Positions 1-64,000 of a DNA stretch of 64,000 nucleotides are shown here, piece after piece. The stretch is from the NCBI GenBank assembly GCA_015146655.1, contig VKHL01000005.1, forward strand, positions 124,001 through 188,000, given 5' to 3'. Below the pieces are notes generated by a model. That model had not been told where the DNA came from, did no database searches, and was given only the letters and a program-made list of their open reading frames with translations. The stretch comes from Ochromonas danica. Taxonomy: Eukaryota > Sar > Chrysophyceae > Chromulinales > Chromulinaceae. The position numbers were made by a program, and so were the translations under genes. Numbering within the stretch: position 1 is the stretch's first letter; every line of letters begins with the position of its first letter.

Positions 1-24
1 ACTACTACACTAGACTAGACTACC

Positions 25-1621
25 CTACACTAGCTTCTTTGCCTTGCCTTTCTTAACCACTTTCTTCTTTTCTTCTTTCTTCGGCTCATTAAAACCTGGC
101 ACATTACTCTTTGGTTTATCTCCAAAGCGGTTAATAAAGAACTTAGGAGTAACAAAACGTTTCTTGCCACCTAACATGGGCCAGACGGTATGAAAGAAAT
201 GATAGATATGAGCAGAAAGAATTCCTAAGACATGAGGCCAAGCAGCTCCAGCAGATTGTTGCTACAACAAGTAAGTAATCAAATCAAGTCAAATCAAGAA
301 AAACAAGTCAGAACAACATAATCCATTTCCCTCACAGACTACATTACAAAACCAAAACTTACCGATAAGCAATCAATAATCATAAGAGCAAAAGGTAATT
401 GCCAGGAAGTAATAGTGAATCCAAACTGGAAAGGACTGTTAATGACAATGACGATGATAATGACAAGACAAGCATGGTTTAGCAATCAATCGTATATATT
501 GTATATATGGTGTGGACACTTACACAGGATCCATTGGCTTCTGCCGACTACACATGTAGATAATAGCAGTAATCATAGCTTGTGCAGTGAAAGGGAATCC
601 CAACAACATAGCCATAGTAGACAAGAGAGCAATTTGGACTACAAGGTAATAGGCATAACTACCCGATCCTTCTGATTCTTCAATCGTCTGACCATAACGA
701 ATCAAGAAGTAGATACTATTCGCCATGGACATGGATGGTGCTCCAAAATAAGCAGCACTGGTAAAGTATCTCCATAACTCAAAGAATCGACTAGCATTGA
801 GTGAGAATAGATCAGGTGCAGGAAGTCCAATCATATGAATTGCCGTACAGAAGAGAATGATTGTCAGATAGTAACGATTGATTAAAGGAATCTGCTTGTA
901 GACTTCTCGTCCTTTTGTTAGCAATCCTTTGGGCTAATCAACCAAAACACATGGTTAATAAAGGGGTAGCGTGTGTGTGTGAGGGTAGTGTGGGTGATCT
1001 ACTAACCTTGGCACCTTTGATCATTGTTCCAGATTTACCAGCTCCACCACGAATAGACAGAAGCTTAGCAGCTGTCTTTGAATGAGTACCATCAACTACA
1101 ATGGGACGAAGACTCTCACTAGACAGATCATCTGCAGTAGTGGGAAGACTACTACTAATACCCTCTGGTTGGGATAATTGACCTCTTGGACAGGTTAGAG
1201 TACCTTTAGGACAAGAAGAGACATCCTTCTTCTCCTTGGCTAGCCGAAGAGATTGATAGTATTGTTGCAAGGACAGTGGTTGTCTTGTACCTGAGACTAG
1301 TCGTACACTGTCTTCCTTTAGAGCAAGACGAACATCCTGCCAGGTCTTCTTCACACGATCAGTCAGACCACCACCACTACCACGATGATGATGATGATGA
1401 TGCTTATGAGGTGGGTTGTTAACATCTACATCATCTAAATCCACAGGTGAAGCATGATATTGGAAATGTGCTACAGTGGTCCCATTGTTGTCTTGATAGC
1501 CCATAGTCAGAATAGACATGGAAGAAGAAGAAGAGGTCTTGGGTAGAGAATGGCTATATACAAATAGTACAGAATGGAAGAAGAATAAGAGGCAAAAAGT
1601 GTGCATCAACATCATCGTCAT
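25..1621 (-). CDS. Derlin-family protein with signal-peptide-led N-terminal extension
   Basis: Four exons can be read: 1621-1007, 933-524, 435-363 and 261-25. All are GT-AG and stay in frame, giving 444 aa. Residues 1-23 form a hydrophobic signal peptide (MTMMLMHTFCLLFFFHS). A Ser/His-rich hydrophilic stretch of about 180 residues follows, and then a Der1-like core from about residue 206. The core has the family features: a PxINRYYLTI start, the LFSLNASRFFELWRYFTSAAYFG stretch read across residues 235-260, several membrane spans, and a C-terminal GILSAHIYHFFHTVWP helix. The tail is Lys-rich. Derlins normally have 200-260 aa and no such extension. Derlins retrotranslocate proteins from the ER. 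In algae with red complex plastids, extended versions (sDer1) serve protein import across the second outermost plastid membrane. The plastid assignment is inferred from the presequence; the Derlin family call is firm. Confidence 0.85.
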
Positions 1622-1922
1622 TGTTGTTGTCAGTCAGCTTGGTTGGGTTGGGTTGGTAGTCCAGATATGCAAAAATGAAGGAAGAAATTGCAAGAAAAAT
1701 GGAATTCAAAGTCTTTATATAATAAATAAATCACAAAGACAAAGAAAGGTAGGAATTAGGTAATTAATGGAAGAAGAAGAAGGAAGATGATGGAGATGAT
1801 GATGATAATGATGCACCTCAAGTCAGAAGTCAAAGCACACGACCCCCTCACTCACTCCACTTGGCAGCACCACACCCAGGTCTTATTACGATGCGTGTGG
1901 TAGCATATCACAGCAGACATAT

Positions 1923-1947
1923 TCCATGGAGAGCTTATGGAATCCAT
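1923..1947 (+). promoter_or_regulatory. Candidate promoter motif, copy 1
   Basis: The sequence reads TCCATGGA, seven bases, then TGGAATCCAT. The same spacing occurs at 1980-2004 and 13256-13280, all between divergent genes. The half sites are inverted-repeat-like. Function as a factor-binding site is inferred from recurrence and position. Confidence 0.5.
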
Positions 1948-1979
1948 TCGATTTTAACTTGTCGTGAGGGGTGGTGTAT

Positions 1980-2004
1980 TCCACGGACAACAAGTGGAAT
2001 CCAT
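1980..2004 (+). promoter_or_regulatory. Candidate promoter motif, copy 2
   Basis: The sequence reads TCCACGGA, seven bases, then TGGAATCCAT. It lies 57 bp downstream of copy 1 and differs from it by one base in the half sites. The seven central bases are unrelated between copies, so the half sites rather than the whole unit look conserved. Confidence 0.5.
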
Positions 2005-2140
2005 CCAAAGTTACTAACTTCCCACGAGGCTTGCATGGATCAACAAAGCCCTTCCCCTTCTTCTCGGTTCTCTCTGTGTGAGATCAACAGATTAGGAGTT
2101 ATCATCTTCTTGAAATCTTACAAGAGTATCCTATTAAATC

Positions 2141-4851
2141 ATGATGATGAACTTACCAAGTGAACTTGTACGTCGAGCTGCTGCTAATGTTCAACATGTG
2201 ACATCGACAGTGACATCGACTGTATCTAATGTTGCTAGTGCAGCTACAGGAAGTAATCGTCGTTTAAGTAGGATTGATAGTAATAGTACCTATGTGGATA
2301 GTCTTGCTGCTAATGCGAAAGAAAAGCTCACTCTTACTGTCAAGGTTAGTCCTCATCATCCAATCTTACTTTTCGTATTGTTTTCGTTCTTAACCACAAC
2401 ATGATGATGTTGATGTGATGTCATGTGATGTAATGTAATGTTGATGTGATGAAACGTGTTCGTCTTAGTGTACTCCTAATAAAGATGCTTCTACTACAAC
2501 AAGTTTAGCTATTCAATCAGGATTTTTATTAAAGCGAAATGAACAAGGAAATTGGCAAAAACGTTATGTCTGTATTGTTCCTCATATGTTTTTATATTAT
2601 TTTGATGGTGAACTAGCAGAATCTCCACGTGGCATTATTGATTTAGAGTTATATACTGATGTACAACGAGATGAAGGAGGAAGAGCTATTAAGCTAACAA
2701 CAGGTGAAAATTCTCATCTAAGGTAATGTTTGGACATCATTGGCCTTCATGTCATTGATTTCATACCTGCTCACACAAACTGTTCTCTTTGCCTTTGCCT
2801 TTGTCTTTGTCTTGCTTAGAGCGTTTTATTTTGATGATGAAGATCCAGAATATTTGAATGAATGGATTACAAGCTTTATTCGTGATCGATATCATGCTGT
2901 TCGTGATGAACGTAATGCCTATCAACAAATGCAATTTGAAATGACAGGAGCTATTGATCAAGCCTCTACACAAAGGAAAATGTCTGAAAGAGAACGAGAA
3001 GAATTGGAGAAACAACTCAAACAAGCTAATCAACAATATTTGGATACTCGTGCAGTTGTACAGAACTTGCTTGTTATCATGGGAATTACGGAAGATGAAA
3101 TGGCTAAGCTCACTGATGCTGGGAAGATTGGCCAACGCTTAAAGAATGGTATTGCTAAAATGAAGGAAGACTATGAACGTAAGCTGGAAGAAGCGCATGT
3201 TGAGGCAGAAGATCGAGCTGCGGAATATCGTCTGTTATTAATGGAGACAGAAAAGCGTATTGAACAAGAACAACAAGGTCGAAAGAATCTGGAGGCAATC
3301 ATGAATAAAGATCGTAAAGAAGCTGATAGGCAATTAAATAATATTCAACAACAAATGGAAGCAATTAATATGAATTTTGAAATGGCTATTGCTGGTAAGG
3401 CTGCAATGGAAGCAAAGAATACGGCATTATCAGAGCAGAAGCGTGTCTTAGTGAAAGAAGTGAAGCAACTTCGGAAGAAAATGGATGAAAGTACGTCCAA
3501 TATCGATGATTTGAAGGCATTGAATGACAAACTTTCTGCTGCAACACTTGCACTGCAAGTACAATTAAATGAAGCTCTAGATAAGATTCAGAAGCAGAGT
3601 GAGACCATTGAATTGTTGAAGAAAGGTCATGGAGAGAAGGCAGCAGCTTCAGTTACCACTACTAATGATAGTGAGAGTCAAAGTCAAGGGGATGATGCGC
3701 GGGATAGTAGTGACTTTGCTCGTGAACAAATTGATGAATTACTACAGTTCAACCAACGTATGGTAGAGTCTCTGGGTCGCAATTCCTCGGTTGGAACAGG
3801 AACTGGTGAAGATAGCACCGAAGATGAAGGAGGTCGAGAACGTTTCCTGAGTGAAGAGGAAAGACCTTCATGGGAACTCCCCCAAACATCACTGAAAGAG
3901 CTGGGTTGGATTAGTGAGGAACAGAACAAATTGGTACGACAGCGTTTGGCAGCTTGTGAAGGACAAAGTATCTCCATAGCTCCATCAAAGCCCAATGTTA
4001 CCAGTCCTTCACACACTGAGGAAGCAGCACCAGCTAACAGAAGATCGTCTATGTCCATGCTGTTTGGAGTGACCAAAGCCTTGTCCACCTTCTCCTCCTC
4101 TTCGTCCTCCTCCAAGCCATCCACGGATCCAGCTCCGCATCAAACGGCAAAACGTGGTTCAATGCTATCTTTTCTTGGAGGCTCCAGTAGCAATAGTACT
4201 GCTGGCCATGATGAGAAGCCCGCCGCTGCTACAGGAAGTAATGAGGAAACTGCAGGCGGGTCGCACTTCTTCTCTTCTCCCTTTTCTGTTACACCTGCTA
4301 CACCTGATGAACCAGATCAGGAAGGAGATCGTATGCCAAGCATGCTTCGTATGCGATGCTTACGATGCCAAGGGACTGTTGAAGGGCCGAAATACTCGAC
4401 ATGTAAATGCCCGACGCCTGCTTTACTGCCCGAAGATTTGCTCAATACACCTACAAATAGTACTGGAGGCAGTGTGCTATCTGGTTTCTCGGGCCTGTTG
4501 AAGGCAACAGTTCACGGTGTGGTTACTGCAACCAGTGCTGCTGGTGGAGCTGTCTACAACGTTGCTGCTGGTGGATCATTTCAACACTCTAGCCATGGAC
4601 ATATCTCTGTCCATGAACAAGTAAGCACCGTACCCAGTTCCCCACCGAGTTCAACTATTGATACGATCACTTCAACCAACGTGGAGGAGGGGAATGCCGT
4701 GGATTCTTCAGAAGCTACAGTTGCTGAAGAGTTGTCTATCCCCAATCAAAATCAACAGCAAGTCATTCCAGCGGTTGTGGAAGACACGGCGTCTGCAGAA
4801 ACAGCTTCACATATCGAAACAGAAGCCTCTGAAACAACCACCGACCAGTGA
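2141..4851 (+). CDS. PH-domain protein with long coiled coil
   Basis: Three exons can be read: 2141-2344, 2469-2722 and 2820-4851, giving 829 aa. Residues about 78-178 form a pleckstrin-homology domain, with GFLLKRNEQGNWQKRYVCIV, a central beta sheet and the closing helix EYLNEWITSFIRDRY. The domain is split by the second intron. Residues about 180-360 are Glu/Gln/Lys-rich with heptads and predict a long coiled coil. A low-complexity Ser-rich region follows, with a Cys cluster near residue 630 (CLRCQGTVEG then CKC) that may bind zinc. Such proteins usually link phosphoinositide membranes to a coiled-coil partner. I recognise no specific orthologue. The first ATG of three (MMM) is taken as the start. 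Confidence 0.8.
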
Positions 4852-5603
4852 ACGAATGAAGCTGAGTTATGATAAATACCTCTTTATTCTCAATTTACCA
4901 TGCACGTGTGATGATACTTCTTCACTTCAGTGAGATAGCTGTAGATTTTTTTTGTGACAACAACTTCGTAATAATAGGCTAAACCATTGCTATAATGACC
5001 TTAGGTCTACATTAATTTACATACCTTTGACGTTGATGATTACAACGTAATTTTGTATTCCTGTTCTTTTTGACGTCAGCCATTGCCTTTGGTTGAAAAG
5101 AAGCCAGAAACTTTCTTTCTTCTCAAAGAAATTGAAGATTCTAGATTTCTTTCTCCTTTCTAATCATCCATCACTCGACTGTTACGGCTGTTCCAATCTT
5201 TTTTCTTTGCTCGAGCTAGACTGAGCTGAGTTGAGCTGTGTTGAGCTGTGTTGAGCTGCGTTGAAAATTTGACTGATCACTGTTCCACATTTGTCTGTCT
5301 GCATGGCTAATTCTAGAACATCCCTGGACCCTCCCATTCTATCCACCACACGACAGTGGGTCCCGTATCCGTCCTCTCTGCACTGCTGGCGGAAAGAAGC
5401 GGCGAGACAAGAGGAAAGCGAGTGGGTCTTCTGTGGGCCCACCCTTCCTTCATATTATATCCATTCTTCTCCAGTGGATTCGAGTGGATTTCTAAAATCA
5501 AGACAATAGTTTCGATTTACAGAAAATTTAATTGTTTTTTATTGTCTTGTTTAGATATTCCTATTTTGTTGTTGTTCTTATATAGGAAGTTGATAGTTTT
5601 AAA
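4852..5603. other. Intergenic region with short tandem repeat
   Basis: These 752 bp lie between two genes in the same orientation. They hold the 3' end of the PH-protein gene and the promoter of the H+-ATPase gene. A short tandem repeat of a TTGAGCTGTG-like 10-mer, four to five units, lies at about 5221-5264. Short antisense frames here have no protein-like features. Confidence 0.5.
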
Positions 5604-8600
5604 ATGGTTAATGGACATGATGATCAAGGAGAGAATCCTCTTCATGGTGGAAAGAAAGTCGATCTTTCTTTTAACCCAGCTGAAAGAAATGGTTTAACTA
5701 CTGAACAAGCTGAAGAATTAGTGAAGCAATATGGCTTCAATGAGCTTCCAGAGATCTCTGTTAGTCTGTGGTGGCTTTTCTTCGTACAGTTCACGGGTAC
5801 CATGCCTTATATGTTGGAACTTGCCTGTATTGTGGCTCTCGCTGTGCAAGATTATGTCGACTTTGCTATCATTTTTGCTATGCTTTTTGCCAACGGTGTT
5901 CTCAGTTTTCATGAGCAAATGAAGGCTGCAGAAAGTTTGGTAAGTTATGGTGATAGTATCTTATGATTTTTTGATTCAAACCCTTACCTGATATCTTTGA
6001 AATCTAGGCTGAATTAACCAACAAGATGGAACAAAAGATTCCATGCCTCCGTGATGGCAAGGCCGAGCAATTAAACACTCGTTACCTTGTTCCAGGAGAT
6101 GTTGTTCTTCTGATGGGTGGTGTTCAAGTACCCGCCGATGTGGAGTGGATGGAAGGTGATGTCCTGTCTGTGGACACTGCCGCCTTGACTGGAGAGCCTC
6201 TTCCTCGCAAATATCCCTGTGATGAGTATGGCAAGCTGATTCTCTGCGCGTCCACTATCCGTGCTGGCGAAGCCTATGCTATTGTCAGAAAGACCGGTAT
6301 CAATACTGAGATTGGTTCTGCTAATGCCGATATTATGAAGGATAAGGCTACTACCAAGGTCTCTTTGTTTGAGGAGCGTGTGTTGTTGGCTGTCAAGGTC
6401 ATTATTCTCTTGTCGATCATCGATGTGTTCGTTGTGTTTTTGGTTCAAGGCTTTGCTCAAGAGCAATTCACCAATGGAGAATTCCGTGATGATTTGCTCA
6501 CCTGTCTCTCCATTATTATTGCTGCTATCCCTGTAGCTTTACCTATTGTTATGCAAGTTACTATGGCTCTTGGTGCTGGAAAGATGGCTCGCGAGTACGA
6601 CTCTGTGGTTACCTCTCTCCCCGCTTTGCAAGATATTTCGTCCATGACTGTACTTTGCTCCGATAAAACTGGTACCCTCACTACTGCTAAAATTTCTATC
6701 CATGCCGAGTCGGTTTGGTGCTGTGAGTCCTTCAGCAAGCAAGATGTCGCTCTCTACGCTGCTTTGGCTTCCAATCGTGACAAGAAGGAAGATGCCATTG
6801 ATCGCTCTGTTATTAATCACTTTGATCGCGTATTTGGTCCTAACGGAAAGAATCTCTGTGCTGAGTATACCAAGGTTCGCAACGTCGGCTTCAATCCTAT
6901 TTACAAGCGTGTGTTGTATGAGTACACTCACCCCAAGATTGGAAACATTACTATTGCCAAAGGTCTGCCAACCAAGGTGCTCGACACTGCTGATGGTGGT
7001 GTTGATGATGCCGCTGATCAGTGGAAGGTGAAAGATGCTGACAAACTCCGCAACACTGTGAAGAAAGTGGATTACGACTTTAGCAAGGCTGGTTACAAGA
7101 CTTTGGGTATTGTTGTCAAGATCAACGATGGACCATTCATTTACTGTGGTATTCTTCCTATGCTTGACCCTCCTCGTCACGATACCGCTCAGACAATCAA
7201 GAACCTCGTTAACGCTGGCATTGAAGTGAAGATGATTACTGGTGACCACTTGAACATTGCCAAGGAGACTGCTCGTTTGATTGGTATGGGTGTCAACATT
7301 CACCCTGGAGAAGCTACTCGTGATGGTACCCAAGAGAGAAACGAACTTATCCGCCAAGCTAATGGATTTGCTCAAGTGCTCCCAAGAGATAAACGTGAAG
7401 TTGTTTTGGTCTTGCGCAATGTTTACCACCAGGTTTGTGGAATGACTGGAGATGGTGTGAACGATGCCCCTGCTCTTTCTGCTGCTCAATGCGGTATTGC
7501 CGTCGATGATGCTACGGATGCTGCTAAGAATGCTGCCGCTATTATTCTCACTTCACCTGGTTTATCCGCCATTTACAGTGCCGTCGTGGAGTCTCGTCGC
7601 ATTTTCCGCAAGTTAAAGTCCTATGTTACTTACCGTTTTGCTGCTACCATGCAGATTGTGGTTGTGCTCAGTATGCTCATCTACATCTCTAACTGTGCTA
7701 TCGACCCTTTGTTCATCATTCTGTTGGCTCTCTTCAACGACTTGACTATGTTGCCTATTGCTTACGATCGCCAACAAGCTTCAGCTGTTCCTGAGAACCC
7801 TGATGTCTTGCGTATGCTCACCATGTCTGCTGGTCTCGGCTTCATGGAGACTGTATTCTCCCTCATCTTTGCCTATGGTGCTGGGCCTAGTGGAATCTTC
7901 CAAGGCGACTTCCCTATTGATAGCTGTCCTACCGAGACACAGGGCGCTATTTGGTTGCAAATGTTTATCGCCGCCGAGTTGCTTATTTTCGTCACTCGCG
8001 CTCCCAAGTTGATCGTATTCTCTATTGCTCCTTCCATTGCTCTCTTTTCCTCCGTGCTTATTGGTTGCATCGTTGTTTCTCTCATGGCCGGTCTCTCAAG
8101 TACTTTTGGTGGTCTGCAATTTGTCGATATTGTCATCATTTGGTCTTACGATGTGATTTGCTTGTCCTTTATGGATGTGCTCAAAGTGGGTCTGCTCAAC
8201 TTTTTCAATGAGGGCACTGAAGTTCTTCCTGAGCAGGTTGAGACTGGTTCCGTTTCTGATAAGCCCACCAAGCATGGACATGGTCACGATGTTGAGGGCG
8301 GAACTCAAGTTGATAATATCAAAGAGCCCGAGGAAGATTACTCTCGTGCCTCCATGTCTGCCAATCGTCTCACTGAGTGGGCCATTTCGCATGGTGCCTC
8401 TGTGGATCACACTAGAATGAGCTCTACTGACAGAGGAAGCAAGGCCTTCATGCGTCCTTCTCTGGCCGAGCATAAGATTGTGCGCGAGTCTTTTGGTGGC
8501 CGCATGTCTTTGTCCCACGATGTACATGTTGCCAAGAGCACGGATCTGCGTCCTTCTCTGTCCTTGGGCACTGACATGCGCCCCAATATTCCTTCCAATC

Positions 8601-8614
8601 GCCGGAAGTTTTGA
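5604..8614 (+). CDS. Plasma-membrane-type P3A H+-ATPase
   Basis: Two exons can be read, 5604-5939 and 6008-8614, giving 980 aa, the usual length for the family. The enzyme couples ATP hydrolysis to proton export through an aspartyl-phosphate. Visible features include the M1-M2 hairpin (about 55-105), the A domain, the M4 sequence PVALPIV, the phosphorylation site CSDKTGTLT with Asp about 331, the GDGVNDAPAL hinge at about 593, and an FND motif in M6 matching the proton-binding Asp of plant pumps. The A-domain loop reads TGEP (173-176) where most P-type ATPases have TGES. The last 130 residues are hydrophilic and Ser/Thr-rich and do not end in the plant 14-3-3 signal, so any autoinhibition is lineage-specific. 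Codons are more uniform than in neighbouring genes, which fits high expression. Confidence 0.95.
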
Positions 8615-9405
8615 ATCAACTCATGATTGCTCACTGTTAGTGGAGAAGCAGAAGCTCAGAAGTGAATCCTCGTGGAGTAGATATTATTTAGGTGTATATT
8701 TACTTCGCTTGATGACTTCTCATTTCAAATATAGTCACCTTTCTACTTTCTCCCTCTAGGTAGGTAAAAGAGAATCATCACGATCACTAGGAGACTTTGG
8801 TGCAATTTAGGTCTACTTGTGGTGAACTACATGTAGCTAGTGCAGATTTTAATGGCTTTTGAAAGTATACTGATTAATTTTAATTTGAAGGAGACAATGA
8901 ACAATATAGTCTAGTTGTTTACATTGCTTGTTCAATGACCAACAATTGTAATAAATTACTAACCGTCGGTCTGGGACACTCTAACCCTCAAAAGTCCATT
9001 TTTCACAGTTTGAAAGCCTAGTTATCGACTAATTGGTTGTGGGGTTTTGGTTGGCTGGGAGAAGATGGGAGGTGTGTTGTGTGTTGTGTGTGTGTGCACT
9101 GTGCGTATGTGCAGTGAGTGGTTGGGCAGAAAGTGCAGTGCGCACTGAGTGAGCACAGCAACAGACACACACACACACACAGGCACAGCAGCACTGTAGT
9201 GAACGACTGACTGACTGACCCTCTCCTGCCCTCCTCTCCGGCTCTGTCATCATCACATTTGGTCATATCTATCCAGTCTGCCAGTCCATACCATACCAAC
9301 CTCCTTAGGACACTCTACTACCACTAGTTATTCCTTCCTCTTCATCGACATTTTGACTTGACCCTATTTATTAGTCATTAACAACACTAATAGTTTAAAA
9401 AGAAA
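8615..9405. other. Intergenic region with CA/TG repeats
   Basis: These 791 bp hold the 3' end of the ATPase gene and the promoter of the glycosyltransferase gene. A (CA)n tract lies at about 9164-9181 and TG-rich sequence at 9070-9095. Antisense frames across 9018-9299 arise from these repeats and are not considered genes. Confidence 0.5.
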
Positions 9406-11183
9406 ATGAACACAACCAATAATAAAATAATCCCAACAACTCCTTCAGAACGTTTAGAAATGGGATTAGAAATGCATCAAAAAATTAATCGTCCAACTGA
9501 TTCAGAATTACGTATTTTAATTTGTACAGCTACTTATTTTGTCTTAGATGGTGTCACATTAACCATACGTCGTTTAGAAAATCATTTACGATCACGTGGA
9601 GCTACTGTGAAGATTCTAAGTACTGTACCTGAAAATATTGATCCTGAAGCTATTAAAGATGTTATTGTAGTACCAGGTATTAAAATTCCATTTAATCATG
9701 CTGGTGATTATTCTTTTGGAATTGGATTAGATGAAGGTACTATAGCACAAATTGAAGCTTATAATCCTAATGTTGTTCATTTTACAGTTCCTGATTTTGT
9801 TGGATTGGATGGTATTCGTTGGTGTCAAAGAAAAAATATTGCTTATATTGGTACTTGGCATTCCAATTATTGTGATTATTTGAAATATTACTTTTTGGAA
9901 TGGATTCTTGGTCCTGGATTTCATCGTTATTTGAAAGGATTTTTTGAACAAATTCCAACCGTTTATGTACCAACTCCTTATGTAAGTACCTATTTACATT
10001 TACTCCTATCATAAGTAGTTGATCCTTGTCTAATCATATCTATGTTATCTTATTGTGTGTGGTGTACTGGTAATAGATGTTAAATAAGATGAGAAATGAA
10101 TGGGGTTATGGTACAACTACAGAATTAAAAGAATGGGGACGTGGTGTTGATATGCAAATCTTCTCACCTGATCGTCGTTCTATGCAATTTCGTCAATCCA
10201 AAGGAATTAATGATAATGATGTTGTTGTTTTATGGGTTAGTCGTATTGTCCCAGAGAAACGTCCTGATGTTTGGTTAGCAGTTGTTAAGAGATTACAAGA
10301 TGAAGGATTACCTGTTAAGCCACTTGTAGTTGGCTCTGGTACTTTTGAGAAGTACTTATCGAAGTTAAAGCATGTAACATGTTGTGGTTGGTTATCTGGC
10401 GCTGCATTAGGTGAAGCTTATGCATCTGCTGATGTTTTGTTGTTTCCAAGTGATGTGGAAACATTTGGTAATGTCACACTAGAAGCTTTATCTTCTGGTT
10501 GTCCAGCAGTAGTGGAACGAAAATGTGGAGAACATCTTGTTGATCATGGTATTAATGGTCTAACTTGTACTGCAGGTGATTTCGAAGAGTTTTATCAAGC
10601 TACACGTGCTTTAGTCTTAGATGCTCGTTTAAGACAACAAATGTCTCTTGCTGCTCGTGAGAAAGCTTGGAAGTTTGAACGTAATATCATCTTACAACAA
10701 ATGGCAGAGAATTATAAAGATGCCATTGTTAAACATCGTGATCCAACATTTCTTAAACGTCATCTTGCCTCTGCTGAAGGTGCTGGACGTAATATTCTCT
10801 CTGTCTTTTGTTGCAATTACTACTTCATCAAAATCTTGGCTGAACCCTTTCTGAATACATTCCGTGGTATTCAAGATTGTGCTGATGGTTCTGTAGACTG
10901 TGCATCCTCCACACGTAATCGTCTAGGATGTGGTGATTTCATGTCATCTGCTACATTGAATACATTATCTGATCGAGATTTAGAGAGTTCTCCTCTAGTG
11001 GTACGAGAAGATGAAGAGAATGTTAAGAAGACTCGTCCACGTCCCACCATGTTGACATCTTGTCTGAGTTGCTTGTGTAGTGGATTGGCTTCCTCCCTCA
11101 CTATGAAGGTGGTTCATTACCTGACCATCTTGTTCTCCTTGGGCATTGTCTTGGTCTTCATTTATGCTTCCTTCTCTGTTTAA
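9406..11183 (+). CDS. GT4-family glycosyltransferase, SQD2-like fold, C-terminal anchor
   Basis: Two exons can be read, 9406-9981 and 10077-11183, giving 560 aa. The N-terminal Rossmann half begins ILICTATYFVLDGVTLTIRR and has the acceptor loop GTWHSNYCDYLKYY. The C-terminal half has GRGVDMQIFSPDRR, VLWVSRIVPEKRP and the EX7E signature ETFGNVTLEALSSGCPAVV, which holds the nucleotide-sugar donor. This is a retaining GT4 enzyme. The closest remembered families are sulfoquinovosyl and mannosyl transferases; the substrate cannot be read from the sequence. A single hydrophobic helix closes the protein (about 535-557), suggesting a tail anchor with the catalytic part in the cytosol. No plastid presequence is seen at the N terminus, which argues against a plastid SQD2. 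Confidence 0.85.
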
Positions 11184-11885
11184 TCATTAACTATCCCTTT
11201 TAGCTTTGAAGGGTAGTGATTCTGTACATATAATCTCTCTTGTGCATGAATAATGTTGTGATGATAATACACATGGTGGACATTGCACCTCACATGGCCA
11301 ATCAGCCCCAACCCCTAAATTAGCTTCTCTTCTATTAGATCACTGCGCCCAAGTGAGCAGCACAGCACATTATCGTAGCTATTAGTGAGCAAACTACAGT
11401 AGGTCAAAGCATTAAGCTTAATATTGCTTTCTTTTACTTGCTTGTCATCTTTCTTCACACACAAATATTGTCTGTCGCAACAGATCCATGCAAGGTCTTT
11501 GCATGGAGGTCAATCGGGGTGTGGCTCCACAAACAAAAGGAATACCATCAAACACAAAACATGAATAGCCCAAATAATGCCACACCCGACAACAAGCAGA
11601 AATACAACTACAGTACATAGCATGCACACCATCGCTACATGCATCACCACTACCGTCTTCACAACGACAATCAATGACATGTAGTCTCAAGAGAGCACAC
11701 TACAAACCATTACTTTCATATAAACATATATGAATATACATATACAACAACAACTGTATGAACTGCAAGAAGAACTAAACTAACAAGACTACATCACGAC
11801 ACCACATTAATTGCAAACGACGACAAACGACGAAACTTTTCATCATCTACAGTAGTATGCAAAGCACATCAATACAATCATAGAA
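11184..11885. other. Convergent intergenic region
   Basis: These 702 bp separate two convergent 3' ends. They contain a short perfect hairpin (TCCATGCAA and its complement) at about 11484-11506 and otherwise AT-rich sequence. No gene is seen. Confidence 0.5.
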
Positions 11886-13138
11886 CTAATAATATGTGCG
11901 GGTTTTCTCCGACGGCCAATAAGAAGGGTAAACCAAATGTCCAGTCACTTGTTGACCATTAAAGTGTACTTTCCCTTCTTCAATATCCTGTACAGCAGCC
12001 TTAGCATCTCTTTTGTCATGAAAGCGTACAAAGGCATAGCCACAATTGGGATCCAAGACTCTTTCAGCCACGACGAGAGGCTTTGGACAGCTCACAGATG
12101 CTATAGGACCGTATCTACTAAAATAATCTTCCATCTCCTTTGACCTAATGCACATACACATACACATACATACACACCAATACCATAATCAAACATCATA
12201 ACACAATCTAATTAGTTTCACAACACTCAAGAAAGAGAATGAAAGAGAGAGCAAGCTTACGTGATGGAATGGTCGAGGTTCTCAATACGAACACCAAAAG
12301 TCTCTCTAGCTTCCTCTGGAATATGAGGAGGAAGGTACTTTAACTCACGAATACTTCCCCAGGGATAACCACTACGAGAAAGACAAGATTCTAATGCAAT
12401 ATCTTGTTTGACTGGTTTAGAGGATCGTATATAAGTTCCATCTTCGACAGGCTCGTTATTAATGCCATGATATCCTGTACCACCTGAGAAGAAGCTTGCC
12501 TGTTTCTTCACAGGACTCACTAGGAGACCATTTAAAGGACTACTCCTATTACTCACACTACTAGTAGTACTAGTAGGAGTTGTAGCAGCAGCAGTAGCAG
12601 CAGCTTGAAGAGTGGTAGGAGTGAGAGAAGTAGTTCTAGGAATGATTGAAGGGAAGGAAGAATGATTGAATCCAATAGGAGAAGTGGATGCAGAAGAAGC
12701 ACTTTCTGATAATACTCGATCAACTGAATCAGAACTTTGAAATCGAATGATGGCAAAGTCTGCAGCAGGACGATGATAACGAGGGTCAGCCATAGGAATA
12801 TAGACATCTTGTACTGGGCCATAGGAATGGAAGACTTCTTTCAGTTTTTCAGGCGTAGCTTGAAGGGGTAAGTGATCAATTCGCACACTATTATTCAGTT
12901 GACTAGGATCTTTTTCAAGGGAGAGAAAAGCTGTTCTTTTTAAACGTGCTTCTTTAGGACCACCTTGACGATACCCTTGACTTATTGGACGTGATGATAA
13001 TCGATGATCTTCATCACGTCCAAATGGTGGGGTAGAATAGAAAGATGATGAAGAAGCAGCTGTTGTTGGTGGAGAAGAAATAGAATAATAATCAGAAGAA
13101 GTAGAAATGGATAATTCTACGTTTGGACGATTTAACAT
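11886..13138 (-). CDS. RNA-binding protein with two RRM domains
   Basis: Two exons can be read, 13138-12261 and 12144-11886, giving 378 aa. The first RRM (about 75-150) shows SVRIDHLPLQATPEKLKEVF and a degenerate RNP1 stretch, AADFAIIRF. The second RRM (about 280-360) spans the intron, with FGVRIENLDHSI joined to SKEMEDYFSRYGPI and the RNP1 stretch CGYAFVRF. Ser/Thr-rich linkers separate the domains. The protein probably binds single-stranded RNA in splicing or mRNA handling, but no orthologue is recognised. Its start faces the giant gene across a 319-bp shared promoter. Confidence 0.8.
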
Positions 13139-13457
13139 GGTGATAAAGAAGAATTCAATAGGATTTGTCTAGTTTGATCTGTCGAATTGAGTGATGAGTC
13201 CGAATCGAATGTCGGAGGTTGAAATCAAATGTGGATGAGAAGCAGTAGAGACAGATCCATGGAAATAGAATGGAATCCATGGAATGACCACATCTAAAGT
13301 TAATGCAGTTTCACCTCTGATCGCTGACTAACGCGTTTCTTCAACGAAGAAAAGTTGTCTCCTCCAACTGAATGGGTGTTGTTGTCTTCTGAAGATTTCT
13401 TTCAGTTTGATGATTGTGAAATTTCATGTTCTCTTTCTTATCCTTATCTTGAAATAA
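13139..13457. promoter_or_regulatory. Divergent promoter, RRM gene / giant HERC-like gene
   Basis: These 319 bp lie between two divergent start codons. They contain the third copy of the 25-bp motif at 13256-13280. No coding frame is seen. Confidence 0.6.
13256..13280 (+). promoter_or_regulatory. Candidate promoter motif, copy 3
   Basis: The sequence reads TCCATGGA, seven bases, then TGGAATCCAT, with the same half sites and spacing as copies 1 and 2 eleven kilobases away. It overlaps a further CCATGGAA palindrome. It lies about 180 bp upstream of the giant gene start. Confidence 0.5.
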
Positions 13458-16400
13458 ATGAATCTTCCACGATCAGCTCAGCTTGAGCTTGTTCTCTTCC
13501 TGCGTACCTTGAAGTTGATTCAATCATGCCCAGGCCTATCCATGGCAACTTTCTTTGAAGATGTCTTGCCTTACTTGAAGACTCTCTCAGCACGGTCTTT
13601 GTCAACCTTCTGGAAGGAAAAGTATGCTAACAGAGAGAAGGAGAAGATTGCCTGTGCTATTGATCTGGCTAAGGTAGAGGGTGAAGGGTCATCCCTATTG
13701 CCTCCACCTCCTCCTCCTCCATCATCTGCCTCAGGGACTCAGCCATCCCATACACAGACACAAACACAGACATCACAGTTGCCAACACCCTCCCAGACAG
13801 TAGCACAGGATATAGGAGATCCTCTATTGCCTATTCCTTCTTCTCCCAATGCTAACCCTTCATCACCTCCTCCTCCTGCTGCTACTACTACTATACCTCC
13901 TCTTGCACGAGATCTACACTATCTTAACCAACCCCTCCCAGAGGATGAGAAACATGACCCTTGTCTCATTGTTCGAACTATCTATGATCATGCCTTAATG
14001 AGCATGTTTCAGTCTTCTAAAGAGGAACAGAATGTTCTCTTACAGGCATGCCTTCTTTTGGCTAGTCGAAGTGGTCGTGCTAGTCATCTCTTACTATGTG
14101 CTTTACTCTCTTTCATTCTCTTTCAAGAAGATCTTTGCTCTATGGAGAAAGACCTTCTACAAGATCTCTATCGATATTCCATGGAATCCATGGAAAGAGA
14201 TGGTAGTGAGACAATAGCAGAAGAGTTAGTGCAAGAACATCTTCGTCTTTCTCGATTCTTCATCAAAGATGAGAAAGAGAATAATGATTCGATTGTCTTT
14301 AGCTTCGGTAAAGCAGATCATGGTAAGCTACAGTTGACTTTACATTAGTAGTAATGGGGTTGTAATTGAGATAGGGTATTACATAAATCATATAGTGTTT
14401 TACACAATTGAAGTGTCAACAACTCATCATGCATGCTGTATTTATCTATGATTATTCTATTATTTAGGGAAATTGGGACATGGTGATTTACAATTAAATC
14501 GAATGATTCCTACCTTGATTGAAGGCCTATCAGGAGAGTCTATTCGTAAAGTGGTATCAATGAGTACCTATGCCTTAGCATGTAGCCAGTGGGGGGGACT
14601 AGTCTACATCTGGGGAACTGGCGGCTCAGCGGGTGCTATGGCTAATGGTCGTCTTAACATCTCCCCACAGATCCTAGAAGCTGTACCTCTCTCTATCCCA
14701 GTCAAAGATATCTCTTGTGGCTTAGGTCATACCTTATTCCTTACTACCCGTGGTACAGTGTGGAGTTGGGGTAATGGAGGGAATGGACGATTAGGATTAG
14801 GAGATGTCTTTGATAGAACTGAAGCCTCTATGATCTATTCCCTTTCAAATGAAGTCATCATTGCTGTACAATGTGGTGCTTCACATAGCTTAGCATTGAC
14901 GAATCATGGACAGGTACAGTAAACTTGTCATACTACAACTACCACGCAACACAATAATAGTTGACACTCCCTTCTCTACCTTCTACCATTAACTGGGATA
15001 GGTTTATAGCTGGGGAAAGAATTCTCAAGGTCAATGTGGTCATGGGAATATGGAAGATATCCTTAAGCCTACCTTGATCAAGAAGTTCTCCACTACCTCT
15101 ATCACCACTACCTCCACCTCCTCGGGGGAGGTGACTATCGTCCAACTAGCTGCTGGATGGGAACATTCTTTAGCTTTATCTCAAACAGGACGAGTCTATA
15201 GCTGGGGGTGTGGCTATAAGGACAGTCGCCGTGGGGTAGTACCCCCAGTGCTAGGCCTGGGACACAGTGAGTGTCGCCCTGCGCCAGAGCCACTCACTTC
15301 CATCGAGGCCATTACCATCACAGCCATTGCTAGTGGCTGGGATCACTGCCTCGCTATGGATCAAGATGGCAAGCTGTTGTCATGGGGAAGTGGTCAGAAT
15401 GGCAAGCTAGGCCATGGTAACGAGGAGAACATCTCTGTGCCCTGCTACCTCTCTGCGCTGGAGGAGGTGCGGGTAGAGACCTTCTCTGCTGGCTGTGAAC
15501 ACAGTGCAGCCATTACTGTTGATGGTGTGCTCTATACCTGGGGACATGGAGATGGTGGTAGACTAGGTCAGGGAGGTAACAGTCCCCAGTTGTCCCCCCG
15601 CCCAGTGCAGGCTATGCGAGAGATGAACCTCAGGTACTGCTACTACCACTACCTCTACTACCACTACCTCTACTAACACTACCTCTACTACCTCTTATGG
15701 TAATGACTTCTGTACCCTGTGTGTTGTATGTTGTGTGCTATGATAGGAGTGTGCATGTGCATTGTGGTGACAAGTTTACTGTGGTGGTAGCTACACCCTC
15801 CTCCTCCTCCTCCTCCACCTCCTCCTCCTCCTGTGGTGAAGTATCTACCACAAAGAAGAAGAAGAACACTATCTCTCTTCACCCTACCCTGGGATGGTCT
15901 TTGAAGATCATTCTGTCTACTTTGAAGAGATCTATTGATACCAAGAAGAAGCAGGAGGAGGAGGAGGAAGTTGATGATGGTAGTCACTCTAGCAAAGTCT
16001 TTCTCTCAGAAGTGATCGATGGACGAAGAAGACAACTAGCAGCACCTCCTACTCCTCCTACCACTCCTCCTGCTCCTCCCTCAGTGGTGACGTTGTCAGG
16101 GCTGGAGCTAGTGGCTACCATCTTCCACTGCATGGTGACTGCGGGTAGGAAGAGACTAGCCATAGGCGGGGACTACCTTCGTCCCTCTCTCACCTCCACC
16201 TCCTCCTCCTACCCCCTCCTCCTGCGCCATCTAGGACGATCTCGAGCTAGTCAACTGCTAGCAGACCTGCAGGAGGACTACGAGTACACCATCGAGATCA
16301 ACGAAGACCTCTACCTGCACCTCTCCTCTCTCTTGGAGCTGCTGTGCACTGACTACATCCACCATGTCAAGGTAATCGCTGGTGTGAAGACCAACGATGA

Positions 16401-19400
16401 AGCAGTAGCAGGAGGAGGAGGAGGAGAAGGGGGTCAGTGGTATCTCCGTGATGATGTGGTAGCCTCCTGCTTCACAGTGTTGTCCTACTTCGAAGCATTG
16501 CATGGAGCATTGCTAGTGGCGAGTTTGAATTTTGATGCCATGGACCTCTTGCTAAGAGACCTCACCTCCTCCTCCTCCTCCGCTGCACAGACAGCTGCAG
16601 GAGGAGGAGGAGGAGCAAGTGGTAGACATGCCTCGACCCCGAGCAGCGCTGCCCAGCTAGTAGCTTTCATCAGCAGACGTGATGACGAAGTGGAACCCAA
16701 CAATAGCAACTACCCTCGCAATGGTAGAGGAGGAGGAGGAGGAGGAGATTCCTACTCCCTTCAAAGCGGGTCAAGTGAGGATGAAGAACGTCCTATTTCC
16801 ATCCACCCTCACGAAGACGAAGATGCGTCCTCTCACTACTACATGCAGCATGGAAGAGGAGGAGGTGGAGGAGGAGGAGGAGGAGGGCCTAGTCGACGGC
16901 AGCGCAACCACAGCCACCGCAGCCAGTTCACGAGAGACAATGTAAGCCTGTTGGACGATGAAGACGACTTTCTGTCTCGCGGGGAGAGCACAGACTTCGA
17001 CAACAACAGTCTAGACGACTCGCTGTCCCATGAAGAGGGTAGCCGCAGTCTACAGGACTACCACCGCCAGCAACCTCCAAGACAACAACAACAGCAGCAG
17101 CAGTCACAGAGAAGACAGCGGCGGGAGGAGGTGGTGGAGCAGCAGGAGGAGGAGGTGGAGGGAGGGTATGTTGGAGATGTCGAGGGCCTCGCTGTCATTG
17201 CAACGGGACCCTTTCTTCGTGACAACAACAACCAACAACAACAACAATTAGAACAAATACAACTGACAACACAACAACTACAAGTAGCCACAGCAGCAGC
17301 TACCACTACCACTACCACTGCCGCTACAACTACTGCTACCACACAAGCACAGCAGCCATCGTCTTCATCTTCCATGCCTTCTCAGAAGAGAGGGTCTTCC
17401 CGCAGAATGATGATAGAAGCTACAGTAGCAGGAGGAGGAGGAGGAGGTATTGACAGTGGTAGTGTAACAGAAGGAGTAGCAGGAGGAGGAGGAGTGGTAG
17501 TGGGTGATACAGTTGACCAAGAGAGTGGTAAGGTAGCTACTGGAGAGGCAACAGGTGTAGCAGGAGGTGTAGGAGGAGATCGCGGGGTAGATAGTCGCAG
17601 TCTGTCTCCTGCGCCTTCCTATGAAAGCTTCCAGAACGACACCAACGATGACCAACCTCACTTGACTAACTACTCCAACGCCTTCGACCTGGACGACGAC
17701 GACCTCTACGATGACGACGAGGACAGTCGAGGAGGAGGAGGAGGAGGTGGTGGTGGTAGCAGGAGGAGGAGGGGGAAGGAGCAGGAGCAGGTGGAGGAGA
17801 GCTATGACTTCCAGCAGGCACTATTGAATTCCATGGAAGTGAGTCGCAAGGAGCGCTGGATGAGGAGGTACATCCGCAAGATAGCTAGCCAGAGAGGAGC
17901 ATCACCTTGTGTACCTCTTCTTCGCAATCAAATCAATGCCTTGGCGTCACAGTGCTACCTCGCTGTGAGAAATGCCACTGCCTTCTACCCTCCTCCTCCA
18001 CCTCCTGCTACCACCACTGCTACTGCTCCTCCTCCTGCTACTACTACCTCCTCCTCTACCTCCTCCCACCTGCCTGTATCCATCGACCATGTCTTGGAGA
18101 GCATCTATTCAGTCTGGGAGAGTTGTCAGATGGCTACCTGGACAGGCTTCGAGATCCTGTACGACCACAGCGAGCAGCAGTCCATCCTCTCGCAAATACT
18201 ACAAGCCCCTGCCTCCTTCCTCTACATCCTACCCGGTATAGTGCAGGGCTTGAAGAGGAAGACAGGACATGACCTGTACGCTACCTTGACTACCTTCTTC
18301 ACTGCTGAGCACATCTTCGATAGCACAGGAGAGGACTACCTCATGGATGACAACACCAATCCTGACCAAACACTATTGCATATGGAAGATGTCTTGTTAG
18401 TATTGGAACAGTTCCAGACCTTGTTTACTTCATCATCTTTTAAAAATGAGGTAGTAGGGGAGGAGGAGGAGGAGGTGGTGGTGGAGCAGGAGCAGGAGGA
18501 GGGGATGGGGGTAGTTCTTCTTAAGTTAATGTCCCAACAAGTCCGTATGGCCTACGCAGAGCTAGCTGGGACTATTGTAGCACTACCAATCGTCTACATC
18601 CGCCAATCAAGTCAAGCCAATCTCTCTCGCTACCTCACAGTGAGCCATGAGATCTACAACCTGCAGATCAAAGAGGTGCTCTACCTGGTCTACGCCTCCA
18701 TCAAGCTGGAAGTGCTAGACCTGCTCTCCTTCTTCTCCTCTCCTCTACACGACCAAGCAGAGGAGCAGGAGCAGGAGCAGGAGGAGGAGGAGCAGGAGGT
18801 GTTGTTCCGCAGCTTCACTCACATCGTGTTGTCTGCTATCTTCAACGACTTCTCCTTCGACTACCACCAGCCACAAACCTCCTTCCATTACTCTCTACTC
18901 TTCCCCTTCGCCTTCCATCTCTTCCTCTTCCTACACGAGCAATGCCAGCGACTGCTACCCTCCTCCTCCACCACCTCCTCCTCCTCCTACCAGGAGAAAG
19001 AGAGAAGGAGCAGGAGGAGGCAAAAGAAGATTGACAAGGTGATGGCTTGGCTGCTGGAAGAATGCAAACCTGTCATGGTCATGCTAGCACATGTCCTGCT
19101 ACACTTGTCCACCCCACCCTCCTCCTCCTCCTGCTACTACCCTGCTAGCCCTCTCATCGCTGTGCACCCCTCCCCTCTACTAGAGAGCGACGAGATGAGG
19201 TGGAAGTCTCTGTGCAGTCGCTTGTCTTCCTCTGAGGCGAGCCTCTTCGCAGGCTTTGTGGAGAGAGCGGTAGTGCAGGCCTTCGCAGAGGTACCACCCC
19301 CTCCTCCTCCTCCTCCTGCTGCTGCTGCTGCTAGTAGTACTACCTCGAGAGAGAAGGAGGAGCAGGAGGAGAAAGAGGTAGTGTTGTCCAAGCTATTGCA

Positions 19401-22400
19401 GTCCTTGGCAGAGCTGTGGACCTCATGGAGAGACAGCAACATGCTAGCACTAGTAGAGGTAGAGCAGCAGGAGCAGGAGCAGGAGGAGGAGGGTAGCAGT
19501 GCTCTAGTCTTCTTCAAGAAGATGATCGGCCTCGTAGTTGGTAGTAGGGAACATTCCATGGATTCCATGGAATACCACATCTACACTACAGTAGTCTCTT
19601 GGCTAGCACCCTCCTCCTCCTCCTCAATGACTGGATCACAGTTGGTTTCAAAGGCATTATCATCAGTAGCCTTGACCTACCATCTATCCTGTCTAACCTC
19701 CTCCTCCACCTCCTCCTCCTCCTCCTCCTCATTGGGTAGTTTGCTGTCTCGCATGAAGTCAATCTTGTCCTCCTCTGACTGGGTCATCAACACTACCTGC
19801 TACTACCCCATGCGATGGGTAGAAGACAATCCCAACCCATTGCTATTCAATAGTCCAGAAGAACTCCAACAAGCGATACGCGAGGTAGTCTCCATCACCT
19901 CCTCCTCCTGCTCCTGCTCCTCCTCCTCCTACAAGAGAGAGAAGAAGAGGCAGAGGGTAAGGCTAGCAGCTCAAAGAGACTTCCCTGCTTCTCGCGAGGC
20001 AGCTGTTCTCTCTTTTGTGCGGCGCAGTCTGCGGGATGGGCGCTACCTCGACCACGTGCTATCACAGGCAGTGTGGCAGCGGGTAGTACGTGTGCATCGT
20101 GAGCACAGCCTGCTACTCTGCCAGGCCATCTACCGCAAGCTACCCGCACTACCCTGGACCTTGCAAGACCTCTTGCTAACGACCTTGTCTACCCGCCTGC
20201 ATGACATGCACAGTGCAGAGTGCTACTCGCCATACAGCCTCGCACAGCAACGATGCTACCGCGACAAGACGATGAAACGGCAGCAGCAGGAGAAGGAGGA
20301 GGAGGATGTAGAGGTGGTAACAGTGGAGCAGTCACAGAGGGTGAGGGAGGAGGAGGGGGGAGGTAGTGGCAGTAGCTCTTCCTCCTCCTCCTCCTCCTCC
20401 CTTCTTCTCTTCTCTGACCTGCTCGAGGGACTGCTAGGCTTGGCCAAGGACTACCTGCAGAGAGCTACCCTTCTCTGCTCCACTACCTCTACCTCTACCT
20501 CTACGAAGCACCGTGTGAATGCTATCCGAGAGATGGGCTACCACATGCGCACTCTTCTCTCCCAGTGCGATGTAGCTCTCCTCTTGAGTTACCAGCCCTC
20601 CTCCTCCTCCTATAGCTCTAGCAAGAGCCACAGCCTCTTCCTTGCCCTCGTTGACACGATCTACCACATCCTCTTCACCTTCTTCGACTATTGCTACCCT
20701 CACCTACCCCGCACTTCTTCCTCCACCACCACCACCGCCTCCTCCTCGTCTACCAGCGAGAGCTACCACGACCGCATGCTCTACCTCTCTCTCTTGCAGA
20801 TGCTACTCATCTTGTTCAAAGACAGCGCCATCTTGATTGACAATTACTTCGCACTCATTCACAGCAGCCAGACAGTAGCAGGAGGAGGAGGAGGAGGAGG
20901 AAGGGTAGATGGCTCTGCTTGCTGTGCTCTGCTACTCGAGAAGACTTTTCGTCTTGAGAAAGCGTTGCGCATCTTCCACGAAGAAGTCAGCGGGCAGTGG
21001 CGCTTCCTGGAGGCATCGGGTAGCGTGTACATCTCCGCCAAGCAGGTGGTGGTGGAGGCTACCTCTCCCATCCTGTCCCCAGGCCTAGCCACTGCTGATG
21101 GTAGCTTTAGCCTCAACTTCTTCCTCTTTGTACCTCGATACCTCCCTCGCCATCTCCTAGTCAAAGAACAGACTAGTAGAGGTAGTGGAGGTAGTGGTAA
21201 CAGTAGTGGTGAAGGTAGTGGTGGTAGTGGTAGCAAGAGAAGGTATTCGATCCATCTTCTGTCTCGACTACCTGAGATTGGAGATATCAACCTCATGGAT
21301 GTCGTCACGAAGAGTCCACTAGACATCGATAATTATACTTTAACATGTCACCTTGTCTATGAAGAAGAAAACCATAATGATGAAGGAGGAGGAGGTGGAG
21401 CAGCAGCAGCAGCAGGAGGAGGAGGAGGAGGAGGAGGTTGCTATAAGAGGTACCTGGAGATCCATCTCATTACCTTCTACTACGAACACGAAGATAGCAA
21501 AGTGCTCGTCAACCTCTCTGCCAATGGCATTCCATCCACTTTGCGTCAGTCCAAGAGAAGGGTAGTGCTCACCTCGCAGGCACTCCCTGAGGGGTGGCAG
21601 GCTGTTACCCTCGACATACAGCAGCACCCCCTCGCTGTGCAGAAGGTAGTGAACGAAGATACCCTCTTTGACAACACTACCACCACCACCTCCTCGAACA
21701 CTACCTCTGGAGCAACAGGAGGAGGAGGTGCGGTAGCGAAGGGTAGTGGTAGCAGTAGCAGCAGGAGGCGTGGGTCTATTCTGAATGACTCTACCTGGGT
21801 AGACCTCTTCATCAACGGTCAGAAGCATGCCTCGAGTGAGACGGTAGGCGGTCGCTGGCCTTTGTACCAGACAGTGGTCATTGGCAAACTACCTGCTCAG
21901 ATTGCTACTGCCTCCTCTCCTCCTCCTCCTGCTACTACTAGTAGTAGTGGTAGTGATGCTCTGCATGAAGAAGATGATCGTGAGGTCATCATTGCAGATG
22001 TCTTGTGGATCCCTTCTACCCTTCATACCACACGACAGACAAGTGGTAGTAGCGAAGGAGGAGCAGGAGGAGGAGGAGGAGGAGGGTGTGGGGAGTACCC
22101 CTGCAGTGTGATGGTCTCCTTGCTCACTACCTGCAACAGTGCGTTAGCCTCTAGCTTGTCTTCTCTCACTCACCTGCAAGACTTGCTACCTCATGATAGC
22201 AAGCAGCCTGGTAGTAGCCTCTTCTCCTCCTCCTCCTCCTCCTTCTCCCTCACCTCCTACCTGCCACTGCTCATGGACCTTATTATACTAGGCAATAGCA
22301 CTACCCAACAGATGGCCTTGCAAGCTTTGCGGAAGATCTTCTCCACCTCGAAGGAGATTGTGCACGACTCTCTGCTAGCCTTCCTAGCACAGAGACACAG

Positions 22401-25400
22401 TCCTCCTCCTCCTGCTACTACCACTCCTCCTCCTCCTGCTACCTTGTCTGACTCTTATTCAGTCAGTAGTGTAGTGGTGGTGGGTAGTGGAGTGCATGCA
22501 GCGTTACAGAACAAACAACACCTTCTCTTCCAGCAGGCTATCCAGTTGTGCTACCACGTCATCGCCTCCTTGACTACCCCTTCTCCTCCTCCTACTCCAA
22601 CCCCTCCTCCTCCTCCTGCTCCTCCGATCACCTCCTCTTGGCCTACCCTGGAGATGCTCTTCTCCATGTGGCAGCGTCGAGTCTATTGGAATCGCATGGC
22701 CATGGAGAGCTATGCTAACGTCTCTCACTGGCTAGCCATCGCAGCAATTGACGAGAACATTCTCTTCCTCGAGGTAGCCAACCTCTTCAACACCCTCTAC
22801 ACCTCCTTCACTATGAGGGGGGAGGACTACCCTCAGACCACTACCTTGTTGATGCAGGCACTGCACAGTGTCAATGAGATGAACTACCTCTACCCTCTCA
22901 CTACCTCTACCACTCCCACTACCACTACCTCCTCCTCCTCCTCCTCCATGGTGATGATGCATCCCAATGCCTATCAAGTAGCAGAGAGATTGATTACCTT
23001 GTCTAACTGTGGTGGATGGTTTCCTTTGGTATTGTGTGGAGGTCAAATCTATCACTCGCCTCGTCGCTCTCCTTCCTACTTCTCTCACCTCTCTACCCTC
23101 TCCATAGGAGGAGGAGCAGGAGGAGGAGGAGGGGTGCTACACCATGTGAGTGACATCAACTACCTCGACATCTTAAAGAAACCTCTCTCTGCCAATCTCC
23201 AGAAGCTGGGATGTGCTACCTATTCAACTGTAGCAGGAGGAGGAGGAGCAGGAGCAGGAGGAGCGGGTAGTCCACTGACTATCAAGACTCTGTACAGTCA
23301 CATGCGATCGATCTACGACCTCCGCTCCTTCACAGAGATGATGAAGACGAAGATCTTGCCTCTCAACAATGTCTACATTGCTAACAGCAGGTACGGCACT
23401 ACCGCCAAGGTGGAGCAGCAGGTGGTGGTGGAGGAGGAGCAGGAGGAGGTAGTGGCGGCTGGTCTTCGTCCTTCTTCCTTGTTCCCCTTCGTGACGTACA
23501 ATAACCACGAGATGGTGTTGTTGCAGTCAGAGCTAGTGCACCTGCTAGACAATGTGCCCTACCTCTCCCACCACCTGCTAGTGCACCAAGCCATGGCAGA
23601 TGTCGTGCTACCCAGTCATGCAGAGCTGGAGAGCTACTTGACGACTATCGTCAACATACATAAGAGACTTCTAGCTGATGGTAGCAACCCTCCTGCTCCT
23701 CCTGCTGCTCCTGCTACTGGTACTACTAGTACTGCTCCAGTCCAGGAGAGTGGCTCTGAGAAAGAGACTACCGCCTTGCACAAGCTCATGCTAACAGTGT
23801 CTTACCTGCGAGCTTGGACAGTGTTGCTAGACGACGTGTTCACGTTGTCAGCGGGACTACCTCGAGACAAGCGCATGCAGGACTACCTCCTGCTCCTCCT
23901 CCCCAACCTCTCCTCCCTCCTCCTCCTAGCCTCCCTCGACCCCATGGACTTCGCCTCGTCTATCTTCGTGGCCAATCAGTTCAAAGGGGTACAAGTGGTA
24001 GTGTTACGCAATCTATTGAGAGAGTCTGACTTGGTCTTCTTGGAGAAGTTATCGTCTAAGCTATTCAAACAATTCGCTGTCAAGCAACAGCAACAACAAC
24101 AACAACAACAAGTACCTCAACAACTAGACCCTAACAATAGCTACCCTGTGGTAGGGAATAGAGAGCTAGCAGAGATGATGCAGATCGTGCCTCTAGCAGG
24201 AGAGGTAGTGGTAACCGAGAACAAAGTGAAGGCTGTCTCTCACTTCCCTTCTATTCGACTAGATGAGGTACATCTCACTCAACACAGTGGTAGATGGTAC
24301 TATGAGGTCATCTTGTTAACAGATGGACTAATGCAGATTGGATGGGCTAATCAAGCTTTTCGATGTGATCCTATTTGTGGTCAAGGTGTAGGAGATCATC
24401 AACAATCATGGGCTTTCGATGGACTCAGGTCAGTCAGTCACTCAGACAGACACATATTACATATATACCTATACCTATACCTATACCTATACCTATACGT
24501 CCTCCTCCTCTACTACTATTACTATTACCCTATACTACACCATTGTTGCATTTGGGATGTTAATGCCATTGTTATGTCAATGATATTGTTAATGTCATTG
24601 TTATGTTAATGGTAATGTTATGTTAATGGTATTGTTATGTTAATGTTATTGTTATGTTAATGTCATTGTTATGTTAATGTTATGTTATTGTTATGTTAAT
24701 GCCATTGTTATGTTAATGGTATTGTTATGTTAATGTTAATGTTATTGTTATGTTAATGTTATTTTAATGTTACTGTTATGTTAATGGTATTGTTATGTTA
24801 ATGGTATTGTTATGTTAATGGTATTGTTATTGTTATGGTATTGTTATGTTAATGGTATTGTTATGTTATTGTTATGTTATTGTTATGGTATTGTTATGTT
24901 AATGGTATTGTTATGTTATTGTTATGTTAATGTCATTGTTATGTTATTGTTATGGTGGTGATAGAGTGAAGAAATGGAATGTGTCAAGTGAGCCTTATGG
25001 TCGAAGATGGCGTCTAGGAGATGTTTTGGGAGTTCTAGTGGACATGGACCTCTTGGAGATGACCTTCTTCCTCAATGGTACCTACACTAATCTACCCTAG
25101 TCTACACTACACTACACACTATACACCTCTACCCTACACACCTCTACCTACACTACACTATGCTACCCTGTGCTATGATATGATGTGTTATGCTATGCTA
25201 TGCTCACTCACTGTTATCATGGTGTCTCTGTGTGTGTCTATACTGTAGGTGAGAGTTTGGGCACTGCCTTCGAAGACTTCACCAGTAGTAACACTAGTGG
25301 TAGTGGTAGTGGTAGCAGTCACTGTCACGATCTGTTCCCCGCGCTGTCTCTTAATGTTCGTCAAAGTGTTCGCTTGAACTTCGGACAGCAGCGCTTCCTC

Positions 25401-28400
25401 TTCCCTCCAGACCAGATCGACGGCAAGCCCTTCAAGTCTGTCTTGCAGTCTCTCGTCAAGACTACTAGTACTACTAGTGCTACTGGAGGAGGAGGAGGGG
25501 GAGGGGGAGGAGGTAGTGGTACCTCGTCGTCATCGTCTAGCAAGCTGAAGACCTTCCCTGTGCTACCTGGTGGTAACACTAGCAGTCGTCCATCACTACC
25601 TTTGACTGGAAGACAACAACAACAACAACAACAACAAGCATCTACTAGCTTGTTACAAGATAATGATCTAACTGGATCTACCGCTACTGAAGGGAGAGCA
25701 GCAGGAGGAGGAGGAGCAGCAGGAGGAGGAGGTGAGGTGGGTAGTGCCCCTCCTACCTCTTCCTCTCTCACTGCTACCGCTGTGGTAGCCTCGGCCTCGT
25801 CAACGAATGGCCAGGACGAGACGGCGACTACCTCTATTACCACTACCTCTCTCACTGCCACTGCCACCCCTGCGGTAGTGCAGACGATGACTACCTCTGA
25901 GGAAGCCAAGAGAGACCAAGAAGACTACCAGCCGCCTCCTGACTCCTTCACTCTTCCTTCTCAAAGCAACCGACTTCGCCTTGCTACTAGAGCAGTAGCA
26001 GGAGGAGGAGGTGGTGGAGGAGGAGGAGGAGGAGATGAGGAGCAAGAGGAGGAGGAAGAAAGCGCTAGACATTTCCTTCGGGTAAGAATGACCCGACCAT
26101 CTCCTTCTCCTTTATTGTCTGACAGTTAGTTTGTCTGTTTGTTTAGGATCTCGAGGCGCGCATTCATCAAATGGCTCGCGAGGAGGAGCAGGAGGAGGAG
26201 GAGCAGCAGGAGGAGGAGGAGAGAGCTGCCTACAACCGCCTGGACCATCGACGCGATCGTGACAGCGACGACGAAGATGACGATGACGAGGATGATGACG
26301 ATGACGACGATGATGAAGAAGACGATGACGAAGAGGAGGAGGAGGAGGAGGAGGTGCTACTAGCTCGTCGTCGTCTACTAGCCGTTAGCCACTCTCGCCA
26401 TGACCGCGACAATGACGACGACGACGAGGAAGACGAAGAAGAAGAAGAAGAAGACGAGGGAGTGCACATGGTAGAGCTGCGGAGACAGGCTATGGTAGAA
26501 AGTCTCATTGGCATGGGCTTCCCTGTGGACTGGGCGCTGAGAGCTGCTGAACACTGTGATACCTCTACCTCTGAGTCAGCTGCTATCTCATGGATTATTG
26601 AGAGAATGGAGTTAGAGCAAAGCAACTTGAATGAGTTGGAACAAGACTCTAGTAGGTACACTACCTCCTCCACCTCCTCCTCCACCTCCACCTCCTGCTA
26701 CTACTGTACTACTGTGTACTGACTAACCGTGTGTGTGTGTGTGTGCTTTGACTAGTCGGGTTGCGGATGGTGAAGATCTAGATGAAATGGAAAGTGCAGG
26801 TATCGAATATTTCATTCAACGTCACAGTGGTGGAGCAGGAGGAGGAGGAGGAGGAGGAATGGGTATCCACTCCTCAGGCCATGGTCTGTTGTCAGGTGTG
26901 GGAGGGGTAGGAGGAGGTGGTAGTGGTACTACCTCTGCTCGTGGCTTGTCGACTACTAACGATCGCAATGGCGCGGCTATCAACCGCAGACTAGTAGCCG
27001 AGCACATGGCAGAGCTACTAGAGAACACTAACCTAGGACTAGGCCTCTCTTCTCCTGGAGGGGTTGGAGGAGGAGGAGCAGGAGGAGTAGGAGGGGTAGG
27101 AGGAGGAGGTGTAGGAGGAGGAGGTAGTCCAGTGCGAGAGGAAAGCTTTGGCTTCCGTCGAAACCTCACGAATGCTGCCGCTACACTGGGACTGATGCTT
27201 CGTGATGATGCTAACAGCTATGCTGCCTTCCTGTCCTCTGCTACCTCCGCCAAGTCTTCTTCCAAGAAGTCCTCTGGACTGGGTGGAGGAGGAGGTGGTG
27301 GTGGAGGTGGTGGTGGAGGAGGAGGAGATCTCTTGCTCAAGAAGGAAGCTAACGGCGGAGACCTCGCCTTCAGTGACAGTGCTACCTGGAACAACGAGCC
27401 TGTTACCTTGCCTATACTACCCGGTGCCTACACAGTGAGAAGAAGGAACGACCACGACAAGCAAGAAGTGCTAGCACAGATAGTAGACCTGGACGTCATT
27501 GACATGATCTCTATCATAGCCACCTGTGAACTAGCTCTCTGCATCTATTATGCTAGAGGCATCTTCTTGAGACTACTGCAATACAGCCGACTAGCCTCTA
27601 CCTCTACCTCTACCTCTACCTCTACTAACACTACCTCTACTAACACTACCTCGAACACTACCTCTACCTCTACCAACACTACCTCTAACACTACCTTTCC
27701 TACCTCTACCTCTACTAGCACTACCTCGAACACTACCTCGTCTACCTCTACCACTACCTCTTCTACCTCATCAACCTCGTCTACTTCAACCTTCTCTGTG
27801 TTGCTATCCAAGCTGTCTGTGGAGAGTGTGTCGATGTTGTTGCGCAACACTTTCAAGCAACACCTCCTCCTCCTCCACCAGACTGACCGCCTGCTACCTC
27901 TGCTAGCCTATGGCAGTCTGCAAGGAGAGGTAGTCAATCGCTTACCGGCTATCGCACCGTTCTTCCCGCCTAACCGCCTCCTCCTCCACGAGCTGCTAGC
28001 TCAGCTAGACCTGCGCTTCTACCCCGCTAGCCTCTCCTCCTTAGCCACTGAGGATAGCAGCCAGCAGGGACTACAGGAGATAGCCTTCTTCGTCACTTCA
28101 CTGGTTGACAATGTGACCACTGGGATGTGTGCTACTACTGCTACCTCGAGGAGGAAAGGAGAGGTAGGAGGAGGAGGAGGAGGTGGCAAGGAGGTGGAGG
28201 AGGAGGAGAGACCTTCCCCTATCTCTTCTTCTCTCTCTGCGTTACAAGATCGATTACTGTCGAAAGTGGGCTTCCACAGTCCCACTACCTCTACCACCAC
28301 CACCTCCTCCTCCTCCTCCTCCACCTCCTCGGTGGCGGCGAAGTCCAACGATTTGCTACTCGAGATTATCGACTTCTCTCTATCTAGCCTCGAGAGAGCG

Positions 28401-31400
28401 CTATCGAGCAAGTATGAAGGCTATGACTGGATAGCAGGTAGTCTACAACGCAGCGGCAGCGGAGGAGGAGGAGGAGCAGGTAGCAGTCTGTCCTCACCTG
28501 ATGCCTTGGATGGCTCTGCCTCACCTTACATCCTCTTCGCCTACTTCATGCTACGCACTATCCTCATGGCTACTACCAGCTATATGACCAATCAACTTAA
28601 TAGCACTGCCACCACCGCCACTACCTCGGTAGTGGAGAATGAGAATGAGGTAGTGGACCCACTCCCTCTACCACTCCCTCTATTATTGTCAGGCGAGGGA
28701 GAGGAATTATTATTTCCAAGGCAATGGGCGATCAATCGGTTAACTTCACCTGACGCGCTCTCTCGCCTTGTTAAGTTAGCGTCTAGTTTGAATGATTCGT
28801 TACGATTCTGTGCACACGATCTCATTGGATTAGTCTTATCACTAGTCAATATGAGACTCTATCAGAGCTATCATTACTCTTTCAATCGACTTGCTGCACA
28901 CTGTAGCATGAGTAGTGGTGGTGGTGGAGGAGGAGGAGGTGGTGGTGGAGGAGGAGGAGGAGTGGGTAGGGATGATGACTCTCTTACTAACACACCTAGT
29001 AGTCTCAATGCCTATACTCGACTACGCTATCAAGGGTCTATCTCCCAAGCTATCGCAGCCGAGTACTACCTCTCTCTCGCGAAGGAGAAGAAGCTGCTGT
29101 ACATGATGGGTAGTCACTTGAAGATAGAGACACTGGAGAAGGTCTTCTACACTCGGTACACTCGATCAATGACTACCTTACTCTTTGAATGGAACCTCTT
29201 GAGGAAGCAGTTGAATCTAGCAGGTAGTGGCACTACCTCGGTGCACTACCTCAAGGCCTATAAGAGGGAAGCCTTGGCCTACCCTGCAGGCAAGAAGGCA
29301 GAGGTAGAGGTAGAGGAAGAGGTAGAGGTGGTAGCACCACCACAGAGACAGAGAGAGCATATGGTGCGAGTGGTACAAGTGACAGCGACGAGTGTTACCG
29401 TTACCTGGAAGCTCAGTCCTCCTCCTCCTCCTCCTGCTCCTGCTGCTCCTGCTCCTGCTCCTGCTACCTCGAGTAACAGAGAGGAAGATAAAGGGTCTTC
29501 TACTACACCAACCTCGGCAGGAGGGTCTCAGAAGCAGCAGCAGCAGCAGGTAGTGGAGGAAGAGCAGGAGGAGGAGGAGGAGGTAGTGTACAACCTCTTC
29601 ATTACCCCTCAGTCTCACATCAGCATGGACCACCCCGTCCTCGTCCTCTCCAATCTAGACATGCAGAACACTTTCCGTATTGATGATCTCGAGTCAGACA
29701 CACTCTATGAGGTCTCCATCCTACCCGAGCCCTCCTCCTCCTCCTCCTCCACCACCACCTCCTCCTCCTACCCCCTCTCTCTCCTGGTAGCTACTGATAC
29801 TGAAGCTTCTTTTGGCTTCCAACCTGACAGTCTATCTCCTAATATCCTCATGACATCCTCTAATCCAATCATTCTTCGTAATCAAGCTAACAAGAAATGG
29901 TCTACCGCTAGAGCTAACACTCGTCTAACCTCTGGACTACATCGTTGGGATGTACACATTGATCGTTGTATTAGTAAGAACATCTTCATCGGGGTAGCCA
30001 GTAAAGAGGCTAGACTGGATAACTATGTGGGATGTGATAGTCACGGCTGGGCATTCTTAGCCAACAAGGCGATCTGGCATAACAAATCGAAAACAAAGAG
30101 TTATGGTGAGCTATTTCGATCAGGTGATACTGTAACAGTGATACTAGACCTTGAAGTAGGTACCTTGTCGTTCTCGTTGAATGATAGACCTCTAGGCTGT
30201 GCTGTAGAAGGGCTAGTAGGACCGTTATACCCTGCTTTCTCATTGTATAATGAAGATGATCAGATTACCATCAATCAAGTAAGAAGCTTACAAGATACCC
30301 ATCATAGTGGTAGTCATGGTGGTGGTGGAGGAGGAGGAGGAGGTGGTGGTGGTAGTATGAAGTATGGATCATTTACTGCAGAGCATTTGTTAGATCGATT
30401 AGATAGTTTGAGATTGCTATTAGAGTTCTTTGAGATGGGTTACCATCACTATGGTGGTGGTGGAGGAGGAGGTGGAGCAGGAGGAGGAGGAGGAGGTGAT
30501 AGTAGCTATGTCAAGAAGATTCGAGAGCTCTGTCATCGCGAAGAGTTTCGTCCTTTACGAACTTTCTTCTCAGATGACCTCGTGGAAGAGATTTTCTTAC
30601 GATGGCAGCAACAACTACCTCCTCCTCCTCCTCCTCCTCCTCCTCCTCCTACTGCTCCTGCTCCTCCTACTGTCAGACGTCCTATTCGTTGCTTCCCTAC
30701 TGCAGGAGGACAAATTGTCTTCGTGCATATAGACGAGCAGCTGTGCGATGACTTCAGTCGAGGTAGCTGTCCTCTGCACCGCCTCGTGAAGGTAGAAGAC
30801 CGACTAGCACGAGTGGTAGGAGTGGGTAACCATCGCCTTTGGTTCCGTTGGGAAGGAGAAGGTGATCTCTTGGGTATGACCCTTGAGACTCTTCAACACA
30901 GTCTAGAGAAAGGAGTGATACAGCTACTACCACTAGACAACAACCACACTGCTCCTCCTCCTCCTGCTACCACTACCGTAGTGGGTAGTGAGAAGAGAAG
31001 GAGCTTGTTGAATACCTCCTCCTCCTCCTGCTCCTGCTCTCATCTTGCTATATCTCCTCTCAGTGATCTACCCCCTATAGAGGCTATGACTACCCCTGCC
31101 ATGGTGTTCTCCTACCTCTGTGCTATGACGTTACGCTGGACTCGTCAACATGACGACTACCTCATGCACTACCTCGTCGAACTATCCTGCCAGCTTGCAA
31201 CTGACCCTTTCTCTCTACCACTCTCTACCATTGCCTATCATATGAATAGTAGCAGGAGGAGGAGGAGGAGTGGGTGGAGTAGGAGGAGGAGGATCTCTCT
31301 ACACTACCATGAGGCCTGGCAGGAGATAGAGGTATTACAGAAGAGCTTCTCAATGGAAGAGATTCTTCTTCGTGTGGTAGTCATTCATGTCTTCAATGAC

Positions 31401-31639
31401 AGTCTGCTACCTCTGTTACCCATGGTGACGTCATTTACTAGCAGTGAAGAGGTAACAGAGAGTCCAGCGAACCATCCCACAGCTTTGTTATGGAGAAACA
31501 AACACTTGATATACCCTGAGGTAAGACTCTAGTACTAGTTACAGTAGTCCTAATAGCTATAGTAGCTATAGTAGCTATAGTAGACATAGTGATGATGACT
31601 AACAATGACTAACAATGACTAACAATGACTGACTGTGTA

Positions 31640-31700
<61 letters not shown>

Positions 31701-33993
31701 TGTCTGTGTCTGTGTGATCTATAGATCAAGCAGCAGCTGTTAGCCTCCATCTCAGAGAGATGTACAGGTAGCAAGACCCGAGAAGACATGCTACCTGCTA
31801 TTCGCTCTCGCATACAGTCAGCTTTGCGACACTTCGGCAGTAGCTCTCTGCTACCTCCTCCTCCTCCTCCTCATGCTATGGAAGGAGGTACAGCGGCTGC
31901 TACCTTCTCTAGCCACGCAGACATGATGCATGCTATCTTCAGTTCGTCTTCACCTAGTCGACCTGTAGGGGGTAATGTGGGCGCTAATGCTGATCATTCC
32001 TTTGGTACACCTAGTCGTCATAGCACGATGATGTCAGCAAGTCTACCCTTGGCTAGTAATGACAAAGCAGGAGGAGGAGGTGGTGGTGGAGGAGGAGGAG
32101 GAGGAGGAGGGGTGGGGAGTAGCTTGCTAACCTTGGCAGGCTCTAGTCCTCATCAGTCATTGCAAGGGTCCATCCAGCGCAGACCTTTCGCTACCACTGC
32201 TACCGCCTCCCATGAGGTAGCAGGAGGAGGAGGAGCAGGCATGACTAGTGCTACCCCACCTCTGATACTACCTGACAATCATAATGGACAGAATGTTAGC
32301 CAGCTGTGCTTCTACATCGAAGACCCACACAGCTATTGGGAGAGAATCCAACTAGCTACCTCCTCCTCCTCCTCCTCCTGCGGACAGGGGGATCGACTAC
32401 TATTAGCTGGGAAGTGGGATCTGCTACATCTGCTACAAGTCTCCTATGTAGGTCAACTAGTCCGTTGGCTAGAAGTTCTTCAAGTTAGTTACGGTAACGA
32501 GCTGGTAGCACATCTTCGTGATCAACGGAATGGTGCCAACGGAACTTTCAACAATCTACCCTATAGCAAGCAGAAGGACCCAGCGCTATGGGAACAACTG
32601 CTACGAGAGGTAGACAACAACATCTTCCACTTGCACTACCACGTCTGGTCACTACCTCCTCCTCCTCCACCTCTAGGTAGTGGAGGTAGTGGTAGTGTCA
32701 TGAGATGTGTTCCCTTTGTAGTGCAGAATCTGTTCTTACCTACCCCTTCTACTTCTTCTACCTTCTTTCGAGGGCTACATGAGCAGGAGCAGGAGGAGGA
32801 GGTGTACTTCCCATGGAGTCCTCCTCCTCCTCCTGCTCCTGCTACTCCCTCTACAAGAAAGACATACAACCGCTTAGTGACCTGTCTATCAATCCTCGAA
32901 GATCACAATGGTAGCAGTGCAGTAGATGACTGGAAGGCGTTACCTCTTCTATCGGAATGGTCTACCTTCCTCGTCTTCGTGGAGGAGACATCTCATCAGA
33001 TACAGACTACCCTCGAGCTAGTCTTCCCTTCTCATGACTCACTAGCAGTCATTGAAGAGCGAATCTGTCAGACATGGCAGTCACAGTCACAGGCTAGTTG
33101 GGCTAGTCTAGTGCTACAACATGTGCACAGTGTAGGTGTGTTCCTTGGTGTGTGTCTGCGCACAGGCTGTGGTGCTTACCTCTCGTTACCTCATACGATC
33201 TTCTACCACGCGCTGTGTAATAATACCTTACACTCTGTAGAAGGAGATGTAAAGGAGATTCCTTTTGTTGCTTCTGCTGCATTAGCTTTACGATTTGGAT
33301 TGTGTTCTGTCTACCCTGAGGTTAGCCCTCCTCCTCCTCCTCCTCCTCCTCCTCCACCACCTCCACCTCCTCCACCTTGTACTGATTATGACTAACTATG
33401 ATGTTGACTATGATGTTGACTATGATGATGACTGTGTTGTTAGTCTGTGATGGATCTCTTACATGAGCGAGAAGTGGTAGATTTGTTACGATATGGTTCA
33501 GCTGCTGCTCGTCTACCTCGTTGGATGCGATTACATGCAATCTACCACCCACCTTGTCAACCAGAAGACTATGCTATTGAGGTACACCTCCTCCTCCTCC
33601 TCCTACCTCTCTCTCTCTCTAATGGCTATTGTGTGGTGGTGGTGGTAGTGCTTCTGGCTGTGTGTCTACGATCTCTCTCCTTCACAATGTCATTTACTAC
33701 TTGACACACTCTTCCCTGCTAGCCATGATGAAGAAGAACAAGACTACCTTGACCATCTTCTCCAACAAGATAGCACCACTACTAGCAGTACTACTAGCAT
33801 TCACATTCTACCTCCTCCTCCTACCTCTGACCACCATGGTATGGATATCATCGTGTCTCCGGAACAACATGGATTGATTATCCCGAGCTATCCCAGCCTA
33901 GCAGCAGCGCATCGTGGAGTGAGAAGACTTCTAGACAGACTATCCTCTCCTCCTCCTCCTGCTACCACTACCACCACTCCTTCTAGTAGTTAG
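13458..33993 (+). CDS. Giant HERC1-like protein: RCC1, SPRY, UBA, FN3, SPRY, HECT-like
   Basis: Eleven exons join in one frame: 13458-14322, 14468-14913, 15002-15633, 15747-24428, 24965-25077, 25249-26081, 26147-26655, 26756-31520, 31725-33320, 33444-33581 and 33649-33993. They encode 6307 aa. A TAA directly precedes the ATG. In order: a helical N terminus; seven RCC1 blades (about 277-665, e.g. WSWGNGGNGRLGLGD); long helical regions; a concanavalin/LamG-like region (about 2390-2740); SPRY (3470-3600, across two introns); an acidic run; UBA (3968-4015, with the MGFP signature); FN3 (4890-5045); a second SPRY (5052-5195); and a HECT-like end (about 6080-6300). RCC1 plus SPRY plus HECT recalls the metazoan ubiquitin ligase HERC1. 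The HECT-like part lacks the catalytic Cys and much of the N lobe. Poly-Gly, Ser, Pro, Glu and Gln runs are frequent. The family call is good; ligase activity is doubtful. Confidence 0.8.
24541..24960 (+). repeat. Minisatellite inside intron 4 of the giant gene
   Basis: About 400 bp consist of degenerate units such as TTATGTTAATGGTATTG with variants of 12 to 18 bases. They fill most of the 536-bp intron 24429-24964, the longest intron of this gene. The repeat lies between the two halves of the first SPRY domain and is non-coding. Confidence 0.85.
31643..31692 (+). repeat. (TG)n microsatellite in intron 8 of the giant gene
   Basis: About 25 TG units occupy much of the 204-bp intron 31521-31724, close to its acceptor. 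A UG-rich tract just upstream of an acceptor can influence splicing in other eukaryotes; an effect here is only possible. Confidence 0.85.
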
Positions 33994-34159
33994 TGTACTA
34001 CCTCATAGTGACCTGAGAGTAACATTTACTGTAAATTAACTGTGGTAGCTACTCATTAAAGCAAAGCATACAAATGACCTTCATGATGACTATATACAAC
34101 AACAAGTAGTCTCAGTACTACCACTCCTCCTCCTCCTCCTACTTGTATAGACCTAACAA

Positions 34160-35728
34160 TCATTGTCCTCGACTTGGACAGTTGTAGTAGTAGTCAAAGA
34201 GCGTGTAGAGTGCCTTGGCCTATCACAATACAATCACAACAAGAGACAGAGAGATGATGATTAGCACTAGCACTACAGTATAGCACTACCTTACACTACA
34301 CTATCACTACCCCATCTAGACTATTTGGGGTGGTTCCAGGCCATGGCGTCGCCATAGGCCATGTGGCCTAGACAAGACTATCACCACTAGGCCACATGGC
34401 CTAACCTGAATCCAGGCCATGGCCTGGGCCATATGGCGTATGGCCTAGAACCACCACCCTAACCCCATTACTGCTACCCCTTCATACTATGACTATCATG
34501 ACTAATTAACTAACTAACTAACTAGACTGACTTACCTTGAGATAATGAAAAGAGACACTTTCTTGACTACAACATTCAAACCCTACTTTCAATCTATCTC
34601 CACTATACTTCACATACCAATCGTCTCCATGTGGTGGGGGGCGGTAATCTAAATGATGACCTGGAGGGAAAGGATGGAATCGTTCTCTTCCTTGTCTATC
34701 ACGTGTATCATAAGGTGTTATTTTACCACCTACTAATAGACAATTAGCAACATTAACATCTTCCCAAAAGCCTTTCTGATGTGGGAAACATCTTGGACGA
34801 TCAAGATTCTCTCCTAATACTGTTAATGCCTTTTGATCGATCACATACCCTGCTCCTCCACTATTGAAGACTAACTGGTTAGGTGGTGAAAACACACGTC
34901 CTAAGAACAAACCACTACTACTACCATCACTACCATCACTGCTATGCTGTAACGATTGTATCTCTGGACTAGAGAGGTAGTGACGAAGATTCTCTACTAA
35001 GATTAACATGTCATCACCTCCTAAGAGGAAGAAGTCATAACGACTATGGTAATGTTGATAGATAGTCTTCCAGATAGATCGACTCTTCTGCCACATGTTC
35101 TGATAGCTTTCTACTCCTTCATGTTCAATAGCTAACGAAGGGATAGAAGGGTCAGTCAAGTTAGAAAAGGCTATAAAGCCATCACATCGTTTACCCCAAG
35201 TATCACGACTAGCTCGTACATTCTCTTCATGTGCTGTAGAGATAGTATAGATACCACAGAAGAGTCGTATAGGAGGAGGAGTAGGAGGAGGAGGGGTAGG
35301 AGGAGGAGGAGGAGGAGGTTGGATGACATCTAGTAGACGAGAATCACTACTTCCTTTAATAGCACAAGGACTACCTGGATGACGCGTACGAGATGTAATG
35401 ATGCTGTCAGGTAGTTGACCAGAGAGGAATGCTTGATGAGCAACTGTTTCATCAATAGGTAGTAAGCCATCTCCTCCTCCTCCTCCTCCTATCATACCAC
35501 CATTATTGACAATAGGAGGAGGAGGAGGAGGAATGACAGCAGCAGCAGCAGCAGCAGCAGCTTTCATATCCTTCTCTTCTTGTTGTTGTGGAGGAGGTGG
35601 AGGAGGTGTAATGAGGAGGTAGTCAGGTTGACAGACTTGACAAGATTTCCTGCAAACATCACGAATCTTTCCAACTTGAACATCTTCTTTATCACACTGA
35701 CCTGCAGCTGCCCATTTAGGACCTATCA

Positions 35729-35807
<79 letters not shown>

Positions 35808-38016
35808 TAGAATCACAAGACAAAAGTCATCCTTCTCACTCATCTAACTCACATTTTACGAGATATAAGTCTTCACAAAACTTCCCTTCTCTATCACAAA
35901 ATCCACATGATTTAGGACAAGCAAATAATAAATGAAACTTTTCTCTTTGACAATATTGATGAATCACATTCTTTCTATCTTCTTCTTCTACTACTACTTG
36001 TCCTTTAAATGCCTTGTCTATCTCAATCTGACAATAGTTCTGATAGTGTATATCTTGACATAATAGATCATGTCGAACATGTTCACTATGATCATCTAAA
36101 GCATCTTGTAGATTAGCTTTAGGATCTATTGGAGGTGGTTCGAAGAAGACTGCCTTCATAGACCCTCCTCCTCCTCCTCCTCCTGCTTGTGTCAGTTGTA
36201 AAGTCTTCAAACCATGTTGACGAATTAGATCACGTCGTTTTCGTAATCTTTCTTCTTCTTCTTCATTGTTAACCTTCTCTTCATTTGAAAAGATAGAAGA
36301 AGACATTTCTTGATCACTACCACCACCTCCTCCTCCTCCTCCACCACCACTACCTCCTCCTCCCCTACTAGAAGAGAAATGGAAGTCAACAAGAGGTTGT
36401 AGTAGTAGATCTGTCTCATTAACTAGAAGGCTACTATACTGTGTAAAGGCATTCATTACTGGTGATTGATCTTCTAATAGACCTGGATAGACTTCTCGAC
36501 TATACCATGAGAAACTAGTACACAACAGACGAGGTGTACTACTAGTAGCAGCAGGAGGAGGAGGAGGAGGAGGGGGTTGCTCTGTAAAGAGTGGAGAGCT
36601 TTGAACAGGTCCTATCTCCATCGGATCAACGGCTAGTCCTAGTCCTGCTACCTCTGCTACCTCTTCTTGTCGTTGTTGTAGTAGTACAGCAGGTCTACCT
36701 ATAAACCTGGCCTGATAGACACTCTCTTGTGCTAGTCGATCTAACCACTTCCTACCTAACTGCACTACCACACGATCTACACCTCGTTGACTAACATGAT
36801 CACCTACTGGTAACGCACTACCTAAGAGGTTGTGTTGTTCGATTGCTACATGTGCACACCGTGCTTTGACTACACTGTGACCACACAGCCATGCACGCAT
36901 AGCATACTCGACTAGACTGTACACTGTGAGGTCACTATCACCTTCCATTGAAGAGGTAGAAGAGGTAGTGGTAGAGGTAGAAGAGGTAGTGGTAGATGAT
37001 GAGGAGGAGGAGGATAGAGAGTCGAAAGGACCTAATAGTTGTAATGTGGTATACGCGGTAGCGAAGGTATGAGGTAGTGAAGGAGAGAGTAACTCATACT
37101 TCCCTACACTGTTACCACTACTACTACCTCCTCCTCCTCCTCTTAGTACTCGACCACTATTAGGATCTTCCCAACGAAGACGAAATTGCCAATCAAACCC
37201 TGCGACTAACTCTTCATCTCCTGGTACTACCCGCACCTCCTCCTCCTTCTCCTCCTCACTACCACTACCACCACTACTGCCATCAACTAGTAGTAGTAGG
37301 TCTTCAGAGGGATAGACCAAGGCACCAGGGGTTCTCCATAAGGCAAAGGCTAAAGGAGAGAGAAAGTTTGGTGTCACCAGGCCGAGAGGCATGAAGACTA
37401 CCATGACCTCCTCCTCCTCCGCCTTCTTTAGTGACAGAGAGGCTAGTGCAGTGTTTTGAAGATCAGCACGACTTCCTCCTATTGGCTGGTAGACATGATG
37501 AACCATATGTGAGTAGGAGGAGGAGGAGGAGGAGGAGGTCCAGAGATCCCAAGAGCGAACAGCTGGGTATGACCCTTGATCTGCGATGATAATTGACTTC
37601 AAAGTGACCATCTCCTCACTCTGGGAGGAGGAGGAGGAGGAGGAGGAGGACAGGATGGACTGGATAGACTGCTGTAGAAGGGATGGGTTAGGATTGTGTA
37701 CTGTCACGATAACAACAGCAGAGCGAAGAACTCTCTTCCCTTGACCTCCTAGACCAGCTGTAGGACTAGGAGGGTGAGCATGAAGTTCATCCAAAAAGTC
37801 CACACAAGCTTCAGAGAGAGCTGGATGATGACTATGACCTTTATGACCATTTTGACCATTTTGACCATTTCCATTTGGATGACTATTTCCATTATTATGA
37901 TAATTGTTATTATTATTGTTATTATTAGCTCTCACAGAAGAGAGAAAGAGAAGAGAAGACAAGGTTAAGAGAAGAGATAATGACAAGATCATTCTTCCAC
38001 AAAACCTACACCTCAT
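34160..38016 (-). CDS. Fusion: degenerate GT27-like domain, two ShK domains, core-1 galactosyltransferase-like GT31
   Basis: Three exons can be read, 38016-35853, 35722-34536 and 34219-34160, giving 1136 aa. A signal peptide or anchor (1-31) indicates the secretory path. Residues about 85-440 resemble polypeptide GalNAc-transferases (VVIVTVHNPNPSLLQQS, FDWQFRLRW, AMRAWLCGHSV), but the metal-binding DxH is absent (FMPLG in its place) and so is the WGGEN motif. Two Cys-rich ShK modules follow, ending CPKSCGFC and CRKSCQVC. The second is split exactly by the first intron, which proves both exons belong together. Residues about 874-1130 match C1GalT1 (SRDTWGKRC, NSGGAGYV, FHPFPPGHHL, then CCSQESVSFHYL). 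The DDD site of animal enzymes reads GGDD here. The last exon continues that similarity. A role in Golgi O-glycosylation is inferred. Confidence 0.78.
34330..34454. repeat. Nested inverted repeat in last intron of the GT fusion gene
   Basis: Inner arms 34356-34371 and 34387-34402 are perfect 16-bp complements (AGGCCATGTGGCCTAG) around a 15-base loop. Outer arms 34330-34360 and 34427-34454 pair imperfectly (GTGGTTC, one mismatch, AGGCCAT). The element lies within intron 34220-34535 and can form one long hairpin on the transcript. Confidence 0.8.
35731..35806 (+). repeat. (CA)38 microsatellite in intron 1 of the GT fusion gene
   Basis: An uninterrupted run of CA (TG on the coding strand) fills more than half of the 130-bp intron 35723-35852. 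It abuts the acceptor, so the usual pyrimidine tract is replaced by (TG)n. Confidence 0.95.
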
Positions 38017-38543
38017 TAACTCAAATTAGAAATGCCCAACAACAACGACAACGACAGAAGAGCAGCAGATCCGAGATGATCGGGACAGACAAATTGTTGT
38101 TTTGCGCTGGGAATGTCAGCTGGACGGAATGGTGGAATTCCATGGAATTCTGATTTCACCCCCCGTCGATCACATAAATTACTGTGCATGTAATTAACTG
38201 TGGGGGTCGCATGGTAAAAAATGACAAAGCTCTTTCTCGTTATTAATAATACAACCTGATGTTTTTCTATGGAAAGCCACACAATAGAGGCTTACTATGA
38301 CGTCATGGAAAGGCTAATTAGCTGCGAGAGGAACTAGACGGGGAAATAGTTTAAATTACTCAAATTACTCGATGGTGTGATACTCTAGACTAATATCATA
38401 GTTACCATCCCATGACATGCAGAGTGCTTATCAACTCTACACCATGGTGATATATAATGATCATGTAGCTCATTTATTCTCCAGCTGGTAGTTGAACTTC
38501 GACATTCAAGGCGAAGACATCCCAGTTTGACCATGTCGCTTAC
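38017..38543. other. Promoter region of GT fusion gene
   Basis: These 527 bp contain a palindromic GGAATTCCATGGAATTC at about 38134-38150, about 120 bp upstream of the GT fusion start. No gene is seen. Confidence 0.5.
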
Positions 38544-39287
38544 TTACTTAGTGATCTTTGCCAAGAACTCGTCGGCAGTGAGAGGCACAGAGAACATGGG
38601 GAAGGTATACTTCACCGCAGCTTCCTATAGAGAACACAAACCATGAAACCACACGACGCCAGTCAAGTCATTATCACCACAAGGTCAGTATTTCCATCAC
38701 TAATAGGATGGTAAAGATGAGAAATGGGGAGACAAGGTACTCACCTGCTCAGCTGCAGAGGAGGCAGCAGTGCAATCTGTCAAGGTAATCACCTTAAATC
38801 CTCTCTCATAGGCAGCACGCATGGTACTTTCCACACAGCAGTTAGTTAAGAAACCAGCCAAAGCAACGACTTGGATGTCATTTTGGCCCAGAAGGAAAGC
38901 CAAATTGGTGCTTTCAAAACCACACAATCCAGACTTGCCCAAGACAATGAGATCCTCAGGAGCAGGTTTCATACCTTCAACATAGTCAGCTCCCCAAGTA
39001 TCACGTGCAAAACAACCACCAGCTTTTACACCAGCAAGGATACCATAAGGATTAGCAGAGATTTCCTTATAATCACTGGAGAAGGTAATAGCAGCATGAA
39101 GAATTTTACATCCTTTAGCACGTGCTTCATTCATGACTTTAGAAGCATTCTCTAAAGTGTGATTTGCTTCCATGACACCACGAACTGATTCATGTAGTTT
39201 ACCACCTTCAGCAGCAAAATCATTTTGAAATTCAATGAAGACAATCGCAGTACGCTTGGGGTCAATATTCTCTAAGAAGGCTGCCAT
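38544..39287 (-). CDS. Isochorismatase-like cysteine hydrolase
   Basis: Two exons can be read, 39287-38745 and 38624-38544, giving 207 aa, the normal length. The fold is the isochorismatase/nicotinamidase alpha-beta sandwich. The triad Lys is K118 (VLGKSG) and the nucleophile is C151 (TNCCVEST). The position of the usual catalytic Asp holds Glu19 in FIEFQNDF, a variant I recall in one branch of the family. Such enzymes hydrolyse amide or vinyl-ether bonds in small molecules such as nicotinamide, ureidoacrylate or isochorismate; the substrate cannot be told. No targeting signal is seen, so it is probably cytosolic. Confidence 0.88.
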
Positions 39288-39932
39288 TTGATAGTCGAGT
39301 AGTGTAAGTAGAGAGAGGAAGGGATTAAGAGTGGATTTAGCGGGTGAAGGAGTCCTTCCTTATTGATTGATTAGTTCAATCGAATGCAAAGATTCCAGAA
39401 GACATTCCGAACCCTCACTTCTTATTAAGTTAAACAAGCTTTAACTTAACACCTCAACTTCACTTGTTGCAAAAACATCAATAGATCTTGGACCTGGACA
39501 AGTAAATTTATAGAGAATGGACTTACTGTATTTGCAGTGATTGCTTTTACTACTGTAGCGAAAAATGGGACCGTATCACAAGTATTCCATTTGTCGTCTA
39601 TTTCTAGGCAAGTTCAGCTGTTGAAACCCGAGTATCTGACTCCCCGATTTGTCACCTTTATTTTGAGCCAAAAAATCGATTCCCAAGTCACTGAAATCTA
39701 CTTTACTCTGGTCTACACTTCTTCTAGTTTTGACCATGTCTTGCAGTGACTACCGCGATGCTGATTAAGTTAGTTTTATTGGTCTGCTCCAACAATCGGT
39801 AGACTTAGTCTTCATAAAGTTATCTTATTAATTACCATATCAAACCTATTTCAAATAGAACACAAACACTCCAATCTCTTAACATCAAGTCCAATGCACT
39901 CTTCTTCTCTATTACACACTGTAGACATGTCC
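39288..39932. other. Intergenic region
   Basis: These 645 bp hold the promoter of the hydrolase gene (minus strand) and the 3' end of RSP3. A 70-codon frame at 39537-39749 on the plus strand has no protein-like features. Confidence 0.5.
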
Positions 39933-41029
39933 TCACTCTGTATGTGTACTTCGTACATAGAGCTCTTCCGCAGAGAAAAGTAGATCTACAGTAACACATC
40001 ATAAGTCCAATTAGTCAAGCATAACACTAATACAGTAATGACAAAACAAACACAACGACAACGAGTGGTCCACTTACCATCGAGTACTTGTTGTGCAGCA
40101 AAGAATGCTTCGCGTTGTGTGTCCACTTCTCTAAATATTGTAGGTAAGACCTGTCTCTCAAATTGTTGGCGATCGGATGTCTTCCAAGCACCTTTCTTCA
40201 CTTGTTCTTCACTAATCTTCTCGATCATATCCGGTAAGATCTGTTGCATCATAGCTAATCCAGCCACTGTAACTTTACTGTCGACCTCTAGACGTCGTCG
40301 TCGTACACAATCTTGTCGTTGTTCTTCTGCTTGCTCTGCTTCTTGACGAAGCTTCTCCATCTGTTCTTTCTTCCATGCTTCTTCTTCTTCTTGTACTTTC
40401 TCATATCGTTCTACTTCTTGTTGTAAAGCATGAATTTCCTCTTCAGCTTCCACTTCTACTAGTGCCTGTTCTAGAGTCTTCTGAACAATGACCTCTAGCA
40501 TAGGCACGACTTCTTCATCGAAATGGAATAGATCTTCAACATCTTCTACTTGAGTAGATTGATCAACACCAGTCTTGCGAGGAAGGTATTCTGGTGTCAC
40601 AGGGCGTGGGAGTAGCTGGTCTACCTCTGTGGTCACTGTGCGCTGCCTAGCTGGGTGGTCATCCTGTGCTTCAAGATACTGGGAGAGATCAAAGTCTGAG
40701 GAAGAGAAAGGCTTGACAGTGAAGTGGTAATAGGAGGAGGTAGGGGGTGGGTGGAGAGAGGAGGAAGTTCCCCCGCCACGTCCCTCCTGCTCCATCTGTC
40801 GTTGTCGCTCCTCTTCCTCCTGCTGTTGTTTTCTCCTTTTTGATTCCACTTCCGCTGCTTGTGTTCGAGCTAGAGAGACTTTCTTAGCGAGGGAATGTGT
40901 ATTGCCACGGACAACGCGTGGGTCAGACATCATCGTCAAAGGCACAGATTGAGAGAAGAGAGGCTGATTGCGTGGGGCTGCATGTGGATTAGAGAGATAA
41001 GTAAAGGAGGAGGAACTATCTCGAGTCAT
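39933..41029 (-). CDS. RSP3: Radial spoke protein 3 (flagellar)
   Basis: Two exons can be read, 41029-40078 and 39985-39933, giving 334 aa. The radial-spoke core is clear: a TEYLP-like segment, VDQSTQVEDVEDLFHFDEEVVPMLEV across residues 155-180, then KTLEQALVEVEAEEEIHALQ and a Glu/Gln-rich coiled coil. In Chlamydomonas and animals this protein anchors the radial spoke to outer doublets and acts as an A-kinase anchor; family members run to about 500 aa, so this one is short, mainly at the C terminus. It indicates a motile 9+2 flagellum. Its start lies 197 bp from the divergent Hsp70-like gene. Confidence 0.85.
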
Positions 41030-41226
41030 CTTTTTTTGCTCTTTCTTGGTGTAGTCTATCTACTTCCCCCAACAAATCCTTCGCCTTCCCCACCCTTTCA
41101 CTCAGCCGTTTCATCGAGAGAGAAACTGTTTATTGATAAGAAACACGTTTCTTCCAGCGCAAAGGAGTAATCGTAGGTTGAGAGGGAGATGTCAATGTGC
41201 TTCAGTGTTGCCATTTGCAGATAACG
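41030..41226. promoter_or_regulatory. Compact divergent promoter, RSP3 / Hsp70-like
   Basis: Only 197 bp separate the two start codons, so both genes probably share regulatory sequence. No named motif is recognised. Confidence 0.5.
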
Positions 41227-43395
41227 ATGGAGACTGAGGGGAAGCCACCAAGAGTGGTCATTGGTTTAAGTTACAATCCTTTTTGCTCTGTAGTAGCGAT
41301 ATATGACTGGGAAGCAGCTTCTGAGGAAGAAGGAGCAGGACTGCGAGTGTTCCCAGCACTGCCAGGTTAGTAGTCCCTCCTCACTTCATTGCCTGCTACA
41401 CACTCTTTACTGTGATCCCTTCTTAACCTTCCCACAGCTAGTGGACTATTAACTATTGATCATCTTCTCTCCTATGATGCCTTTCAAAAGTGTCTGGAAG
41501 AAGAGGAGGTTGAGGGAAGAGGGCAAGAGAGGGTCTTGTCTCATCTCAACACTCTACTAGGCTATGATGACCAGCACCTCCTCCTTCGAGTAGCATGTCA
41601 AATCAAGGATGGAGGAGGTGAAGATTTAGGAGGACAGAGGGAGATCTTAGGAGTCAACCAGCAAGGCGAGGCCCGGCACTATAGTGCTTGGCACCTCCTC
41701 GCTCTCCTCCTACAGACTCTCTGCCAACCTGCGATTGTAGCTCTTGCATCTCATATCCCCGCTACTACACTGAAGCAGACGTCTCTGGCATTGTGCTACT
41801 CGGGCTCTCTTGATGGTCGAGAGGCCTTGCAAGCTGCCGCAGCAGAAGTTGGTTTTGGTGGTGTCTACTTCCTCGAGAGAGGCAGTGCCGTAGCCCTCGC
41901 CCTAGGGCTGCAGACGAGACGAAAAGAAAAGGGGTCAACTCGAGTTGATGTAGGCATGACGGTTGGTGAAGAGGAAGAGAAAGGAGACGAGGAGGGGGGA
42001 GTTCTGGTAGTTGAAATGGCTAGCCACAGCTGTGACCTCTCCCATGTCCTCCTAGACGCGGACAGCTTTGCGGTTACCAAGCCAAGTTTAGAGCACGTTA
42101 GCAGTGAGGTGCTGAAGGACGAAGAAGAGGAAGAAAGAGAGCTGGAAGATCGTCTTGTGCGGTATCTAATCCGTGGCCCTTTACGTCCTCTTCTCCTCCA
42201 CCTGCTGCAACTTTCTCCTAGAGAAGGCCAGACGGCAGGGCAAGAAGACGAGGAGGCGCTGTTAGAGATAGCAGTAGGTGAGGATGAGTGGCGCGTGTGG
42301 AAGAGGAGGGTACTAGCAGAGCTGAGTGTGCATGGAGGTGTGTCTACCCCACTTGCCCTCCTCTTGACTGCACCACCTTTGCCGGCTTGTCAGGCACTGG
42401 AAAGTGCTTATGAAGAGCTTGAGAGAGGCAATAGTCTGAGGCGCAGAGTGAAGCAAGAGCAAGAAGGTTGTGACTGGATAGAGCTCACAGTCAGTGCACA
42501 GGAGGACAAGGAGAGCTTTTACCAGGTCTTCATACCCTTCTTCGACCGTCTGGGGGATCGTATTGGTCGCTTCTTGTCACCAAGACACCAAGAGCTGGAA
42601 GATGGGGAGGAGGATTTGACAAGACTGGAGGTGCAGCAAGTGGTGGTGATGGGTAGTGGATGGCGTGCATTTCTGACAAGCGAAGTGATAAGAAGACTGT
42701 ATGAAAAATTCTATCCTCAGCTCATTCTACCCTCAATACATAGTTTTGCTGAGCGAGAGGAGTCAGATGTCTTGGTAGCTGCGGGTTTGGCTCAGAGCCT
42801 CCTCCTCCAACGACTCATTACCCTCACCTTGCCACGCACGATTGGCTTGCTCGTATGGAAGCAGGACGAAGGGGAGAAGGGACAAGAGGAGAGGGTGTTT
42901 GAGCCACTCCTTCTAAAGGGCTGTGAACTACCAGCACAGGCGACAAGACGATTCACTTTGGAGCATGTCAGCCAGAGACAAGTTACCCTTGATATCTACG
43001 AACTGGAGGAGGGAGAGGACGAGGGGGAGGAAGAGACTAGTCACAGCAATTCTAGAGCTGGCTATAACCTTTTGTTGTCTGGTAATGCTACAGTGAAGGA
43101 GACAGAGAGTGTGGCAAGAAAGTGCAAGGAAGTGGAGGTGATCTTCAAGATGTCCGCGTTGCAAGAGCTCTCCTTTGAAGTGCGACGAATCTCATCTTCC
43201 AAAAAGGGAGAGGTGGACGAAGAGGAAGATGAAGGCGAAGAGGAGCAGCATGATCCACATTCAGAGAGTCAATCTCGCCTCTTGTTCATCCTATTGCTGG
43301 CTCTCTTGGTATTATATCTGGTGGCAAAATCCATTTTTACTGGCGCACCTTCGAGCACTCTCACTTCTTCTTCGTCTGCTACCTTGGAGTTGTGA
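41227..43395 (+). CDS. Divergent Hsp70-like protein with C-terminal membrane anchor
   Basis: Two exons can be read, 41227-41365 and 41438-43395, giving 698 aa. The order of the actin-like ATPase fold can be followed: an N-terminal strand VVIGLSYNPFCSVVAIYD in place of GIDLGTTYSCVGV, then VVVMGSGWRAFLTSEVIRRL in place of the usual GGSTR phosphate loop, VAAGLAQSLLL, and a beta-sandwich-like start (PRTIGLLV, then CELPAQATRRFTL). Loop 2 is acidic and low-complexity. One hydrophobic helix (about 655-675) near the C terminus suggests a tail anchor. ATP-binding signatures are degenerate, so chaperone activity is uncertain. It may be an Hsp110/Hsp70-derived scaffold. Confidence 0.7.
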
Positions 43396-43719
43396 TGATG
43401 GAGTAGTGGGGAGGCAGGAGGATGGGTGGTAACAATCACTACAATCGCTACTAACTTTATCTTTCAACAAGTTAATTCTTTAATTATTCATTTCGATTAA
43501 TTATTAAATCATGATCTCCACCCTTTGACTTCTGCTTGGGGAAGAGAAATGGTTAGGAATTGGTACCACAGTCGAGCTAGAGCTATATCAACTGTATGCA
43601 GATAGGCGAGATCTGGCAATATCTACCTGGCCAACAGGAAAAGTGCGAAAACGATATCAACACTAACCACACTACATGACTAACGAAAACACATCATGAA
43701 CTTTGCGGATAACAAGGTG
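43396..43719. other. Intergenic region
   Basis: About 320 bp of AT-rich 3' flanking sequence of the Hsp70-like gene. I see no gene or structured repeat. Confidence 0.4.
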
Positions 43720-44340
43720 CGATCAGAACTCACCCTGAAGGTTGTTTACCAGGGGCATCGCGTCAAACAGCTGAAAGAACCCGTGCATGAGCATGTCATT
43801 GAGCTTCCTGAAGTCAGCAACCTGCTATTACTGATCTCTCTTGTAAGATTGAAGCATCGGGTTCTCCCACAGCCCTTGGAGTAAGATCTGCACATATTTT
43901 ATGTACAAGCAGAGCTGATATTATATCAGTATATTGTCTGCACGCCTTAGATCGCATCAGGCTAAACGTGCTATGCGAATGGGGTGAAAGAAGAGACCCT
44001 TACCAATAAACACTCGACTGTACAATGACGAGAGATCACTATTGACATGACTGTATTCTTCACTGAGTTCGTGTTAGAACAAATCTGCAGTAGGATATCT
44101 ACTGAAGATGAGCACTGACAGGAACACAGTGAAGAACACAGTCATGGTAACGATGATCTCATAGTCTTCTCATCCATCACCAACAGCGTCAGGGTCAGCC
44201 TCCTTTGCACCGAAGATGACCCGAGTAGCTTCATAGAGTTCTTGATGGCTTATTCATCCTGCGTAATTACTCTCCCCATCAGATTGAAGTACTCTGCACC
44301 TTCTATATATACAGTATCCTCACTGGAATCCTCATCTCAA
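43720..44340 (-). pseudogene. Relict of a membrane-protein gene
   Basis: Read on the minus strand, several protein-like pieces follow one another in changing frames: GAEYFNLMGRVITQDE, then EATRVIFGAKEADPDAVGDG, then the hydrophobic segment EIIVTMTVFFTVFLSVLIFS, then SDLSSLYSRVFIG, then ADFRKLNDMLMHGFFQLFD. At least two internal stops and one frame change separate the first three, and splice sites do not remove them. The family was not recognised. A live gene with unusual introns is possible but less likely. Confidence 0.45.
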
Positions 44341-44736
44341 ACTTCCGCAAGAACTGCAAACTTCTTTGTCTTCACAATTTGAGCAGACCTCCCCTTTAGA
44401 CATCTCTAACGAAGTCCCTGATTACTTCCTCTAACTGCAGCAAACTTACTAGCATTTGAGCAAACTTACTTACACGATCAAGAGATTAATTCTGTGGTCT
44501 CCATTCATTCACAGCAGCCAATCCAAAATGTGGCGCTTGGAACTTTGGCGTTAACTTCACCGGCTCTCCCCAAAACCCTCTAATGTGAAGTTAAAGTGAA
44601 GCTACCGCTGCTCCTCTCTCCCACACTCTCTGCAGTCGTTCTCGTCACAATCGAATTGCTTTTGGACCTTGGTGTCGTATTTGATTCTTACTTCCTTTCC
44701 TTTCCTTTACTCTTTCTCTTACTCTTTTTCTTTCGC

Positions 44737-46215
44737 ATGAATAACGAGAAGAAAGACTTCTATGAAAAAGTGGATTTAGAACTTGTTAAAATTTTGAATC
44801 GCTTTAAAAATGACGATTGTGTCATGCAAAGATCATCATCAGCTCCTCCAGGTCCTTCGACTGGTTCTCTCCCCACGAATCCTTGCCAAGCATTCACAAA
44901 GTTGTCCTTGCATAAAAACCGAGAACTTCGCCTGGAGACTATTCAAATGATCGATGAGGTATTTTCAGCTGCAGTGGCCAGATGTGAGAAGGAGAGGAAG
45001 AAGAAGAGCAGGAAGAAGAAAATAGAACTGCCCAAGCTCAGTGAGCTGTGTAAGAGTGGTACAACAGTGTTTGCTCGACTACATGCACATTGTAGCGATT
45101 TGGATCCTGGGCTAGTCAGACAAGTGGTTCTAGTCGTTCTCTACCTTGTGTGTTATACCAGACATTCCAACAACATCATTCTACCGTCAATACCAGTCGA
45201 CATCCTGTTGGAACACAAGGATGAGTGGGAAAAGTGTCTGAAGTTATTGCAAGAGGATTATGCGCCCACATTGAAGGATTTGAAAGCTGAGGAAAAGAGC
45301 ATGCTGTTGTGCTTTTACCTTGTACTGACAAGATTCTTACGCATTCCTTTCGAGAACTCGGGCAGCAAAGGGGCTTTGGTTGCGGCCACGAGTTGTCTGA
45401 TCGGCTGCGGTGGTTGTACACATGGTGGAGCTCTAAACCGCGTCCTGACGCTGTGTACTCGCCTTGTTGACCTTTGCTCTGAATCTCCTCCGAAGGCCGA
45501 AGAGAAGTTGAACCTCGTGTCTTCAATTTGTGGGTATCAAGACAAAGAACAAGTTATTTGCGAGAAGTGCAATGTCCCTACTGAAAAGGATTGGGACGAG
45601 TGTTGGGAAGCTCTGTTGGAGCCGGATAGTCACGCTTCTATCGAGTGTGGCAGCTCTGTGGCTTCAATAGATGAACCAGGTTTGGATGTATTCAATGATC
45701 TTGAAATCGGCAATGAAGGTGAAGCTCAGTGCGAGGACAGTAATACATTTGTCGAGTCCGGCTGCTCTGATTCTTTCCGGCTGGTCAATGCCAATCAAGA
45801 TGATTCGAGCCAATGGACTAGCTATCTAATTGAGAACAAGATTCAATTGGAAGACGACAATACCTCTGTAGAGTCGACTGCTACCAGGGATGACGCGTTC
45901 TCCTTTGATGCTGATGATCACCTATTGGATGATCTTGGAATGGATGATGAAGGTGAAACTCTACTGGAGGATGGTATTAAATCATCTATCAAGTCGAGTT
46001 CTTGTGGTTCTCTTTTACCGATCAACCAAGAACTTTGGATTGATTCGGGTAAATTGACTGGCTGTGATGAATTGTCAGTCTGTCATGGAAAGAGAAAAGG
46101 AAGGGTGGAAGATTCTTCTGTTACAGAGGAAGGAGTCCATCCTTCCAAAAGGCTTTGCGTGTCAGTTGATCCAAAGGGATCGCTGCGTGCTATTGCCGAG
46201 CGTATTCTTCACTGA
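44737..46215 (+). CDS. Unrecognised protein, 492 aa
   Basis: This is a single open exon. I use the ATG at 44737 because the preceding in-frame stretch from 44596 is a pyrimidine-rich leader that would encode an artificial hydrophobic N terminus. A basic stretch (EKERKKKSRKKK, about residue 90) resembles a nuclear localisation signal. The middle is helical, with Cys and Leu enrichment. The C-terminal half is acidic, with repeated DDE-rich segments, and ends with a second basic cluster. No known domain was recognised. The protein may be nuclear; function is unknown. It has no introns, unlike most genes here. Confidence 0.6.
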   Translation: MNNEKKDFYEKVDLELVKILNRFKNDDCVMQRSSSAPPGPSTGSLPTNPCQAFTKLSLHKNRELRLETIQMIDEVFSAAVARCEKERKKKSRKKKIELPKLSELCKSGTTVFARLHAHCSDLDPGLVRQVVLVVLYLVCYTRHSNNIILPSIPVDILLEHKDEWEKCLKLLQEDYAPTLKDLKAEEKSMLLCFYLVLTRFLRIPFENSGSKGALVAATSCLIGCGGCTHGGALNRVLTLCTRLVDLCSESPPKAEEKLNLVSSICGYQDKEQVICEKCNVPTEKDWDECWEALLEPDSHASIECGSSVASIDEPGLDVFNDLEIGNEGEAQCEDSNTFVESGCSDSFRLVNANQDDSSQWTSYLIENKIQLEDDNTSVESTATRDDAFSFDADDHLLDDLGMDDEGETLLEDGIKSSIKSSSCGSLLPINQELWIDSGKLTGCDELSVCHGKRKGRVEDSSVTEEGVHPSKRLCVSVDPKGSLRAIAERILH

Positions 46216-46535
46216 GTTCGCTCAAGACGATACATTTCAAGAGATTGGGTCTGGAATCCGTCTCTTGATGTATATCGTCGCGGGACCCTCTCTATTTCAC
46301 TCCAGCCTTTTGGTTGGAGTCGGGTAGAGAGGTTATCGATGACACCGTGAAAGCTCCCGACATACACAATCGTAAGTGAGTTGTATTGATGATGAGAAGT
46401 TGTTGACTTGTTGAAAAGATTTTGAGCGTGACCAAGACCGGTCAAATTGGAATCTTCTGGCGAGGTGGACAAGGTTTCATCAGCTGTATGCTTAATATGC
46501 TTGTGTTTGTTGTGAGCGTGTTATGATATCATCGA
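46216..46535. other. Intergenic region
   Basis: These 320 bp of 3' flanking sequence contain no recognisable gene. Confidence 0.4.
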
Positions 46536-46776
46536 TGGCGAGGATCGCCTCCTGTGTGTCCTGGTGCGACATTGGAATAATCGATCCGAGCTCGAACAAG
46601 AGTTGATAAAAACCTCTTTGAGCAGGAAGCGATTGATTTGGTCCATTAACAAGAAATTTGTTAATAGATCAAATCAATGCGCTTGTTCCTCATAGACGTT
46701 TGTTACCATCTCTTGTGGTCGAGCTCGGATCGAATACTCCAATGTCGCACCATGGACACCCAGAAGGCGATCGTCG
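46536..46776. repeat. Long imperfect inverted repeat (about 115-bp arms)
   Basis: The left arm (46536-46651) pairs with the right arm (46657-46776) around a loop of about five bases. Conserved blocks include GGTGCGACATTGGA, ATCGATCCGAGCTCGA, CAAGCGCATTGATTTG-like and ATTAACAA next to the loop. Similarity between arms is roughly 80 percent by eye. It could be a non-autonomous foldback transposon or the source of a hairpin RNA. No flanking target duplication was identified. Confidence 0.75.
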
Positions 46777-47269
46777 TCTGTTCTGAACGAACAAAATACT
46801 TGCTGTGAGAATATTGATTTGTAGTTGTAGAAGAGTGTTGTGATACTACAGTAATATATGAACTGAAAGATTGTTCATTAGTATAATCATCTTGTTTCGT
46901 TATTAAAATAACCCTAGTGGTTAGCTCGAGTCAATCTCGTGTGTCTCATTGGTATACCATTCTATAACATGTTGACCGGCCCTTGTCGAATCTGTCCAGG
47001 ACAACTACCATGTCTGCTATTCCAACAAGAATGATGAGAGAATGCCTGCAAAGAGTTTGAATTAGACATTAAAATGTGAACTATCAGCAAACTATTTCTC
47101 CAGTCTAATATCTCGCACATTATGATCGAAATATGACGTAGGAATCAACAAGATCCAGAAGCAAATGATTTAAGTCATGCAGTACATTTCTTTGTCATTC
47201 TTATCCGATGTTTTAATAGTAGCAGCCCTTCCTTGAACCACACCATATTGAAAAGGTCAACATCAAACA
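46777..47269. other. Intergenic region
   Basis: About 490 bp of AT-rich sequence between the hairpin and the F-box/LRR pseudogene. I see no gene in it. Confidence 0.4.
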
Positions 47270-47770
47270 ATCATTGTTCTGTCCATCCTCCATAGTATTC
47301 ACTCGAAGAGCATCCATAATGACCGAATTCTCCCCATGAATTTCATCAAACTACATTCTCTTCAGCTTCAAATGATGCTTCACGGCCAATACACTTTCAA
47401 GCCCTGCGCCTGGTACGCAAATATGCTCCATTATTTTGCAACTTCTAATCACCTTTCTTATCATCTTGTCGCTGAAACTCACACACTATCTCCATAATCA
47501 CAGATACAAAGCTTCTTCAATGCACGTGATTAGACGAAGCAATGGTATCGCCTAGGTGAGTTGATTCCTTCAGCTTCCACTAGAACATCTTCAGCTGTGC
47601 AGAGAACTCTAAGACAGTACGGAGTGAATGGAGATAGCTTGGACAATCAGCTTCCGCTCGTCCTCCACTCTCGACGTTCAAGCTTGTATTGAGGTCCGGA
47701 CAGAAATATAAATATCCACACACAAGTTCGTGCAAGATAGTCAGTTTGACATGCAACTTCTCCATCATCA
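47270..47770 (-). pseudogene. Broken copy of the adjacent F-box/LRR gene
   Basis: On the minus strand a segment reads FSDKMIRKVIRSCKIME, then AGLESVLAVKHHLKLKRM. The intact gene at 47992-49918 reads FSDEMISKMIRSCNMLE, then AGSASILAVKSHLRLKEV at the same relative positions. Upstream the pieces EFSAQLKMF and ALKKLCICDYGDS match EFPRLEKLD and RLKKIYIRKLSL of the intact protein. Internal stops and frame changes show that the copy is dead. It lies in inverted orientation, directly upstream of its relative. Confidence 0.75.
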
Positions 47771-47991
47771 ATGGCGTTACTCTTTAGCCTGCTTTCAATT
47801 AAGCGATTGTTGCAAATCCAAAAAGCACAGCAGCAAAGCCCAAAAACACGGGTTTCAACTCTCACCAACACAAGAGACAACTTGCCCAGGATCTGATCGT
47901 CAGAGATCAATCATTACAGTATTGATAACTCTGCTTCCTATCACTGTAGCCTAGGTTTTAACTTCCTGCATGTATAATATTCCACTTTCAG

Positions 47992-49918
47992 AGTGAACTA
48001 TGAGATAATCTGTAGGATATTTAGATATCTACCTCCAATCAGATTGAGTGAGTTATATCAAAAAGATTGTGCTGGAAACCAGTTGAGACCATTAGAGACT
48101 ACTATCTATTGGTGGCACCAAGGAAAAAAGATTAGCAAGACGTGGAGAATGTGGATCAATTGGCTTTTCAAGAGAGGCAGGGGCTCCAAGCAAAATTCCG
48201 AGATAAACACAGTCAAAGAGAGGGTAGACTGCGCGGAGTCTGTATCCCCTCTTTGGCTGTTGCCAAGAGACATTCTTCATTGTATTTACTCCGAGTGGTT
48301 GGCATCATGGCATGATCTGTCAGTATTGGATGTATGTTGTCTAAGGCGTGGAAACCGACGACCATGGTTGTTGTCCTTGAATGAGCTGAGGATGACGAGT
48401 GGGATTGGAAGAAGACTGTCTGACAAGGCGATGAGTACGTGGTATTTATGGGTGGGTAGTCGTAAAGTATTGTTAGTAGAAGGGTTTCTTGTGAGGCTGA
48501 CGTTATTGGAGACTCTTGTAGAGAGGTTGGATTATCGAAGTTATTGTTCTGCTCTTCGCTCTATAGAGATAGAGAGAGATCTGGGGAATGCTGACTTGTC
48601 GGCTCTGGAGATTGAGGCGATTGAGGAGAAGTTAGGTTTGTTTTTGAATGCATGCAATCGTGTGCAAGGAGTGAGGATAAGTGGGTTTGTCGAAGAGGGC
48701 GATGAGAATTTGGAAGCGGGTTTGTGTTCGACTTTATGCAATGGATTAGAAGACAACAGTCTTTTGAAGATTGAATTCTTGATGTTCTTCTATCCCTCCT
48801 TTGATCCTCTGACCAATCTCTTGTCAAAACATGTGTCCAGCTTAAAAGAGCTGGTAGTTCATGCCAGTGAGGAGATGTCTTTACCAATCACTGATATCCT
48901 TGTTTGTCTGCTAGAGAATTCGTTATATTTGAAGCGGTTGAGCTTAAGTGGTGAATTCTTATCAATAGATGTGTTATTTGATTATTTATCTTTCAGTGGG
49001 ATGTGTTTGGAGAAGTTGGAGGTTGGAGGAAATATTATCTCCTCTTCCGATGTTGTCATCACTTATGAGGTGTTCACATTTATTTGTAAAAGTTGTCCTG
49101 GATTGAAGACATTGAGCTTGAATTTATCTAACGAATTTGGCGTACTTCAAGTGAGGAAGCCGTCTGAGCTTTATCAATTGTGTCCAAACCTAGTCACTCT
49201 TCTTGGCATGAGTGTTTCTCCTTTTGCCTTCATCAACGTGATTGAAAGAAAGCGCAAGGTGCAGTTCTTCTCTACAACGCATCTTTCTCTGGAAGAGAAA
49301 GAAGATTGGTTGGAATGTTTGTGCTATGTTCTTGAAAGAACCCACTACACACTCACATCATCTAATTTGCCCTTCTGCAAAGATTTGGTTGTTGAGAATG
49401 ATGAATGGACCGTTGTCAAGCACAAGCTGTCGCCTTTTCTGGTTGATATAGAAGGTGCTATGTCAGAAGCAATCTTGTTAGATATACTGAAGGAGTTTCC
49501 ACGATTGGAAAAGTTGGACGTGCAAGCTCAGGAACAAACATTTAGTGATGATTGTTTAGCAGGTCTAATAGACTACGGATGTAGATTGAAGAAGATCTAC
49601 ATTAGAAAATTGTCCTTGAGATGCAGTTTCAGCGATGAGATGATAAGCAAGATGATTAGATCTTGTAACATGTTGGAGGTTTTGATGATACCTTGTGCCG
49701 GAAGTGCGAGCATTTTGGCAGTGAAGAGTCATTTGAGACTGAAGGAGGTTTATTTGTACAATACGAAAATAGATCTAATAGCTATGAAAGCACTCCTGTG
49801 TGGCAAGGAAAGGAATGAGAAAAGTTGGTTAAAATTGACAAAGGGTGAGATAGTAGGGCACGGCTTCGTTTTTTTCTATGAGGAGAAGTCATGGGTTTCG
49901 CGAGGCAGAGAAAGCTGA
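47992..49918 (+). CDS. F-box/leucine-rich-repeat-like protein, 5' end unresolved
   Basis: The main exon opens directly after a good acceptor (pyrimidine tract and AG at 47991), and the frame is open for about 641 residues. It starts with an F-box-like helix, NYEIICRIFRYLPPIRLSEL, followed by irregular leucine-rich repeats (LKELVVHA, LKRLSLSGEF, LEKLEVGGN, LKTLSLNLS, LEKLDVQAQ). F-box/LRR proteins recruit substrates to SCF ubiquitin ligases. No ATG lies between the acceptor and residue 52, so a short first exon upstream is expected; I could not place it with confidence. The next in-frame ATG (48149) would remove the F-box. Confidence 0.65.
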
Positions 49919-50396
49919 TCAAACGTTACATCTTTGGTAAAGATTAACAGAGCGTCTTTCCTAGTTTCATTGTTAATGTAACGATCTAATTAACTCACGA
50001 AGGGAAGAAGAATGATTATTCTCTCAATGACTTTTCTTCAATAGCAATTTGCTATTGGAAGGACTTCCTCTTCAATACCCTCCCTACACATGTTATCATA
50101 TGATATCCTGACATAACGTTTAGTGTTATCATTCATGCTTCTCTAATTGTGAGAACACCAGCAATGGTGAAACAAAATCATAAAATACTTGTTGCGTGGT
50201 GAAAACGGAAAACGCATGGTTTAGTCTAGTTGCGACTTTAAAGGCCCAAAATGAGGGTTCCATCATTTCCTCTGGCTCTGGAACAACGACAACGACACTG
50301 CCTTAGCCGCACTGGGCATTGATAATCAAGAAAGAGAATTAATTTAAATGAGATGATGAATTAAAAAGGAAAACTCGGAATTAAAGAGGAAATAGA
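49919..50396. other. Intergenic region
   Basis: These 478 bp lie between two plus-strand genes. They contain AT-rich sequence and CAACGACAACGAC repeats near 50282-50296. No gene is seen. Confidence 0.5.
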
Positions 50397-53300
50397 ATGA
50401 TCAGGAATGAAAGATTGATATGGCCCTTGTATGAAGAAGAGGATGTATTTTGGTCATCCTATGTTGAAATTGAGCAAACAAAGAAAGTTGATCATCACTG
50501 GCTAAATGTCATTCTTTCTTCCTTCAACGATTGCCTGAAATGGTTACAAACATCTCAAGAAGAAGAAAATTCTTTGGATGATCATGATTTCCGATATTAC
50601 TATATCCACAAGACAAAATATATCACATTCATCGCCTTTCTATTTAACCTGTGTTACCAAGCTGTCTTTCTAATCATGACTCCATTGAAAACCTTTGGTC
50701 TTTCCTCTCCTTTGTTCTCTTCAAAGTATGGCATTATGCTAGAAGTGGGTAGCTGGGTAGTACTCACAGTACTGACTCTTATTTTCTATAGTGGATTGAT
50801 TCTCAAGGTGTTGGAGGATGGGGTTTTTGATATGGGGAATGGCGACTTGGGAAGTGCCACGGGGAAGAGAGGAAAGAAGATACAAGGCAAAGAAGCTATT
50901 TGCAATGGTATCAGGTGGCTGGGGAACTGTGTGTTGTTAACTCGTCTACTGATCCTGCTACATGCTTTCTTGATCAATATGGTGGTGGATGATAAGGTGT
51001 GTATTGTGGACAGTATTTTGTCCCCCAAAGATACTTCTTTTCGATTTGCCTCCTTCTTGATTATTTTCGAGATGTATCAGATGTTTGCTTTCGCTGTTTT
51101 ACCTATTGCGACTCCATGGATATATTTCATCTGCTTGATTGAGGCCACTTCCCAAGTGATGCGAGTTCTAACGTGTTATGATCGTATCGGTATTCATTCG
51201 AACGATTATGACACTGAAGCGCCTTTGCTATTTTGTGTGACTGTTTTAATTGCCAGCTCGTATCTGTTTGTTGGCATTATTCCTTCCCGTCGCTTAGAAG
51301 CATCTATTCATGCTTCCTATGAGATGGTACAGAAGATCAAAGAAGCAGCTGAAGAGAAGAAAGGACTAGTAAATTTATTGTGCAGTGACTTAAAGGTTCC
51401 TTTGCACTCCATGGGCTACGTGGTTCAGAAGTATAATCGCATACGACGAATGGGTAGTGTAGTGGAAAGTGATAAGAGCGGTGCGGTGAGTGATGCCAGT
51501 ATAGTGCCTAGATTGGACGCTTTGAATTATTTGATAGACCATATCTTGGTCTTTCTGAGGATAGAAGAAGGACGATTTCGTATTCAATATGGTGATGTGA
51601 TCGATCTTTCGGATCTTGTTGAGACTGTCTTGGCCCATTTGACGGCTTGTCATGGCCTCTCAACTGCACTGAAGAGCCGTGTGGAGTTGGTCTTTCGTAG
51701 TCCTCTGCGACCACATAGTCGACTCCATGCAGATAGGAGGTGCTGGTCCATCCTGTTGTTTTATTTGTTCTCTGCTCTCCTGACTATGATGACTGTGGAA
51801 GAAGAGGTAAATGCACGAATGCAAGGACAAAGGGGTGATGGGAGTGGCAATCGGAGTCAATCAGATACTCGCGGACTTCCCTTTCGATTGTCCTTCGAAG
51901 AAGGGCCGATTGAAGCCTCGCCGCGATCGCAAGATGAACCTGCTCGTTTCCTCAATGTGGTTCTTCAAGCTCAACATTGTCGATGTGAAAAGCCTCGTGC
52001 TAATGTTGAGGGTGTTTCTGTTGCTTCTCCCACTGCCTTATATTTGTATCAATCGTATCTTATGATGGTTGAGAAGGTGCTGCGGACTTTGAAGCAGAGT
52101 TTCACATTGACTTCCACGGAGGAAGAGGGAGTGAAGATTGAGTTTACCATTCCTTATAAAACAAAGCGGCTCATGAGGGAGAAAAGTAAAAGTTCATTTC
52201 GAACCTTGTCATCGCGAGCAATTCGTCCCAAGCAGCAGCCGCCGGGCCCAACTCGATCACAATCGCATCCTCCTCCAGGTCCTCCGCCGGTTACTGCCAC
52301 AGCAGCCGTTCGCAAGTTGAGCGAAAGACGGTCTTCATTACCATCTCCGTCGAGGAAGCCATCGGTAGAAAAGGTGAAGGAGGCAAATGATCTGATAAGA
52401 TCTTCTTCGCTCTCGTCCTTTCCTGAAGCCATATTTGGTGAATGGCTAGTAGATCAACTGTGCGTTTATGTGGACAATCATTACTTTCAGCCTTCTATAG
52501 AAGACATCCTGGACTATCTTTTAGTTCTTCCCAGTAATCGCTCATCCTCTTCAGGTGGTTATTCTCATGTTGATATTCCCATTTTCCATCACCTCAACAT
52601 GGCAGATCTCCAAATTCGATCGATAGTAATAGTAACGTCCTATGCAGCATGTCGTGTCTTGAGAGAGAAGGGCTATAGGCGATTGATTATCTTACTCTCT
52701 GAGCGACTCTCTTATTTGGATGAACAAGAACGATTGATCTTTAACTATGCCTTGTCATGGCCTTGCCCTTTGCCAGAGATGAAAGCGTTCAGGAACTGGT
52801 TGCTGGAAGAGTGTTGTGATGGAAAAGACTTTTCAATGAATGTCAATGGCTCGGTAGTGGGAGTTAGAGGTGATGCGGAGGACTTGAGCTACACTTTTCG
52901 TAGTGGCGACACCAATAAATACCCTGGAGATTTAAAGAGCCATCATCTTGGCATTAGCTCTAACAACAATTACACGCCATCGGATAATATGAGTGGTGTT
53001 GGCAGTGAGGTTGATTGTTGGACAATGACTGCATTCATGTCTACCTTGAAACAAATAGCTATGACTCTTTTGTCAAACTGCTGGCCGCCTCCCATTGATT
53101 CGAATAGTCAACTGAATTACTTACGATGGCTGCGACTCAACCCTACTACAAAGCTCTTCCATAAAACCACTTCCTTTGACTTGACCATCCTTGCGAATGC
53201 TTTGATCTATATTACGTATTGGCTTTGCGGGGTTCTCCCATTCGCTGCTATAACTCTCAACTTATTCCCTTTGCTGATATTTTTGGTGAGGCGATTTCCA

Positions 53301-55859
53301 GTGGGCATGTTGACTCGTTGGGGTCGAGGATTTTTATGGGCGTATCGAATCTCAGATATCGTGCTCGTTTTATCCTTCTTGGGAGGATTTATGGTCTTAT
53401 TTGCCTCATTTTCTCGACGTGTTCGATTTTCCTTCTTAGATATGGGCTATCCACAACATAGTGATAGCAATAATGATGACGACAGTAATGATGCATCGTC
53501 GTTCCTGAATCGCAGATATGGTATTTATTCTGGTCGTGGATTGCTGTTGATGTCTTTAGCTTATCCTGTTCGCATACAGATCTTGTTTGAGCTCATCTCT
53601 TGGAATTATGCGATTATTCCGCATGTTCTTGCATTCCTCCTCTTTGTGCGTATAGTGAAAATCATAATCAGTCCATTGATCGCCCGACAAGCTGCCAGTA
53701 TGTATACCCTTCTCCTCTTGACCATTTTCATTACAATAACTGCAGCATTAATCCTCTCCGAGGCGTTGGTAAGGAGAGAGTTTCTAGCATTGAAGAGGTT
53801 CATTTTGACGAGAGATACTTTGGATCGGGCCATGGTGGTGTGCTGCGAACTTTCTTGCAAGCCTCTACAGCATTTACTGACTGTTCAGGAAGTGATGATG
53901 GAAGACATGATGGCCATAGTGGCCAAGCAACAGCAACAGGAGCAAGAACATGAGGATCATACACATCAACAGCACAAGAATCTTCATCATCTCCAATATC
54001 ATCTTCATGCTGACCCAGACGCTGGCGAAGAGGAAATGGGAGGAAGGTTTTCGTTCATGAGCACATCGATAATGAAGAAGATGATGAAGAAGATCGTTGC
54101 TCAATATCAGCAATTCCAAGACATTCAACTGGATTTGAAGATCACGTCAGATATCATGATGAAGCATACTCCAACTCTGTCTCTCTCCACACAACCTCCT
54201 GTCCCTCAACAACAAGGTCAATTGATGTCGATTGTAATGGAAAAGATGGACATGTGTCTCTTCCCTGAGGTTGTTTATCATGTGACGGAGAGGATTTTCT
54301 ATCCGTTGGTGGGAAGCCCAGCATCTGATTCGCCTATGATTCATCTGACAGTGTTGATCCATCCAAGTCTGTATTTTATTCGATGCGATGTTGCTGTGGT
54401 GAAAACATGGCTCTCCAATGCCTGTAGATCAGCTTTGAGGCGAATCTTCCACACTTCTTCCTCTTCTTCGTCTTCTGCCACCAGGAGCAGCTCTTCTGAG
54501 ACCACGTCTTTAAGAAATTCCAGTTCCTCTTCTTCATTTCCTTCAACCTCCCATCAGCAGCAGAAGCTGTCGAAATCCTTGGGTGAAGAGATTGCGGTTC
54601 TGATTGAACCCATGCCAGGTCAAGAAGAATTGAGGTTCACAGATGTGAGGATGCTTCATCTGCATGTGCTGGAAACCTGTTACTCTTTTCCTCTCAGCGA
54701 TGAAAATGAGAATGACGAGGAGGAAGATGGCTTGTACAAGAGCAGCAGCCATGTGATGAATGAAGAAGCTTATCGCAGACATCTTCACGCACGATTCTTG
54801 AAATCGTTCTTGCCTCCATCCGCCATGAGTGGGGAAGCAGATTGCTATCGATCAGGTAGATGGAAAGGAGGAGAAGGACATGGCTTGTCGGAAAATATGT
54901 TGTCATCTTATCGATACTATCAACGAATCGCCGTGCCTTATCGGTTGACACCCTTGAGTCATAAGATGACCCAGCATTTCCAGTCTCATTTGCATCGCTC
55001 TATGCGATGGTCAGTCGAGGCACAAGAACTGCCCAATGGGCGGCGAAGTGGATATTGCTGCTATCCTTCCTTGTCCACGATGAAAGACTTTGGATTCTAT
55101 TACCCTTCTCCCATCCCCCCTCCTTCTCTTCGAGAGGATTACAAGTGGATGTCGATGGTTGTGTTTTCTTGTGATTATCAAGATCGATCATCTCTTGTTC
55201 GAGCGATGTCCACCACTTTCTGTTGCACTGCACGATGGGAAAGACAAATCCATTATCTCACTCATGAGATGCCAACTTGGTCAACAGATTTAATGATGAC
55301 CCCTTCTTCCAGCTTCTTAGTTGATTGTGTTCTGATCGACAGCAATCTTTCTTCTTATCAACCTCCAGGAACAACAGGTTCTAAATCCGTGCCCATCACC
55401 AAATCGAGCAGTCACAGCCATCGCAGTGATCGATGGAACACTACGAACGACAAGAATAGCAACAACAAGGTGATCTCTGAGAAAGATATCATATCAACTC
55501 GAAATCGTCGCTTCGTTCAAGAGCTTATTGTCTATCTGCGTGGTCATGGCTATGGAGGAATCATTGCTGAACTTCTTCCTGCTCTTCCTGCTTCCTCCAA
55601 CTGCAACAGTTCAAGTAATGATAGCACTGTTGCTTCTGCCCCATCCATTAAGATGGGGTCAGCGTCCGCATCACCCAAAGCAACGGAGATCATCACAATG
55701 ATGGCCCAGTCTCGTGCACCTTCTTTCTCTTTCTTCTCTTCCAATGTAGAGTTAACAGATGCAGACGTCACCTTCACGGGCTCAACTTTGCAACGCCCAG
55801 CTTTAGATTCTCTTCGAACCATTTGTTTGGAGCGACAATTGCGTCAGTCTTATCTCTGA
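50397..55859 (+). CDS. Double, degenerate hybrid histidine-kinase-like membrane protein
   Basis: A single exon encodes 1820 aa. Residues about 75-300 hold six hydrophobic segments. A HisKA-like helix follows (EEKKGLVNLLCSDLKVPLHS, about 318-338); where kinases have SHEIRTPL this reads CSDLKVPL, so the phospho-acceptor His is missing. An ATPase-like stretch (RLHADRRCWSILLFYLFSAL) comes next. A second membrane block (about 930-1130) precedes another HisKA-like helix (MVVCCELSCKPLQHLL, about 1146), an ATPase-like region, and a receiver-like end (about 1640-1740) with VDCVLIDSNLS and VYLRGHGYGGIIAELLPA, as in response regulators. The N/G boxes for ATP are not evident. The layout suggests an internally duplicated sensor that may work without classical phosphotransfer. 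The start is the first ATG; there is no upstream competitor. Confidence 0.65.
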   Translation: MIRNERLIWPLYEEEDVFWSSYVEIEQTKKVDHHWLNVILSSFNDCLKWLQTSQEEENSLDDHDFRYYYIHKTKYITFIAFLFNLCYQAVFLIMTPLKTFGLSSPLFSSKYGIMLEVGSWVVLTVLTLIFYSGLILKVLEDGVFDMGNGDLGSATGKRGKKIQGKEAICNGIRWLGNCVLLTRLLILLHAFLINMVVDDKVCIVDSILSPKDTSFRFASFLIIFEMYQMFAFAVLPIATPWIYFICLIEATSQVMRVLTCYDRIGIHSNDYDTEAPLLFCVTVLIASSYLFVGIIPSRRLEASIHASYEMVQKIKEAAEEKKGLVNLLCSDLKVPLHSMGYVVQKYNRIRRMGSVVESDKSGAVSDASIVPRLDALNYLIDHILVFLRIEEGRFRIQYGDVIDLSDLVETVLAHLTACHGLSTALKSRVELVFRSPLRPHSRLHADRRCWSILLFYLFSALLTMMTVEEEVNARMQGQRGDGSGNRSQSDTRGLPFRLSFEEGPIEASPRSQDEPARFLNVVLQAQHCRCEKPRANVEGVSVASPTALYLYQSYLMMVEKVLRTLKQSFTLTSTEEEGVKIEFTIPYKTKRLMREKSKSSFRTLSSRAIRPKQQPPGPTRSQSHPPPGPPPVTATAAVRKLSERRSSLPSPSRKPSVEKVKEANDLIRSSSLSSFPEAIFGEWLVDQLCVYVDNHYFQPSIEDILDYLLVLPSNRSSSSGGYSHVDIPIFHHLNMADLQIRSIVIVTSYAACRVLREKGYRRLIILLSERLSYLDEQERLIFNYALSWPCPLPEMKAFRNWLLEECCDGKDFSMNVNGSVVGVRGDAEDLSYTFRSGDTNKYPGDLKSHHLGISSNNNYTPSDNMSGVGSEVDCWTMTAFMSTLKQIAMTLLSNCWPPPIDSNSQLNYLRWLRLNPTTKLFHKTTSFDLTILANALIYITYWLCGVLPFAAITLNLFPLLIFLVRRFPVGMLTRWGRGFLWAYRISDIVLVLSFLGGFMVLFASFSRRVRFSFLDMGYPQHSDSNNDDDSNDASSFLNRRYGIYSGRGLLLMSLAYPVRIQILFELISWNYAIIPHVLAFLLFVRIVKIIISPLIARQAASMYTLLLLTIFITITAALILSEALVRREFLALKRFILTRDTLDRAMVVCCELSCKPLQHLLTVQEVMMEDMMAIVAKQQQQEQEHEDHTHQQHKNLHHLQYHLHADPDAGEEEMGGRFSFMSTSIMKKMMKKIVAQYQQFQDIQLDLKITSDIMMKHTPTLSLSTQPPVPQQQGQLMSIVMEKMDMCLFPEVVYHVTERIFYPLVGSPASDSPMIHLTVLIHPSLYFIRCDVAVVKTWLSNACRSALRRIFHTSSSSSSSATRSSSSETTSLRNSSSSSSFPSTSHQQQKLSKSLGEEIAVLIEPMPGQEELRFTDVRMLHLHVLETCYSFPLSDENENDEEEDGLYKSSSHVMNEEAYRRHLHARFLKSFLPPSAMSGEADCYRSGRWKGGEGHGLSENMLSSYRYYQRIAVPYRLTPLSHKMTQHFQSHLHRSMRWSVEAQELPNGRRSGYCCYPSLSTMKDFGFYYPSPIPPPSLREDYKWMSMVVFSCDYQDRSSLVRAMSTTFCCTARWERQIHYLTHEMPTWSTDLMMTPSSSFLVDCVLIDSNLSSYQPPGTTGSKSVPITKSSSHSHRSDRWNTTNDKNSNNKVISEKDIISTRNRRFVQELIVYLRGHGYGGIIAELLPALPASSNCNSSSNDSTVASAPSIKMGSASASPKATEIITMMAQSRAPSFSFFSSNVELTDADVTFTGSTLQRPALDSLRTICLERQLRQSYL

Positions 55860-56488
55860 TCGCTATTGTTTATATATTTGTATTTGTATAGTCAGATCAC
55901 TCTCTTCGCTCTTCTTCGTTCTTCCTCTTCTTCTCTCTGTCTATTACTTTGATCAGAGAAGTTGTTGTTGTTTATACTTATTCTTACGGTTCTTTGTTTA
56001 AGTGGTGGACCAATTCGGTCCAATGAATATCACAAGCCATCTGTGGATCTGTGAATTTCGATTCTTTTCCTTCTTCTTTGCTCTTCTCTCCGTCTACTTG
56101 GTAGGAATGGGAGAGTGCGTGTGGAAGATGATATATTGTGTTTATCAAGTGATAGTAGACGAGAGTATGTAGTTGTAGTAGGCGTGCTTGCTTGACAATG
56201 ATAATGCCACTCACAATGGCAATCAATGGCTATCCCCTTTACCTTCGCTGAAGCCTCCGTGTCCTTCGGTTTTTATTTCTGATGTTAGCTATATTGTTTC
56301 CTTCCCTCTACTAACACCTTCTTGACTTCTCACTCTAGTAGTAGTACCTTCTGCGAAGGAAGATGAGAAGGAAGTTGGTGGGATTGATTGATTTGTTGAT
56401 TGCTTTTCCAGCTTTTTATATGTTTTCTTTGCTTTATTAAGTCTTCATTGTACTGTAGTTTGCTTTGTTTAGCTTAGCCAATAATTCT
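55860..56488. other. Convergent intergenic region
   Basis: These 629 bp between convergent 3' ends contain TTC/CTT-rich sequence. A minus-strand 80-codon frame at 55984-56226 has no protein-like features. Confidence 0.5.
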
Positions 56489-57734
56489 TTATTGGCATGA
56501 GATTGACTGTTCCATAGACTGCTGCTGAACAATGATAATGACAATGATAATGACAAGCACTGATTTGTCATGGTTGTTTCCTTTCGCCTTGACTTGACCT
56601 TCTTAGAAAGTTCTTCTCTTTGTAAACTAACCTTTCTATTCAAATCCAATGAGCTCAATATTAGACCTAGTCTAGCATGTACTATTGTCATGATGCTTCT
56701 TATTCGTCTATCATATGCAGTAGATACTGTAGCTGGATAATAGACTATTATCTCTGCTTGTTTTGACCTCTTCACTTCTCTACACAACATGTCCAACATC
56801 TAAAGCAATTCAAAAGAAGAGATAAAGTGTGTTAAGACAGTAATCAAAGTTTACATGATGTAATGAGAGAAGCAGCAATTTTAAATAATCTAAACAACAA
56901 CGATTCGATTCGATTGATCCATCTGTTAACAGTAGCTCGATGATGTCTTCTTATCCATGTCTAATTCCAACTTACCCAGAGCATATCATTTACACTCACG
57001 TAGCCATTCAAACGATTATCAGTTGTTCTTCGATAATGTATTCCAGCAATGAATCCGACTCCTTCGAACTCTTCAGACATAAATTGGCCTTGTACCGTTC
57101 CGTCTGTCCCTTTTCCAACAGGCACAGCAAACAAAATGGAGCCAGAGTTACCAGCAAATGTTGGAGCACAATGCCTATAAACACCATCATTCATCACAAT
57201 TCTCTTGAGTGATAGTTGAGCAGACACTCGCTTCTCCAATCCCAACGGATACCCAACAACAAAGAAAAGGAATCCAGTGTCTTCAGCTTTCTCACAAGAT
57301 GGAAATAATTGTATAAACTCTGAGATTCGATCCATTTCGAATTTAAGCGGAGAATTATAGTTAAATGCTATCCCATCAAAGTGTGACTCTTCCTCTTTCG
57401 GTACAATGATCTTGACTACATCAAGTTTGCTATGTGCATGCTTGACCCAGTTGTTAAAGTTAACTCTTTCATCATTAACAACAAGGGACAAATCAACCAA
57501 AGTCGTTTTTTCGCTTGGGGTTATAACATGCTTGTTGGTGAATATGACCATTTCATCAGATTGCTTAATTCTGAAAACAGTTCCAGTTCCAACATAAGTG
57601 TTGCAAGTTCCATCAGAAGCTTGCTCTACTTCAAATAACTTAATGACAGCCTCTGACAACTTGAAGCTTTCTCTTAATACACCCTCATCAATCTTGAAAT
57701 CATTCAAGCGTCCTTTTAAAAAATTCACGAACAT
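56489..57734 (-). CDS. Trypsin-fold serine protease, 5' end uncertain
   Basis: Exons 57734-56976, 56799-56632 and 56524-56489 join in frame. The chymotrypsin-like triad is visible: His in VIFTNKHVI, Asp in SKLDVVKIIV, Ser in FAGNSGSILF. The oxyanion region matches the trypsin-like peptidase (DegP/HtrA-type) superfamily, but no PDZ domain is present. The first in-frame ATG in the main exon is 57734, which I use. An upstream frame beginning with an ATG at 57929 is protein-like for 52 codons but meets a TAG at 57771-57773. It could connect through an intron 57839-57750 with a weak GTGCGA donor. With that link the protein gains about 45 residues. Confidence 0.7.
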
Positions 57735-57929
57735 ATCCTCGGTTGTGACCTGAGAGAATGAACTCAACACCTACTCATCAAGCTCAGCTTCAGTAAACTT
57801 CGGGTCGTCTTCGTTGATTGCTTCATGGCGAAATCGCACGTCTGGATCAACAGCAGTCTGAGTATCATTACGATAACAACAATTCCCTTCATCGAAAAAC
57901 TCATCAGACGATTGCATTGATGTTGACAT

Positions 57930-58515
57930 TTGCTTTCAACAGTAAATCCTCGCGGAACAGTTGAGCAACTCGACTCAATAAAATATGACAGACATCACGG
58001 CAAGCAGAGGCCCAGAGGCGGTGGCGATCTCAATAGTCCAAGGCCCCGTTCGCAGAGGGCCGATCGATCTCCTTCTCCCACTGCGGCACTCCGGCACTGC
58101 TTCAACTCATTCTTGAAATTAGAAATCACACAAACAAACAGTTTCTTTTTGATTCGGGATTCGGGATTCGGGGGATCCGGGGATCTTGGATCTCACCACC
58201 CAGAACGTTGTGGTTGGGAAGAAAGCTGAGGTCGGGTTCAATATGTCATTCACGGAGAGTACACGGAAGAAAGTTGATTGAAATTTGCTCAACTTATCCT
58301 GTTATTGATTGCCATGAGATACCGAACATCTAATCAATGGGGCGTGGGTTTACACATGTTTGCTATTAAATGTCGTCATTCAATCAGTGACTGGGTTTTC
58401 TAATGTCGAGTCAAGGAAGAGTAAAAAAAGTGGGGAAAAAGTGGGAGATAACTGTTCGTTCTCTCATTATCATTTTCAACAACTGCTAGCACTACATGCA
58501 ACAACAAGTAAAATA
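57930..58515. other. Intergenic region
   Basis: These 586 bp hold the promoter of the protease gene and the 3' end of the solenoid gene. A short direct repeat of GATTCGG occurs at about 58150-58172. No gene is seen. Confidence 0.45.
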
Positions 58516-61500
58516 CTAATAGAAGCTGTCGAAGGGGTTAAGAGGTGGTGGGCCTCCAGTAACAGGAGTCTGCTTCATTGGGTTGGGGTTTGGATCACCA
58601 GCGCCCGTCGATTGGCCAGGAACAACCATAGTCGGGAAAGCACTGTTCGTAGGAGCAGACACCGGGTAAGCAAAGGGAGGTACGGTCGGAGCAAAGGGGA
58701 CAGAGTTCATTCCTGGGAACTGGGTGGTCGTATTAGGTGGATAATAGCCTCCTGTCGCAACTGTTGGGGCAAATGAGACTGGATTAGCATGGCTTGGAGC
58801 GAAGGGGTCAGTGGGCACGAAAGTGCTGGCTGTGCTCAAAGATGTGGAAGCAAAATTCGAAGACGCACCGGGAAAGTCCCACTTCCCCACATCCGATTTC
58901 AAGCTACCATTCGCAACTGATGAAGAAGGCACGAACCCAAAGGCAGCATCAAGATTAGCATTCTTCTGGGAGAAAGAATCTGCTGCAGTGGTGGAGGCAA
59001 CGGCTGCTACGGTTGATGTGGGAATGCTAATGGCAAAGGGGTCGCTTGGCGCGAAAGGAACAGTCGTAGTGATTGAGGTAGTGGTAGCACCCGCAGGAGC
59101 TGGGGGAAAGTCCCAAGCAGAGGCATTACCCGATGACCCAGCAGCAGGCATAGGGGCCAAAATATGATCAGCAAACGGATCGCTGGGTGGCTTGGCTGAT
59201 GGAGAAACCAGTACGCCAGTTGAAGCCCTTCGAATCTTAGGATTATTTCGAGCTCCAATATTCGAAGCAGGCGGGGGAGCCAAAACAGGACCACCACCAC
59301 CTCCTCCTCCACCCCCTGTCGCACGCTTACTGCCTAGTGCGACGTCAGACGAAGCCAGGCTAGTAGTGGGTGCAGCAGTTTTAGCGGAGGGCTGCACTAC
59401 CACGGGAACATCAAAGTCACCCAATGAAGCACTGCTGTCCGAAGCAATAATCTTGTTTGGTTCGGTCCAGTCCCACGAAGTTGGCGCAGGTTTAGGTTCT
59501 TGAAAAGAAACCGTGGGACCAGAGCCTCTTGTGCTGTTTTGCCGACTTTCACTTTCTAACTCCCCCTTCACGGAACCTCCACTTAATAGATCATCTTCAT
59601 CGAAGAGAAGATTAGCAGCACCTTTGCCAGTCGTTGAGGAAACCGCTGAAGATAGAGCCATGGGCTGCAGAAGCGCGGAAGAAAAGGCCAACTCCAGGTC
59701 GGAGCTAGCAACACTACCTTCTTCCATTATAGTCGATTGGGGTAGCGCGATGAGCAGATCATCGTCGAAGCCATCCAATAATGACCCTGAGTTGCTACTT
59801 TTATTGTTTCCCTTTGAAGGTGGAGCAGCAGCATTGTTATCGCTCGGCACTCGTTCACTTTCTCCTCCTTGAGAATGCTGAGACACGGCAAAGTTGGTAT
59901 TACTCTGACTACTCTGTGTGCGACGCAAGGAGGACGTAAACGCCTTGAGAATGGTGCTGCCTCTTCGACTAATACCTTCGCCACCCCCTCCAATTCCAGT
60001 AGCGGAAGAGACTTTTGTACTGCTGCTTACTCCAGCAATACCTGCTCCATCCGTAGCAACAGAACCAGTAGCTGAGGATGCTTGAGAGGCAAAAGGAGCC
60101 ACAAGCGAAGAAGTAGGAGTGGAAGCACCAGTATTAACTGTGGGCCAGGGCAAGAAATCTTTCTCGCTGAATGAACGAGCCTCCACCTCTTCAGAGGATA
60201 GAACTGAGCTTATCAAGACTTTCATACCGTCCACCTTGTAGATGCTTCTCCTTCCCCAATCATCTCCCACATATCCCAATACACGATGATCAGAAGCCAC
60301 CGCAGCATTGTTCACAGCAGTAAGGTGTGCCAATAGATTAGCTACCTTATCCACGTCGCCTTTTGCTTTGGGATCATTCCCATCTTCCATTGTGGACAGC
60401 AGCAATATAGAAGTTGATTTAGCGTCCAACGAAGTGGTGTTTTGATGATACTTTTGCAACAAGGGAAGGAAGCGTTGAACTCGAGCCAATGCATTCACTC
60501 GACTGGTCAGATGCAGATTGTACAAATAGGAAACAGTCAAATCGACCATGCTTCCCATCACCCCAACTCCTTGCCCAGTCTTTTGCAATGAGAGTAATTG
60601 CGGTACCTAGACAGGAGATTTAGTAGTATTGCTTATTACTGACCAGTTAGAGTAAGAGACAAGACTTTTCTTTCTTACCAACAATAACATGTAATCCACA
60701 GCAACCTCTTGAAGTGCCTCGAGTAGCTCTCGTTTCTTTTCTGACTTTAAACGATTGCCCCCATCTGCAATTCCCAAAACATCTCCTAAGTGATGCCCTA
60801 GAGACTCACAAGCAGAAATACGCTCAGAAGGATCAGGGCTCAGTTCACAAAGAGCCAAACCGAAATCCCATATTTTCGGCAGGATATCGCTAATCAACTG
60901 AGGTGAAGTTGTATAGCGTAAGACCAGAGAGGCCAAACTATAGAGACAATCCAAATAGATAGGAACATAAGCTATCTCCACTTCTATTCCTTTACCATCA
61001 CCATTCACTCTGGGCCTCCAGACAGACTCATGAATTCGCCGAAAGAAAGTGAGTAGCAGCTCTGGGAGAAGAAGAGTAACCTCTCCAACAATGATCTCTG
61101 TACTTTGTCCCACGGCCATCAGATGGTCACAGTCTATCGCTAACAACGAAAGGAAATTTTGCCATAAGGGCAAATGTTCTTTTGCAAAGTATCGTCTATC
61201 AGGAGCGACCCAGATCATTGCTCTAAGAAGAGTAATAAGATTGCTGGGGGAAGGGATGGTCTTCAACGTCTTTCCTTCTTCGATTGACCAAAAGGATCGT
61301 TGTTCCAGATCAGGATCAGATTGACTGTTACGACTATTGGCAACTTTAATGACAGGATGCAATGCAGAAGCGAGGGCTTTAGGCAGAGTATAATGATGAT
61401 GAAAACGCATTAAAGCTTTCCACAGGTTGAGCAGCTGTATGCCATCGTGCTCGAGGGAATACATGGAATAGATGCGATGGCGATGGCGATTGGAGTCATA

Positions 61501-63062
61501 AGATGGTCTAGTACAGTAGCACACAAACAAATTAGCCAAGTGGTTGCGATAACGATGAAAGTTCGTCTATCTCACCTTCTCCATAAGAACCGACCAACTT
61601 TCTCACAAGTTCGACAAAACACAGGGAAATATAAACTTTCAATGCGGAGTGATTTAGTCTTTTCGATGAGTGCTAAAATCACACGAGCAACAACATGTAC
61701 ACAAAGTATATCTTCATTACCACCATTACCACTTCCACTTCGATCTTCCAGCTTAGCAAGCACTGTCCAGTCCTCTTCATCAACCATGTAAATGGAGATA
61801 ATTTCTGATAGCACCTTTAAACTATAGACCATGCAATACAGCACGTCATGATCTACCCAGCACAACACAACAACAATACGCTGAAATAACTAAACATACC
61901 TTGCAGAAGGAATAAGTCGGACAATGGAAGAGAACATAGTCCATCCCGCCTCAGCCAACTCCGCAACTTCATTTGTCGAAGGAGATGCCTTTACTACTGT
62001 CTGAATTGCATTCCATACAGTGCGACTAGCACGCAGCAGATAGACCATAGCAAGGCTATCCATTACATTTGGACTTTCTCCCCCAGCGTTGTTACCACTT
62101 CCATTCGATGTTGCGATATTATTACGAAGTGACATAGCATGTAAATAATTAGAAAATAGATCTTTTAATAATCTCGCCATAGTGATCAAACTGTCCTTAT
62201 CATGAGCTTGTCTAGCTGTGAGATAGAGAAGCATTCCACCATGACGTTGTAAAGTCATATTAGGAATGACTGAAAGAGAGATAAAAGAAGACAATAGATT
62301 GAAAGGTAATCCTTTCTTTAACCTTCTCAATGCAGAACATCCTTGAATTAATAGAATTAATCGACTTTCTTGATCTTTAGGATTATTTGTAGGAACTATT
62401 AAAGAGAAGGAAGGTAAAGCTTGAAGGAGAACTTGATAGATATTCTCTTTGTCTTGAGAGGAAAATAAAGTGTTATTCTTCTCATTCTTAATATTCATTA
62501 ATAATGCCATAGAACGAAGAAGGAAAGCTTTATTGATCCCTTGTGAACGTTGCATTTCAATAGTTATAACCTCTAAAAGCTTCTTAGCAATCTCTCTTCT
62601 TTCTTCAATAGTAATAGAAGGAGGAGTTGAAGTTGAAATAGAAGAAGAAGAAGAAGTTTTCACACCATTAAACTGAAGATACGGCTTTCCTGAGGAAGAA
62701 GAAGAAGAAGAAGAAGAAGAAGAAGAAGAAGAAGAAGACTGAAGAAGATACGATGAAGACTGAAGTCCTTCCAGAAGGAAGTGGAAGAGACAGCGGAAGA
62801 CCTTGCGCTCTATATGGCCATCATTCTCTGCAATAGAAGACAAGAGATTCAATGAGGTCATCAAGATATGGAAATCAATTCTATCATTCTTTCTGATCAG
62901 GACAGATTGATAAAGAAGAAAGGTACGAAGTTGACTAATCTCTTTTTTATTCCATCCTTGAGAAGATTTCTTTTGTTGCTTGTTAATAAGCAATTGACAG
63001 ATACCATCAATGGTCGAAGGAGTAATGGATGTTGATTTGAGCACGTAATGATCAGCCATCAT
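58516..63062 (-). CDS. Alpha-solenoid protein with DPF/NPF endocytic motifs
   Basis: Four exons can be read, 63062-61900, 61821-61576, 61507-60679 and 60606-58516, giving 1442 aa. The first 900 residues are helical repeats of the adaptin/HEAT type, interrupted by a Ser run. The last 500 residues are low-complexity and carry DPFADH, DPFAIS, DPFAPS and a C-terminal NPFDSFY, plus two WDFP motifs. DPF binds AP-2-type appendage domains and NPF binds EH domains in clathrin endocytosis. The layout recalls large adaptor or TSET-type subunits, but orthology is not established. I use the ATG at 63062; the frame is open further upstream without another ATG. The start faces ClpR4 across 127 bp. Confidence 0.7.
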
Positions 63063-63189
63063 CTCTCGATCTTCCTCATCAAAAGCTACTGCCCCTTCCC
63101 ACACCCTTGATAAGCCAATATTATTAAAGAATTACACAATTGTTCCACGAATCATTCCATGGAATTGTGGTGGTGTGTGATGAGCATGG
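63063..63189. promoter_or_regulatory. Compact divergent promoter with TTCCATGGAA palindrome
   Basis: These 127 bp separate the solenoid gene and ClpR4. They contain CATTCCATGGAATT at about 63154-63167, the same 10-bp palindrome found in other places of the window. Confidence 0.5.
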
Positions 63190-64000
63190 ATGATGAATCG
63201 AGACACATCAAGAAGGTCGATTTCAATGATGATAGCTCTGATTCTATTCTGTTTGATTGCATTTCCTTTCATAGAAGGATTGAGATTTTCCACTTCTTCT
63301 TCAAGTAAAGTCTTTTCTAAGACAGTGGATAGTAATGCATGGAAGCTCTCTGGCAAGGGAGTGCTTTTGCCCCAATATGCGGTTAGATTGCATAATCATT
63401 TCTTTCCTTCACTCTGATTCTTCTTACTCTTCTTATTTTCTATATCATCTTACTATAGAGAAGAAATTCTGGTGGTACGGATGGTGGCATGATTCCCAAT
63501 GCCCCCAGTGACAAGATGCAGTCATGGGGTAAGAAAATAATATAATAATTACACGGTTTAATCAATTCAAGTATCCTTATCTTCTATCTGGTCTTGTATG
63601 TTGTGATTGATGAACAGAGATTGGTCCACCCCCTGATCTCCCTTCTCTCTTGTTATCCAATCGCATCATCTACTTGGGCATGCCCATCGTGCCTTCTGTC
63701 ACGGAACTCATCATCGCCCAGCTTCTCTACCTCAATTATCAAAATGATGAAATGATTACCATGTATATTAACTCTCCAGGCACCAACTCTCCTGATGGTC
63801 GAGCCTTTTCCTTTGATACGGAAGCCTTTGCCATTGCCGACACCATGCTCTTCATTCGTCCGCCAATTCGCACCATCTGTGTGGGCCAAGCACATGGAAC
63901 AGCTGCTATGTTACTTTCTTTGGGGCAAAAGGGCAATCGTTTGGCTTTGCCAAATGCTTCGATCATGTTAAATCAACCTCGTTCTCGTGCTCGTGGTCAA
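63190..64000 (+). CDS. ClpR4: Plastid ClpR4-type inactive Clp protease subunit (partial)
   Basis: Exons 63190-63381, 63459-63528 and 63618 to beyond the window end give 215 aa so far. The N terminus has a signal peptide (hydrophobic MIALILFCLIAFPFIEG) followed by a Ser-rich transit-like stretch, the bipartite signal of complex plastids; the residue after the likely cleavage is Leu rather than Phe. The core matches plant ClpR4 (YLGMPIVPSVTELIIAQLLY, DTEAFAIADTM). The catalytic Ser position reads GQAHGTAAM and the catalytic His position PNASIMLNQP, so both are lost, as in ClpR proteins. It should be a structural subunit of the stromal Clp ring. The C terminus lies outside the window. Confidence 0.9.

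Follow-up and report, generated by a model that had tools for sequence, protein, structure and literature searches.

A predicted fusion of a GT27-like pseudoenzyme domain, ShK modules and a C1GalT-like GT31 domain in the chrysophyte Ochromonas danica

Does the minus-strand gene at positions 34160-38016 of the window (the whole 64,000-nucleotide stretch of Ochromonas danica DNA analysed here) encode a single protein fusing relatives of two glycosyltransferase families, and if so, which of these would still be catalytically active? The initial annotation proposed a fusion of a GT27-related domain, ShK modules and a C1GalT-type GT31 domain, and PDB and profile matches, the Pfam ShK match and one continuous gene model all support it. 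The span it gave is also correct, with an ATG start codon at 38016 and a TGA stop codon, within exon 3, that ends at 34160. Reading from the N-terminus, the 1136-residue product of the three exons is predicted to carry a hydrophobic segment, the GT27-like domain, the ShK region and the GT31 domain, an anatomy that we hold, taken jointly, with high confidence. The best overall reading, to our minds somewhat probable, is that this would be a galactosyltransferase of the Golgi to which a non-catalytic GT27 module is attached.

The gene model is as follows, with all features on the minus strand. Exon 1 (35853..38016) is a single open frame encoding residues 1-721 plus one base, and ends at a GT donor after AAAAT. 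Intron 1 (35723..35852; GTGAGT..ATAG) contains a (CA)n tract, and its removal completes a ShK module. The 3′ boundary of exon 2 (34536..35722) lies between CTCAAG and GTAAGT, the latter opening intron 2 (34220..34535; GTAAGT..GATAG). Exon 3 (34160..34219), preceded by TGTGATAG, encodes the final 19 residues and TGA and reads AKALYTLFDYYYNCPSRGQ at the locus; a similar exon 3 with identical splice signals and the same intron 2 layout occurs in copies of the 3′ end of the gene on contigs C40, C203 and C16, one such copy per contig. Second, inverted 3′-end copies, more degraded at exon 3 and the splice signals, were also seen on C40 and C16. The hydrophobic segment (37933..37992; residues 9-28) may be a signal peptide or a type II Golgi anchor, and 19-residue Kyte-Doolittle windows exceed 1.6 at starts from residue 5 to 11, plus one at 204.

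The GT31 C1GalT-like catalytic domain (34536..35270; residues 873-1117, extending into exon 3) was delimited by phmmer and a residue map. Its best PDB match is Drosophila C1GalT1 (7q4i; E 6.3e-34), with which it shares 82 of 226 aligned residues (36%); the Pfam Fringe model reaches 18.4 bits, under the cut-off of 21. Of the residues whose roles in C1GalT1 are described in PMC9065035, Glu150, Lys158, Asp182, Asp183, Ser220, Asp255, Trp300, Tyr304, His324 and Tyr325 are kept, including the xED base (Asp1043, for Asp255), the metal-binding C-terminal His (His1114, for His324) and the peptide tryptophan (Trp300), as is the contiguous Cys pair. The DxD motif is incomplete: it reads Gly957-Asp958-Asp959, Gly957 replaces Asp181, and one of the two metal Asp residues is kept. 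Also changed are Gly151, Arg152 (to Tyr), Leu155, Tyr213 (to Pro) and Tyr218 (to Phe), the last of which is reported to contact the 4-OH of GalNAc (PMC9065035), while Arg replaces Cys208 and the Cys246 partner lies one column off. Because the metal motif is incomplete, we would class this as a related GT31 domain rather than C1GalT1 proper, and the Gly in DxD, together with the further changes, suggests that it may be impaired or differ in specificity.

The N-terminal domain (36472..37806; about residues 71-515), delimited by profile, PDB matches and residue map, is interrupted by many low-complexity inserts, such that homopolymer and S/T/G/E/K runs were shortened (‘collapsed’) before comparison with GT27. 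All 14 PDB matches of the collapsed domain at E ≤ 10 are polypeptide GalNAc-transferases (GalNAc-Ts; best 7e-9), and against a profile built from eight GalNAc-Ts of solved structure it scores 41.8 bits, whereas none of 2000 shuffles exceeded 3.0 bits; the unmodified domain scores 13.9 bits on this profile, and no GalNAc-T was matched when it was compared with the PDB by phmmer. Alignment of the collapsed domain to GT27 by hhalign gave a probability of 97.3 and a score of 83.0 (run with -norealign), the best values among 100 shuffles (run without -norealign) being 3.6 and 25.3. The domain is collinear with GalNAc-T2 across the catalytic domain (65 of 292 aligned residues identical), keeps 30 of 83 GT27-invariant positions and has, near CKSFKWYLENVYPE, a C-terminal motif common to GalNAc-Ts. 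Residues 60-515 contain exactly four Cys (71, 378, 387, 499), of which Cys378, 387 and 499 align with GT27 Cys345, 354 and 423; Cys71 lies, by position only, about where GT27 Cys126 would be expected. In the GT27 catalytic domain four Cys form two disulfides. Pfam did not detect the GT27-like domain in exon 1, with only TarH (E 0.1), or in the collapsed copy, with only FA_desaturase (E 0.048), both below cut-off; NCBIfam gave nothing relevant, and no Ricin-type lectin domain was matched in exon 1 by Pfam at E ≤ 1, the ShK region occupying that place instead.

Descent from GT27 does not imply GT27 chemistry, and the residue map bears out the earlier claim that the DxH and WGGEN motifs are absent. 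The Mn ligands of GT27 are given as Asp224, His226 and His359 (PMC4432651), and all three are replaced here (by Met209, Leu211 and Ile392, respectively), as are the catalytic Trp331 (Thr364) and Glu334 (Ser367) of WGGEN and also Asp176, Ser225, Arg362 and Tyr367; the WGGEN and GGLF stretches are both missing from the domain. Among mapped acceptor-site positions, Trp282 is kept and Ile253, Phe280, Glu334, Phe361, Arg362, Lys363 and Tyr367 are lost. With all three metal ligands and the catalytic Trp replaced, and the greater part of the mapped acceptor site lost, this is, as far as its residues tell, a GT27-derived pseudoenzyme; the same acceptor-site losses make peptide binding in the GT27 manner doubtful.

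How might such a protein work? It would be secreted or Golgi-anchored, with the GT31 domain as its working part and UDP-Gal as the most likely donor. Catalysis would be an inverting single displacement, with Asp1043 as base and Asp959 and His1114 as metal ligands, adding beta1,3-galactose to a presumed alpha-linked HexNAc on Ser/Thr. A putative GalNAc-T descendant that has lost metal binding and catalysis, the N-terminal domain probably retains the fold and two disulfides and would most likely be a permanent non-catalytic partner, either a scaffold for folding or dimerisation or a module that holds the acceptor glycoprotein. The ShK modules, together with low-complexity linkers, could form a disulfide-braced stalk. 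Substrate presentation by the predicted GT27-like module is possible, and a folding, dimerisation or chaperoning role is at least as likely. We regard this mechanism, a working GT31 domain with a non-catalytic GT27-derived partner, as evenly balanced between right and wrong.

Could both transferase domains be non-catalytic, leaving a chaperone, or a secreted protein of the cell surface with an adhesive or structural role, that carries two pseudo-transferase folds and ShK modules? The loss of the GT27 metal and catalytic residues would fit, and the GT31 domain has lost the first Asp of DxD, as Cosmc is described as lacking DxD (PMC9065035; PMC7185993). However, Cosmc is reported to have lost both DxD and xED (PMC7185993), whereas the GT31 domain here retains Asp255, Asp183, His324, Trp300 and Tyr304. 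Decay is one-sided, falling on the GT27 part, which suggests ongoing selection on the GT31 site and makes a doubly inactive protein, in our judgement, unlikely though credible.

Less probable still is a bifunctional protein in which the GT27-like domain remains active with another donor or metal-free chemistry. Chondroitin synthases are a precedent for two activities in one protein. The Skp1 GT2-GT74 proteins are described as another (PMC8724618), metal-free GT-A enzymes are reported in GT14 and prokaryotic GT6 (PMC7185993), and the uridine-contact positions Thr143, His145 and Arg201, converted from snail numbering (PMC6994419), are kept. Against this, none of the nine positions Asp176, Asp224, Ser225, His226, His359, Trp331, Glu334, Arg362 and Tyr367 keeps its residue, nor does the domain have the WGGEN and GGLF stretches, and retained activity seems improbable.

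Marginally weaker again is descent of the N-terminal domain from another GT-A family (GT60, GT7/chondroitin synthase or GT2). GT27, GT7 and GT60 are described as one clade (PMC7185993) and GT60 genes are present in the same genome, but the collapsed copy matched none of the Pfam GT2, GT7, CHGN or GT60 (PF11397) models at E ≤ 10 (HMMER filters discarding most matches above about 0.1), chondroitin synthase is absent from its PDB matches, and comparison with one GT60 protein of this genome gave no phmmer match and an hhalign probability of 1.0. On the GT27 profile, the same GT60 protein reaches 28.1 bits. A fold search, proposed in the initial annotation as a check, was a weak test: with a poor single-sequence model (pLDDT 39.5), GalNAc-Ts took ranks 2, 5, 6 and 7 (E 0.07-0.17), an exostosin took rank 1, unrelated proteins were interspersed, and 0 of 448 matches reached E ≤ 0.001. 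These ranks may be read as weak but not empty, because an equally poor GT31 model (pLDDT 34.9) still has C1GalT1 in its top two ranks (E 0.019 and 0.024), with 0 of 581 Foldseek matches at E ≤ 0.001.

The two halves are joined by the ShK region. A first, divergent ShK-like module (35896..36060; residues 653-707) has six Cys and is weak, being recognised in part from its Cys pattern as seen by eye; the second runs from residue 714 up to intron 1 (35853..35877) and resumes beyond it through residue 752 (35631..35722). On the spliced 119-residue region the Pfam ShK model (PF01549) scores 28.9 bits, with two stretches summed, versus a gathering cut-off of 20.9; both stretches pass E ≤ 10 individually, and the better one, the second module, spans positions 2-37 of 37 after splicing. 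Exon 2 alone scores 14.0 bits, under the cut-off, and exon 1 alone has no ShK match at E ≤ 1. The cut-off is reached only when the exons are spliced, and the GT27-like and GT31 halves therefore belong together, upholding the earlier claim of a module split by intron 1. That two adjacent genes, a pseudo-GT27/ShK gene and a GT31 gene, were wrongly merged is very improbable: the (CA)n intron separates the parts, but a ShK module straddles that intron, and a GT31 gene beginning within exon 2 would, by eye, be without a signal sequence.

A 2021 review (PMC8724618) describes GT60 enzymes as the usual initiators in protists and GT27 as absent from protist genomes except apicomplexans, with the mucin-type O-glycans of the diatom/oomycete/algae group uncharacterised, and GT27 is not mentioned in the main text of a paper surveying the transferases of green and red algae (PMC3797821). 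With the human GALNT2 domain as query, and without a positive control, no further GT27 genes were found in this genome. Elsewhere in the genome, six weak matches to the unmodified N-terminal domain lie at E ≤ 0.1, the strongest (0.001) being on contig C64. Single-sequence scans, which reach close relatives only, found none for the N-terminal domain in viral contigs and none for the GT31 domain in viral and prokaryote contigs. In the literature, of which subscription papers mostly lay outside the search, we found no pairing of ShK with glycosyltransferase and galactosyltransferase, nor, in the parts covered on GT27, GT31, C1GalT, stramenopiles, diatoms and pseudo-transferases, this architecture.

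The initial annotation saw in the outer domains consecutive steps of animal mucin-type O-glycosylation, in which a GT27 enzyme starts the sugar chain and a C1GalT1-type enzyme attaches the second sugar; the kinship of both families stands, but the GT27-like part is not expected to perform step one, and GT60 genes are present. It is conceivable, though we think it unlikely, that a GT27 initiator was at one time present in an algal lineage, whether inherited or acquired by transfer, and that its chemistry was lost and its fold kept as a built-in chaperone or acceptor holder of a C1GalT-like enzyme galactosylating GT60-made alpha-GlcNAc-Ser/Thr. If true, the fusion would amount to a Cosmc counterpart that is covalently attached and of GT27 origin. 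Loss of Tyr218 would be compatible with an acceptor switch from GalNAc to GlcNAc, but a single residue proves nothing. Such a fusion in a photosynthetic eukaryote may be a GT27 fossil beyond the reported range of the family, and the predicted protein offers a specific candidate for step two of mucin-type glycosylation in algae and, apparently, a further case of a dead transferase fold retained next to a probably live one.

Among known systems, C1GalT1 (GT31; 7q4i) shares with this protein the base Asp, metal His, second DxD Asp, Trp300, Tyr304 and Cys pair, but here the first DxD Asp is Gly and the domain is fused to ShK modules and a GT27-like domain. The GalNAc-Ts (GT27; GalNAc-T4, 5nqa; GalNAc-T2, 4d0t) have a collinear catalytic domain and three aligned Cys, whereas here DxH, the metal His, WGGEN and any Pfam-matched lectin domain in exon 1 are missing and low-complexity inserts abound. 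Chondroitin synthases (PDB 9o4g, 9q8z), which we take to be GT31 plus GT7 in the opposite domain order, likewise carry a GT31 domain and a GT7/GT27-clade domain in a single chain and are weaker PDB matches of the GT31 domain (2e-5), but the collapsed N-terminal domain matches them neither in the PDB nor through Pfam CHGN/GT7 at E ≤ 10. EXTL3 and other bi-domain exostosins (GT47-GT64) similarly fuse a live transferase to one seemingly without nucleotide binding, but belong to other families and, to our knowledge, have no ShK modules. In EXTL3, specifically, a working GT64 domain is described as joined to a GT47 domain that seemingly does not bind UDP (PMC9178029). Finally, Cosmc (C1GALT1C1), a dead GT31 described as the chaperone of C1GalT1 (PMC7185993), offers the likeness of a dead transferase fold serving C1GalT1 (PMC7185993; PMC9065035); it is a separate, GT31-derived protein, whereas here the putatively dead fold would be GT27-derived and covalently attached.

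The gene joining a GT27-like domain, a ShK region and a GT31 (C1GalT-type) domain lies on the minus strand in three exons (38016–35853, with the ATG at 38016; 35722–34536; and 34219–34160, which holds the TGA) and encodes a protein of 1136 residues. The initial annotation proposed that a ShK module split by intron 1, which lies between 35853 and 35722 and carries a (CA)n tract, ties the two halves together, and Pfam searches agree: unspliced exon 1 did not match ShK at E≤1 and unspliced exon 2 scored 14.0 bits, whereas the spliced 119-residue region reached 28.9 bits (a sum of two stretches; cut-off 20.9). The better stretch spans the splice junction and covers model positions 2–37 of 37, with one half of the module at the end of exon 1 and the other at the start of exon 2. 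A separate GT31 gene starting inside exon 2 would lack a signal sequence. We regard this sequence evidence that the GT27-like and GT31 parts form one gene as strong but indirect. The genome has ShK modules at four other places, and because three of the host frames are varied (by eye, a glutathione peroxidase, an aldo-keto reductase with apparently two modules and a prolyl 4-hydroxylase, on stretches L025, L026 and L027), ShK here seems to be a general secretory module, not a special toxin-like part.

Truncated copies of the GT31 gene's 3′ end, comprising the final stretch of coding sequence, intron 2 and exon 3, are dispersed over contigs C40, C16, C203 and C55 of the same assembly. Those on C40 (1466–1890 and 2681–2999 of L002, the stretch read from it) and on C16 form inverted pairs, each contained in about 1.8 kb; a single copy lies on C203 and a short one on C55. 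Exon 3-like sequence with its splice signals is found in one copy each on C40, C203 and C16, and its inverted partner, on C40 as on C16, is more degraded; between the paired copies on C40 lies sequence that by eye looks like the 3′ terminus of the neighbouring convergent gene. These copies look like foldback-type duplication or mobile capture.

The C1GalT-like identity suggested for the GT31 part is borne out by a phmmer search against all PDB chains, where Drosophila C1GalT1 was the best match (7q4i; 6.3e-34, 82 of 226 aligned residues identical) and chondroitin synthase 3 the next (2e-5); the Pfam Fringe model scored 18.4 bits, under its 21-bit cut-off. Residue roles reported for DmC1GalT1 (PMC9065035) were mapped at 16 positions, of which ten are kept (Glu150, Lys158, Asp182, Asp183, Ser220, Asp255, described there as the catalytic base, Trp300, Tyr304, His324 and Tyr325) and six changed (Gly151, Arg152, Leu155, Asp181, Tyr213 and Tyr218). 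Because these ten are kept and the first DxD aspartate (Asp181) is Gly957, so that the motif reads Gly-Asp-Asp, the site appears mostly preserved but short of one metal ligand. The Cys208 position is Arg, and for Cys246 the likely partner is displaced by one alignment column.

Because Ser, Gly, Glu and Ser/Thr runs interrupt its sequence, the unmodified GT27-like domain found no relevant match in Pfam and no GalNAc-T in the PDB. With these runs collapsed by rule (432 to 366 residues), all 14 distinct PDB sequences retrieved at E≤10 were GalNAc-transferases, from GalNAc-T4 (7.2e-9) down to 8uhv (0.0099), whose record title is merely ‘Glycosyl transferase’ and which we take to be a Toxoplasma enzyme; the sole Pfam match was FA_desaturase, under cut-off (E 0.048). 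On a profile built from eight solved GalNAc-T domains the collapsed copy scored 41.8 bits against a best of 3.0 in 2000 shuffles, upholding the proposed GT27-like identity, and the unmodified domain scored 13.9. When every frame of 60 or more residues in the window was scanned uncollapsed together with 500 shuffles, the top three entries (10.7, 10.6 and 7.9 bits) all held this domain, and the next scored 4.7. For the domain, hhalign gave a probability of 97.3 and a score of 83.0 (best of 100 shuffles 3.6 and 25.3, run without the -norealign option used for the domain). One of the genome's GT60 proteins reached 28.1 bits on the same profile; the domain itself had no match to that GT60 protein. 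Given the PDB, profile and hhalign matches and none to that GT60, GT27 is the closest of the families tested. Low-complexity runs can mask domains from profile searches, and collapsing gave back a clear match here; at 26727–33395 and elsewhere in the window, (CTC)n/(GGA)n-like repeats give many frames extended stretches of Ser, Gly, Glu and Pro.

Single-sequence structure models were poor (pLDDT 39.5 for the N-terminal domain, 34.9 for GT31), and neither had a Foldseek match at E≤0.001. The Foldseek rankings are hints only: for the N-terminal model, an exostosin came first and GalNAc-T4 and T1 took ranks 2, 5, 6 and 7 (E 0.07–0.17), with unrelated proteins interspersed, and for the GT31 model C1GalT1 took ranks 1 and 2 (E 0.019, 0.024).

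The GT27-like domain retains 30 of the 83 positions invariant in five GalNAc-Ts. Residues 60–515 contain exactly four cysteines, three aligned with GalNAc-T2 Cys345, Cys354 and Cys423 and the fourth, Cys71, upstream of the aligned part at about the place expected for Cys126; in GT27 enzymes these four positions, Cys126 included, are paired as disulfides. The DxH (Asp224, His226) and WGGEN (Trp331, Glu334) motifs, read from the outset as absent, are indeed replaced. All three reported Mn ligands (Asp224, His226 and His359; PMC4432651) are lost, and so are Asp176, Ser225, Ile253, Phe280, Gly308, Gly309, Trp331, Glu334, Phe361, Arg362, Lys363 and Tyr367; the functional positions kept are Thr143, His145, Arg201, Trp282 and Ala307 (several roles were assigned from work on the snail enzyme, PMC6994419, after a shift of 28 in residue numbers). 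We infer a pseudoenzyme, its fold probably held by conserved cysteines and its active site emptied.

The source organism is a photosynthetic eukaryote; its assembly (31.2 Mb, 337 contigs) has 47 light-harvesting-family matches, each exon being counted separately, and a radial-spoke gene lies near the locus. Four light-harvesting-family matches of identical score form a tandem array on contig C224 (8673–16382) at a regular spacing of about 2.4 kb. One strand of contig C33 carries, within 20 kb (about 139656–158967), four equally scoring matches to the GT2 family (PF00535), a tandem glycosyltransferase cluster of which one member (L020) has a frame of 400 residues, and on contig C85 a single frame (382–2061 of stretch L018) has a PF00535 match preceded by a stretch with a Gly-Asp-Asp motif that by eye resembles a second GT-A domain.

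PF11397 (GT60) has 12 matches at four places (C1, C16, C20 and C162), with an intact 545-residue frame on C20. In a review, mucin-type glycans of protists are described as usually initiated with GlcNAc via GT60, GT27 as missing from protist genomes except those of apicomplexans, and the mucin-type glycans of the diatom/oomycete/alga group as still to be characterised (PMC8724618); the main text of a green and red algal transferase survey leaves GT27 unmentioned (PMC3797821). The human GALNT2 domain found no match in this genome, in a search run without a positive control. Since GT60 genes are present, protists usually initiate by GT60 and the GALNT2 search was empty, the GT31 acceptor may be alpha-GlcNAc rather than alpha-GalNAc; Tyr218>Phe is compatible with alpha-GlcNAc, without establishing it.

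We favour reading the whole protein as a Golgi galactosyltransferase, its activity predicted, that carries a catalytically inactive GT27 module. The initial annotation had this module possibly presenting substrate to the GT31 part; because most mapped GT27 acceptor contacts are lost, classical peptide presentation seems less likely than a role in folding or dimerisation, but other surfaces of the module could hold substrate. The same fusion may already be present, unnamed, among database entries of related algae. For such a partnership of dead and live transferases there is precedent in EXTL3, where a GT47 domain that seemingly does not bind UDP accompanies a live GT64 domain (PMC9178029), and in Cosmc with C1GalT1 (PMC7185993).
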